Position numbers and translations under genes: made by a program
Notes under the pieces: generated by a model
Told to the model about the DNA's origin: nothing
What the model saw: the letters and a program-made list of their open reading frames with translations, nothing else
The model's database searches: none
Part shown: piece by piece, positions 1-45,691 of the stretch
How positions within the stretch are numbered: position 1 is the first letter of the stretch
Layout of the letters: each line of letters opens with the position of its first letter
Virus record (IMG/VR): IMGVR_UViG_3300013021_000003
Location: 1-45,691 of that record
Source of the DNA: a virus
Length of the DNA stretch: 45,691 nt
Strand: one strand, 5' to 3'

Positions 1-916
1 GCACCATTCCCTGCCAACCTGTTGCCCCTCTTTCATCATGTAGCAAGTATAGTCCATCTACTGCAAACACATCTGGTTTGTATTCCTCAATCTTTGCTCT
101 GATTGTCGATAACCCTGACCCTGCCTCTTCATCACCACTTATTATAAACTTAGGCATTTCTTCTAGCTTTGATAAGTTTTCTTTGTAATCTTGCTCTAAT
201 TTTTCTCCTAGTCTACCTTTTTTGAAATCTTGATAAGGCAGATTAAATTCTATAGCGTCTAGTCTTCTCTGCATTTGAGCAGGACTCATTTCACGAGTGA
301 ATAGTGCTACTTTCAATCCCTGTTTCCACAAGTGGTGCAAAATGTAGAGTAACTGCCATGTCTTTCCTACACTCTGAAAGGCAACAATCGTGATTAATTC
401 TTGACTCATTATTCCACCTGTTACTTCATTCAAACTATCCCATGGATATTCAAAACCAACCATTCCATGTGATTTCTTAATTCTTTCGTATGCCTCTATC
501 CTTCCATCAATATCCTCTGTGTATTCTAAGTCATTTGTTCTTCTTGTATCTACTGCAATTGTAGACCCTCTCTGTTGGAACTCTTTTAGTGCTTTTTCTA
601 TATTCCCTTTTTCAATTAGCTCACTTATCTCTCCTATTGAGTCAACTAACTTATTGTATTTATACCTTTCTCTTAGTTCATCACAATAGTAATTCATTGG
701 CTCTTCTGCATTTTCCCAACTAAAGTTTGGGTAATGCCTTTCCACTACTTCTTTTGAAGGAACTTTATTGTACTCTGCATAATAATCTTGCAAGTACTTA
801 TACATACTCTGTGTCTTATTCCCATAAATGAACTTAGTAGTTATCTTTTCCTTTATTGGAGTTCTTATATCCCCACTTTCTACTATTTTTGACAATAAGC
901 CTTTTTCTATATCCAC
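1..916 (-). CDS. Replicative DNA helicase, DnaB-like (3' end beyond window)
   Basis: Unwinds DNA ahead of the phage replication fork. I translated this from the sequence: a GTG start at 916 preceded by GGAGGTCAAAAG, then 305 open codons to the window edge. The first 120 residues look like a short helical N-domain. The RecA-like core begins near residue 155 (WDSLNEVTGG), with Walker A AFQSVGKT at 179-186 (Ala in place of the usual first Gly) and a Walker B-like strand (VFAVDGLYLL) close to the edge. The H3-type segment VALFTREMS follows Walker A, as in DnaB. It is last in the visible replication operon, downstream of a DnaC-like loader and an initiator, the usual partners. The C-terminal part is not visible. 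Confidence 0.85.
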   Translation of the reverse strand, partial: MDIEKGLLSKIVESGDIRTPIKEKITTKFIYGNKTQSMYKYLQDYYAEYNKVPSKEVVERHYPNFSWENAEEPMNYYCDELRERYKYNKLVDSIGEISELIEKGNIEKALKEFQQRGSTIAVDTRRTNDLEYTEDIDGRIEAYERIKKSHGMVGFEYPWDSLNEVTGGIMSQELITIVAFQSVGKTWQLLYILHHLWKQGLKVALFTREMSPAQMQRRLDAIEFNLPYQDFKKGRLGEKLEQDYKENLSKLEEMPKFIISGDEEAGSGLSTIRAKIEEYKPDVFAVDGLYLLHDERGATGWQGMV

Positions 917-928
917 CTTTTGACCTCC

Positions 929-1345
929 CTATCTCATTCTCATTCGTGTAATTATATCGTTCCAGTTATCTACAAATACTGCTTTCTTGAATTGACCTAT
1001 TTCAAAGTCTTTGGCTAAAAAGATATTTGCTATCCTACTACTCTTACCCATTTCTCTTATATAGTGCCAGTTCATTTCACTTATAAACTTTGTGTATGCC
1101 ATATCCTCAATGTACTTTTCTCGCTTATTATCATTCCTCTTTCTCTCTAATATATAGATTGAGTAATCTGCATTAAATATCTCTTCTATATGTCTTACTA
1201 CCTTACCACTTATAATTCTGTATTTAGGCAATCCTACTAAATTTCTTAGTCTATTTGCTGTTGTATCTCTTCGCTTTTTTAAGATTAAATCTAAGTCTAT
1301 AACTATTACTGGTGCAAACTTATTACTTATTTGCCCTTTTTCCAT
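929..1345 (-). CDS. Hypothetical protein, 138 aa, possible HAD-like remnant
   Basis: I do not recognise the family. The ATG at 1345 is preferred because AGGTGG lies 5 nt upstream; an in-frame GTG at 1354 would add three residues. The N-terminal strand VIVIDLDLILKK has the hydrophobic-DxD pattern of HAD phosphatase motif I. A later strand (AVFVDNWND) could mimic motif IV, but the Thr/Ser of motif II and a clear motif III Lys are not evident. The C-terminus is basic (RMRMR). It sits between a zinc-ribbon gene and the DnaB helicase in the replication operon, so a nucleic-acid or nucleotide role is possible but unproven. Confidence 0.7.
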   Translation of the reverse strand: MEKGQISNKFAPVIVIDLDLILKKRRDTTANRLRNLVGLPKYRIISGKVVRHIEEIFNADYSIYILERKRNDNKREKYIEDMAYTKFISEMNWHYIREMGKSSRIANIFLAKDFEIGQFKKAVFVDNWNDIITRMRMR

Positions 1346-1359
1346 CTCTACCACCTACC

Positions 1360-1527
1360 TTAATAGTATTCATTTAAATGCCTTTCAATCTCCATTTCTA
1401 CTCTGTCTTGTAACTCCTTAAAACATTCATCACAAACTGCTTTTCCATCAAACCTTTTATAAGGTAAATCGTGTACTGTTCTACAGTTCTCACAAACAAA
1501 CTCTTTAGTTTCTCTAAATATCCTCAT
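1360..1527 (-). CDS. Small zinc-ribbon protein (55 aa)
   Basis: Starts at ATG 1527, whose A overlaps the TAA of the upstream gene (TAATG), indicating translational coupling, and ends at TAA 1360. The 55 residues contain two CxxC knuckles (C12/C15 and C32/C35), separated by about 16 residues, which should bind one zinc ion. The C-terminus is a charged helix. Proteins of this type in phage replication operons are usually nucleic-acid or protein adaptors; no specific role can be named. Confidence 0.75.
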   Translation of the reverse strand: MRIFRETKEFVCENCRTVHDLPYKRFDGKAVCDECFKELQDRVEMEIERHLNEYY

Positions 1528-2477
1528 TAGTCAACATCTCCTACTGCACCCCAACTCATTCCTTGTCTGTTTTCAATTGCTCTATAAAATCTTCTATCTC
1601 CTGCTCTTACTTCTGTTCCTTCGTACAATTTTAAAAGTGAGTGGTCATTTTCTATGTGTCTGACTGTACCTCTTACAAACTGTTTTCCACTCTTTAGTTT
1701 AAACCCTGTAGTTGCCTTATGGTGTCCAGTTCTAGTTTCTTCATCTTTAGGCTCTAAAATGTATTTCTTATCAAATGTTCCTCCATTGTGATGTAACTGG
1801 TTTCTCTTCTTTCTCTCGTAATCCTCTGTCATTTCTAAGAAGAACCATTCTCCCTGTCTTTTTACTTTACCTGTATAATGCTCTGGTAAATTTCCTAACT
1901 CTACTTCTTTTACCATTCTAGGTTTTAGACTTTGATAAGCCTCATCAATAGTACTCACTTTATCTAAAAGTTCTGTTAAGAAGTAAGTTCCATTACCACT
2001 ACCTGTTTCATCAATTGCTGATAAATAATCTTTCCCTCTGTGTCCTATTAGTACTGCACCCAACTGATGTTCATACTTAGTTTCTCCATCTACTTCTTTC
2101 TCAATCCACCCGTCTTTTTTATGGTCTTTAATTTCTAGTTTCTGAATTTCTTCTATATCGTAATCAGTAGACCACCTTCCTCCTCTGTCTAGTCCTTCTA
2201 AGTTTCCTAGTGCTGAGAATGGTATTTCTGCCCTTTCCTCATTTGAGATTATACCAAATAACTCTGACTGATGATGTGCTGTTGAGTTCGAGTAGTAATC
2301 TCCATTACAGAGAATGAAACCATTAGGAAGTCTAACTGCTAATGGGAAGTGGCTACCCCAACTGTATACTACATCTGTATTTTCAAAGTAGATACTCTCA
2401 TTACTATTTCTACCTGTTTCACTTTCTTTATTGTACCATGCACTCAGTACCTCATAATTAGAACTATAATATTTCAT
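1527..2477 (-). CDS. Conserved-looking hypothetical protein, 316 aa
   Basis: I cannot name the family. The ATG at 2477 follows AGGAGGAGATAAATA. The N-terminal third has an aromatic-rich segment (SWGSHFPLAVRLPNGF, then CNGDYYSNSTAHH) with several His, Cys and Asp residues that could form a metal or active site. The middle contains HRGKDYLSAIDETGSGNG, and the C-terminus is basic with a FVRGTVRHIENDHSLL strand. No signal peptide or membrane segment. It is two genes downstream of the DUF932 protein in the same operon, a neighbour relationship that suggests a shared accessory role in DNA metabolism (inference). Confidence 0.75.
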   Translation of the reverse strand: MKYYSSNYEVLSAWYNKESETGRNSNESIYFENTDVVYSWGSHFPLAVRLPNGFILCNGDYYSNSTAHHQSELFGIISNEERAEIPFSALGNLEGLDRGGRWSTDYDIEEIQKLEIKDHKKDGWIEKEVDGETKYEHQLGAVLIGHRGKDYLSAIDETGSGNGTYFLTELLDKVSTIDEAYQSLKPRMVKEVELGNLPEHYTGKVKRQGEWFFLEMTEDYERKKRNQLHHNGGTFDKKYILEPKDEETRTGHHKATTGFKLKSGKQFVRGTVRHIENDHSLLKLYEGTEVRAGDRRFYRAIENRQGMSWGAVGDVD

Positions 2478-2504
2478 TATTTATCTCCTCCTATGTCATT
2501 TAGA

Positions 2505-2525
2505 GGGAGGCTTTTTACACCTCCC
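2505..2525 (-). other. Intergenic 6-bp hairpin
   Basis: On the minus strand GGGAGG and CCTCCC can pair around a 9-nt loop, in the 55-nt gap between the 74-aa and 316-aa genes. No U-run follows, so it is unlikely to be a terminator; it may be an RNA-processing or stability element. Confidence 0.3.
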
Positions 2526-2532
2526 AATTATA

Positions 2533-2757
2533 TTAAAATGTTATTTCTCTAATATCAGTATTCTTCTCTTCAAATGGTATTCCCTGTTCCTTGAGATAAA
2601 ACAGAAGTGAGTCTAACGAATACTCTAAATTATTCTCTTCTGCTATATGTCTAAAACCTCGTACTATCTTTACTGCCTCTTCCCTATGTTCCTCTGGTAC
2701 TTCAAGATAGTATAATATATCATTTGTTCCCTCATCAAATAATGCTAGTATTGTCAT
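2533..2757 (-). CDS. Small hypothetical protein, 74 aa
   Basis: Unrecognised. The product is acidic and mostly helical: an N-terminal strand (ILALFDEGTNDILYYLEVP), then a helix with EEHREEAVKIVRG and a final LKEQGIPFEEKN segment. There is no Cys pair and no membrane segment. It lies in the replication operon 10 nt downstream of the DUF932 gene, with an AAGGAGGACAC-type ribosome site before the ATG. Confidence 0.65.
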   Translation of the reverse strand: MTILALFDEGTNDILYYLEVPEEHREEAVKIVRGFRHIAEENNLEYSLDSLLFYLKEQGIPFEEKNTDIREITF

Positions 2758-2767
2758 TGTGTCCTCC

Positions 2768-3859
2768 TTAAGCTACCTGTTTTAGCACTCTTCCTGCAAG
2801 TTCTTCTACTTCAACTCTTCTATCATCATTTAAGTCTCTTGCCATTCTAGTAAATGAATTTACTACATCATAAACACTATTATTAGGCTCTTCATCAAAA
2901 TGCTCTATGGTTTTATCTGTCAACTTTTTACTGAGTTTTTCTCTTTCTGCAATTTCTCTGATTACTTCATAAGGGTTATCAATTTTCTTCATTCTAGCAC
3001 TCTCTAACTTATCTAGTAACTCTCCACTCTTATCTAAAATTGCTACTAGTTTTCTCGTTAAGTCTTCCTTTAAATCGTCTTCGTCTACATGAATATGTCT
3101 TTGGATAAAAGGCTCTCCACCACTTACCCACATTCTCAATCCGTTTGAACAAACCTGTCTATAAACTAGTGGAGTCATTTTAAAGCTATTGTAACCTACT
3201 TCTGAATTTTCAATGTCAACTCCAACTTGTAGTATGTCTTCTTCCTCACTTCCTAAGTCTGCTGAGTAATCTTCAAACACTATTCTTGCATGGAATTTCC
3301 TATCATTGAGAAGGTATCCTCTAACTTTCATTTTATCTCTTAACTTTAGTCTCTTTGCTACTGTTTCAAATATCTTAAGTATGTCTAGGTTATCTAACTT
3401 CGTGTACCTGTCACTTAAGACTCCTCTCACATAGTAATCGTTATGGACTCTATTTTGAAATCTGAATAGTGCTTTCCTTCCTGCTAACTTATCTCTCCAG
3501 AAGTTAAACTGTCTTGCTACTAAGTGTGGCTGTTCGTCTAGCAGTTTTTTCTCGTATCTTACTGGCATACCTAATCTTGAGAATAGTTGACTTAATGAAT
3601 AAGATGTCAGTTGTAGTTCTTCTCTCAGATAATCTTCTACATTTTCTGGCTTAGTATCGTCTGTGATATTTCTCATATCCACATAAAGCCTACCTTCATC
3701 ACTCATTCCCAGTCTCTCAATTGGATAAGTTTCATCAATTGTTGACTTAGAGTATTCTTCTACATCTTCTAGTATTTCATCAAAGCTGTCTTTGTCCTCT
3801 TTCATTTGATTTTCTTGTTCTAGGTCAAAGTGTTCTGCCATCTCTAATACTTCTGCCAT
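2768..3859 (-). CDS. DUF932-family protein
   Basis: This 363-aa protein resembles the DUF932 family of phages and plasmids, whose biochemical function is not established. Supporting features are the central RGVLSDRYTKLDNLDI segment (near residue 145) and the later GVDIENSEVGYNSFKMTPLVYRQVCSNGL region, the usual family signature order. The N-terminal 60 residues are very acidic, and the C-terminal 100 residues are helical and charged. Its ATG is one base past the upstream gene's stop, with GGAGGG inside the end of that gene, so translation is probably coupled. It lies between the DnaC-like loader region and the helicase; family members are often found beside replication genes. Confidence 0.75.
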   Translation of the reverse strand: MAEVLEMAEHFDLEQENQMKEDKDSFDEILEDVEEYSKSTIDETYPIERLGMSDEGRLYVDMRNITDDTKPENVEDYLREELQLTSYSLSQLFSRLGMPVRYEKKLLDEQPHLVARQFNFWRDKLAGRKALFRFQNRVHNDYYVRGVLSDRYTKLDNLDILKIFETVAKRLKLRDKMKVRGYLLNDRKFHARIVFEDYSADLGSEEEDILQVGVDIENSEVGYNSFKMTPLVYRQVCSNGLRMWVSGGEPFIQRHIHVDEDDLKEDLTRKLVAILDKSGELLDKLESARMKKIDNPYEVIREIAEREKLSKKLTDKTIEHFDEEPNNSVYDVVNSFTRMARDLNDDRRVEVEELAGRVLKQVA

Positions 3860-3860
3860 C

Positions 3861-4157
3861 TTATAGCCCTCCCATCATTTCGTTATCTACTATTTGGTCT
3901 ACAACCTTATTCATCATATACTTAAGAACTACTAGGTCAGTAGGTCTTGATTTCCCTGCTACTATTATTCCTGTTTCCTCAATATTTTCTCCTTCTTTTA
4001 TAGCACCTAAAATGAAGTCTCCTTCTGCTATTGTTTCTTCACTACCATCTTTGTTGACTTGAACAACCTTAATGCTTTCTCCTTCACTTCTGCCACCTGT
4101 GTGTTTTTTCATTTCTTCCTCTAACATTCTCTGAAATTGCTTATTTAAGTTACCCAT
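3861..4157 (-). CDS. Hypothetical protein, 98 aa
   Basis: Not recognised. Positions 1-25 form a charged helix (NKQFQRMLEEEMKKH), then come beta-like strands (SIKVVQVNKDGSEETIAEGDFILGAI) and a hydrophobic C-terminal helix ending in MMGGL. There is no motif for catalysis. It sits directly between the DnaC-like ATPase and the DUF932 gene with tight spacing, so it is co-translated with them. Confidence 0.65.
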   Translation of the reverse strand: MGNLNKQFQRMLEEEMKKHTGGRSEGESIKVVQVNKDGSEETIAEGDFILGAIKEGENIEETGIIVAGKSRPTDLVVLKYMMNKVVDQIVDNEMMGGL

Positions 4158-4171
4158 TATATCTTCCTCCT

Positions 4172-4804
4172 TTAATTTTCTAGTCTGTCTACAACATTGT
4201 TTGCTAGTACTGTCTTCCTGTAATCATCACCATAAACTTTTACAGGTATGAACTTTCCTAAGAGTAGGCTTACTACTGATTTACCGTATTCACTTTTAAT
4301 ACTTTTAATGTCTGAATTTGTTGTTAGTATTAAAGGCTTATTTCTGAATGTTCTGTACCTTATTAAGTTGTCAAAGGTCATAGCAACTAAGTTATTCTTA
4401 CTTACTCTCTTCTCTTTCCCTACATCATCAATCATTAAGAAGTCAACATCTCTTATTCTTTCTTCGTACTGCCTTCGTTTTTTATCATCATACCAACCAT
4501 CTGTCAGCGTTTGAACTACACCACTTAAAGAAGTAAACTGTGTTGAGTATCCGTTCCTTATCGCCTCCTTCAAAACCTCTATTCCTAGAAAGGTTTTTCC
4601 TGTACCATTACTACCATGCAAGAATAAACATATACCTTTATCTCTAGCATTGTCTATGTTCTTGAGATATTTCTTAACTAATTTTTTGACTTCTCTCTTA
4701 CCATTATAATCTTCAAAGTCAATTCCCCAAAATTCCTCAAGTATTCCTGCATTTAGCATTTTCTTCTGCCATGTGGTTAGGCTTTGAATATATTCTTTAT
4801 CCAT
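4172..4804 (-). CDS. DnaC/IstB-like helicase loader ATPase
   Basis: A AAA+ ATPase of 210 aa that probably loads the phage DnaB-like helicase. Walker A is GSNGTGKT (residues 64-71) and Walker B is FLMIDDVGKE (122-131); a sensor-1-type ILTTNSD follows, as in DnaC/IstB proteins. I prefer the ATG at 4804, which overlaps the upstream stop (TAATG) and has GGGGTGG seven bases upstream; a GTG at 4813 would add three residues. Immediately upstream is the initiator-like gene, and the DnaB-like gene lies further down the same operon, which supports the loader role. Confidence 0.85.
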   Translation of the reverse strand: MDKEYIQSLTTWQKKMLNAGILEEFWGIDFEDYNGKREVKKLVKKYLKNIDNARDKGICLFLHGSNGTGKTFLGIEVLKEAIRNGYSTQFTSLSGVVQTLTDGWYDDKKRRQYEERIRDVDFLMIDDVGKEKRVSKNNLVAMTFDNLIRYRTFRNKPLILTTNSDIKSIKSEYGKSVVSLLLGKFIPVKVYGDDYRKTVLANNVVDRLEN

Positions 4805-5670
4805 TAATCCCACCCCACTACATCTTCATTGGCTTTCTTCTGTATTTCTTCTTCATCAAACTTAGTATCTCTTACATCATGTTTCTTACTCTTACCTTTC
4901 ACAACACTTGGGAAAATCGTTTTTCTAAAACCGTATAATACTGAGATTGAAGGGTATCCATCTATCAAGTCTTCATAGTTCTTCATTAAGAAGTCTATTG
5001 CACCTACAACTATTCTTGGGTCATACTCATTTAGTAACTTCTTCATTTGCCCTCGTTCCTTATTAGTGATTTTCCCATAATTTACTAAGTCTTTTTGGTA
5101 CTCGTCTCTAAAATAGTAACAAAGGTCATTTGAGTGGTAGTCCTCTGGGTCTTTCTCTCTATACTTCTGATATTGAGTCTTTTTCTTATACTTCTTACTT
5201 TTCTTCTGTTGCTCTTTATCAAAGTTTATTTCTGTTATCAAGTCTTTCTCTTCTTTGTCTGACTCTTTAGGAAAGAACTTATCTATCCCCACATCACATT
5301 CCTCCTCTATAGTCTGCTTTTCTTCGCCCTTAGTTCTGATTTTATATTCTGCTGAGTTGCCTTTTATAGACCCCTCCTTAGTTCGTATTATATACCCGTC
5401 ATTTATTGCTCTTTTTATTCCATCACATATACTGGGTTTTGACAGTCCTGTTAAATCTTTAAATCTTGAATAGCTTATCCTATCAGTTATTTTAAATACA
5501 TTTCCTTCCACATTCTGTTGTATATATCCATAAGTTTGTCTAAATACAGCCTGTACTATTTTAAGTTCTGCTAAGTTGTCTATGTCTTTCATAACTTCAT
5601 CAAACCATTCATTAGGTACTGCTGTAAACCCCACTAGATTTTGTCTAGGCTTAAAACCGTCAAACGCCAT
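4804..5670 (-). CDS. Phage replication initiator, RepO/DnaD-like
   Basis: Probably recognises the origin and recruits the loader and helicase. Residues 1-110 resemble the winged-helix N-domain of phage replication protein O and replisome organisers: GFTAVPNEWFDEVMKDI, then a helix, then FKDLTGLSKPSICDGIKRAINDGYIIR as the recognition helix and wing. A long charged linker (KKSKKYKKKTQYQKYREK) precedes a C-terminal helical region that may contact the loader. The ATG at 5670 has GGGGGT upstream. The gene overlaps the DnaC-like gene by a TAATG junction. The phage origin is often inside or near such a gene; I saw no obvious iterons in it. Confidence 0.75.
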   Translation of the reverse strand: MAFDGFKPRQNLVGFTAVPNEWFDEVMKDIDNLAELKIVQAVFRQTYGYIQQNVEGNVFKITDRISYSRFKDLTGLSKPSICDGIKRAINDGYIIRTKEGSIKGNSAEYKIRTKGEEKQTIEEECDVGIDKFFPKESDKEEKDLITEINFDKEQQKKSKKYKKKTQYQKYREKDPEDYHSNDLCYYFRDEYQKDLVNYGKITNKERGQMKKLLNEYDPRIVVGAIDFLMKNYEDLIDGYPSISVLYGFRKTIFPSVVKGKSKKHDVRDTKFDEEEIQKKANEDVVGWD

Positions 5671-5711
5671 GTAGCTTGATACCCCCTAATACTAGAGGCT
5701 CTATCTATTTG

Positions 5712-6227
5712 TTATCTAGTTGTTATATCACAGTTCTCTATCAATTTACCTACCCCTATAATATTCAATTTTTTTAAATAACTAATTACTGCATGTAACT
5801 CTTCTTCCATTATTTCTCTAAAATAGTCTTCCTCATTATCGCTGTCTACACCGTAAAGACCTCCACTTTCTATAGTCTCTATCTTGTAGTTTATCTTGTC
5901 TCCTACCTTAAATGGTATATAGATTTTAGCCACTACTTTTACTGACTCGTACCACCAGCTTTTACCAAACTCTTTTAATCTTTCGTGGTCTCTTTCAATC
6001 CACTCTTTTACTTTCTTCAATCCGTATTCTTTTATATCAGCATTAGTGTATCTATCGGAGTCTGCTATTACACCTCCTTCCATTTCTGTTTCTAAATAAT
6101 CTGGGTACGATATTTCGTCTATCTCAGTCTTACCTATTACCTCTTTTAGTACTGCTCTATTTGCACCACAACTTTTAGCAAGTCCATTAACAGTTTCTAT
6201 CTTTAAGTTTAAATATTGCTCTATCAT
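5712..6227 (-). CDS. Hypothetical protein, 171 aa
   Basis: Unrecognised family. The middle has a strand-rich part (WWYESVKVVAKIYIPFKVGDK) followed by IETIESGGLYGVDSDNEEDY, then an acidic helix (FREIMEEELHAVISYLKKL). The N-terminus has an INxL-like helix with two cysteines further on. The ATG at 6227 is preceded by TAGGAGGGAATT, in which the TAG is the stop of the upstream 65-aa gene. It sits in the replication operon between small orphan genes and the initiator. Confidence 0.7.
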   Translation of the reverse strand: MIEQYLNLKIETVNGLAKSCGANRAVLKEVIGKTEIDEISYPDYLETEMEGGVIADSDRYTNADIKEYGLKKVKEWIERDHERLKEFGKSWWYESVKVVAKIYIPFKVGDKINYKIETIESGGLYGVDSDNEEDYFREIMEEELHAVISYLKKLNIIGVGKLIENCDITTR

Positions 6228-6236
6228 AATTCCCTC

Positions 6237-6434
6237 CTATGCTAAGTTCTTTAGTATTTTACAATATTCTTTCAGTTCGTCTATTGACATCTTTTTCTTT
6301 CCTTCATATCCAACTGTATCTCTAGCAAACTTTATATTCTTTTTACCAAACCTCTTATCTTTTCTAACTTCTCTTTCTAAAACCCTTGCCTTATTAACAT
6401 ATTCCTCTTTTGGTATTGCTATTATCTTTTCCAT
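6237..6434 (-). CDS. Small basic hypothetical protein, 65 aa
   Basis: A lysine-rich, helical product (MEKIIAIPKEEYVNKARV, then KDKRFGKKNIKFARDTVG) of unknown function; the charge would suit binding to nucleic acid. It is spaced 12 nt after the preceding gene, with GAGGGTGGTGAC before ATG 6434. Its TAG stop is part of the next gene's ribosome binding site. Confidence 0.6.
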   Translation of the reverse strand: MEKIIAIPKEEYVNKARVLEREVRKDKRFGKKNIKFARDTVGYEGKKKMSIDELKEYCKILKNLA

Positions 6435-6446
6435 GTCACCACCCTC

Positions 6447-6734
6447 TTATAATTCTTGAAGTAATGTCCAGAATTCTTCTGCCTTCCACTCGTTCTCTTT
6501 ATGGTCAAAATACTTTATCATTCCACTCTTGTAAATCACATACCAACTAATTGAATAACTTCCCAACTTCTTTGAGAAAAAGTCATATACTTTCTTAGGC
6601 ATTACAAACTTTGCAGGATAATCTTTACTCCTATTAATTGCTACTTCTGTTGGTGCTACTATCTCAACTTCTACTGTTTCTTTAAAACCATAAGAGGCAT
6701 CTATTTTATCTCCAACTCTCTTTAAAGTGTGCAT
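6447..6734 (-). CDS. Hypothetical protein, 95 aa
   Basis: Not recognised. The sequence alternates strands and helices (VEVEIVAPTEVAINRS, FVMPKKVYDFFSKKLG, SISWYVIYKSGMIKYFD) and ends with an aromatic helix (EEFWTLLQEL). It has a good ribosome site, AGAGGAGGAAGATA, before ATG 6734, in which the upstream gene's TAG is embedded. Part of the cluster of small genes downstream of the polymerase. Confidence 0.65.
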   Translation of the reverse strand: MHTLKRVGDKIDASYGFKETVEVEIVAPTEVAINRSKDYPAKFVMPKKVYDFFSKKLGSYSISWYVIYKSGMIKYFDHKENEWKAEEFWTLLQEL

Positions 6735-6746
6735 TATCTTCCTCCT

Positions 6747-6917
6747 CTATAAGATACTATAACCTTCTTCATTAGTAACATCTGTTATATCATACCTTAC
6801 TTGGTAACTTTCTCCACATTCACAAGTTACTACTGAGACATGATTATACTCATTACTAACTAATACCATTTCTGGATTACTAAAGTCTAATTCACTATCA
6901 CATTTTTCACACTTCAT
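6747..6917 (-). CDS. Small zinc-ribbon protein (56 aa)
   Basis: I start it at ATG 6917 because GAGGAGG lies seven bases upstream; an in-frame ATG at 6932 would put the ribosome site inside the protein. The N-terminus carries C3/C6 (KCEKC) and the second half C32/C34 (TCECGE), a probable single zinc site, followed by acidic strands. Its 5' end overlaps the upstream gene by 11 bases. The function is unknown; such ribbons are common accessory factors in phage replication operons. Confidence 0.7.
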   Translation of the reverse strand: MKCEKCDSELDFSNPEMVLVSNEYNHVSVVTCECGESYQVRYDITDVTNEEGYSIL

Positions 6918-7152
6918 CACTAGCCTCCTCATTAAAGTCTACAACATCTGCTTTCATTATTTCAGAGAATAATATATCAGAACTTATATTTAAGAAGATA
7001 TACTCTATACCTTCATCAGTCTCTCTAGTTCCTCTAGTACAGATATTACCCTCAAAATCAATGTAGTAATTTCTCTTACCTATCTCCACATGATTTTGTA
7101 GAGGTTTCTCTGTTATATGGTCTAATACCTCTGTAATAGTTCTAACTTCCAT
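6907..7152 (-). CDS. Hypothetical protein, 81 aa
   Basis: Acidic, unrecognised product. It begins MEVRTITEVLDHITEKPLQ and has a beta-hairpin-like centre (NYYIDFEGNICTRGTRE) and an acidic tail (DVVDFNEEASDEV). ATG 7152 follows AGAGGAGGAAGATA. It is the first gene after the DNA polymerase and overlaps the zinc-ribbon gene that follows. Confidence 0.6.
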   Translation of the reverse strand: MEVRTITEVLDHITEKPLQNHVEIGKRNYYIDFEGNICTRGTRETDEGIEYIFLNISSDILFSEIMKADVVDFNEEASDEV

Positions 7153-7167
7153 TATCTTCCTCCTCTA

Positions 7168-9201
7168 TTAGTGTCCTTCGTACCAGTTATCACAAGTATG
7201 AATGTCAACTAAAAGTGGTACTCTTAAATCTACCACATTTTCCATTACTTCCTTCATTTCCTCTAGGCACTTATCAGCGTTTTCCTCTGGCACTTTTACC
7301 AGTATTTCATCATGCACCTGTATTAACATTCTAGCGTTGTACTTATCAAATACCTCGTAGAATAAATCATTCATAGCTAGTTTCATTATATCTCCTGCTG
7401 ACCCCTGTATTTTATTATTAATTGATTGTCTTTCTGCTGACGCTACCTTATAAAAGTCATCACTCCAAATCTTAGGTATTCTCCTCATTCTACCTGTTAG
7501 AGTTCTTAGATAACCCTGCCTCTTGAGTAAACTGTGAGTGTCATTTACAAATTTATCAATTCCTCTAAATTTATTAAAGTACCTGTCTATATACCTTTGT
7601 GCCTCTTGCTTACTCATTCCTTTCTGTCCTTCTGATAATCCCTTAGCACCCATTCCATAAATTAAACCGAAGTTAATTGACTTTGCCAACTGTCTGTGAT
7701 TAAGTATCCATTTTTCGTTTTCTGTCAACTCTTCCTCATTATCATCTTTATCCTTTATTGCCTTTATTTCTTCATAAGTGAAATCATCTGACAAGTTACT
7801 TGCTGTTCTACAATGAAAGTCTTCTCCCTCTTTATAGGCTTTTATCATCTGTTTGTCTTGACTAAAATGAGCCATTATCCTTAATTCTACCTGTGAGTAA
7901 TCTGCGTTGATTAGCTTGTATCCCTCTGGTGCATAAAAAGCCTTTTTGATTTTCGTTTCGTCTCCCCTACTGGGTATCTGCTGTAGGTTTGGAGAACTTG
8001 AACTTATTCTACCTGTATGAGTTCCTGTGTGATTAAAGCTACCATGTACTTTCCCTGTATCCTCTAGTTTTTCTACTATTCCAACTACGAATGTTGAATA
8101 CCTCTTAGACAATTTATTGTATCTACTTAGTTTAGTTGCTAAGTCATGTCCATCTTTTGCCAGTTTAGTTAAGGTAGCTCTATTTGTACTTGGTTTCCCT
8201 GTTGCTGTCTTACCATAGACAGGATAGCCTAATTTACCATATAGTAACTCCCTTTTCTGCTTAGGCGAATTGAGATTAATCGGCTCTCCATTTTTCTCAT
8301 TTGCATAGGCTTGAATTTCTTCCATTTCCTCTTTTAGTATTTCTCCAACTTCTTCTAGGTACTTTTTGTCAATGTCTACTCCCTCTAATTCCATTTCAGC
8401 TAACACTCTTACAAAAGGCATTTCCACTTTTAAGAATGGCTTTGTTAGTTTTCTCTTTTCTAGTCTTGGTGCAAAATACTGCATTAACCTAAAAGTAGTT
8501 ATTGCGTCATCAACTGCATAATGCCCTGCAACTGCTAAGTCTTCTATATCTGCAAATGTTTCTCCTTTCTTAAAGTTTACCAAACTCTTTATTTTAACTT
8601 GTTCGTAGTCTAAGTATCTCTTTGTCATTTGTTTCAGTTTATTACTGTTATTCTCGTTGTGTAACCAACCTGCAACCATTGTATCCAACCATTGTCCTTT
8701 TATATCTACTCCCCTGTATTTTAAAAACTTATAATCAAACTTAAAGTTCTGTGCTATCTTTGTGTTATCCTCTTTCAGCATTATTGGCTCTATATCATCA
8801 AGTAGTTTAAATAGTGGTATCTGATTTTGCTCTGTCTTATGATTTACTGGAACATACCAGCCTTTGCCGTCTATTGCAAAACTAGCACCTACTATCTGGT
8901 CATGAAAAACATTTAACCCTGTAGTCTCTAAATCATAGGCAAACACTTCGCTATTTTTTAAATCTTCTAACATTTCTTTGAAGTCTTTACCAGTTTGTAC
9001 TAAGTACCTATCCATACCTAAAACCTTATTCTTAATTTCCTCTATGTTGTACTTAGGCATTTCCTCGTATCTCTCTTCTAACTTTTTTATTACTTTCTTC
9101 TTAGCCTCCTCTCTGTTATCTCCTAAAATGAATGTCTTCAATGATTGAGTGGTCTCCTCGTCTACCTCCACATTGACCTTTGCCATATAAATTTTCTTCA
9201 A
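7168..9201 (-). CDS. DNA polymerase, family A (Pol I type) with 3'-5' exonuclease
   Basis: The phage replicative polymerase. All exonuclease motifs are intact: D90 and E92 (DLETTG), N152 and D156 (QNFKFD), Y228 and D232 (HYAVDDA). Polymerase motif A is DYSQVELR (434-441), motif B is RQLAKSINFGLIYG (503-516) and motif C is VHDE (629-632). The 677-aa length lacks a 5'-nuclease domain, like other phage enzymes. A small charged insertion lies between motifs A and B (about 470-500). I accept the TTG start at 9201 because GGAGGG lies eight bases upstream; ATG 9186 is too far from it. This is the first gene of the replication operon, right after the structured RNA region. Confidence 0.93.
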   Translation of the reverse strand: MKKIYMAKVNVEVDEETTQSLKTFILGDNREEAKKKVIKKLEERYEEMPKYNIEEIKNKVLGMDRYLVQTGKDFKEMLEDLKNSEVFAYDLETTGLNVFHDQIVGASFAIDGKGWYVPVNHKTEQNQIPLFKLLDDIEPIMLKEDNTKIAQNFKFDYKFLKYRGVDIKGQWLDTMVAGWLHNENNSNKLKQMTKRYLDYEQVKIKSLVNFKKGETFADIEDLAVAGHYAVDDAITTFRLMQYFAPRLEKRKLTKPFLKVEMPFVRVLAEMELEGVDIDKKYLEEVGEILKEEMEEIQAYANEKNGEPINLNSPKQKRELLYGKLGYPVYGKTATGKPSTNRATLTKLAKDGHDLATKLSRYNKLSKRYSTFVVGIVEKLEDTGKVHGSFNHTGTHTGRISSSSPNLQQIPSRGDETKIKKAFYAPEGYKLINADYSQVELRIMAHFSQDKQMIKAYKEGEDFHCRTASNLSDDFTYEEIKAIKDKDDNEEELTENEKWILNHRQLAKSINFGLIYGMGAKGLSEGQKGMSKQEAQRYIDRYFNKFRGIDKFVNDTHSLLKRQGYLRTLTGRMRRIPKIWSDDFYKVASAERQSINNKIQGSAGDIMKLAMNDLFYEVFDKYNARMLIQVHDEILVKVPEENADKCLEEMKEVMENVVDLRVPLLVDIHTCDNWYEGH

Positions 9202-9230
9202 CTTTTAACCCTCCTAATTTCTTTAGACAG

Positions 9231-9256
9231 TAAAAGAGAGGTCTTTATAACCTCCC
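9231..9256 (-). terminator. Weak intrinsic terminator or attenuator before the polymerase gene
   Basis: The minus strand reads GGGAGGT, a 7-nt loop, ACCTCTC, then TTTTA. The stem is 7 bp with one G-U pair and the U-run is only four. It ends about 17 nt before the ribosome site of the polymerase gene, so partial read-through would let the same promoter serve both the structured RNA and the replication operon. Confidence 0.45.
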
Positions 9257-9734
9257 TGTTACTTAACTTAAATTTAGCTGTAACTTACCCTTATTTTATC
9301 TACTCTCAAAAAAGCTAGTTCTTACCTAACTTCCATGACACTAGATAATGAGTCCTAGTTAGACCTAGCAAACTACACCTTTACCATCTGGGAAGGACTA
9401 TGCCCACACAGCTTATCGTTCACTAGGTCTTTCTATGTTGGCTTTGACACTTACAACCACCAGTTGAGACGCTAAGGATAAAAGCACTACCCACTATCAA
9501 CTTGTTATCGTTAATATCGTTTTACCTCTTTCTCTTATCAATAAGTATACCTCTTATTGACCTGCTAACCTTAATCGGCTAAGTAGTAGATGTCTTTCCT
9601 ACTACCAAACAACTCTTAAATCTGACAGTATTTAAAGAGCAGTCCTGCATTTCAACTTATCTGCACCTTTTAGGAGTCTGAGAAAATCGTGTCGTTACCT
9701 TTGTAAAAAGTTTTATTAGGTATTTGTTTATGTT
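9231..9734 (-). ncRNA. Putative large structured non-coding RNA (~500 nt) or long leader
   Basis: This stretch has no reading frame of note on either strand, but it begins just after a near-consensus promoter and ends with a terminator-like hairpin. On the minus strand several perfect helices can form: 9583-9589 with 9599-9605 (7 bp, 9-nt loop), 9538-9545 with 9553-9560 (8 bp, 7-nt loop), 9361-9368 with 9423-9430 (8 bp enclosing a 54-nt domain) and 9462-9467 with 9497-9502 (6 bp). An imperfect CTCTTTAAAT/ATTTAAGAG stem is also present. I do not recognise tmRNA, RNase P RNA or group I intron cores. It could be a member of a large phage RNA class such as GOLLD or ROOL, a new class, or a leader of the replication operon. 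The ends are estimates. Confidence 0.6.
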
Positions 9735-9740
9735 AAGTTT

Positions 9741-9769
9741 ATTATATAATAGACTGGTAAAATTGTAAA
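9741..9769 (-). promoter_or_regulatory. Promoter for the structured RNA and replication operon
   Basis: The minus strand has TTTACA (9764-9769), a 17-bp spacer and TATAAT (9741-9746), five of six and six of six bases of the vegetative sigma consensus. The expected start of transcription is near 9734. It lies just beyond the terminator of the late operon and is the only clear promoter ahead of the polymerase gene. Confidence 0.75.
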
Positions 9770-9859
9770 AGGGGCTGTAAGGGTGTAGGGGCAGATTAGC
9801 ACTTTGTACTTAGATAATACTTAAGTATGCTTTAATTTTTATTGATTTTTATTTTTCTG

Positions 9860-9900
9860 AAAAAAGAAAAGACTCTATCATTTAATATCTGATAGAGCCT
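9860..9900 (-). terminator. Strong Rho-independent terminator of the late operon
   Basis: On the minus strand an 11-bp stem (AGGCTCTATCA with TGATAGAGTCT, one G-U pair) with a 9-nt loop is followed by TTTTCTTTTTT. It overlaps the stop codon of the last frame of the lysis module and separates late from replication genes. Confidence 0.85.
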
Positions 9901-10180
9901 CATTAATCTTCTTATCGAAGTCTATTTCTCTTTCCAATCCCTGTTGTTCTCTTATATCTTCCTGTAAATCCTGTGTAATTTTATCTATATCTTCATCTGT
10001 CTGTTTGTCCACACTTTCAACTAACTTTTTCATTCCTTCTTCAACTCGTCTATTTATCTCTTCCTCTGTGAGTTTTTCTCCACCAATTGAAACTGTGACT
10101 AACTCAAGTATTTCCTTGTACTTAAAATAATCTAATTCAACTGTGTACCCACCTAGTTTAAACTTTACTCCTTCTTGGTA
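9878..10180 (-). CDS. Start-less 100-codon ORF, probably reached by -1 frameshift from the 94-aa gene
   Basis: This frame has no ATG, GTG or TTG near its beginning; it is open from a TAA at 10205-10207. It overlaps the end of the holin-like gene in the -1 frame. The upstream gene reads GAT TTT TTT ACC four codons before its stop, which is a U UUU UUU slippery heptamer (10180-10186), and slipping back one base enters this frame exactly. The product starts YQEGVKFKLGGYTVELDYF, is charged and helical (many Glu and Lys) and ends at TGA 9878 inside the terminator. Codon use looks like real coding sequence. The alternatives are a homopolymer sequencing error hiding one fused gene, or initiation at a non-standard codon next to AAGAAGGAG. 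Confidence 0.6.
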   Translation of the reverse strand, partial: YQEGVKFKLGGYTVELDYFKYKEILELVTVSIGGEKLTEEEINRRVEEGMKKLVESVDKQTDEDIDKITQDLQEDIREQQGLEREIDFDKKINEALSDIK

Positions 10181-10449
10181 AAAAAATCTATATTGTGAGC
10201 CACCTTAACTAAAACTGTAACTAAATATTTACTCAAGAACTCTGTTAAGAAGATGTCTGCTACCCACTCTGGAACTTTGTCTTTGTCCACCAATTCATTA
10301 ATTCCTTTTTCAACAATCCCTAGAGCCTTTTTCTCTTTGTCAGAACTTTTACCATCTTCCAACTCTGCCTCTGTAATGGAAACTGCAACTGTGAATACAG
10401 CAATAATCTTCTGCACTACACCAAAAATTGTCTTAATTGTACCTAACAT
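10165..10449 (-). CDS. Small membrane-associated protein in lysis module, holin-like (94 aa)
   Basis: ATG 10449 follows AAGGAGGTTGTTAATT; the in-frame TTG at 10458 lies too close to the ribosome site. A hydrophobic helix (IFGVVQKIIAVFTVAVSIT, about residues 5-25) is followed by an acidic middle and a second hydrophobic stretch (FLSKYLVTVLVKV, about 72-84). Size and position beside the endolysin and a BhlA-like gene suggest a holin or holin partner. The end of the gene carries the seven-T slippery run that may extend the product by 100 residues. Confidence 0.65.
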   Translation of the reverse strand: MLGTIKTIFGVVQKIIAVFTVAVSITEAELEDGKSSDKEKKALGIVEKGINELVDKDKVPEWVADIFLTEFLSKYLVTVLVKVAHNIDFFTKKE

Positions 10450-10463
10450 AATTAACAACCTCC

Positions 10464-10865
10464 TTAGTTGTCTTTATCAATCTTCCTCATAATCTCTCTA
10501 ACACTCTGATTAGTCTCGTCAACTCTCCCTGATAAATCGTCTATATCTTCTTGTACTCCATCTAAAGTGTGTCTAAAGGTTATATTCATATCTTTGATAA
10601 ATTCCATCTGTTGTCTAAAAGACTCTTGCAGTTTTTCTATATGTCCTGTCAATTTCTCGTCTCTCTCAAACATTTTCTCTTCCCTTTTTTCTGCTCTACA
10701 GATTATTTCTTCTTCTCTTTTCCTAGCATCTTCCTTCAACTGCTGTTCTCGTTTTAGGCTATCTTTCCAAACTTTAGTTATAACCTTATATAATATATAG
10801 GAAATAACTAGTCCTATACTACCAGTTGTTCCTGTCTTGATAGCCTCTAACACTACCTTCTCCAA
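10464..10865 (-). CDS. BhlA/UviB-type holin-like protein
   Basis: The 133-aa product has one N-terminal membrane helix (GSIGLVISYILYKVITKVW, about residues 15-34) followed by a long, highly charged coiled coil, and ends in a DDLSGRVDETNQSVREIM segment. This layout is that of BhlA/UviB holin-like proteins of Bacillota phages, which help release the endolysin. The start is TTG 10865 with TAGGAGTGG upstream. It lies between a two-helix protein and the holin-like 94-aa gene, a typical lysis cassette. Confidence 0.7.
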   Translation of the reverse strand: MEKVVLEAIKTGTTGSIGLVISYILYKVITKVWKDSLKREQQLKEDARKREEEIICRAEKREEKMFERDEKLTGHIEKLQESFRQQMEFIKDMNITFRHTLDGVQEDIDDLSGRVDETNQSVREIMRKIDKDN

Positions 10866-10954
10866 TTAAACCACTCCTATTTAATTATTCTACCACCTCC
10901 GTATTCACTCTTTAATTTTTTATCTAAGTCATATCATATAGTATATTTATATCT

Positions 10955-11206
10955 CTAAACTATAGTTAGTATCTCTAAAGCCAATCCTCCAATTATTATA
11001 GCCATGTATTCTACTTCTGTTGGATTGCAATTATATCCATTCTCTAAATCTCTTATTTCTTTTACTCCACCAATTCCCGATAAAAGTAACAGTCTTGGTA
11101 GCATAAAAACTCCTAGTCCTGTCAAAATCAGATTGATTATAAACCCTAACATTGTATTCTCTACTATACTGAAATATCTGTACCTACTTCTCTTATTCTC
11201 TATCAT
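10955..11206 (-). CDS. Small membrane protein, two predicted helices (83 aa)
   Basis: ATG 11206 directly follows the upstream stop (TAAATG) with GGAGGG upstream. Two hydrophobic helices are visible: MLGFIINLILTGLGVFMLP (about 19-37) and YMAIIIGGLALEILTIV (67-83), joined by an acidic loop with one Cys. Two-helix proteins next to endolysins are often holins or antiholins; which one cannot be decided from sequence. A gap of 89 nt follows, with an AT-rich stretch containing possible -10 boxes. Confidence 0.6.
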   Translation of the reverse strand: MIENKRSRYRYFSIVENTMLGFIINLILTGLGVFMLPRLLLLSGIGGVKEIRDLENGYNCNPTEVEYMAIIIGGLALEILTIV

Positions 11207-11401
11207 TTACCAACCCTCCAATGAGGGAGTCTTAATAATCGTATCGACTATTCTTCTTCCCTCGCTTGTGCTGGAGAAAATCTGAACACCCCAATCATGA
11301 TGTTCTATATCTAGCCAACCATTGTCATAACCCTCTAAATGTTCTGGGGCTGTTCTCTTTAACCTGTCTCTAATCTTATCTTTCTCATAGGGGTTTCTCA
11401 T
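11207..11401 (-). CDS. Small hypothetical protein, 64 aa
   Basis: I start it at ATG 11401, which overlaps the endolysin stop (TTTAATGAG); a longer frame from 11443 would lie inside the endolysin gene. The product is soluble and charged, with a His-rich segment (LDIEHHDWGVQIFSS), and is not recognised. The GGAGGG at its end serves the next gene. Probably co-translated with the lysis genes. Confidence 0.55.
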   Translation of the reverse strand: MRNPYEKDKIRDRLKRTAPEHLEGYDNGWLDIEHHDWGVQIFSSTSEGRRIVDTIIKTPSLEGW

Positions 11402-12414
11402 TAAAGTACCTCCTCCAACAACCTCTGTACTCTTCTTCCCCAACCTCTAATAAACACTTTCTGAGACTCATTTCTCTCTACGATTTTATCATACCTCTTT
11501 AGCCTTTTTACTAAAAACCAAAATACTAGGTCTTTCTGATAAGCATACTCGTTTACTCTGTTGATTGTTTGACTTCCTACTATTCCATCTTCCACTATTT
11601 CGTTTTGTTCTAAAAGGTTTAGTGCCTTCTGCAATAGTTTTACTGCTGTTCCTGTTCCCATATTTACTGCTGTATCGAATAATACTTCCTTAATATAGAA
11701 GTTATCAAACTCACTTGCCTTTACTCTATCCCAGTATCCTGCCTTATAAATCTCTTTTGCCTTCTCTAATGTTAAGTCTCTCATATCTCCTTTATAACCA
11801 AAACTTCTTGCTGTTTGCTCTGTTATTCCGTATTTCGTTTTTCCACCACTATCATAAGGGTTGTCTGAATACCCACCTTCAAACATTATTACCTTATCGA
11901 AGGCTTTTTCAAAATCACTCTTCATACATGTCACCTCCACCTTCTTTGTCAGTTTTGAGTCTGCTAAGTCTTCTGGTGAAACTTCTCCTGTATCATACTC
12001 TCCCACTAAGTCTATTCCTATATCTTTATATGCTCTATCTACTAACTCTGAACAGATATACTTATCTGGACTGTTTGCTATTTCTTCTGCTCTAAAAAGT
12101 ATTCTCCTTACAAAGCTAAATAACTGTTCGTAGTCATACATTACATTGAAATACTTTCCAGACTCTATTATGTTTCTCTTGAAGTCCTCTTCTCTTCCCT
12201 CTAACTTATCGACTCTGAAAACATCATATTCTCTAGTCATTGACTCTAATGTTACTATTCTACTTTTTGTCCAGTCAATTTCCAACAGTAGTACTTTCCC
12301 ATACTCTTTACCAAAGACTACTGCTGAGTGACTATATTCAGACTTAGTCACCCATGCAATTAATCTTCCTAGCAGTCCTTTAGGCTTAAAGAGAATTATA
12401 TCTCCTGCCTTCAT
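11401..12414 (-). CDS. Bifunctional endolysin: YiiX/NlpC-P60-like domain plus GH108 muramidase
   Basis: Degrades host peptidoglycan at lysis. Residues 1-160 look like a permuted papain-like (YiiX/NlpC-P60) domain: GDIILFK at the start, SHSAVVF with candidate catalytic H29, and YICSELV with candidate C121. Residues 165-337 resemble a glycoside hydrolase 108 domain: MFEGGYSDNPYDSGGKTKYGIT contains the expected catalytic glutamate (E179), and the C-terminal part with LFDTAVNMGTGTAVKLLQKALN fits the peptidoglycan-binding domain that follows it. The two activities would cut peptide and glycan parts of the wall. No signal peptide, so a holin is needed. It opens the lysis module just after the fibre genes. 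Confidence 0.8.
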   Translation of the reverse strand: MKAGDIILFKPKGLLGRLIAWVTKSEYSHSAVVFGKEYGKVLLLEIDWTKSRIVTLESMTREYDVFRVDKLEGREEDFKRNIIESGKYFNVMYDYEQLFSFVRRILFRAEEIANSPDKYICSELVDRAYKDIGIDLVGEYDTGEVSPEDLADSKLTKKVEVTCMKSDFEKAFDKVIMFEGGYSDNPYDSGGKTKYGITEQTARSFGYKGDMRDLTLEKAKEIYKAGYWDRVKASEFDNFYIKEVLFDTAVNMGTGTAVKLLQKALNLLEQNEIVEDGIVGSQTINRVNEYAYQKDLVFWFLVKRLKRYDKIVERNESQKVFIRGWGRRVQRLLEEVL

Positions 12415-12415
12415 A

Positions 12416-12817
12416 TTACAAATTCTCCTTTACATCTTCCCAATTGATATTATAATCTTCGTTAGCAGTATTCTCGTATGCTCTATCAATAATAGTCTGA
12501 GGGTCATTAGAAATACTCTCTACTTCTTCTAAAGTAGTAGCATTAATTAACTGCTGTTCATAGAAGTGAGTAGCATTTATTACTTCTTTTTTAAAAGCGA
12601 CCACTATAGAATAATCACTAACCCTAACTCCATCTTCTTTCCACATATCGGGTATGTCAGTTTTAGTACCATCATACAAATTTAACTGGTGGTCGTCTCT
12701 AAAGCGTGATAGTATTACTTTTCTAGTGTTATTCTTGCCTTCTTTAATTTTACTTCTCTGTTTTTCTTCAAACTTCTCTTGCTCAATTTGAGATTTTTTC
12801 TTAGCTGTTACTCCCAT
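12416..12817 (-). CDS. Hypothetical protein near tail fibre, 133 aa
   Basis: Not recognised. The first 35 residues are a basic, glutamine-rich helix (KKKSQIEQEKFEEKQRSK), the middle is mixed, and the C-terminus is acidic and helical (ATTLEEVESISNDPQTIID). Its position between the fibre genes and the endolysin is where many Bacillota phages carry XkdW-like or fibre-associated small proteins. ATG 12817 immediately follows the upstream TAA. Confidence 0.6.
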   Translation of the reverse strand: MGVTAKKKSQIEQEKFEEKQRSKIKEGKNNTRKVILSRFRDDHQLNLYDGTKTDIPDMWKEDGVRVSDYSIVVAFKKEVINATHFYEQQLINATTLEEVESISNDPQTIIDRAYENTANEDYNINWEDVKENL

Positions 12818-13129
12818 TTATATCACTTCCCAATCTCTATTGACATTCTCGTACTGTTCTTGAGTATTGACTAACCAAAGTATCTCTAACTCTAATTCTC
12901 CATCTGTTCTTTCAACTTTTCTAAATGGATTAAGTTCAATTACTTCTGTTTCTACATCAAATACACAATCTTCTTGTTCTACTGAGAAATCAAATTCTTC
13001 TTCTTTTCCATTGTGATTAACTATTACCACATCAGTTCTACCATTAGGCTCAAAGGTGTATATAAGGTTATGACTTGCTGAACCTAAAGGGTTAATTGGT
13101 GCTATTTGAGGTTGTTTTTTAATTTTCAT
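12818..13129 (-). CDS. Hypothetical protein, 103 aa, probable tail-associated
   Basis: A beta-rich sequence (LIYTFEPNGRTDVVIVNHNG, DFSVEQEDCVFDVETEVIEL) without known motif. It starts at ATG 13129 right after the stop of the large fibre protein (TAAATG) and so is translationally coupled to it. It may be a small fibre accessory or chaperone; this is inferred from position only. Confidence 0.55.
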   Translation of the reverse strand: MKIKKQPQIAPINPLGSASHNLIYTFEPNGRTDVVIVNHNGKEEEFDFSVEQEDCVFDVETEVIELNPFRKVERTDGELELEILWLVNTQEQYENVNRDWEVI

Positions 13130-15727
13130 TTAGTACCACCTTCCTTTAACTTGTACGCTAATTTCATAGTTATTAGTAGTAGAGTATGTTTCAGACAGCC
13201 TAAGTCTGATTCTATTAGTATATTCTAGTATTGAAATTGTAGATAGTGCTGAATTAACTGAGTTAGAACTGCTATCACTACTAACTGCTGATGTAACATG
13301 GATATAATCTCCACTAAAAATAGCGGGTAAAAAGTACTCTTGGTATGAGGTAGTATCTACAGCTATCCAGAGTACCATATCAAGTACCAGCTCACCATTT
13401 GGAAAAAAACTAACCTTCGCTTTCTTTATTCCAGGTTCACCTGTTTGACTACCTTCGCCGTCTAATTCTATCACTCTCACATTATCCATCTTCCACAATT
13501 TATCAAGCTGTTCCCCTACTTTTCCCGAAGCGTTAGGGTCTTTTAGTCTTGACTTGTGTTCAATGTTGTAGGTGTCTATTTCTCTTATAGGTGATAAGTT
13601 TCTAATATCTTCAAGGTAGAGTGGTCTGTGGACTTCAAAAGCGTCAACAAAAAGCACATAACTACCAGACGAAGAATTTTTATTGTCAGTTCTTCTAATT
13701 TTTATTGTGTGTTTACCAAAGGAAAGATTAGTATTTTCATAAGCGACTACTTGATAAGACCTTGCCCCATAGGTATCAACATTCGAAACTACATTCCCGT
13801 CAATACTTATTTCTACTATACCGTTAACATCATTTAGACGTGTAATAAATCTTATACCACCACCTATAAAATTAAATTCTACATAATCATCAAGTGTATT
13901 TGTTTCATAAGCACCTTTATTAGAGTTTGCTGTTTCTCCATTTGTGCCCCACCCACTACCAACGTACCTACACCCTTCATCACTTTCATATCTTACCCAG
14001 CCTTTTTCCTCTGCACTTGTTGGTCTTTTAGGTAGGTTAGCTGAACCTATTTCAGCAGGACTAGGCATAGGGTAGGCTTTTGCTAATGGTTGAGTGTCAG
14101 CAGGTAACTCTGGGGTTTCTGGTAGGTGTATATCGAAAGCGTCAATGAAAATTTCTGAAGCAGCTCCAGTAGTATTTCCAGTATTCCTTATTTTTAGCTC
14201 GTGATATCCAAAATCAAGTCCGTCAAAATCAAACCTATAATTACCGTTTAAATGTTCAGCGTAAGTATCAATATTCTGCTCACTACTACCATCTATACTT
14301 ACCCCTGCTATACCCATGTATTCTCCGTTTGATACTGTTTTCCATGTTACGCCTGTTCCTACAAATCCTATATAAAAAGCACTATCAGTTTTTCTTGTAT
14401 AAATATATCTTTCTTTACCTACACCTTTTAGTCTTTCCCATCCTGTAATGTAATCACCTGTAATTTCACTATTCCAAACATTAACTTTATCTTTTATCCA
14501 ATTTGGTATATCCTTTATATATTCAGCACTTACCAGTCCATCTTCTTCAACCCTAAATGCTTTCTTGCTATTTCCGTCTGTACCCTCTACTACACTTACA
14601 TTTCCTTCACTATCTAAAACTGTTAAATCACACCTACCAGTAGCAGGGGTATTATAACTTTGGGTATCAGCACTTACAGTTATTCTTTCACTATCAATAT
14701 ATCCTGCTCCTGCATTATTAGCTGAACTTCTGTCAGTACTTTGTACTACTTCAAAACCATAAATTTCGTAATTATCAGTAGTAGTTATTTCAATAGTGTG
14801 CTTACTATTAGTTAAACCACTTGCTAACTCTACTTTGAAGTAATCACTATAAATGTCAGCAGAAGAAATTGTAACTGCACTTATTGTTCCTCCATCTATA
14901 CTTACATCAAGACTTTTTAAACTACTATTTACTGCTGTTATTAAACTAACTACTGTACCTTCAAAATCAAAGCTTATTGTACTATTTGTTACAGTAACAT
15001 AATCAGTATTAAAGAAATGATTATCATAATTAATTCTTTTATCGTTATAGGGTATGAACTCTACTCCACCTTTTGGTTTAAGATTTCCTTCCTGTGCGTT
15101 CTCTGCTATAAAGTTTCTAAAACCCTCACTATTATAGTCTTTTAAATTCTGTACCTCGTCTCTCATTTCTATCTTTACTTGCTCGATTGAGTTCTCTTCT
15201 ATTGATAGTTCTATACTTCCACTTACAATGTTTCCTATTTCTAGGCTGTAGTCTCCTTCTTGAGTTGTTCCCAAATCAAACTGTGTCTGTTTTCTTCTTG
15301 AGGTTTCTTCGCCCACTCTCTCGTCTGTGATATTATTAGTCAGAACTGTTTCCTGCCTGTTTCCATACTTATAAATATCACTTGTTCCTGTTAGTTCCAC
15401 TTCTTCCCACAGGTTTAAGTAAACTGTATTCCCATCTGTTAAGTTACTTAACTGTAATGCTGTTATATTTATGATATTTCCATTTGCTGTTATTAGACTA
15501 TTATTGATATTTAATGTACCACTAGCATAGTCTACAGTTCCTTTTTCTAAAAAGCCTTCTCCTGCTATATTTCTTATGATTTTCTTATTTTCTTCATTCT
15601 GTATCTGTTGCATTTCGTTCAGTTCTACTTCTAGGACTGGTACGCCCTTACCAAATAGAACTCTTTCAAAACTATTCTCTTTGTCAAAGTCACTCTCTAA
15701 TGTAAAATCTGGATTGAATAATGGCAT
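13130..15727 (-). CDS. Tail fibre protein with three repeated lectin-like domains
   Basis: Likely host-recognition fibre (865 aa). The N-terminus (about 1-90; FERVLFGKGVPVLEVELNEMQ) resembles the baseplate-attachment start of fibre proteins in Bacillota myophages. Three related beta-sandwich segments follow, each with a V.I...SIDG core, a DTY or YSDYF turn, a G.H.I.I strand and an IDAFEVH-type end: about residues 240-330, 430-545 and 575-705. These resemble carbohydrate-binding jelly rolls. The last 150 residues are a different beta-rich domain ending in SVQVKGRWY. It follows the I-like baseplate protein, as expected. ATG 15727 has AGGAGGGG upstream at a longish spacing. Confidence 0.75.
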   Translation of the reverse strand: MPLFNPDFTLESDFDKENSFERVLFGKGVPVLEVELNEMQQIQNEENKKIIRNIAGEGFLEKGTVDYASGTLNINNSLITANGNIINITALQLSNLTDGNTVYLNLWEEVELTGTSDIYKYGNRQETVLTNNITDERVGEETSRRKQTQFDLGTTQEGDYSLEIGNIVSGSIELSIEENSIEQVKIEMRDEVQNLKDYNSEGFRNFIAENAQEGNLKPKGGVEFIPYNDKRINYDNHFFNTDYVTVTNSTISFDFEGTVVSLITAVNSSLKSLDVSIDGGTISAVTISSADIYSDYFKVELASGLTNSKHTIEITTTDNYEIYGFEVVQSTDRSSANNAGAGYIDSERITVSADTQSYNTPATGRCDLTVLDSEGNVSVVEGTDGNSKKAFRVEEDGLVSAEYIKDIPNWIKDKVNVWNSEITGDYITGWERLKGVGKERYIYTRKTDSAFYIGFVGTGVTWKTVSNGEYMGIAGVSIDGSSEQNIDTYAEHLNGNYRFDFDGLDFGYHELKIRNTGNTTGAASEIFIDAFDIHLPETPELPADTQPLAKAYPMPSPAEIGSANLPKRPTSAEEKGWVRYESDEGCRYVGSGWGTNGETANSNKGAYETNTLDDYVEFNFIGGGIRFITRLNDVNGIVEISIDGNVVSNVDTYGARSYQVVAYENTNLSFGKHTIKIRRTDNKNSSSGSYVLFVDAFEVHRPLYLEDIRNLSPIREIDTYNIEHKSRLKDPNASGKVGEQLDKLWKMDNVRVIELDGEGSQTGEPGIKKAKVSFFPNGELVLDMVLWIAVDTTSYQEYFLPAIFSGDYIHVTSAVSSDSSSNSVNSALSTISILEYTNRIRLRLSETYSTTNNYEISVQVKGRWY

Positions 15728-15746
15728 TTACTTATTTCCCCTCCTT

Positions 15747-16283
15747 TTATGCAAACTCTATAATTAGCGTTCTTTCAATAGTCATGTTATCTCTTTTCTC
15801 AATTACAGGGTGGTTTAAATGATTAACCATAAAACCACTATTTGCTGTACTTGTAGCGTCTCCACCAAAAAGCCCTAACTCTAACCATTTCCCATTACCA
15901 AATGTTTCTTCAAATTGCTTTACAATCTGTAATTTATTAGTTATACCTGCTACTACATTATCGTCTGCGTCTAAGAACTCTATATCCTCTGGGTTTACTG
16001 CTTTTCTATCAATCTCATTTACTAACTGTGTGTCTGTTACATTCCCACTCGGTGGTGCTGATGTATCCCAAACTGGGTCTCCTTCTCCTACTGCCCAATA
16101 AGTTATACCTTCCATTGTTCCATCTTTACCCGACATTAATACTGCAATTAGATTATTAATATCACTTACTATTACATTGTGTCTAAAACCTGTGTCCTCT
16201 ACTAACTCTCCATCAACAAAAATTCTATCTCTTATCTTACCTATCGTTTTTCCTTTTTTCTCTTCTTTTAGTTTTTTACTCAC
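15747..16283 (-). CDS. Tail/baseplate protein, possible fibre connector (178 aa)
   Basis: The GTG start at 16283 is supported by AGGAGGGTAAAGA. After a lysine-rich start, the body has short strands and loops: VEDTGFRHNVIVSDINNLIAVLM, then YWAVGEGDPVWD, then IVKQFEETFGNGKWLELGLFGG. This pattern is seen in small fibre-base proteins that come between tail protein I and the fibre. The C-terminal strand ERTLIIEFA ends the protein. I infer a connector role from position. Confidence 0.6.
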   Translation of the reverse strand: MSKKLKEEKKGKTIGKIRDRIFVDGELVEDTGFRHNVIVSDINNLIAVLMSGKDGTMEGITYWAVGEGDPVWDTSAPPSGNVTDTQLVNEIDRKAVNPEDIEFLDADDNVVAGITNKLQIVKQFEETFGNGKWLELGLFGGDATSTANSGFMVNHLNHPVIEKRDNMTIERTLIIEFA

Positions 16284-16297
16284 TCTTTACCCTCCTT

Positions 16298-17251
16298 TTA
16301 ATAGCTTAATGCCTCTGTAGTCCTATTAATCATGCTATAATCGTTTTCTCCATTTGTCAGCGATTTTTCTGTATTCGTCATAAACCACCTACTTACTACT
16401 GAGTCTGAATTATCGGTATTCTCACTACTATTAATCTCTTCATTACTTATATTTAAAGCGTAAATCTGTCTCAGACTTGAGTTATCATTTCTTACCTCAC
16501 TATATCTGCCAAAGAACTTATCTGAGGCTAGTTTATCAGTTGAAGTAAATATCTTTTCTCCCTTAAGTATTGCCTCATTCAATAGTCTGTCATTTTCATT
16601 TGTAATTAATGACCCATCATAAGCACTTACACTTGCACTTGCTCTTTTTTCTGTATTATGCAACTGTACTAAAATTATCTCTTTGTCTATATCCTCTGAC
16701 CTTCCTCGTCTTACCTCTGTATTTTTAAAGTTAAGTAATACCTGTAATACTACTTGATAAGGTAAGAACTGATTTACTAAGTGATACATTAGTTCGTTTA
16801 GTTTAGGTACACTCAACTCCTGTTCCAAGTAGTTTTCGCTTAATATAAACAGTCTTAGCAGTATTTCACTATCTCCTGTTGCACTCGGTGTCTCCTCTAT
16901 CTCTACTTCATATCTTGCTAACTCTCTACTGATATATTTTACTACTGCATTTGTTCCCTTCATCTTATAGAGCCTACCTATATCTTTGAGCAACCTTCTC
17001 AAGAATTTATCTGGGTATCTCTGGTCATATTCAAAGCCTAACATTCTACTCCAAAATGGAAGGAACTCACTAGGGCATCTTTCTATATCTATTACATCTT
17101 CTAATCCGTCTATCTCCTCTTTTATTTTCTGTAGTCCACCCTCATCAAGTGACTGCAAATATCTATATAATTGTTTCTCATTTTTATCATCTTCTTCTCT
17201 GTAAACTTCTGGCAGAACATCATAATAAAGGTAGTCTAGTAACTTACTCAT
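16298..17251 (-). CDS. Baseplate wedge protein, P2 gpI-like
   Basis: The first 170 residues resemble phage tail protein I: LLDYLYYDVLPEVYREED, FLPFWSRMLGFEYDQRYPDKFLRRLLKDIGRLYKMKGT, then ISRELARYEVEIEE. It would join gpJ in the baseplate wedge and hold the fibre. The C-terminal 130 residues are polar (Asn, Ser rich) without clear motif, which may be the fibre attachment region. ATG 17251 overlaps the stop of the J gene (TAATG), so the two are made in step. Confidence 0.8.
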   Translation of the reverse strand: MSKLLDYLYYDVLPEVYREEDDKNEKQLYRYLQSLDEGGLQKIKEEIDGLEDVIDIERCPSEFLPFWSRMLGFEYDQRYPDKFLRRLLKDIGRLYKMKGTNAVVKYISRELARYEVEIEETPSATGDSEILLRLFILSENYLEQELSVPKLNELMYHLVNQFLPYQVVLQVLLNFKNTEVRRGRSEDIDKEIILVQLHNTEKRASASVSAYDGSLITNENDRLLNEAILKGEKIFTSTDKLASDKFFGRYSEVRNDNSSLRQIYALNISNEEINSSENTDNSDSVVSRWFMTNTEKSLTNGENDYSMINRTTEALSY

Positions 17252-18684
17252 TATACTAAGCCACCTTCCATAGTCAGATTACTTGTACCCAGTCTTACGA
17301 TTTCTGTATCGTCTATATCTGGGTTTGCATTAACTGTTGACACATCTACTGCTCTTACTCCTGTTAGTTTCATAATTTCACTTGATAAATCTGACTCTAT
17401 AAAGTCTTCACCAAAACCCTTATTACCTAATTCAAAGTATTCGTCTATTAACTCTTCTACTACACTCTGTACTGGCTCTTGCTCATAATTATCTAAAACT
17501 CTTACATACACATTTATATCTATGCTCACATATACTGGGTCTTTCACATAGAGTGAGTATCCTATCAATGCCTTACTGTCTATCTCTTCATGGATATAGT
17601 CTCTTTTATCCTCTGTCAGAGTTTCTGCACCATAAGGTAGTACATGTAAATCTATATCTCTAAACTCTGTTCCCTCTACACAAGAGGCTAGTCTTACCTC
17701 ATTCATTTGAATTGCCTCGTCTTCATAATCGCTTAATTTTACTACTCTGTTTTGAGTTCTCATACTTGCAGGTGCATTAATGCCTAGTTCCTCTACTGTC
17801 TCTCCGTCAATTCCTAATTTATATGGCTCTTGTGGATTAAATGTTTCTTTTACAAAACTAGGTTTTGAAGGCATTTTAGTTATAGTGTTTACTCCTACAT
17901 TACCCTGTTGTCCTCCACCTACTCTGTAATTTGCTAAGATTGGGTGTCTACTTTTAGCAGGTATCTTGCCCGATAGTCCAGAGCCAAACTCAATCCTTAT
18001 CTTACCATTTTCTTCTTCCTGTAATCTGTAAACTTCTGAGTCTGAGTTCATATTAATAAAAGAGTCTACCTGTTCCCATCTCTTATATCCATAACCTTCA
18101 TTAACATATACTTCCACACTATCTGATACTACAGGTGTTCTATCTAATTCAAACTTCTGATATGGACTTCCATCACTTGTTCCTAGTTCTTCTTCACTTA
18201 CGCTTTCTCCCTGTATAATAGGCACTTCATGTATATAGTTCCCATCTACATCTGTTTCTAGCCCTGTTTCTCCCTCTGGTATGGTTAAATCTTCTTTTAA
18301 CTCGAACACTATTTTTTCTTCACCAGAACTTGGGTCTGTTGCTATCTTAGTTCCCCTTTCTACTATAACTTCTTCACTCTGTGGCTCTATTTCAAAAACC
18401 TGCATAAACTCTGTTGACTCTCTACTTCTACTATCATAGCCTAAGTAACTTGTTAGCTTTAAAGCATTTTGTTTCTCGTACAGGGTTTCTAAAAATATCT
18501 CGTTTGCTGTCCTATCATTATAATAACTTAGTGCGTCTAATGCTTTTGCTAAAGCCTCTATTAATACTATTCCTGCGTCTGACTCTGAATGGTCTGTGTA
18601 CTCTGGCATATTCTGTTTTAAATGGTCTATCATCATATTCCTAAAGCCTTCGTAATCTCTATTTGTGTAATCTATTTTAGCCAA
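17251..18684 (-). CDS. Baseplate J-like wedge protein
   Basis: A 477-aa protein with the layout of baseplate J (gp6-like): N-terminal YTNRDYEGFRNMMIDHLKQ and the SDAGIVLIEALAKALDALSYYNDRTANE helix pair (about residues 40-70), a beta-rich centre, IRIEFGSGLSGKIPAKS in the second third, and a C-terminal part with RLASCVEGTEFRDIDLHVLP. It forms the wedge ring around the hub and transmits the signal for sheath contraction. Directly upstream is the gp25-like gene and downstream gpI, the standard order. Confidence 0.88.
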   Translation of the reverse strand: MAKIDYTNRDYEGFRNMMIDHLKQNMPEYTDHSESDAGIVLIEALAKALDALSYYNDRTANEIFLETLYEKQNALKLTSYLGYDSRSRESTEFMQVFEIEPQSEEVIVERGTKIATDPSSGEEKIVFELKEDLTIPEGETGLETDVDGNYIHEVPIIQGESVSEEELGTSDGSPYQKFELDRTPVVSDSVEVYVNEGYGYKRWEQVDSFINMNSDSEVYRLQEEENGKIRIEFGSGLSGKIPAKSRHPILANYRVGGGQQGNVGVNTITKMPSKPSFVKETFNPQEPYKLGIDGETVEELGINAPASMRTQNRVVKLSDYEDEAIQMNEVRLASCVEGTEFRDIDLHVLPYGAETLTEDKRDYIHEEIDSKALIGYSLYVKDPVYVSIDINVYVRVLDNYEQEPVQSVVEELIDEYFELGNKGFGEDFIESDLSSEIMKLTGVRAVDVSTVNANPDIDDTEIVRLGTSNLTMEGGLV

Positions 18685-19086
18685 TTATCTCTCCCTCCCT
18701 CCTATATAAAACTCTGATGTTTTAGACACATTGTACTTCTCTACAAAGTAGTTTATCTTTGCGTAGATTTTATTGCCTTCTCCATAAACTTCAATGTCAC
18801 TTCTATCTACCCTTATTCTATCTTCAAACCTATCTAGTGCCTCTTTAATCTGATACCTAATCATATTGTGTGTTGGTGGACTATTTGACTCAAATATTTG
18901 TGTATCTAAATCAGAGCCAAAGTACTCTTCCATCACTCTTTCCCCAACTCTTGTTCTTAAAATTTGTTCCATGCTTTCTTCAATGTGTGACACATCATTC
19001 CTACTAGTAGAGGACATAACCACTCCTCCTCTACCTCCTATTCTAAAAGGAAAACTTATTCCCTTATATCCTTTTGCTTTAGCCAT
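18685..19086 (-). CDS. Baseplate wedge protein, gp25/gpW-like
   Basis: The 133-aa product carries the gp25 signature: GISFPFRIGGRGGVVMSS at the N-terminus and HIEESMEQILRTRVGERVMEEYFGSDL (about residues 35-60), including the conserved Glu-Arg pair of T4 gp25. In contractile tails this protein starts sheath polymerisation at the baseplate. It ends one base before the J gene. ATG 19086 follows AAGGTGGTGAATT. Confidence 0.88.
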   Translation of the reverse strand: MAKAKGYKGISFPFRIGGRGGVVMSSTSRNDVSHIEESMEQILRTRVGERVMEEYFGSDLDTQIFESNSPPTHNMIRYQIKEALDRFEDRIRVDRSDIEVYGEGNKIYAKINYFVEKYNVSKTSEFYIGGRER

Positions 19087-19097
19087 AATTCACCACC

Positions 19098-19598
19098 TTA
19101 TAATGTACTTTCTAAGTTACTCACAACTTCATTCTTCACCCCACTATTTACACTACTCAATTCTGTCTTAACTTTATCTGCTACATCTCTACTTCCTGTT
19201 AGAACATTTACTTGTCCTATCAGCCTCTTTTCACTACCCTGTTCTACATAACTAACCCCATCTGTGAATGACAGTGTTCCTAAAATTAATTGTTTTACGC
19301 TATCATCTACTGATTGAATAGTTATCTCTGCTATATCACTCTCTGCTATACTTATATTCCATTGAAGGTTTACCTGTTCTGTTTCTCCTGCCTCAAATTC
19401 TTCTGTCAAAGGACTGCCCAGTTCATCAGTTGAAGGTGATATTATTACACTATCTACTACTGTTCCACTAAAGTTAAGTAACTCTATCTCTACATCTTGC
19501 AAGTTCTCTGTTCCAGTATTTGTAACTTCTACATCTACACTTAAAGGCTCTCCTTCTAATACTACCTTATTAATATTCAATATATTTACTTCTATCAT
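19098..19598 (-). CDS. Baseplate protein with CARDB-like beta domain (166 aa)
   Basis: Residues 1-100 look like an immunoglobulin-type CARDB/BACON fold: VLEGEPLSVDVEVTNTGTENLQDVEIELLNF, a strand pattern typical of cell-adhesion-related beta domains, then EEFEAGETEQVNLQWNI. The C-terminal part is helical (ADKVKTELSSVNSGVKNEV). It sits between the PAAR tip and gp25 genes, so a structural role in the baseplate is likely, but I know no standard homologue there. Confidence 0.6.
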   Translation of the reverse strand: MIEVNILNINKVVLEGEPLSVDVEVTNTGTENLQDVEIELLNFSGTVVDSVIISPSTDELGSPLTEEFEAGETEQVNLQWNISIAESDIAEITIQSVDDSVKQLILGTLSFTDGVSYVEQGSEKRLIGQVNVLTGSRDVADKVKTELSSVNSGVKNEVVSNLESTL

Positions 19599-19610
19599 TT
19601 TCTATTCCTC

Positions 19611-19922
19611 CTAATTAGTTATTACATTTCCAGACGCAGTTACAGTTGTTCCTACTCCTGCTGGATAAACTACTATATCTCCTAATCTGTGGTGTGGTAG
19701 TCCCTCTGCAAACACATTACCTGACCCTGTCGAACATATGCCTGTACCACAATGAGGGCAGTTATGAGTTACTGGGTCGCTTATTCTTGCTGTAGGCAAT
19801 CCATTTGTTAGAACACTTCCTGCACCTGCAACTATAATTCCTACTACATTGTGAGGACAACAACTAGCCCCATGGTCGCATATACCTATATGAATATCAC
19901 TTAGTCTTGCTGTACCTGGCAT
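19611..19922 (-). CDS. PAAR-repeat spike tip protein
   Basis: A 103-aa PAAR-type protein that would cap the central spike and pierce the host envelope. The pattern is clear: PGTARLSDIHIGICDHG, GAGSVLTNGLPTARISDPVTHNC, then GSGNVFAEGLPHHRLGDIV. His and Cys residues (ICDHGASCCPH, HNCPHCG) provide the metal site that sharpens the tip. ATG 19922 follows AGGAGTGAACTAAT. It is just downstream of the gp5-like spike gene, its natural partner. Confidence 0.88.
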   Translation of the reverse strand: MPGTARLSDIHIGICDHGASCCPHNVVGIIVAGAGSVLTNGLPTARISDPVTHNCPHCGTGICSTGSGNVFAEGLPHHRLGDIVVYPAGVGTTVTASGNVITN

Positions 19923-19934
19923 ATTAGTTCACTC

Positions 19935-20501
19935 CTAATTTAGCTTAATACTACCTGCACTTACTGTTACTGTACTTGCTGTTACTGTTACTGCACTACC
20001 CACACTTATTGTTAAGCTATTGCTCTCTGTATCAAACTCTATTTTATTACCCTTATTATCCTCTATTTCTATCTTATTCTGCCCATCAGCGTCATCAAAC
20101 TTCATTCTATGCCCAGAAGATGTTATTAGTTCTACATACTCTTTTCCTTCTCCATCATAATAAGTAATCTCGTGTCCACTCTCTGTTTTCATTCTTCTAT
20201 ATCTATCTATTTCTTCGTATTCACTCTCCTTAATAGGCGTATTATTTGGAGTCCACCATTGACCTGTTACTATTGGTTTCTCTGGGTCTCCTCCTTCAAA
20301 CTCTACCCAAACTATTTCGTTTACTCTAGGTATCCTTATACTTCCACCTTTATCAAAAGCATATGGTATGTGCATTACTGCCCAGTTACTTTCATAATCG
20401 CCTAAAACCTTTGGACAATGTAATTTTAATCTTCCCATTTTCTCTGGGTCTTGATTGTCTATAACTTTTGCTCTGTATTTACCAAAATACTTTTTCTTCA
20501 T
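19935..20501 (-). CDS. Baseplate central spike, gp5/VgrG OB-fold type
   Basis: Forms the trimeric spike under the tail tube (188 aa). Residues 1-85 match the gp5/VgrG OB-fold: GKYRAKVIDNQDPEKMGRLKL, ALMHIPYA-like segment (WAVMHIPYAFDKGGS), then IVWVEFEGGDPEKPIVTGQW. The C-terminal third is a repetitive beta-helix (IELITSSGHRMKFDD-type repeats, then VTVTASTVTVSAG), the needle that carries the PAAR tip encoded next. No lysozyme domain is inserted, unlike T4 gp5. ATG 20501. Confidence 0.85.
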   Translation of the reverse strand: MKKKYFGKYRAKVIDNQDPEKMGRLKLHCPKVLGDYESNWAVMHIPYAFDKGGSIRIPRVNEIVWVEFEGGDPEKPIVTGQWWTPNNTPIKESEYEEIDRYRRMKTESGHEITYYDGEGKEYVELITSSGHRMKFDDADGQNKIEIEDNKGNKIEFDTESNSLTISVGSAVTVTASTVTVSAGSIKLN

Positions 20502-20513
20502 TAAGTCTACCTC

Positions 20514-21104
20514 CTACTCTGGTATAATTAGAGTTCTTCCTATGTCCAGTTTATCTACCTCTGATTTTGCTATACCATTTGCATTTGCTATTTTCTCCCA
20601 TTTAGAGCCTGTTCCATAGTACTTTTTAGATAAAGCCCATAAGGTATCTCCTTTACTTACTCTGTGTTCTTTGTTATTTACCTTTGGCTCTTCTTTCTCT
20701 GGTCTATTATCGTCTCCCTGTTCTTCCCCTTCTAAGTTATCTTTGAAACCTGTTTTACTAAAAGTTGCTACCTGTTTATATCCTGCTCTTGTAAATCTGT
20801 TTTCTATTTTCTCTGTAAAATATCTTCCCGATAGTACTTCTCCTAGTCCATAAATCCCTGCTGTCTTTTTTGCTATTCTATTTGGGTCTGGTATCAATTC
20901 TGCACTACCTTTACACACATTCTGCTCTATCTCTCTATAATCTTTTTCTGCCTCTGATTTCGTTTTCGTAGTATCTTTATCATCTGTTTCTTCTACAGGG
21001 TTTTCCTCTGTATTATCTTCTTCATCTGCTCTTCCTCTTCTTCCATCATCTTCATCTGTAGTTATGACTTTCCAATCATCACCTCGTCTGTGTTCTATTT
21101 CCAA
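20514..21104 (-). CDS. LysM-containing baseplate hub part (196 aa)
   Basis: The N-terminal 60 residues are acidic and low-complexity. Residues 70-125 (ELIPDPNRIAKKTAGIYGLG, VLSGRYFTEKIENRFTRAGYKQVATFSKTGF) look like the C-terminal end of gpD/gp27-type hub proteins. Residues 145-196 are a LysM domain (HRVSKGDTLWALSKKYYGTG, then LIIPE). So the hub seems divided between this gene and the preceding 274-aa gene. The start is TTG 21104, eight bases after AGAGGAG. Its opening (EHRRGDDW) resembles the end of the preceding protein (KHEGGDDW). Confidence 0.7.
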   Translation of the reverse strand: MEIEHRRGDDWKVITTDEDDGRRGRADEEDNTEENPVEETDDKDTTKTKSEAEKDYREIEQNVCKGSAELIPDPNRIAKKTAGIYGLGEVLSGRYFTEKIENRFTRAGYKQVATFSKTGFKDNLEGEEQGDDNRPEKEEPKVNNKEHRVSKGDTLWALSKKYYGTGSKWEKIANANGIAKSEVDKLDIGRTLIIPE

Positions 21105-21109
21105 TTAAA

Positions 21110-21934
21110 TCACTCCTCTACCTCTGACCAATCGTCTCCACCCTCATGCTTAATCTTTTTAGAACTAGTATTTATCTTATCTCCTTGACTATCTATATTA
21201 GAGTCATTACTAGCCTCTCCCTTATCTACCTCTTTATCTTTGAGGTTTATATCTGACTTTTCTATCTGTTCTTTTTTGATTTCCTTATTTATTCTAGGGT
21301 TAAAGCTAATTAAACTAAAATCTCCTTCTCTATAGTACACTTCAAATTGTGGTGTATCTAGCAATTTTTTCTTTTCAAAATAAAAGGTATCTCCTAGCAT
21401 ATAAGCCAAGTAATCGTCTTCCAACATATCGTCTGCTATTTCCTGTATAAAGGCTATATCGGTCTTATCACTCTGAGCAATATTATCTTTTACTTCTGAG
21501 GTTTCCTCTATCTCTGTCTTAAAACCATATTCCTTAACTATATCTTCTACTACCTCTGAGTATTTCATATCAGTCCATGTTCTCTTTTTCTTCTTCCTGT
21601 TCATTAAGTGAGTATTATCCATACATTGAACTATTACTGTTGGACTACCATTCTGTGGGAAGTTTACATCAATTACACTAATGTAACCATCAAACTGAAT
21701 TTCGTCTCCTTCCCAACCACCTTCAAAATGCACTTTCTTTTCTTCCATGAACATTGGGTCGTTTATAAATTTATAATCTGAGTCCACTATTGTAATTCTC
21801 ACTAAGTCTGACCCATGAGCCTTATCAGTATGTTTTATCTCATCAACTAAAGACATGTAATACTCTGACAATTCTTCTCCACCTATTGCTATACTACAAT
21901 TCTGTGATAGTGTATAATCTTCTTCTCTAGCCAT
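21110..21934 (-). CDS. Baseplate hub protein, gpD/gp27-like N-terminal part
   Basis: The 274-aa product has the hub layout: a beta-rich start with YYMSLVDEIKHTDKAHGSDLVRITIVD, then GGWEGDEIQFDGYISVIDVNFP and VIVQCMDNTHLMNRKKKKRTW, then the YSEVVEDIVKEYGFKTEIE helix and TDIAFIQEIADDMLEDDYLAYMLGD. It would form the hub around the spike. The last 60 residues are charged linker. A full hub usually has a further domain, which here appears to be in the next gene. ATG 21934 overlaps the upstream gene. Confidence 0.78.
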   Translation of the reverse strand: MAREEDYTLSQNCSIAIGGEELSEYYMSLVDEIKHTDKAHGSDLVRITIVDSDYKFINDPMFMEEKKVHFEGGWEGDEIQFDGYISVIDVNFPQNGSPTVIVQCMDNTHLMNRKKKKRTWTDMKYSEVVEDIVKEYGFKTEIEETSEVKDNIAQSDKTDIAFIQEIADDMLEDDYLAYMLGDTFYFEKKKLLDTPQFEVYYREGDFSLISFNPRINKEIKKEQIEKSDINLKDKEVDKGEASNDSNIDSQGDKINTSSKKIKHEGGDDWSEVEE

Positions 21935-22220
21935 TCAGCTTCCTCCTAACTGCCTTTAAAGTTGGTATGGCTATTTCTGTACCATAAGGTATTTCAAATT
22001 CAAACTTATACTCTGGGTTTGAGTCCATTATTACCCACCATAATTGACTATCTCTATAATATCTTTTTGCTAAAAGTCCTAATGTCTCTCCCTCTCTATA
22101 TAAATGATATATTAAATCGTCTTCATTAAACCTTAATCTTTCTCTCATTTTTATATACTCTTTTTCTCCATCATGTCCAATTTCACTTGTAGTATATCTT
22201 GAGTTCTTATATATAGGCAT
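21927..22220 (-). CDS. LysM/gpX-like tail protein
   Basis: A 97-aa protein whose second half is a LysM-like motif (IYHLYREGETLGLLAKRYYRDSQLWWVIMDSNP, then YGTEIAIPTL), typical of gpX-like proteins between the tape measure and hub genes. It helps join tube and baseplate. ATG 22220 has AGGAGGTATAAA in front, and the gene ends inside the start of the hub gene. Confidence 0.8.
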   Translation of the reverse strand: MPIYKNSRYTTSEIGHDGEKEYIKMRERLRFNEDDLIYHLYREGETLGLLAKRYYRDSQLWWVIMDSNPEYKFEFEIPYGTEIAIPTLKAVRRKLNG

Positions 22221-22221
22221 T

Positions 22222-22641
22222 TTATACCTCCTTCAATACTACATCTAGCGTAGCCTCTATAGGTCTTAAGTCTTTATTGACTGTTATTACTCTTTTATTC
22301 AGACCTTTCATAATGTATTTACCTACCACATTTCCATAAGCTAAAAATACCTTTGGTGGTGGGTCATACTGGCTGTGTTTCTCTGGTATAAATTGTTCCA
22401 TAAACTCCATAAAGTCTTCAATGTATTTTGGGTCATGTCTATGGAAGAAAAGCTGGAAGCTAATCTCCCTAGCCTTTCCTCCTACATATTCAAACTTAGG
22501 AGTTGAAGTACCTGGACTTTCTATTTCATTGAATTTTACTTCTTTACTCTCATTATACTCAGAAGGGTTATAATCAAAATACTTTATTTCTCCTGTATCT
22601 ACATTTTTAATTAGTCCTTTATTTCTAGCCCCTCTTGCCAT
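22222..22641 (-). CDS. Contractile injection system tube-type baseplate protein (CIS_tube-like)
   Basis: The 139-aa product has KYFDYNPSEYNESKEVKFNE and YVGGKAREISFQLFFHRHD, the pattern of CIS_tube/Afp7-like proteins that make the first tube ring on the hub. ATG 22641 is chosen because AGGAGG lies eight bases upstream; an in-frame TTG at 22647 adds two residues. Neighbours are the tape measure and the LysM protein, as in other contractile systems. Confidence 0.75.
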   Translation of the reverse strand: MARGARNKGLIKNVDTGEIKYFDYNPSEYNESKEVKFNEIESPGTSTPKFEYVGGKAREISFQLFFHRHDPKYIEDFMEFMEQFIPEKHSQYDPPPKVFLAYGNVVGKYIMKGLNKRVITVNKDLRPIEATLDVVLKEV

Positions 22642-22655
22642 TTTCAACTCCTCCT

Positions 22656-25600
22656 TTACATTGCATCTTCATAGTTACTTAGGTCTTCCATTTGTCTTTT
22701 CTTCTCAATCTGTCTTAGTATTTCTTCTGCCATCTGTTCTATATCTCCTTGACTAGCGTTCTCTGGTGCTGTTATCTGAATTGCACCACTTTCAATTTTA
22801 ACTGAGTTATCTTTCTGTACTCTGTTCTGTCTCGTATTTGAAATACTTGTCATTGTACTTTCTTTCTTTGTTACACTTTCATTATTACTTCCTCTTCTGT
22901 TATCTCCTGTATCTACATTAGAGCCGTTCTTTTCTCTCCATTCTGCCATATTAATTATTCCACTTCTGCCACCAGCTTTGTTATTTTCTGGCTCATTAGC
23001 TTTCTCGTCTTCGTCTCCACCAGTTACCCAGTTTTTAACAACGCTAAAACCACCAGAGACTTTATCTCCTACAAAACTTCCCATATCTACTATAGGTTGT
23101 AGTAATCCCATTAAGCTATTTACTTTTTCTCCTACCCAGTCAAATATTCCACCAACAAAGTCTGCTACTCCAGTCCATACTCCCTTTATTACTCCTCCTA
23201 CTACTTCAAATACTAGTGAGTACATATCTGCGTATATTCCTATAACTCTTCCTATTCCTTCAAAAGCCTGTATTGCTACATCTTTTATCCAGTTCCAAAC
23301 TATTCCAACAGCATTTTTCATTATTTCAAATGACTCTAGGTATGCGTCTATATACCAATCTACTGCTGTTCCTATTAAACTAAATACTGTTACTGCTTTA
23401 TCTCTTACCCAGTTCCAAACTGCACCTATTCCATCTATGATTAAATTCCAAGACTCAATATACCCACCAACATACCATTCTACAAAGTCTCCTATTAGTC
23501 CTAATACAAACATTGCCTTATCTTTTATCCAATTCCAAGTTCCACTTATTGCTGTTCCTAACCAACTGAAAGCACCAATCATATTTTCAATTCCTGCTCT
23601 AGCATATTCTGCCATAGTATTCATTACTGGCTCTATCCAACCTGCTAACCAACTTAAAGCGTCTGCTACTGCCTGTGTTGCTGTATCCCAGTTGTTTGCT
23701 AACCACCAAACAGTTGCTACCAATCCGACTATTCCTGCTACTACCCAAGTAATCGGGTTTGCCAGTAACGCTGTGGTAAAACCCCATATTGCAGGTATGA
23801 CTGCTGTAACGAGTGTAGTTCCCAATGCACCGATTGCTGAAACTGCACCCCATACCCAAGTTGCAAACTTAAATGCTACTAATGTTCCTATTGCTACACC
23901 TAGTCCTCTAAATATCCCAAGTGGTATTCTGCTACTAGCCTCTGCAAAGTTCATAGTATTAAAGCCCAACATTTTTAAAGCCCCTGTTGCTAAAGTCCAT
24001 ATACTATCTATTACTGGTGTAATTAGCTTACCTAAAATCTCTAATGTATCTCCTATTACTCTACTCCAGAACATGAATGACCAACCAATACCTTCAATAA
24101 ATGCCTGTGCTTGATGTTTCCAATCATTTATAGTCTGAACAAATGTTAGCATATCTGCCATTCCTAGTTTTTTGTATAAGTCCATATCCATTGTATCATC
24201 AGACCATAGTTCTGTTATACCTTCCCAAGCCAGTTTTACCTTTGTTAGTCCTCTAGTCAATGAGCCTACCCAACTATCGTCTTTCTCTAGTTCAGCCCAA
24301 TGTCTAGCAAATTGTCCAAAGTCCATATTTAGCAACTTCTGACTTCTCTCAAATGCGTAGTCTACTTTTCCTGCAAACTCTGTCAGTATCGTCTTTATAT
24401 TTCCAAAGTTATATTTCCAAGCAAAGTACATTCCTCCTGCCAATGCTATGAAAGGCAGTAACGTTGTCAGTATCGTAGAAACTCCTGCTGTAATTGTACT
24501 AAAAGTTCCTGCTATTGCTGTTTGAAGTCCTCCTAAGACTCCTGTTAAACTCATACTACTTGCTGTTACCCAACCTTGTGCCAATGCAAATTTTGCCAGT
24601 TGATTATATCCTACTCCTACTGCACCGACTAGTCCTAATACTGCACCTACTAACATTAGTACTGTTCCTGTTGCTACTACTGAAAGTCCTGCTAGTCCTG
24701 TTCCCCAACCTAATGCTTTCATAAACCATTTGTGCGACTCTCCAAACCTTATTACCGAGTTCAACATATTAGTCAATGCACCTGTAACTTTATTTACTAT
24801 AGGCATAACTGTTGAGCCTAATAATATCTTAAATGTTTGCTGAGTACCTTCCCAGAGTTTTTCAATTCCCCAAGTTGTACTCAGTAATGCCTCAGCCCCT
24901 CTTTCTGCCTCATCATTTACAGCTGAGTAAGCTGAAACTAAGTCTGTATAAGTCTTCTTTCCTTCTTTAGTAGTTGCTATATATTTTTGAGTTGCCTCAT
25001 CATATCTAATATTAGCCTCAGTTGCTAAGTTCATTACTTCTAATATCTGTTGTCCTCTAGCACCTAAAACCTGTAGTCCATATTGTTGCCTATCTGCCTG
25101 TGACATATCTCTTGTGTTTTCCATCAATACTCCAAATATATCACTTAAACTTTTTACATTCCCTTCTGCGTCTACTAATGCCTCTTTAGTCAATCCAAGC
25201 TGTTCCATAGCACTTACTCTTTTTGAGTCTTCCTCTATCCACTTCAACATTTTAGGTATTCTCTTAGCCATAGAATTAATTACTTCACCAGACATTCTTG
25301 CAGTTGAGCCTACATTTCTAAACATACTCCCTAGTGCTAACATTTCTTCTAGTGAAGACCCCAACATTGAGGGTGCTGTTTTCACTCCACGAATAAATGA
25401 TAAAAACTCTTCCATGTGGAAGTTAGACTCTTGGGTTGCTTTTGCAAACATACTGGCTACTCTTGCACTTTCACTTGCGTCTAAATTAAAACTCTTTAAT
25501 GTACTAGCCATTAATGTTGCACCTTCGCCTAAGTCAATCTTACCTGCTGAAATTGCCACTATATCTAGTGTATCTTTTAGTGACTCCAACATTGAATTAG

Positions 25601-26021
25601 TATCTAGTCCTGCTGACTTCAATTCGTACATAGCCTTAGTTGCCTCTTGTGGACTAAAAGCTGTTTCTATTCCTGTCTCTATTGCAGTCTGTCTTAGTTT
25701 ATCAAACTCTTCCCCTACTGCACCCGATACAAACTTAAGTTGAGCCATTTCTTTTTCAAAACTTTTAGCCTCTTCCCTAGCTTGAGTAAGTGGCTGTAAC
25801 ATCTGATTACCTAGTGCTTTCATTCCAAACCCAGCCATAGTAAGACCAGCACCTACCATTCCTAGTTTTTCAAATCTCTGTATGTTCTGGTCTATAGACT
25901 GAGTTAGCTGTTGGGCAGACTCATGGGTTGTGTTAAATATTCTATTTGTTCGTAACAGTTTAGAACTAGCATTATCTGTATAGTCTACTACTAGCCCCAT
26001 TCCAAAAAGTTTATTTTCCAT
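22656..26021 (-). CDS. Tape measure protein
   Basis: Sets tail length (1121 aa). Residues 1-330 match the core of TP901-type tape measures: EKEMAQLKFVSGAVGEEFDKLRQTAIETG, AFSPQEATKAMYELKSAGLD, TLMASTLKSFNLDASESARVASMFA. Hydrophobic, probably membrane-active helices follow (for example GLSVVATGTVLMLVGAVLGLVG). The C-terminal third has about three to four tandem repeats of roughly 40 residues built on WNWIKDK...IGxxxxWY...YxES. ATG 26021 follows GGAGGGTATT; a TTG at 26033 would include the ribosome site. The gene is preceded by a frameshifted chaperone, as is standard for long-tailed phages. Confidence 0.92.
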   Translation of the reverse strand: MENKLFGMGLVVDYTDNASSKLLRTNRIFNTTHESAQQLTQSIDQNIQRFEKLGMVGAGLTMAGFGMKALGNQMLQPLTQAREEAKSFEKEMAQLKFVSGAVGEEFDKLRQTAIETGIETAFSPQEATKAMYELKSAGLDTNSMLESLKDTLDIVAISAGKIDLGEGATLMASTLKSFNLDASESARVASMFAKATQESNFHMEEFLSFIRGVKTAPSMLGSSLEEMLALGSMFRNVGSTARMSGEVINSMAKRIPKMLKWIEEDSKRVSAMEQLGLTKEALVDAEGNVKSLSDIFGVLMENTRDMSQADRQQYGLQVLGARGQQILEVMNLATEANIRYDEATQKYIATTKEGKKTYTDLVSAYSAVNDEAERGAEALLSTTWGIEKLWEGTQQTFKILLGSTVMPIVNKVTGALTNMLNSVIRFGESHKWFMKALGWGTGLAGLSVVATGTVLMLVGAVLGLVGAVGVGYNQLAKFALAQGWVTASSMSLTGVLGGLQTAIAGTFSTITAGVSTILTTLLPFIALAGGMYFAWKYNFGNIKTILTEFAGKVDYAFERSQKLLNMDFGQFARHWAELEKDDSWVGSLTRGLTKVKLAWEGITELWSDDTMDMDLYKKLGMADMLTFVQTINDWKHQAQAFIEGIGWSFMFWSRVIGDTLEILGKLITPVIDSIWTLATGALKMLGFNTMNFAEASSRIPLGIFRGLGVAIGTLVAFKFATWVWGAVSAIGALGTTLVTAVIPAIWGFTTALLANPITWVVAGIVGLVATVWWLANNWDTATQAVADALSWLAGWIEPVMNTMAEYARAGIENMIGAFSWLGTAISGTWNWIKDKAMFVLGLIGDFVEWYVGGYIESWNLIIDGIGAVWNWVRDKAVTVFSLIGTAVDWYIDAYLESFEIMKNAVGIVWNWIKDVAIQAFEGIGRVIGIYADMYSLVFEVVGGVIKGVWTGVADFVGGIFDWVGEKVNSLMGLLQPIVDMGSFVGDKVSGGFSVVKNWVTGGDEDEKANEPENNKAGGRSGIINMAEWREKNGSNVDTGDNRRGSNNESVTKKESTMTSISNTRQNRVQKDNSVKIESGAIQITAPENASQGDIEQMAEEILRQIEKKRQMEDLSNYEDAM

Positions 26022-26035
26022 AATACCCTCCAAAC

Positions 26036-26233
26036 TTAATTACCCATTTGACTTGCCTCAAAATCTTTCTGTTCTTTAATTAATTTTACCCACATTTCTC
26101 TTTCCTTCTTTGACATCTGATATATCGTATTCTTATCCCAATGGTAAATATAAGCTATAGTGTGAGTATCTGTAACTAAGTCTTGATAATTACATAGCCT
26201 CTTAATATCGTAGTCAAAAAAGGTGCTTATATA
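26036..26233 (-). CDS. Tail assembly chaperone C-terminal extension, made by -1 frameshift
   Basis: A 65-codon frame without a start codon, in the -1 frame of the 262-aa gene. The slippery heptamer A AAT TTT (26233-26239) lies two codons before the stop of that gene. Slipping there gives a fused product ending in YISTFFDYDIKRL... ASQMGN. A short and a long (frameshifted) chaperone upstream of the tape measure is the conserved G/GT arrangement; the extension is aromatic and basic in part (YIYHWDKN, KKEREMWVKL). TAA at 26036. Confidence 0.75.
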   Translation of the reverse strand, partial: YISTFFDYDIKRLCNYQDLVTDTHTIAYIYHWDKNTIYQMSKKEREMWVKLIKEQKDFEASQMGN

Positions 26234-27015
26234 AAATTTACTACATTCAAGTTCACATCAAACTTTCTACCACAATATGAACAACTAGTCTCTACTGATA
26301 AGTCTACTCCAAAACTATTTTCTTCTAATATATCTAAAAGGTGCCCTCTATCTCTTGACATCATCTTTCTAAATATTCCATCATGTACCTGTTTTCCACC
26401 TAGTTGAGTAACACATCTTGTCATCATCATAGTGTTACCTTTTGCTAAGTTTCTCTGTGCTACTGGTACAAGTACTTCTCTATCTTCCCCTTTAGGTAGT
26501 CTTAGTTTTCCTTTTTTTCGTATTTCTACATCTCCATTTTTCTTTTCCTTTTTAAAGCCTACTGGTAATTCAAAACTAAGTTCATGTTTCCCATTAAATT
26601 CTGTAATTTCTAATTCGTCAATATCAACGAATACTCTATTTTCTTCTTGACATCTAGGATTAGGACATTGATGAGTAACTTCTATTTCACTATCTGGGTC
26701 TGAGTACTTTCTAATGTTCAGTACTAACCAATCTTGGTCTGCTACATATAAACCCTTAATTATTTCTGCCCAATCATCACTAGACATTTTACTCTTTTCG
26801 TAATCTCCTATTTTATAAACACATTTTTCTAAAAGTGTGTTGATTATCCTTCCACCATTTCTTTTTACATCTGCCTTACTGATTTCCTCTTCTACCTCAC
26901 CAGTAATTCCTTCATATTCTACATTTGTGTGTACCTGTCCATCTTTATCTTTGTATCCTGCTAGTAAGTTACAATGGTTACTATCCTCAACTACAAATTC
27001 TTTTTCATTTTTCAT
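26227..27015 (-). CDS. Tail assembly chaperone / T4 gp26-gp51-like zinc protein
   Basis: A 262-aa soluble protein upstream of the tape measure. Two zinc knuckles are visible, C117/C122 (QCPNPRC) and C245/C248 (CSYCGR), as in T4-type baseplate hub chaperones. The centre has a helical part (NTLLEKCVYKIGDYEK, DWAEIIKGLYVADQDWLVLNIRK). Its last codons contain the A AAT TTT slippery site that adds the 65-residue extension. ATG 27015 follows CGGAGGGTATAATA and lies just downstream of a strong terminator, so its expression may be tuned relative to the tube gene. Confidence 0.72.
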   Translation of the reverse strand: MKNEKEFVVEDSNHCNLLAGYKDKDGQVHTNVEYEGITGEVEEEISKADVKRNGGRIINTLLEKCVYKIGDYEKSKMSSDDWAEIIKGLYVADQDWLVLNIRKYSDPDSEIEVTHQCPNPRCQEENRVFVDIDELEITEFNGKHELSFELPVGFKKEKKNGDVEIRKKGKLRLPKGEDREVLVPVAQRNLAKGNTMMMTRCVTQLGGKQVHDGIFRKMMSRDRGHLLDILEENSFGVDLSVETSCSYCGRKFDVNLNVVNFI

Positions 27016-27064
27016 TATTATACCCTCCGTTTTATTAGGTTAAATTCTGTTTTCTAATTATAAG

Positions 27065-27109
27065 TAAAAAGTCGCTTTAGTTATGTTTTACTTATTCTAC
27101 TAAAGCGAC
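27065..27109 (-). terminator. Rho-independent terminator after the tail tube gene
   Basis: The minus strand has GTCGCTTTAGT, a 17-nt loop and ACTAAAGCGAC (11 perfect pairs, 27071-27081 with 27099-27109), then TTTTTA. It lies between the tube gene and the chaperone gene. Since no promoter is evident right after it, it probably works as a partial terminator that lowers transcription of chaperone and tape measure relative to sheath and tube. Confidence 0.8.
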
Positions 27110-27119
27110 CAACTATTTC

Positions 27120-27548
27120 TTAGAGATAATGCTCAAATTCTATTTCAATTGACTCTTGAAGTGGGTCAGAGGACTCTGCGTCTAGTCCATCTACTTCCCA
27201 ACTTTTTACCCAAGCCTCTGCAAGTCTCCAAGTTCTCTTAACACTACCATACTTGTCCATCAACTCAATAGTGATAGTCTTTCTATGCTCTGGGTCTTGT
27301 AATGACTTCTTATATAAATCTTCTAAGTTCTCATTAGCAAACGCACCTTTTGCCATAGTAACAGTATCTACTGACTCTTGACCTGTCAGCTTATGAGTGT
27401 GTCCATATCCACCTTCTCTGTATTCAACTGTTTCCAACTCTCTTCTTAAACCCTCAACTGTTTGAAATCCCATTCCAGCTGGATAGCCCGGGATACTCAC
27501 TTTATACTTAAATTTCTGTAGAGGGTCATTCTCTGCACTTCTTGCCAT
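27120..27548 (-). CDS. Tail tube protein, T4 gp19-like
   Basis: Builds the inner tube (142 aa). The pattern FKYKVSIPGYPAGMGFQTVEGL at the start, EGGYGHTHKLTGQESVDTVTMAKGAF in the middle and DKYGSVKRTWRLAEAWVKSWEVDGLDAESSD at the end is that of gp19-type tube proteins shared with contractile injection systems. It follows the sheath gene by 16 nt, and a strong terminator comes right after it. Confidence 0.88.
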   Translation of the reverse strand: MARSAENDPLQKFKYKVSIPGYPAGMGFQTVEGLRRELETVEYREGGYGHTHKLTGQESVDTVTMAKGAFANENLEDLYKKSLQDPEHRKTITIELMDKYGSVKRTWRLAEAWVKSWEVDGLDAESSDPLQESIEIEFEHYL

Positions 27549-27564
27549 TTATTTTCACCCTCCC

Positions 27565-29016
27565 TTATTGTTCATTAGTTTTTTGGGCAAACCTTAGAAT
27601 TGTAAACTCAGCAGGTTTGACTTTAGCGTATCCTACTTCAACGATAACCTTACCAGCATCTCTAATTTCCTGTGGGTTTAAGTCTTCATTACACTTAATA
27701 TAATAAGCCTCTTCGGGTGTTTCACCAAATAAAGCCCCTTCTTCCCATAATCCGTATAGGAAACCATGTAACGCTGATTTAATTCTACCCCATAACTCTG
27801 GTGTATTAGGCTCAAAGATTGTCCATTGGGTCTGCTCATAGCAAGACTCTTCTACCATGATGTCAAATCTCATATCAGACACATACTTTCTATCTAAGTG
27901 TTCTGAGATTAGTCTACCACCCCAAACGACAATTCCTTGACCTTTCTTCGGTACGATACAGTTTACATTATCTGGGTTGAGTAACTCAATATCCTCAGAG
28001 GCAAGTTTAGTTTCAACTTCAACTGCACCCATAACTCTAGCCTCTAGTCCAGCAGGTGTTTTATGAACTCCTCTATCTACATCTGTTCTAGCATAAATTC
28101 CTGCTATGAACCCACTAGGTGGTACTAATCTTTTTCCTCCACTAGCTGATAGTGGGTCTAATACCTTAAGCCATGGATAATAATACGCACCATAAGGACT
28201 TGCCAACTGATTTTTCTCCTCTTTAGCACCTGTAGGGTCTAAGTTACTAGAACTATCTACAATTGCAAATACATCTCCACGATTTTCACAGTAATCTAAA
28301 AGACCTTGCTGTACTGCCTTTGCTGTCTGACCTGGTACTGCTAAAATGTTTACATCATCAATTTTATTGAAGTCTTGTAGTGCCTCTGTATAGTCTACAT
28401 CTGTAAGAGTAGTTAAGTCTGAGTCTCCACTAGTTAGAGTAGTCTCTGCCGTTACTGTAAGTGTTCCTGTATCATCAGTAACTCTTACAAAGTCGCTACC
28501 AATAGTTTCACTATTAATAACAGTCATGTAATAGTTATCGTCTTCTGCTGTATCACTCAGCTTTCTAAAGGTTTCTTGTTGCTCACCTTCTACTCTAATG
28601 ATAATGTCGAATAATGTTATCTCGTCTTCGTTTGAGATAACTTCTACACTTACTTCATTACCCCATTCTCCAACTGACAATGCCTCAAACATTACAGCAC
28701 TAGTATCACCAATATCTACTGACGCTTTAACTGCACCATCACCAACAATTCTATCTATAAATAGTCTATTCCCACCATTCTTGAAGAACTGTCTTACTGC
28801 ATACACAGTATCACTATCTGCAATATAGGGTGTATCTAATCCTAATGCAGTTTGTCTTTTGAAATCTTCCCAACCTGTAATGAACATAGGGTCATTGGGA
28901 GTTCCCCTTCTGAACACACCAATCATTCCTGCTGTAGCTGTACCAACAGCCTCAATTGGAGGTGCAGAATTAGCCATTCTTTGCACATATACATCTGGTT
29001 TCAGATATTCTGGCAT
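27565..29016 (-). CDS. Tail sheath protein
   Basis: The contractile sheath subunit (483 aa). The N-terminus PEYLKPDVYVQRMANSAPPIEAVGTATAGMIGVFRRG and the middle SPYGAYYYPWLKVLDP are typical, as is the C-terminal domain (YEQTQWTIFEPNTPELWGRIKSALHGFLYGLWEEGALFG, then EVGYAKVKPAEFTILRFAQ). These C-terminal strands link subunits. It is followed directly by the tube gene, establishing a myovirus tail. Length is in the usual range for sheath proteins. Confidence 0.93.
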   Translation of the reverse strand: MPEYLKPDVYVQRMANSAPPIEAVGTATAGMIGVFRRGTPNDPMFITGWEDFKRQTALGLDTPYIADSDTVYAVRQFFKNGGNRLFIDRIVGDGAVKASVDIGDTSAVMFEALSVGEWGNEVSVEVISNEDEITLFDIIIRVEGEQQETFRKLSDTAEDDNYYMTVINSETIGSDFVRVTDDTGTLTVTAETTLTSGDSDLTTLTDVDYTEALQDFNKIDDVNILAVPGQTAKAVQQGLLDYCENRGDVFAIVDSSSNLDPTGAKEEKNQLASPYGAYYYPWLKVLDPLSASGGKRLVPPSGFIAGIYARTDVDRGVHKTPAGLEARVMGAVEVETKLASEDIELLNPDNVNCIVPKKGQGIVVWGGRLISEHLDRKYVSDMRFDIMVEESCYEQTQWTIFEPNTPELWGRIKSALHGFLYGLWEEGALFGETPEEAYYIKCNEDLNPQEIRDAGKVIVEVGYAKVKPAEFTILRFAQKTNEQ

Positions 29017-29037
29017 TTAATAAACCTCCTTTAAAGT

Positions 29038-29262
29038 TTAGTCTTTCTCTTCTTCCTGCCCTTCATCTAATATTGTTGCTTTAGGCAGGTCTTTCTGTCT
29101 AATCATTATTAAACCATCTTTCTCGTCTTTTCTCATTTTCTCTGTGATTTCATTTTCCTTAATCTTCTTAGACTGATTAACCAATAACCTAAAAGAGTCT
29201 TTTCCTTCTCCCTCTAGGTCATAAATTAATGGTCTATTTTCTAGGTTTCTAATCTCAAACAT
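29038..29262 (-). CDS. Small hypothetical neck/tail protein, 74 aa
   Basis: Unrecognised; begins MFEIRNLENRPLIYDLEGEG, then basic helices, ending with an acidic tail (DEGQEEEKD). Small proteins of this kind between the tail terminator and the sheath gene are common in Bacillota phages. ATG 29262 follows AAGGAGGACTAAAG. Confidence 0.6.
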   Translation of the reverse strand: MFEIRNLENRPLIYDLEGEGKDSFRLLVNQSKKIKENEITEKMRKDEKDGLIMIRQKDLPKATILDEGQEEEKD

Positions 29263-29274
29263 CTTTAGTCCTCC

Positions 29275-29808
29275 TTAGATAAAGTCTACATCTGTAACTA
29301 ATGGAACTACATAAGAGTCTCTCTCATCAAGTTCTACCTTTATCTTGTAAGTAAAAGTCCTATGAAATCTTTTCTCTCCATTCTTTGTGTAGTCAGCATT
29401 AGCAAAGTCTACTCTCTCCATCTTTATATCTTTACTATTTCCATCTATATCTAAAACGGGTAACAGATTATGTTTCTCAACTCTGCCCTCCCATTTTCTT
29501 AGCATTTCGTTAATCTCATATTGACTCTCTGCCCAAAAGTCTACTTGATAAAACAGGTCGTATGGTACTAGAGGTCTTAGCATTTGTGCTGTTCCTTCTA
29601 CCTCATTCTTACTTCCCAATTCATCAAATCTCTTTTGCCTATATTCAGCAAGTTTCTCGTCATAGCTGAAAAATGTAACTGCTGGAAATTCTGCTGAATT
29701 ACCTTCATTAGTCTGTCTTGGTCTTACTGTCAAGTCTACTATATCTACTATTCCCTCTATAAAGTCTATTAGTCCTCTATCTACTTGCTCAATCCATACA
29801 CTAGCCAC
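29275..29808 (-). CDS. Tail terminator/completion-like protein (177 aa)
   Basis: The start is GTG 29808, overlapping the upstream TAG (TAGTG). The sequence (WIEQVDRGLIDFIEGIVDIVDLTVRPRQ, EFPAVTFFSYDEKLAEYRQKR, then PYDLFYQVDFWAESQYEINEMLRKWE) resembles proteins that cap the tail or join it to the neck, immediately upstream of the sheath in gene order. No catalytic motif. The call rests on pattern and position. Confidence 0.65.
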   Translation of the reverse strand: MASVWIEQVDRGLIDFIEGIVDIVDLTVRPRQTNEGNSAEFPAVTFFSYDEKLAEYRQKRFDELGSKNEVEGTAQMLRPLVPYDLFYQVDFWAESQYEINEMLRKWEGRVEKHNLLPVLDIDGNSKDIKMERVDFANADYTKNGEKRFHRTFTYKIKVELDERDSYVVPLVTDVDFI

Positions 29809-30299
29809 TATTTAATCACGCCCTTTCTTATTAATTCGTCTAAAGCGTCAGACCAAATTTCTTCTACCTCGTCTTGCATTTCTTCCCATGTCGGTCTCAT
29901 TAGTGGTCTAGCAGGTGTATCTTCTGTACCGTATTCAAGCATAATCATTAACTCAGAGAACTTCTTTCCACTAGGCTTATGAGTTTTCCATGGTGATGCC
30001 CCTACAAATATTCTTTTCTTATTTGGCTTTGTTGCAACCCGTCTAACTCCTAGATTATCTCTTAACCAACCTGTATCCACATAGATTTTATCATTACCTT
30101 TTTTCTCAATAGTGTATCTTGCAAGACTTTCCCAGTTTAAATCCTGCTTATCAATATGCTCTACCATTCTATCTAAAAGTAGTTCTCCTGTTTCCATTAG
30201 TTTAGCGTGTGCCATAGCACTCATACTAGCAGGTAACCAGTCTAAAGCTATTCCTGCATTTTTCCAATCTCCTGTTAATCTTGCACCACCTTTACCCAT
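29808..30299 (-). CDS. HK97 gp10-like tail completion protein
   Basis: A 163-aa basic protein (TGDWKNAGIALDWLPASMSAMAHAKLMETGELLLDRMVEHID, YVDTGWLRDNLGVRRV, then MIMLEYGTEDTPARPLMRPTWEE). The TGxLxxNLxV segment and the EYGT..xPARPFxRP-like end are hallmarks of gp10/HK97-type neck proteins. I prefer ATG 30299 (GGTGAGG upstream); GTG 30308, next to the upstream TAG, is in the same frame and would add three residues. Confidence 0.8.
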   Translation of the reverse strand: MGKGGARLTGDWKNAGIALDWLPASMSAMAHAKLMETGELLLDRMVEHIDKQDLNWESLARYTIEKKGNDKIYVDTGWLRDNLGVRRVATKPNKKRIFVGASPWKTHKPSGKKFSELMIMLEYGTEDTPARPLMRPTWEEMQDEVEEIWSDALDELIRKGVIK

Positions 30300-30308
30300 T
30301 TGCCTCAC

Positions 30309-30728
30309 CTACTTTCTTTTACATTCAAATAGATATTCAAGGAAGATGTCTTCTACCTGTGACTTAGGATTAATATTAATTATCTTATACTGCTCTCCTG
30401 CATAGCCTATTTCACTTTCTAAATTAATATCTGGGTGATTATACTCATCAAGCAAATCGTTATCTCTCAACTGCTTAGAAGGTATTATAAATGTAGTATC
30501 TACATCTTGTTCTATTCCAACATCAGTTAGTACTTCATTTTTAGGCTCATAATTTACTCTACCTATTAATGTGTAACTATTTGAGTAACTTTTTCCCTGC
30601 TCTTCCCCATATAAATCACTAGAGTTCTCTGACTCAATGTATTCATTTAAAATTATACCCTATGTTCCCAGTTCCTTAAAACCCTGCTCTAAATCTTTTT
30701 CAATTTGAGCTAACTCTAAATCTGTCAT
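30309..30728 (-). pseudogene. Head-tail connector/stopper-like gene interrupted by in-frame amber codon
   Basis: One continuous 139-codon frame runs from ATG 30728, overlapping the preceding stop as TAATG, to TAG 30309, except for an amber codon at codon 23 (30660-30662). The N-terminal piece is MTDLELAQIEKDLEQGFKEL; after the amber come GIILNEYIESENSS, then IIPSKQLRDND and FLEYLFECKRK. The sequence before and after reads as one protein, and its position between two neck genes fits an SPP1 gp16-like stopper, probably essential. No good restart codon follows the amber. It may be a nonsense mutation, a sequencing error, or a readthrough or suppressed site. TAG is a normal stop elsewhere in this window, so global TAG reassignment is not supported. 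Confidence 0.7.
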
Positions 30729-31150
30729 TATCCATCACCTAAAACTGTTTTTAATTCTTCATCATATCTTGCTACATATCTATCTAAGTCATTAACTTTT
30801 ATCTCCCTAAAAGAAGGGTCATTTACTATCTTATTATAGTCTTCTTCAATATTAGAGGCTAGGTCAAGAACTCTTTTAACTCTAGTTGTTCTATCTACAT
30901 CTATTTCAGAGGAGGATATATCTAGTCCTTCTGAGTACTTTATTGCAAGTAATCTTAGGCTGTTAACTAATGCCTTCTTTATTACTAGATATTCCTTTTC
31001 CTCTGGAACAGTTTCAACAGTATATTCAGAGTCTAATTCTTTTACTGCCTCTTTTATTTCAGTTTCTAGTGTAGAGTCTTCTGGGAACTTTACTTTATCT
31101 AGGTCATTTAGTTTTGCCCTTAAAGTCGTTACTGCTACAATTGTATCCAT
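30728..31150 (-). CDS. Head-tail connector protein (140 aa)
   Basis: Mostly helical (AVTTLRAKLNDLDKVKFPEDSTLETEIKEAVKELDSEY, then EYLVIKKALVNSLRLLAIKYSEGLDISSSE, then a long helix RVKRVLDLASNIEEDYNKI). This length and all-helix pattern after the capsid gene is that of SPP1 gp15-like adaptor proteins, which sit under the portal. It ends in a TAATG overlap with the next gene, so the two connectors are co-translated. Assigned from pattern and order. Confidence 0.65.
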   Translation of the reverse strand: MDTIVAVTTLRAKLNDLDKVKFPEDSTLETEIKEAVKELDSEYTVETVPEEKEYLVIKKALVNSLRLLAIKYSEGLDISSSEIDVDRTTRVKRVLDLASNIEEDYNKIVNDPSFREIKVNDLDRYVARYDEELKTVLGDG

Positions 31151-31161
31151 TTAGTTTTCAC

Positions 31162-31605
31162 CTACTTAATTAGCATTGGCTCTTTTTCCTCTAGCCACTC
31201 TTTTACATTACGAGGTACTTTCTGTTTAACTCCCTTCTTGAAGTTATACCAACTACCCCCAATGTAAACATTGTCCATATTTCTAAGTGGTGTGATATAC
31301 ACATTCTTACTCTTAACTTCTACTTCTTCTACCTTTGCAATATTCACTTCTTCTACTTCTTCCTCTTTATTCTGAGGGTTAGCGAGTTTCTGCAACTTCT
31401 CTTGTAGTGGCTCTAAAACAGTCACTCGCTGTTTACCCTCAGTTTCTAAATCCAGCCATTCTTCAATCTGACTTCGGCTGTCAGTTCTTCTTATTGCTTT
31501 AGTTGCCTCTTGGACATTCATATCTTCAAAGGACTTTTCCCCATCTTTTTCGTTTTCTTCTTCTACAGAATTAATCTTAACTACTTCGTTATTATTTTCT
31601 GCCAT
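31162..31605 (-). CDS. Head-associated protein, 147 aa
   Basis: Acidic N-terminal half (NVQEATKAIRRTDSRSQIEEWLDLE helix-extended-loop-helix, then coiled coil) and a C-terminal beta unit with YITPLRNMDNVYIGGSWYNFKKGVKQKVPRNVKEWL. The end resembles short beta modules found in proteins next to major capsid genes. A role on or in the capsid is inferred from position between capsid and connector genes. Confidence 0.55.
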   Translation of the reverse strand: MAENNNEVVKINSVEEENEKDGEKSFEDMNVQEATKAIRRTDSRSQIEEWLDLETEGKQRVTVLEPLQEKLQKLANPQNKEEEVEEVNIAKVEEVEVKSKNVYITPLRNMDNVYIGGSWYNFKKGVKQKVPRNVKEWLEEKEPMLIK

Positions 31606-31631
31606 TTTATTCTACCTCCTGTTAAGTGTTA

Positions 31632-32534
31632 TTATCTAGTTTCTAAGATTAAAGAGTTTTCTTCTTCAATTAGACCAGAACCCATAATTGAGTACCAAGC
31701 TAACTTATGCTCTCTACCAAAGTCGACTACTCCACCATCACGCATTTCTACTGGAAGACCTTCTGCCCAACCATAAGCATTATCACCAAAGATAACTGCT
31801 TGGTAAGCTGTAAACTCGTCTCCACTACTTGCTGTACCATCTGGGTCAACTTCAACTGTAGGCTGTTGTGTAGTAGTGATAAATCTTACATCATCAATTC
31901 TACCAAACTCACCTGCATAAATTCCACCATAGTCATTTGCATTTTTGAAGTCAGCGTCATCTTTCAAGCCTCTTTCTTGGTGTGGGTGGATAAAGCAAAT
32001 ATAAGCGTCTCCATTATATTTTCTTACATTCTTAGTTTTCAGAACTTCTACAGCGTCTTTCAGAAGTGCAGAGTCAAAAACATCTCCTTCTGCTAAGTTT
32101 TCTCTAGCTGTCTGTCCACCTGCGTATGTTACGCTAGTCTGATTATTAATGATTGAGTCTCTCAACATTTCGTCAAGAACTTCTGCATAGTCCATACCTA
32201 AAAGTCTTGCACCACTTGATAGAATATCGTCAAAAGAACTCTGTAACAGTTTTTCAGAAACACTAATTGCATTACCATACTCGGTAACAGTTAATTGTGT
32301 CTGATTTGCTGTCAACCCTTGAGTTGTCATTGGGTTTCCTTCGTCTAACTGACCTCCCTTATTCAATGAATTGTACTTAGTGAAGTTTACAGTTAGACCC
32401 GGCTCTGTTCCTAACTCTGTTTTCTTAGTTGCAAACTGTGCATAGCGTAAAATTGGCTGTGCATAAAACTGAATATCTTTCGAATAGACTTCCAATACTG
32501 CCTCGCTTAAACTTGTAGTGTTTGTATCTGGCAT
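31632..32534 (-). CDS. Major capsid protein, N4-gp56/HK97-fold type
   Basis: The main shell protein (300 aa). The N-terminus LSEAVLEVYSKDIQFYAQPILRYAQFATKKTELG, the G-rich loop (KGGQLDEGNPMTTQGLTANQTQLTVTEYGNAISVSEKLLQ), the central MLRDSIIN and YICFIHPHQERGLKDDADFKNAND, and the C-terminal YSIMGSGLIEEENSLILETR fit N4-gp56-family capsid proteins. It lies directly downstream of the scaffold gene with a good ribosome site before ATG 32534. Confidence 0.88.
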   Translation of the reverse strand: MPDTNTTSLSEAVLEVYSKDIQFYAQPILRYAQFATKKTELGTEPGLTVNFTKYNSLNKGGQLDEGNPMTTQGLTANQTQLTVTEYGNAISVSEKLLQSSFDDILSSGARLLGMDYAEVLDEMLRDSIINNQTSVTYAGGQTARENLAEGDVFDSALLKDAVEVLKTKNVRKYNGDAYICFIHPHQERGLKDDADFKNANDYGGIYAGEFGRIDDVRFITTTQQPTVEVDPDGTASSGDEFTAYQAVIFGDNAYGWAEGLPVEMRDGGVVDFGREHKLAWYSIMGSGLIEEENSLILETR

Positions 32535-32562
32535 TTATTATTCCTCCCTTAAATTTTTGGTC

Positions 32563-33339
32563 TTACTTAATTCCCATTCTTCTTTTAATTTCGTCTCGTC
32601 TTTCCTTCCATTCCTCAACTGACATATTATCAATATCACTAATGTTTAACTCTGACTCTCCTCCAGTATCCATTTCTGGGTTTGTCGGATTAGGCAATTC
32701 TGCCTCTTCTTTCTCTTTCTTCTTTCTTTCCTTCTCTTCTTTTTCTTTTAACTCTTTTTCCTTCTGTTCTTTAGTACTAACTTCCTCAACAATCTTGTCA
32801 TATTCTTCTACAGCTTTAGTAATAGATTTATCTATCTCTTCCTTACTATCACCTCCAACAATTGACTCGATAAGTCCTTTGCCTTCTTCTTTAAGTTCTC
32901 TAATCTTTCTTTCCTTGTATGCCTCAAGTCCTAATGTCTTGTTTTCTTCCTTCATACTGTTCACATCTTCTTTTAAGTCATCTAGTATAGTCTTGTACTT
33001 ATCTTTGATTGCTGATTTCTCCTCCTCTTCTTTTTCCAACGAAGTTTCCAGTTTCTTAATCTTAGTCTCCATGTCCTTAATCTCTTTTTCCTTTGCCTTA
33101 ACCTTATCCTCTTTCCTTTTAATCTCGTCATAGAGTTTGTCTTTCTCTTGCTTTCTTGCTTTCTCTACAAACTGTTTAACTTCAGGTTTCTGCAATAAGT
33201 CCTGTAAAGACAGGTCTTCAAGATTAACCTTAGTCTCCTCTTCCTTAGTACTCTCACTTTGTTTTACTACAACTGTCTCTTCCTCGTTAGTTTCTTGGTC
33301 TACTTCTGTTTCATTAGTCTTTTCTTCTGGCTTAGCCAT
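32563..33339 (-). CDS. Capsid scaffold protein
   Basis: A very charged, nearly all-helical 258-aa protein: a long coiled coil (residues about 60-210, Glu and Lys rich), an acidic N-terminus and a C-terminal helix (VEEWKERRDEIKRRMGIK) that would bind the shell protein. This is the typical scaffold layout, immediately upstream of the capsid gene. A possible client for the Prp-like protease two genes upstream. Confidence 0.85.
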   Translation of the reverse strand: MAKPEEKTNETEVDQETNEEETVVVKQSESTKEEETKVNLEDLSLQDLLQKPEVKQFVEKARKQEKDKLYDEIKRKEDKVKAKEKEIKDMETKIKKLETSLEKEEEEKSAIKDKYKTILDDLKEDVNSMKEENKTLGLEAYKERKIRELKEEGKGLIESIVGGDSKEEIDKSITKAVEEYDKIVEEVSTKEQKEKELKEKEEKERKKKEKEEAELPNPTNPEMDTGGESELNISDIDNMSVEEWKERRDEIKRRMGIK

Positions 33340-33358
33340 GTTTATCTTCCTCCTATTT

Positions 33359-33676
33359 TTAGTATTCTAGTTGTAACTCACAACCTGCAATATTTTCTCT
33401 ACCTAAAACAATTGCTCTTATTACATCACCTTGTTCTAAAAGTAGTCTCTCATATTCCAGCCTGTAATTCTCAACCTTCCTTAAATTTGGTCTGTCTTTC
33501 TCCATCTCTCTCATAACTTTCTTTCTTACTTTCTCACTTTTCTCTCTTAAATCTATTAGCTTATCCTCATTCTCCTCTAGTATTTCTTCTTCTCTTTCCA
33601 TTAGTTCCTGTAAGTCCATTTCTGTGTCTGCTAACAAGTCCTGCATATCATCAATATAACTTCTTAGTTGACCCAA
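33359..33676 (-). CDS. Coiled-coil protein in head module (105 aa)
   Basis: Nearly continuous charged heptads (MDLQELMEREEEILEENEDK, then LREKSEKVRKKVMREMEKD), ending VIRAIVLGRENIAGCELQLEY. The start is TTG 33676 with GAGGTGAGTTACT upstream. The function is unknown; position between the protease-like gene and scaffold suggests a head-assembly helper. Confidence 0.6.
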   Translation of the reverse strand: MGQLRSYIDDMQDLLADTEMDLQELMEREEEILEENEDKLIDLREKSEKVRKKVMREMEKDRPNLRKVENYRLEYERLLLEQGDVIRAIVLGRENIAGCELQLEY

Positions 33677-33688
33677 AGTAACTCACCT

Positions 33689-34003
33689 CTATTGATTTAC
33701 CATATTCCAATCTAAATTCTCGTTTTTATATTCAATCTTGTACTTACCTTTTTCAGCTACATTATTAAGCCAAACTTTTATATCTTCTTTATACCTATCT
33801 AACAGCTTTAAAGCTAACTCACTCTCTACAAGTAAAGCTGTAAGACCTGTTCCTTTTTCTCCATCTTTACATTTTGCCTTTTCGTCTACTTCTAAAATAG
33901 AGCCTTCTATAATATATTGCATAGCTGATATTTGAGTACAAGTTACATCATCTGAGTGTCCTCTCGTAATATACCCATCATTATAAAAAGTTATTATTAT
34001 CAT
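33689..34003 (-). CDS. Prp-like (DUF464) cysteine protease, possible prohead protease
   Basis: A 104-aa protein resembling Prp, the small cysteine protease that trims ribosomal protein L27 in Bacillota and is known to be used by some phages on capsid and scaffold proteins. The motif region is GHSDDVTCTQISAMQYIIEG: H16 and C22 would be the catalytic pair, followed by the SAxxxxI helix. The C-terminal half (LALKLLDRYKEDIKVWLNN, KYKIEYKN) also fits. The loop between His and Cys is about six residues shorter than in host Prp, which may alter specificity. ATG 34003 lies one base after the MuF-helicase stop. As it lies in the head cluster it may process scaffold or capsid protein; no other prohead protease is visible. 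Confidence 0.65.
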   Translation of the reverse strand: MIIITFYNDGYITRGHSDDVTCTQISAMQYIIEGSILEVDEKAKCKDGEKGTGLTALLVESELALKLLDRYKEDIKVWLNNVAEKGKYKIEYKNENLDWNMVNQ

Positions 34004-37000
34004 TTATTCACTCCCTTGTGTTACATCTCTTAAATACTGAGCAACACCTAGTTCGTCAATCTGCTCTGCCTTCTTGGGTGCGTCACTTATTTTCTGAGTC
34101 CTGTTTAACTCATTTAGTATTCTATCATCATAAGAAGAACGAGTCTTTAACTTAATTGCATTTACCTCACCTGTTTTGAGTCCACGCCAGTTTCTTGCCT
34201 CTCTCTGTTCCAGCTTATAATATTTATCGGGTAAATCCCAATGTATCGTTACATCTGACTCCTGTAAGTTCAATCCTGTTGCCCCTGCGTCTGATAAGAC
34301 CAACACATCTTTATCGGGGTTTGTCTTAAACTCCTGTATAACTTTCATTCTTTCTGAGTCAGTTAAATCTTTAGCTGTATAGATTAAAGCCCTGTCTTCG
34401 TCTAAATGATTTTTCAATGTTTCTACACCATCTAGGTCTGAACTAAAAATCAGTTTCTTTTCATCTTTATACTTATTATCTATTAAATCATCTAAGACCT
34501 TGAGTTTACCATTCTTTTCTCCACCAGCATTTATGACCTTATTGAGTTTATCTTTCTCTATAGCTCTTACTTTACTTACTGCCATTCTACCTCTATCTAT
34601 TCTATCCTGTGCCTCTTTCTCAATGATTTTTAGCTGTTGTTCCTGCCACTCAGATAAACCTGCACGAATAGTCCTTTGAATTTTTCTTGCCTCTACTGGA
34701 CTATCTCTTGTAATTGATAAAGGTTTCAATAAATCTCTTAAGTCTCTTAATACTGACTCTTCATATAAACTTGATGCCTTAGTTATATCTTTAAATTTGC
34801 CCTCCAGCTTATATTTCGGGGGCAGTCCATCTGGGTGTAACCAATCGAGTGTATCGTACATATCCATTACGCTATCTCTTACTGCTGTACCTGTTAGTCC
34901 TACCCTATATTCAGTATCCAGCTTTTTCAAGTTCCTTGCTGTCTTTCCTGTGATTTGATGTATCTCATCAACTACTGTCATATCCCAACCAAAGTCTGCT
35001 AAAGAGTTTGCCTTTGTGTAAGCTATATCTTTTAAATCTCCATCATTCTTAAGCATTTTATGGCTTATTACATGAACGAAGGAGTCGTCATTCTCATACA
35101 TTTCTATCCTCTTTTTCTTGCTAAGGTATGCCTTGTAGTCTCTAACTGTGATAGCGTCATCAGTAAAATCATCAATCTCTTTTGAGAACTGTCTTACTAA
35201 GTCCTCTGGAACTACAACTAAAACTTTGTTAGCACCTGCGTCATAAGCCTCTGATATTGAGCCTATTGCAGTATGCGTTTTTCCAGCACCGGGCTTGTAA
35301 TGTATTAACCCTGTCTTGTTTTCTCTTATAAATCTTATACCTGTCTGCTGGTCTGCCCTTAATTTAAAGTCATATTCCTTACCATTCTTAGTATAGGTAC
35401 TTTTCATGTGGTTAGGTAGCCAACCATCTTTATTTTCTTTTCCCTGTCTTATTCTATTGAGTTTCTCTGTTATAGATAACTGACCTTTATTAGAAGACCA
35501 CTTATCTGTTATCTCTTCTATTCCATCATACCCTACTATAATGTTCTTTCTTCCATCTAAGGTATCTACAGTATAGTTTTTTGCTGATACGCCCAGTTTA
35601 TCTACCACAGTATTTGTTGCCCTTCTTGCCTGTGGTATGTTTACATATTTTAAGCTGTCTGGGTCATCAACTACTCCCTTTAATTCCCTTAATAATCTTT
35701 CGTGTGCCTCTGCATATCCAACTGCGTCACCTAGTTCTGTTCTTGCTTGTTGTACTGCTTTTCTTCTCATTCCCATTACTGCTCTTCTTGTAGCCGAGCC
35801 ATCTTTTACAGCTTTCACTTTCTCATAAGCACTTTCCATGTGTTTCTTAGCCTCTGCTAATGACTTCTTCATTTCAATACTCATTCTATCGTCTATATAT
35901 TTACTTAGACCACTAACAACATCTTCCATATCTAAGTTCGGGTTTTTCTTTACATCTAAAGCCATTATTTTAATTGCTTGGTCTACTCCTATATCTTCGA
36001 TAATGTCAGCGTCTAATGAATAACCTAAAATATTCTTCGATACTTCTTGGTATCCTCTTATTCCACCTTCTTCAATGTATTTCTCTAAAGCCCTCTTCTT
36101 AGTTCCTTGATGTAAGTTTAGAACTCCTTCCATTCCTACATCAGTTTCATCTCTTATTTTCTCTAAGGCTTTCAGTTTCTCCTGTTTTGACCGTCTAGTA
36201 TAATCCCATGGCTTGTTGTATCGGTAATTCCTTTCTCTCCACTCACGAATGTACTTCTGGCTTTCTGGACTTACCATGTTATAGTCATTGTAGTCTGCCA
36301 TGTTCTGACCTAGACCACTTTCAATATTCTCTATGGCTACTGTATTCATACCATAGTTATCGGTCAATACAATATCTAACATACACTGACAATATGGGTG
36401 AGGATATTCTGGAACTTCTGCTGATGTATATAACCCTTCCATTTCCACATCTTGTATTTCATATTTACTTATATATCTTTGTGCCTCGACTCCTACTGTA
36501 GTTGCGTGTTCATCACAAATGTCATAAATCTTATGACTAGGGTTTAAATTCCATGACATCAACAAGTCTTTCATTTCTGCCAGTTTCTTTGTTGCCTCTT
36601 GGTTTGCTCTTTCCTGTTCTGAAATCAGAAGTCTTTCATTATACTTGAAAGAACTCCCTCCCCTAAGACTTCTCCCAGTTTCTCTACTGTCAGTCATGTA
36701 TTTATATGTGTCTTTTTTAGCGTTTTTCAGACCTTTTTCAGTAGTTGCTCTGGGTATCTCTTTCCTATACCTTTGGTTTATCTTCTTACGAGAAACCTCT
36801 AATCTCTTATCCATTGTTGCACCTTTGAACTCACCTTGTAGTTCTTTCATAGCACCATTTTTTACTTTCTCCATTTCAGTCCTGCTAAAAGGTTGGAGTC
36901 CATGTTCTTTCATTCTCTGATTTTGTCGATATAACTCTTGTTGTAGTCGCTGTTCCTTTGTTTTATTGACTACCTGCTTTACTTCGTCTTCCATATTTAG

Positions 37001-37150
37001 TGAACGATAGTAGTGCCTGTTATACCTTGATTTTACATCAGAGTCGTCTAGGACTTTATCAAAGGTTGCTTTATTGATATTCTCTGCGTACTCTGTATGA
37101 ATGTCGTGTAACTTTTTTCTGTCTATTAACTGTTTCTTATCATAAGGCAA
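34004..37150 (-). CDS. MuF head-morphogenesis domain fused to SNF2-type helicase (1048 aa)
   Basis: A giant polyvalent-type protein. Residues 1-265 are the minor-head (MuF/SPP1 gp7-like) region, with the typical ending YPHPYCQC (249-256). Residues 280-590 are a long helical linker rich in Lys and Glu. Residues 590-1048 form a superfamily 2, SNF2-like helicase: Walker A KPGAGKT (619-625), DEIH box (728-731), motif III GLTGTA (751-756), VLSDAGATGLNLQ (951-963) and EQREARNWR (981-989) for motif VI. All ATPase motifs are intact. MuF proteins are packed in the head, so the helicase may travel with the DNA and act on host or incoming DNA. Start TTG 37150 after TAGGTGATTAAAG. The gene lies directly after the portal. 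Confidence 0.85.
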   Translation of the reverse strand: MPYDKKQLIDRKKLHDIHTEYAENINKATFDKVLDDSDVKSRYNRHYYRSLNMEDEVKQVVNKTKEQRLQQELYRQNQRMKEHGLQPFSRTEMEKVKNGAMKELQGEFKGATMDKRLEVSRKKINQRYRKEIPRATTEKGLKNAKKDTYKYMTDSRETGRSLRGGSSFKYNERLLISEQERANQEATKKLAEMKDLLMSWNLNPSHKIYDICDEHATTVGVEAQRYISKYEIQDVEMEGLYTSAEVPEYPHPYCQCMLDIVLTDNYGMNTVAIENIESGLGQNMADYNDYNMVSPESQKYIREWRERNYRYNKPWDYTRRSKQEKLKALEKIRDETDVGMEGVLNLHQGTKKRALEKYIEEGGIRGYQEVSKNILGYSLDADIIEDIGVDQAIKIMALDVKKNPNLDMEDVVSGLSKYIDDRMSIEMKKSLAEAKKHMESAYEKVKAVKDGSATRRAVMGMRRKAVQQARTELGDAVGYAEAHERLLRELKGVVDDPDSLKYVNIPQARRATNTVVDKLGVSAKNYTVDTLDGRKNIIVGYDGIEEITDKWSSNKGQLSITEKLNRIRQGKENKDGWLPNHMKSTYTKNGKEYDFKLRADQQTGIRFIRENKTGLIHYKPGAGKTHTAIGSISEAYDAGANKVLVVVPEDLVRQFSKEIDDFTDDAITVRDYKAYLSKKKRIEMYENDDSFVHVISHKMLKNDGDLKDIAYTKANSLADFGWDMTVVDEIHQITGKTARNLKKLDTEYRVGLTGTAVRDSVMDMYDTLDWLHPDGLPPKYKLEGKFKDITKASSLYEESVLRDLRDLLKPLSITRDSPVEARKIQRTIRAGLSEWQEQQLKIIEKEAQDRIDRGRMAVSKVRAIEKDKLNKVINAGGEKNGKLKVLDDLIDNKYKDEKKLIFSSDLDGVETLKNHLDEDRALIYTAKDLTDSERMKVIQEFKTNPDKDVLVLSDAGATGLNLQESDVTIHWDLPDKYYKLEQREARNWRGLKTGEVNAIKLKTRSSYDDRILNELNRTQKISDAPKKAEQIDELGVAQYLRDVTQGSE

Positions 37151-37160
37151 CTTTAATCAC

Positions 37161-38642
37161 CTACTCTTCTAAGCCTTGCTGTTCATTTTCTACTTTTCCA
37201 TCTAGGTCAGATTTTATACCACCAATATCAATATTCTCAGCACTATTTTCTGAGCCTATATCGAACATGTCTCTTTGAGCCTGTTTCTGATACTCTCTAA
37301 TTTCGTCTAGTTTCTCTTGGATATTTCCTTCATAACCTAATTCCTCTAAAGCACCTTTGGGAGTTTCAATTCCCATATTTAACTTTTGTGCGATTTTCTG
37401 TAATTCTACTAATTCATCTTTTGGTAGTGGGTCTGGAAACTTAATTGTAAAATCAAATAGTTTTCTTATCTCTTTTGGGTCATCACCATCTATAACCTCG
37501 TCTAAAATATCTTGCTGTTCTTCATCACCCTTAACCTTTAAATAGAGTAATATCAATTTGCAAACTTCCTTTATCCCTCTTCCATAAGTTCTGCGTTTAA
37601 TCCATGTCTTTTCTAAAAGAGGTGCATATTTTACTCTTAAGGCTACTCCAGTTGTGTTTGAGATATTTGACTCTCCTCCCAAACTATCCTCTGGTGTGTT
37701 GGATAACTCAGATATTGCTGTTTTGATTTTCCCAATATATTTATTTGAGGCACCTAAATCTGACTCTAGTTTCAAATTATATACATCTGCGTCAGCAGGT
37801 AATCCACCCCAAACCTTTCTAGCACCTTTCTCAAGATTTTTAGACTTTGCACCTTTTATAATCGTAATAGGTGCGGCATGATAGTTTATAATATCACTAA
37901 CATCTGTAACTTTTTCGTTGAGTTCCTTCTGTAAATCTGTAACTGCTTTTAAATCACTCTGCCCATAACTCTTACCTGCCTTAGGTAAATTTCTAATATG
38001 GACTACATTTATCTTTCCTACAACATTATCTATTTCTTTCTGTAGTTTATCGTCTACATAGTATTTGATTTTATCCCTAGTTATCTCTTCCTTATATAAC
38101 TTGGGTTGTATCTTCCCACTTTTCTCGTCTTTCTGTAGAATTACATAAATTATCTTACAGGAAACCATTTCGTTCTTATTATGGGTAGCATATTCTGGGA
38201 ATACCATACTACTTGATAGCACATCAATTCTAACTTTCCCATCTGGGTATTCTAAATCGTGTGGTATCCCTTGAGAATTTTTCTTACCGTTCTCCCAAGA
38301 AACACGAATAAATGAGTCGCCTGTTACTGCACCCATTTGTCCTATCTCTATTCCAGTAATATCCTTATTGTTATACTGCCACACTTCTTCTACCATTTCT
38401 TTAATCTCAGTATAATCTTTGTGTGGCTTTATTCTAAAACCTTTGCCAAATAGAAAACTTACTGACTTATCTACAATAGCCTTACTGTAGTTAAAAGTTA
38501 TAAGTCTTTCTACGGCTCTATCTCTATCCCAATGGTCTCCATCATAAAATTTCCACATCTTAGAGTATTCTTGTATTCTCTTTGAGTGTTTATCGCTTAG
38601 TTCGTCTGGTCTGGTGACTAGAGGATTGGTAACACTATTCAT
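37161..38642 (-). CDS. Portal protein, SPP1 gp6-like
   Basis: The dodecameric DNA gate at one capsid vertex (493 aa). Typical features are the N-terminal YYDGDH-like segment (KMWKFYDGDHWD), FNYSKAIVDKSVSFLFGKGFRI (about residues 48-70), the central VVHIRNLPKAGKSYGQSDLKAVTDLQKELNEKVTDVSDIINYHAAPI and the C-terminal SNTPEDSLGGESNISNTTGVALRVKYAPLLEK. It overlaps the upstream gene by eight bases and is followed by the MuF fusion, the standard portal-MuF order. Confidence 0.92.
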   Translation of the reverse strand: MNSVTNPLVTRPDELSDKHSKRIQEYSKMWKFYDGDHWDRDRAVERLITFNYSKAIVDKSVSFLFGKGFRIKPHKDYTEIKEMVEEVWQYNNKDITGIEIGQMGAVTGDSFIRVSWENGKKNSQGIPHDLEYPDGKVRIDVLSSSMVFPEYATHNKNEMVSCKIIYVILQKDEKSGKIQPKLYKEEITRDKIKYYVDDKLQKEIDNVVGKINVVHIRNLPKAGKSYGQSDLKAVTDLQKELNEKVTDVSDIINYHAAPITIIKGAKSKNLEKGARKVWGGLPADADVYNLKLESDLGASNKYIGKIKTAISELSNTPEDSLGGESNISNTTGVALRVKYAPLLEKTWIKRRTYGRGIKEVCKLILLYLKVKGDEEQQDILDEVIDGDDPKEIRKLFDFTIKFPDPLPKDELVELQKIAQKLNMGIETPKGALEELGYEGNIQEKLDEIREYQKQAQRDMFDIGSENSAENIDIGGIKSDLDGKVENEQQGLEE

Positions 38643-38922
38643 CTATACCAGCACCTTCCTTAAAAGAGCCATTAAGAGTACTATCTGTAACTCCTACTTG
38701 ACTATCTCTAACCTTTTTTAGCATATCTTTTACTTTAGCTTGTCTTCTTTCTCTTTCCTCTTTTGTTTCCATTTCTGATTGTTTGAGATATTGGTTAGCA
38801 TTAGTAGTCCTTTTAATCTCCTCTCGGCTCATTGACTTCATTTCTTCTCTTGTGGGTTCACGATTATATCTTTCCATATCTTCTCTTTCCTCTGAAATCA
38901 TATCTTTATTTTCATTTTCCAT
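38635..38922 (-). CDS. Small charged protein before the portal (95 aa)
   Basis: Highly charged, helical product (ISEEREDMERYNREPTREEM, then KEERERRQAKVKDMLKKV) with no recognisable motif. ATG 38922 is preferred over GTG 38931 because AGGTG lies nearby upstream. Its TAG overlaps the portal start (ATGAATAG), so it is coupled to portal translation. Position suggests a head-assembly role. Confidence 0.55.
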   Translation of the reverse strand: MENENKDMISEEREDMERYNREPTREEMKSMSREEIKRTTNANQYLKQSEMETKEERERRQAKVKDMLKKVRDSQVGVTDSTLNGSFKEGAGIDE

Positions 38923-38942
38923 AATCGTCACCTGTAATTAAT

Positions 38943-39119
38943 TTATGCGTTCTTACCAGCATTAAAAGCCTCCTTAGTTCCAGCAGGTATGTTCTTAGCT
39001 TTGTCTCTACCTTTATTATCTCTAGGTACAGTTAAGCCTTGCTCATCACCCTGTCTTGAACTAGTTAGTCTAGTCTGATGAATGTTACTCCTATTTTTCT
39101 TCTTATTAAATACAGGCAT
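38943..39119 (-). CDS. First gene of head operon, 58-aa basic protein
   Basis: Runs from ATG 39119, with AAGGAGGGAGAAT upstream, to TAA 38943. The product is basic and polar, with an N-terminal NKKKNRSN and a C-terminal TKEAFNAGKNA, and probably has little fixed structure. It is the first gene behind the head-operon promoter and the long structured leader. No family recognised. Confidence 0.7.
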   Translation of the reverse strand: MPVFNKKKNRSNIHQTRLTSSRQGDEQGLTVPRDNKGRDKAKNIPAGTKEAFNAGKNA

Positions 39120-39156
39120 ATTCTCCCTCCTTCCTTTCTACTTCTAAACATAGAAA

Positions 39157-39251
39157 TAGGCAAGTGATACAGAACTTAAAATGCGTAAGAGAAAATCCCT
39201 CTCGGGCAAAAACTCTTATTTACCTTATTACAGTTCTATATCACTTGCCTA
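39157..39251 (-). ncRNA. Long structured leader element upstream of the head operon
   Basis: Two 20-base arms (39157-39176 and 39232-39251) pair on the minus strand with a single G-U pair. Inside, TAAGAG pairs with CTCTTA, and at the tip CCC GAGA GGG (39197-39206) makes a GNRA-capped hairpin. It lies in the transcript between the promoter at 39329 and the first gene at 39119, and no U-run follows the outer stem, so it is not an intrinsic terminator. It may be a regulatory leader, an RNase processing site or an RNA of independent function. I do not recognise a known riboswitch class. Confidence 0.65.
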
Positions 39252-39300
39252 ATTAAAAAAATCTACTGGGGATATTTGACCCTTTCCACTCTCCACTTAT

Positions 39301-39329
39301 ATTATATAATAATGTTTTTCCATAGTCAA
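39301..39329 (-). promoter_or_regulatory. Head-operon promoter
   Basis: TTGACT (39324-39329), a 17-bp spacer and TATAAT (39301-39306) on the minus strand, near the vegetative consensus. Transcription should start near 39294, giving a leader of about 175 nt that contains the long hairpin. Confidence 0.75.
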
Positions 39330-39570
39330 ATGTTTTTTCCGAATTTCCCCAATTTTTCAACTCCTTCCTTACTTTTTCTAAAACTCCATAATTTTAACCT
39401 AAAATGGTCTGCTTTTAGTTCTCTCTTTTAGCTTTTGAAAATCGAGGGCTTTGCCTAGTCTTTCTTTTTTATTTTTTTCTTTCTTTTGTGTGTTAAACAT
39501 CTTAAGTAGGTAAAAGTAGAACACTCGTTTGTTAATTAATTAAATTATATAGCATAAGAGAGCTAACTTG

Positions 39571-39887
39571 ATTTAATCGGAAAAATCTTAATTCTATTTT
39601 GCCTTATATATAGAGGTTGAGGTGGTTAAGTATCTTAACTAGCTTGATTTTTCGACTCAAGGTCAGACTGGGTAGCATTATAGAGTATTACAGAGTTAAT
39701 CTTATTTAATCGGAAAAATCTTAATTCTATTTTGCCTTATATATAGAGGTTGCAAAAAGCTGGTTAAGTATCTTAACTAGCTGGGTTTTTCGGGTCTGAG
39801 CATATTGGAGTAAAATAGAGCATTATAGAGCATATCTAATTTAATCGGAAAAATCTTAATTCTATTTTGCCTTATATATAGAGGTTG
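39571..39887 (-). repeat. Three copies of a 49-bp direct repeat, period about 134 bp
   Basis: Identical 49-bp copies lie at 39571-39619, 39704-39752 and 39839-39887. The spacers are related but diverged: two of them carry a GTTAAG-TAT-CTTAAC palindrome right beside the repeat. On the minus strand the copies end in TTTTTCCGATTAAAT, and a TATAAT, TGTAAT or TCTTAT lies 17 bp beyond TTCCGA, so each unit could be a promoter with an activator site followed by a short transcript. Origin iterons or a packaging site are alternatives. No gene is present. Confidence 0.85.
39758..39782. terminator. Bidirectional terminator-like hairpin inside the repeat array
   Basis: AGCTGGTTAAG and CTTAACTAGCT make an 11-bp stem (one G-U) around TAT. 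It is flanked by five A on one side and GGGTTTTT on the other, so either strand gives a hairpin followed by a U-run. The equivalent hairpin in the neighbouring unit (39624-39640) lacks the flanking A/T runs. Confidence 0.55.
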
Positions 39888-40156
39888 ACTCAGGGTCAGT
39901 CTTGTACTTGAACTCTGGTTTTAGGGTCTTATATGTCTCCTCTGGAGGCAAGTCGGCGAAACCTTGTTTTAGAAAAATGGCTAAAAGTGGTCTGATTTTT
40001 AACGATTTCGATATTTTTTATATAGAATTGGGCTAAAAGGATAATGCTCATTGTATAAATTGTACTGTGGCTTTAGTACTGGGTGCATACTTTAGTTCAT
40101 ATAAATTGAAGGTAGTTTTAATTGTTAACTAAAATGACTAAAAGGAACTGGGGCTG
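39888..40156. other. Gene-free AT-rich spacer
   Basis: Between the repeat array and the possible terminator I see no reading frame with a ribosome site, no tRNA and no clear promoter. A short CTCC-TCT-GGAG palindrome near 39940 is the only structure noticed. Confidence 0.5.
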
Positions 40157-40196
40157 AAAAGGGGCAGAGTAAGAGTTAGTCTTTTCTCTCTTCCCC
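40157..40196 (-). terminator. Possible terminator of the packaging operon
   Basis: On the minus strand GGGG-AAGAG pairs with CTCTT and, across a 6-nt bulge, CCCC, followed by TTTT. It lies 48 bp after the Cys-rich gene at the end of the terminase-PhoH group. The stem is interrupted, so the call is tentative. Confidence 0.35.
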
Positions 40197-40243
40197 CGCC
40201 CACTTAAATAATGGTCTTATTCTGTTATCCTCTTAACCTATCT

Positions 40244-40390
40244 CTATATCTTATTGTCTTTTCTGTATTTGCAGTTTTCTCCTGCTTTCTTTTCTCTAAA
40301 TTTTCCTATTTGGCAAACCTTAAAGCAGTCTGTCATAGTATAAAACTCACCATATTCACAGTTTCTACACTCCCTACTTAGGTCTTTAAT
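40244..40390 (-). CDS. Cys-rich mini-protein (48 aa) with apparent ATT start
   Basis: The frame is open from within the end of the PhoH gene to TAG 40244. It has no ATG, GTG or TTG near its beginning, but ATT at 40390 lies eight bases after AGGAGG, a perfect ribosome site that overlaps the PhoH stop. Five cysteines (C8, C11, C22, C26, C40 counted from that ATT) suggest a zinc-binding or disulphide-linked fold. An internal ATG (TMTDC) would lose the first CxxC. Translation from ATT is rare but known, for example in bacterial infC. The function is unknown. Confidence 0.5.
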   Translation of the reverse strand: MKDLSRECRNCEYGEFYTMTDCFKVCQIGKFREKKAGENCKYRKDNKI

Positions 40391-40395
40391 TGTTC

Positions 40396-41517
40396 TTACC
40401 TCCTTAATAACTCTCCTAATTCCTTAGCTGACTCACTTCTTTCTACCTTATCTAGTTCAACACAGGCTGTTAATCTACTTCCTTTTAGTCTGTTGGCTAC
40501 AAAACTCAGTCCATTATAAGCAGGTGATAGTCCTCTTTTATCTACCTGTCTTACATCACCAGTTAAAACTAGCTTACTTCCTTTACCCATTCTTTCTACC
40601 AGCATTTTCATTTTATCTGGCTCAATGTCCTGTGCCTCGTCTATTATAAAGAAGGTATCTTTTATATCTCTACCTTTAGCAGTCTGTAGTGGCTGTATTT
40701 CTGGTACTGTTTTCATTTGGAAACTTTTCATATTATCCTCGAATGGCTTAATAAACGGGTCTTGTTTCTCTTTTATCCCACCTGGTAGTATTCCTAACTC
40801 TTCTCCAATTTGAACATTAGGTCTTGATAGTAGAACATTTGAGTACCTCTCCTGTTGTGCTAACTGAATTGCAGATTTTATTGCCAAAGCTGTCTTTCCT
40901 GTACCTGCAACTCCCCATAATATTACTGTAGTAATGTCTGGATTGAAGATTGCGTCATAAGCCATGACCTGTCTTCTGTTAAGTTCATCAATCCCTTGTA
41001 TTTTATGCTTGTTAGACCAGCTAACTTTATGAAGTGTTCCACTCCTATATCTTGCTAGTATAGAGTCGCAGTCTACATATTGGTTTTCGTGTAGTTTCTC
41101 TTTACTCCAGCCTACTGAGTTATGTTCCTGTAGCTGATTATATTCATCTGGAGTTAGTTTTCTTTTAACTACTCCAGTATAAGTGTTAATGTCTGGTTGG
41201 TAATGCTCACACTTAATATTGTTTTCTTTGCCTTCAAGGTATACTCTGTAATCTCCAGTAATCAACTCTAATTCGTGTATCCTACATATATCCAATAGGG
41301 CTTTATCTACAACTTGTTCTGACAATTTGAAGTTTTGGCATTTGATATTATACTTCTTTATTGCTCTTAAAACTGTTCTAGCATTGTATCCAACATTCTT
41401 ACTGTTCTTTAGACCATCTAACTCATCTAAAATAATGAATGGAACTATAATCTCGTCTTTATTTTTCTGAATTAGGCTCGGATTGTCAATTAAACAGTTA
41501 GTATCATAAATTTTCAA
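40396..41517 (-). CDS. PIN-domain / PhoH-like ATPase
   Basis: A 373-aa two-domain protein. Residues 1-110 are a PIN ribonuclease domain: D5 (YDTN), D31/E32 (VPFIILDELDGLK) and D89 (ELITGDYRV) are candidate metal ligands. Residues 180-373 are a PhoH-like ATPase: GVAGTGKT (202-209), LLSRPNVQIGEELGILPG, FFIIDEAQD (289-297) and LVLTGDVRQVD. Together they suggest a nuclease coupled to nucleic-acid translocation. TTG 41517 is supported by AGGAGGCTATTTAA. Phage PhoH proteins are common but their role is unclear; here it sits in the packaging operon. Confidence 0.88.
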   Translation of the reverse strand: MKIYDTNCLIDNPSLIQKNKDEIIVPFIILDELDGLKNSKNVGYNARTVLRAIKKYNIKCQNFKLSEQVVDKALLDICRIHELELITGDYRVYLEGKENNIKCEHYQPDINTYTGVVKRKLTPDEYNQLQEHNSVGWSKEKLHENQYVDCDSILARYRSGTLHKVSWSNKHKIQGIDELNRRQVMAYDAIFNPDITTVILWGVAGTGKTALAIKSAIQLAQQERYSNVLLSRPNVQIGEELGILPGGIKEKQDPFIKPFEDNMKSFQMKTVPEIQPLQTAKGRDIKDTFFIIDEAQDIEPDKMKMLVERMGKGSKLVLTGDVRQVDKRGLSPAYNGLSFVANRLKGSRLTACVELDKVERSESAKELGELLRR

Positions 41518-41533
41518 TTAAATAGCCTCCTCT

Positions 41534-41686
41534 TTACCTCTCTTTAGACCACTGTATTTCTCCTTCAAGCCACTTTAATTCGTCTATCATGTTATAATTG
41601 CATATAGGACAGTTTGCACTTATTATTTCTGACTCAATTTTAACTAAAACTGGGGTTATTTCTCTATTACACTTAGGACACTTCAA
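41534..41686 (-). CDS. Small zinc-ribbon protein (50 aa)
   Basis: From TTG 41686 (AAGGAGGAGAAATT upstream) to TAA 41534. Two CxxC pairs, C3/C6 (KCPKC) and C26/C29 (NCPIC), make a compact zinc ribbon, followed by an acidic aromatic helix (LKWLEGEIQWSKER). Found between terminase and PhoH, so it could be a nucleic-acid or terminase accessory; function unknown. Confidence 0.7.
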   Translation of the reverse strand: MKCPKCNREITPVLVKIESEIISANCPICNYNMIDELKWLEGEIQWSKER

Positions 41687-41700
41687 AATTTCTCCTCCTT

Positions 41701-43323
41701 TTAGCCAAATAATTCGCTATTTGTTCTACCTGCCTTCTTCTTTTTACCATAACTCCTGTAACCTTTGTCCTCAAAGAACGGATTATAGTCCTGTACCTCT
41801 AATTCTGGCATAGCCTCGTTCTTACTAGCCATTATTGCTAGTGCTAAACTATCAGCATAGTCATCATGTGCGTCTTTTTTCATTGGGTGGCTTACTATTA
41901 GGTACTGTCCTTTCCAGTCTTTCTCTAAATCTAGCATTTGTTGCTTGAATTTTCTGTATTTTTTGTACCTAGTTACTCTACTACCACTCGGTATTAGTAA
42001 TCTGTTAGCATGTATCTCTTGATTTAGGTGCTTATACATCTTACTCTTAGACTTTCTACTAAAAGTATAGCTTACTACATCAATTCTTCCATCAAAGTAG
42101 CCCTTAATTCTGTCTGACATTATTTCTCCACCACCAGTTGAGTCAATATACACCGTACTTATATTGAATTTCTCTAAAAACTCTACAATCTGATAGAATT
42201 GGCTGTTGTAATCGTCACCTTTTAACTCCAACCAGTCTAATATCCTTTTTCTGTATCTTTCTACTCCCTCTATATCGTCATATACTGGGTTATCGTAGTC
42301 TATTTCTGTTACTGTTATTACTGTGCTATCACTTTTCTTGGCTATATCAATTCCAGCTGTTTGAACTCCTCTTTTTCTCTCATGCACTAAAGGTAAGTTC
42401 CTTTCTATCTCGCATAGTTCGTTGAATTTGCTCTCTGTTAGGAACATTCCTCTTTCTAGGATAAACTCACAACCATAAGCCATTCTAAATTCATCACTAT
42501 TTTTACCTAATCGCCTTATCTCCTGCTTTATGTATTTTCTATATCTGTCATTATATTTCTGTACCTCTTTATAGTCATATTCAAAATGGAGTTGTCTGTT
42601 CTCCTCTTCATTCCTTCTTCTGTTTCTTCTAATAGCGTCTAAAAAGTCACTCTTAACATTGTTAGCTGTTCCTACCTTTATTACTGTAGCGTTCGTACTG
42701 GCTCCCATTGGGTGAATACTTTTTCTCACCACCATGCTGTCAACATCTTGAGCCTCCTCTACTATAATAAAATGTAGGGTCTCACTCTCAATCTGTGCGT
42801 TCTTATTCGCACTCAAACTGATGGCAATACTTCCATTATCCAACGCTATTACTCTGGTTAAGTCTTCTAAACCTACATCAATGTCGTTACTATTTAATAT
42901 CATTTTAGCATTTCTACTTCTTATTCTAGTATCCATTCTTCCGTAGGTTGTCTGAGCCTGTCTTCCACTAGGTGCGAATACTCCTACTCGTACACCATTC
43001 CTATAAATCTGTATTGGCTCATAATGTGAAAACAATTTAGCTAAAAGTGGTAGTATTACCATAATTCCATCTGCTATTACAGCATTTGTTTCTGTCTTAC
43101 CACTCTGTCTAGCAAATAACGCTGTCAGTTCCTCACCATCATTTTGTATAACGCTTTTAACTATCCCTTCTGCATATTCCCTCTGGTATGGAAAAAATTC
43201 TATCCCTGCCATTTTCTCAGAGAAGGTTACTATATTCTTAGTCATTTCTTCTACATCAAATTCTACTCCTGTCAAGGGTTGTATGTCTTTCTCCTTGATT
43301 GTCCTCATCTGTACTAAGTCCAA
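41701..43323 (-). CDS. Terminase large subunit
   Basis: Packages DNA into the prohead (540 aa). ATPase domain: FARQSGKTE (residues 70-78) is Walker A and FIIVEEAQD (185-193) Walker B with the catalytic Glu. Nuclease domain: GIDIA with D326, VYIDSTGGGE with D394 and DAHDDYADSLALA with D487/D488 supply the acidic metal ligands of the RNase H fold. TTG 43323 is the first start after AGGAGGTGAGGAATTAA, about 20 nt after the expected transcription start. I could not identify a small terminase gene. Confidence 0.92.
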   Translation of the reverse strand: MDLVQMRTIKEKDIQPLTGVEFDVEEMTKNIVTFSEKMAGIEFFPYQREYAEGIVKSVIQNDGEELTALFARQSGKTETNAVIADGIMVILPLLAKLFSHYEPIQIYRNGVRVGVFAPSGRQAQTTYGRMDTRIRSRNAKMILNSNDIDVGLEDLTRVIALDNGSIAISLSANKNAQIESETLHFIIVEEAQDVDSMVVRKSIHPMGASTNATVIKVGTANNVKSDFLDAIRRNRRRNEEENRQLHFEYDYKEVQKYNDRYRKYIKQEIRRLGKNSDEFRMAYGCEFILERGMFLTESKFNELCEIERNLPLVHERKRGVQTAGIDIAKKSDSTVITVTEIDYDNPVYDDIEGVERYRKRILDWLELKGDDYNSQFYQIVEFLEKFNISTVYIDSTGGGEIMSDRIKGYFDGRIDVVSYTFSRKSKSKMYKHLNQEIHANRLLIPSGSRVTRYKKYRKFKQQMLDLEKDWKGQYLIVSHPMKKDAHDDYADSLALAIMASKNEAMPELEVQDYNPFFEDKGYRSYGKKKKAGRTNSELFG

Positions 43324-43346
43324 TTAATTCCTCACCTCCTACTACT

Positions 43347-43375
43347 ATTATACACCTTGTACCATTTTATTTCAA
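43347..43375 (-). promoter_or_regulatory. Packaging-operon promoter
   Basis: TTGAAA (43370-43375), a 17-bp spacer and TATAAT (43347-43352) on the minus strand. The predicted start of transcription, near 43340, is just upstream of the ribosome site of the terminase gene, giving a very short leader. Confidence 0.75.
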
Positions 43376-44024
43376 AATTTCCAACCTAAAACACGCCGAC
43401 CTTATTACCCCTATATCTAAAATATCTACCAACCTCGTTTTATTCCTCCCCTGTATCCATTTATATCTCCCCTGTGTTAATATCTTCTCCCCTACCTTAA
43501 AATTATTCTCTAATTATTCTACCATCTCTTTTGAGTGTGACGGCATCTGGTTGAGTATCCTATTAGTCAATTACTTTAGTTTTAGGTCTACACATAAATA
43601 TGACTTATACTTTAGTTTTTAGTGCTTCATAAAAAAGGTGGTAGGGTGCCTCCTTAACATTTTCCCCTCGTTAAAGGTGGGGTCAAAAATCTGTGCTGTT
43701 CATTACTTTTACATTTCCAATCTGTTACTATACTACTCCCCTGCCTGTGCCGTATCAAATGTGCTGAACTCTAGGCGTAAACTCTTTATCTCTAGTTCCT
43801 TATCTTTTCCCCTGCCAGTTTCTTTTTCTATTTCCTTTCTATTGCCCTGTCTAATTATCTAATCTAAAACTGTTTAACTTCTAATCTATGTTGCTTATCC
43901 TCCAGTCCTTTCCTTACTTTAAACTGGGCTAATTATTTTTACTATTCCTGTCTTTTCTCACCAGCCTTTATTTTCTGTCTGAGTTTTAGTCCTTTCATTA
44001 CCTTACCTTGTGTTACATAAATAA

Positions 44025-44170
44025 CATAAAGCGAACACTTTTCTATGCTTGTAGGCTTACGAAGTGACACTTTTCATTTTCCATTAATTCCCAAAACCCT
44101 TGTCCTCCCCTACATAACAGGCATCTTATTTTACCCCTCAATGCGTTACTTGTGTGTCATAAAGCGAACA
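44025..44170. repeat. Pair of 13-bp direct repeats (cataaagcgaaca)
   Basis: The 13-mer occurs at 44025-44037 and 44158-44170, 133 bp apart; the spacing is close to the 134-bp period of the other array near 39.7 kb. Related GCTTTAT motifs lie near 44274 and 44291. Possible protein-binding sites. Confidence 0.6.
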
Positions 44171-44174
44171 AACT

Positions 44175-44229
44175 TACCATTCTCTACCAGTCGTTACCAG
44201 TCTTTGTATATCGTTACCAATACCTACCA
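44175..44229. repeat. TACCA array phased every 10 bp
   Basis: TACCA starts at 44175, 44185, 44195, 44215 and 44225, exactly 10 bp apart with one empty register at 44205. The surrounding decamers share the minus-strand pattern GANTGGTAA. Sites so placed lie on one face of the helix, as in pac or origin sites bound by oligomeric proteins or in curved DNA. Confidence 0.75.
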
Positions 44230-44645
44230 TTCTCCCCTATATACTAATGTTGCTAAAGTCCAATCAGTATTGCTTTATATCTAAAACTGGGTGCTTTATA
44301 ACTAGGCTTGGGTTGCTTATTTCCTTTCTGTAATTACTGATTTCTTGTCCTTGCTTACCCCTTGCTATCCTTGTCATGACAGGGCTGGTGGTGGTTGCTA
44401 GTCTATTGCAAAATGCCAATATCATTTCCAATTTTTAGGAAAATTAGTGCGTACACCAGTCTGTCTAATTCTCTATTTCTCTATATACTAAAAGTCTATC
44501 TCTTATCTTATTATTACTATACTCTATTTACTTATGTATTTCTTATTATTGTTTCTCTTTCTTATCTATACAACCCAACCCCTTCTCCTTCCCCGCCAGC
44601 TCTGGGATTTCTGAGGTTTCAGTCTTGGCTATTTACCCCTCTATT

Positions 44646-44840
44646 CTACCCCTCTATACAGTACTTTTTAGACATAGCTATATGGGTGGATATAGCCTTT
44701 TTCCAGACTTTTTCCACCCACTTTTTCTTTCCGTCTACCCTTGAGTAAACTTTTACTAAGTATCTTCCTTTACTCTTTCTCTTAGTCCTTACTGTTGTCT
44801 TGGGGCTTGGGAGATATTTTAGTCTTTCTTCTTTTCCCAC
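44646..44840 (-). CDS. Small basic hypothetical protein, 64 aa
   Basis: GTG start at 44840 with AAGGGC close upstream, a weak ribosome site; the frame is open further upstream (to TGA near 44885) without ATG, GTG or TTG. The product is very basic (TVRTKRKSKGRYLVKVYSRVDGKKKW) with a strand-rich middle, suggesting nucleic-acid binding. I considered a small terminase, but it is too short and no helix-turn-helix is visible. Confidence 0.5.
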   Translation of the reverse strand: MGKEERLKYLPSPKTTVRTKRKSKGRYLVKVYSRVDGKKKWVEKVWKKAISTHIAMSKKYCIEG

Positions 44841-44905
44841 GCCCTTATTTTTTACGATTTCCAGCCTTCTTTTTCTAGCTCATTTATCTTTTATGAACTA
44901 AAAGT

Positions 44906-45370
44906 CTAATCGGCTATTACTCCTACTTCCTCTACTTTCTTGATATTGCTCATTATCTTTTCTACTCTCACTTCCAATTTGTCTGTATCGTACTCTTTCT
45001 CAGCCAGTAGGTCGAAGTATCCTGCTTTTCCTCTCGCCTGTTCTTCTGACTTTGCCATTACCTTAGTATCAGTCTTAATTGCTAAACTATCTACATCAAC
45101 TACTGTCACCTCATATAGACTATAATACATTTTATCATTCTCCTCTCTGTTTTTTGGGTCACTCATTTTTCTTAGTTGCTCTTTAGCGTCACTTAACCAT
45201 GCTGTCAATTGCTTTGGCTCTTTGACAACTACTTCTATTCCTAACCTCTCGGCTATTCTTTCTTCCCTTTCTCTTTCTTTTATTCTTTGTGCTACTGTCT
45301 TGGTATTCATCATGTCTATTTCTGCGTGAGTTCTCTGTGGCTCTTCCATTTCTAAAAAGCTCGATGACAT
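44906..45370 (-). CDS. Hypothetical protein, 154 aa
   Basis: Starts at ATG 45370 with a perfect AGGAGGTGATTAA. Residues 1-45 form a charged helix (MNTKTVAQRIKEREREERIAERLG), residues 50-75 another (WLSDAKEQLRKMSDP), and the C-terminal half looks like a small alpha-beta domain (YYSLYEVTVVDVDSLAIKTDTKVMAKSEEQARGKAGYFDLL). No known motif. It could be an accessory gene ahead of packaging; function unknown. Confidence 0.65.
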   Translation of the reverse strand: MSSSFLEMEEPQRTHAEIDMMNTKTVAQRIKEREREERIAERLGIEVVVKEPKQLTAWLSDAKEQLRKMSDPKNREENDKMYYSLYEVTVVDVDSLAIKTDTKVMAKSEEQARGKAGYFDLLAEKEYDTDKLEVRVEKIMSNIKKVEEVGVIAD

Positions 45371-45385
45371 TTAATCACCTCCTCT

Positions 45386-45691
45386 CTATAGCTTATCGAC
45401 ATACCATTTGATTATCTGTTTAGCTTTTTTCTCTGACACTTCTTTTTCTAAGTATCTCTGAGTATTCTTAATGCTCAAGTCTGGAACTGTAACATGATGA
45501 TTTTCATGGGGTGCTATATTCAACGTATCGTACTCGTCTATCCACACTTGCACTCCACCAATATTATCAGCGTCTTCTAATAGCTCTCCCATTCTCAATA
45601 CTTTATACTTCAAGTCCTCTAGGTTTTCTAAATCTACCTGCTCGTACACTTGCTCAGCTATATCTAACTCTGTTCCACTAAGTTGACTAAA
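45386..45691 (-). CDS. Hypothetical protein, 5' end beyond window
   Basis: The frame is open to the window edge: 14 codons (FSQLSGTELDIAEQ) precede the first possible GTG at 45649, so the true start is likely outside. The visible 101 residues are acidic and helical, with a strand pair (GGVQVWIDEYDTLNIAPHENHHVTVPDL) and a basic C-terminal helix (KKAKQIIKWYVDKL). Not recognised. Confidence 0.55.
   Translation of the reverse strand, partial: FSQLSGTELDIAEQVYEQVDLENLEDLKYKVLRMGELLEDADNIGGVQVWIDEYDTLNIAPHENHHVTVPDLSIKNTQRYLEKEVSEKKAKQIIKWYVDKL

Follow-up and report, generated by a model that had tools for sequence, protein, structure and literature searches.

MuF minor head proteins, such as gpF/gp30 of phage Mu and gp7 of SPP1 (PF04233), are encoded after the portal and carry a characteristic signature. 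SPP1 gp7 enters the procapsid by portal targeting and is dispensable for assembly, and fusions of MuF to toxins are known (PMC6316719). SPP1 without gp7 keeps only ~25% infectious virions (PMC6316719), and MuF therefore supports the start of infection. The Dar proteins of P1 are co-ejected (PMC12810830), and the virions of JC1 contain a DarB-like protein (PMC9144972). DarB and the DarB-like polyvalent proteins have an SNF2-type ATPase and are associated with the head; P1 DarB additionally combines a DNA adenine methylase-LPD36 module with an N-terminal sequence for capsid targeting. According to the available sections of a survey of polyvalent proteins, SNF2 enzymes translocate along duplex DNA, MuF is fused to other enzymes and SNF2 occurs with a methylase, and no direct MuF-SNF2 fusion was found in those sections (PMC5512222). 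Another group of phage SNF2 proteins, the phrog_62 helicases (ORF61 of Mecenats66 and those of Bordetella phage PHB04 and the Thermus phages Cumys, phiMa and Lalka), run to roughly 1300-2000 aa as separate proteins, encoded among virion genes and having no MuF part.

The protein described here resembles MuF minor head proteins in its position after the portal and in its MuF signature, and resembles MuF-toxin fusions in having an N-terminal MuF with a C-terminal cargo. The cargo, however, is an SNF2 motor with an accessory domain and not a toxin domain.

Results

The fusion gene and its locus

The window, by which we mean the whole stretch of DNA analysed, is a viral contig of IMG/VR, 45,691 bases long. 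The fusion gene (34004..37150, minus strand) codes for 1048 aa with a predicted mass of 121 kDa, and its TTG start at 37150 lies right at the end of the gene for an SPP1-type portal protein (37161..38642, minus strand; PF05133, E=1.2e-42), the presumed docking partner. A ribosome-binding-site-like AGGTGA (37157..37162, minus strand) stands 6 nt upstream of the TTG and overlaps the stop codon of the portal gene, and near the domain junction of the ORF no in-frame start with a convincing ribosome-binding site was seen. The late genes on the minus strand are those for terminase, PhoH, portal, the fusion protein, two small proteins, a probable scaffold, capsid, connector, sheath, tube, tape measure and baseplate, and they mark this uncultured phage as contractile-tailed. 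From the portal through the fusion gene, the two small genes and the probable scaffold to the capsid gene the layout is that of a typical late operon. The major capsid protein (31632..32534, minus strand) matches phrog_1357 with E=6e-53. The gene upstream of it (32563..33339, minus strand) is called a probable scaffold from its position; it has no family match in Pfam or PHROG searches, and a similar acidic ORF of 245 aa stands at the same place in the nearest relative, contig IMGVR 3300002163_000183 (L022 hereafter). No prohead protease was recognised in the head module by Pfam or PHROG. A 1048-aa MuF-SNF2 protein encoded after the portal, within the head module, had been claimed in an initial annotation of this DNA, and both the ORF and its place between the portal and the probable scaffold and capsid genes bear this out.

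The portal operon is preceded by 1.4 kb (38932-40395) without any ORF of at least 90 aa. It contains a 135-bp direct repeat in 2.6 copies (39544-39888), with an internal inverted repeat, GTTAAG..CTTAAC, and the region has no match to Rfam or tRNA. Between the terminase and portal genes (40396-41517) lies the gene for the PhoH-type ATPase, which has an N-terminal PIN domain.

The N-terminal MuF domain

Residues 1-295 (36266..37150, minus strand) are a MuF-type minor head, or portal-docking, domain, on which profile, motif and fold evidence agree. An HMM of 31 viral MuF-type proteins, built with the window protein left out, gave 66.8 bits for the fusion protein, the best of 1000 shuffled sequences reaching 7.1; the test is not fully independent, because the 31 proteins had been gathered by similarity to the query, but 8 of the 32 aligned members reach PF04233 and the signature residues are common to them. 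The signature RL..[ST]E ... D.C ... P..HP.C.C is present at residues 173-258 (RLLISEQ...WNLNPSHKIYDICDEHA...VPEYPHPYCQC; 36377..36634, minus strand), and R173, L174, E178, C212, H251, P252 and C256 are invariant in 32 aligned MuF-type proteins. Besides the signature and the profile similarity, the domain has the expected position directly after the portal.

Unlike the described MuF minor head proteins, the window protein gives no match to PF04233 itself, and this part of it has no Pfam, PHROG or NCBIfam match of weight (TIGR01641, E=6.5). Since most of its MuF-type relatives miss PF04233 too, the miss measures the sensitivity of that model. Searching 50,697 phage records by tblastn with residues 1-552 returned ten weak matches. 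These carry a MuF, minor head, head morphogenesis or capsid-maturation annotation or are unnamed relatives of proteins that do; by gene, the matches are either annotated as MuF/minor head or stand behind the portal in the MuF position. One of the ten, from Streptococcus phage Javan166, aligns across the PF04233 domain. Viral contigs added many further MuF-type proteins, often with a length of about 300-500 aa. The predicted structure is good in the core only (residues about 171-260, pLDDT 86-97 by block; 69.7 overall). Among viral folds in BFVD it matches MuF-like minor capsid proteins best (Foldseek, E=7.8e-5 for the top one), and a PDB fold search with the same model gave no match.

In the Javan166 MuF protein (L015:3623-5248) the C-terminal part shows weak zinc-peptidase (WLM/M48) matches; it is possibly another MuF-enzyme fusion.

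The SNF2 motor

Residues 595-1041 (34028..35368, minus strand) are an SNF2-like SF2 ATPase core and a predicted translocase, as judged from Pfam, the AlphaFold model and PDB fold matches. The motifs that the initial annotation had read in the C-terminal part are there, and motif V with them, all on the minus strand: motif I or Walker A, KPGAGKT (residues 619-625; 35276..35296), which is conserved in the family; motif II, DEIH (728-731; 34958..34969), with D728 and E729 invariant; motif III, GLTGTA (751-756; 34883..34900); motif V, SDAGATGLNLQ (953-963; 34262..34294), also conserved; and motif VI, QREARNWR (982-989; 34184..34207), in which Q982, R983, R986 and R989 are invariant. Across 34 aligned proteins G621, G623, K624, D728, E729, D954, Q982, R986 and R989 are invariant or nearly so. 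Pfam matches to PF00176 (E=1.9e-17), ResIII (1.1e-16) and Helicase_C (1.6e-14) are all above cut-off, so that SF2 motifs I-VI go together with an SNF2 profile above its curated threshold. The AlphaFold prediction for residues 325-1048 is a confident one (pLDDT 84, pTM 0.78). Its top PDB fold matches, Mot1, SMARCAD1, CSB, ISW1 and Chd1 (best E=4.2e-22), show an SNF2 fold as against DEAD-box or other SF2 enzymes. Checked separately by HMM and by structure, the two ends of the protein are thus what they had been taken for.

An accessory domain in common with head-module helicases

The division of the protein into two parts did not hold. The MuF and SNF2 ends stand, with the strand corrected to minus, and a third part, residues 346-584 (35399..36115, minus strand), had been overlooked between them. 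Similarity upstream of the motor was first revealed by alignment with phage helicases among the protein's own matches. An HMM of the helicases of Mecenats66, Cumys, PHB04 and phiMa, which belong to phrog_62, gave 58.7 bits for residues 331-592 against 7.5 for the best of 500 shuffles, and direct tblastn matches in many viral contigs begin at residue ~355. The domain is predicted to be mostly helical, followed by a small alpha/beta part.

Both the accessory domain and the SNF2 core are thus homologous to those of the phrog_62 helicases. The latter differ in having an N-terminal region of their own, at least ~345 aa in length and with a WITVHP... start, and a long stretch between the accessory domain and the motor; the window protein has neither. 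It is therefore termed a relative of phrog_62 and not a plain member, as MuF stands in place of that N-terminal region.

Most phages that carry a helicase of the phrog_62 kind encode it separately within the head module. Gene order in Morganella phage Mecenats66 is portal, minor head, helicase, protease and capsid, the minor head gene lying just upstream of the helicase gene and overlapping it by 4 bp. The order is methylase protein, helicase and capsid in PHB04, and helicase, protease and capsid in Cumys, while in Lalka27b the helicase gene is in the tail/baseplate module. A scan of IMG/VR gave 80 loci of the phrog_62-type family. Of 32 representatives, less than about 70% identical to one another, 27 are followed downstream by a prohead protease gene, a major capsid gene or both, and in one more a minor head gene lies upstream. 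The family of the fused module is thus head-encoded as a rule, in keeping with the position noted for the window gene.

In PHB04-type phages (L018:1-5551 and L049:3-9450) the head module encodes a tandem pair of large proteins that act on DNA. The first is a giant protein, which in PHB04 is annotated as N-6 DNA methylase, and the second is the phrog_62 helicase. The L049 homologue of the giant protein carries an SNF2 domain.

Occurrence and origin of the fusion

The same full-length architecture recurs in two further contigs of IMG/VR that come from other datasets, with 99.4-99.5% nucleotide identity, and a chimera of a single assembly is thus unlikely. Between the copies the gene shows 13 synonymous and 10 nonsynonymous differences over ~629 and ~2515 sites, giving a nonsynonymous/synonymous ratio of ~0.2 from small numbers. 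The full set of motifs and the low nonsynonymous change between copies support the translocase reading. Among the 299 loci fetched, a sample chosen by similarity and no census (88 distinct MuF ORFs and 137 distinct helicase ORFs over 400 aa), both parts share an ORF only in the phage of the window and in the two copies nearly identical to it, so that the suggested survey for MuF-SNF2 fusions yielded a single phage. Bacterial genomes gave no relative with the full architecture and plasmids gave generic SNF2 matches only. Gut contigs with SNF2 matches carried bacterial-type SNF2 genes, two adjoining metabolic genes. Phages whose portals are closest to that of the window (LuckySocke) lack a MuF-helicase gene beside the portal. 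In Bacteroides phage BS162P1 (L005:6098-8821) a 907-aa gene stands before the portal in the terminase's place and contains an intein that has a LAGLIDADG domain.

The nearest relative, L022, has ~50% identity in the motor and the same downstream gene order, but its N-terminus is lost at the contig end and its Walker A is interrupted by an intein. In this relative (L022:3-2363) the intein-like insert lies exactly inside Walker A (GAGK/T), and the first residue of the insert is G where C or S is usual.

In a tree of SNF2 motors the window protein and L022 are sister to the head-module family (support 97/94), DarB-like motors form the next branch and the phage helicases of the replication type lie outside; the branches that surround the window protein are long (0.9-1.0) and composition is uneven, so the placement is to be read with caution. 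Accidental fusion of a replication-type helicase is rejected on the accessory domain and the tree. Homology and synteny support the view that the fusion protein is a probable merger of neighbours, a MuF gene and a head-module helicase gene of the phrog_62 kind.

Discussion

By analogy with described systems, the fusion protein could be a virion-internal, portal-targeted SNF2 DNA translocase that would be injected with the genome and would clear bound host proteins from it. We give this reading a probability of about one half. As for SPP1 gp7, the MuF part would bind the portal and bring a few copies into the procapsid. The motor would remain in the head during packaging and, like the P1 Dar proteins, would be ejected with the DNA into the cell. 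In the cytoplasm, where ATP is available, it would translocate on the incoming double-stranded DNA and strip host proteins from it, most plausibly restriction or other DNA-surveillance complexes, so that the genome may be protected in the first minutes. The choice of target is a guess with reasons, and P1 DarB would be the functional analogue. It should be noted that SNF2 proteins have many other roles, which counts against this reading. Against injection it may also be said that a 121-kDa protein must exit through the tail, yet P1 carries the 250-kDa DarB and Dar ejection has been reported. The earlier suggestion that the protein is packaged and delivered with the DNA appears plausible from the portal targeting of SPP1 gp7 (PMC6316719) and the DarB-like protein in JC1 virions (PMC9144972).

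The likeness to Dar proteins, also proposed earlier, holds for the SNF2 part and fails for the methylase part. P1 DarB has a DNA adenine methylase, whereas Pfam finds no methylase domain in the window protein, which is thus no DarB-like methylase-SNF2 fusion, and three DNA-methylase families (PF02384, PF01555 and PF00145) are absent from the contig, itself possibly incomplete. With none of these methylases in the window the DarB mechanism could not be copied whole, and a role in displacement or translocation fits better than methylation. MuF would here do the targeting for which P1 DarB has its capsid-targeting sequence.

An unlikely alternative is that the SNF2 motor works in DNA internalisation, pulling or ratcheting the genome with the ATP of the cell from the portal or from just inside, and is an ejection aid, not an anti-defence factor. 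The docking of MuF proteins at the portal, the loss of infectivity of SPP1 without gp7 and the translocation of SNF2 enzymes on duplex DNA would all suit such a motor. To our knowledge, however, no phage uses an SNF2 motor for this purpose, and the separate-gene relatives are not fused to a portal-docking part; portal docking is therefore not general to the family. It is rather improbable that the motor merely helps assembly or packaging, clearing or remodelling DNA in the producing cell with no role after injection. MuF is a part of head assembly and the gene lies among the late genes beside the portal, but the phage encodes a terminase large subunit, which has a motor of its own, and gp7 is dispensable for SPP1 assembly (PMC6316719). 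A slimmer chance attaches to a reading in which an ATP-driven motor, portal-docked in the virion, stays at the entry point, where it would both actively pull the genome in and strip bound proteins from it, independently of any methylase. The least probable reading takes the fusion as a convenience of expression, with the helicase cleaved off or free in replication or transcription and MuF alone packaged: SNF2-like helicases do occur in phage replication modules, but the ORF has no good internal start near the junction, the head module has no recognised prohead protease, and the motor is sister to the head-module family, with which it has the accessory domain in common, unlike the replication type.

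The injected translocase remains the reading that we prefer. The fusion also has a wider meaning: it ties a motor of unclear purpose to a domain with a known task, portal-targeted packaging, and thus suggests, in a testable way, that the wider family of SNF2 helicases encoded beside phage capsid genes, whose sole annotation is 'DNA helicase', are carried in the virion as cargo. A further suggestion is that SNF2 motors, once injected, can work with no methylase as a partner.
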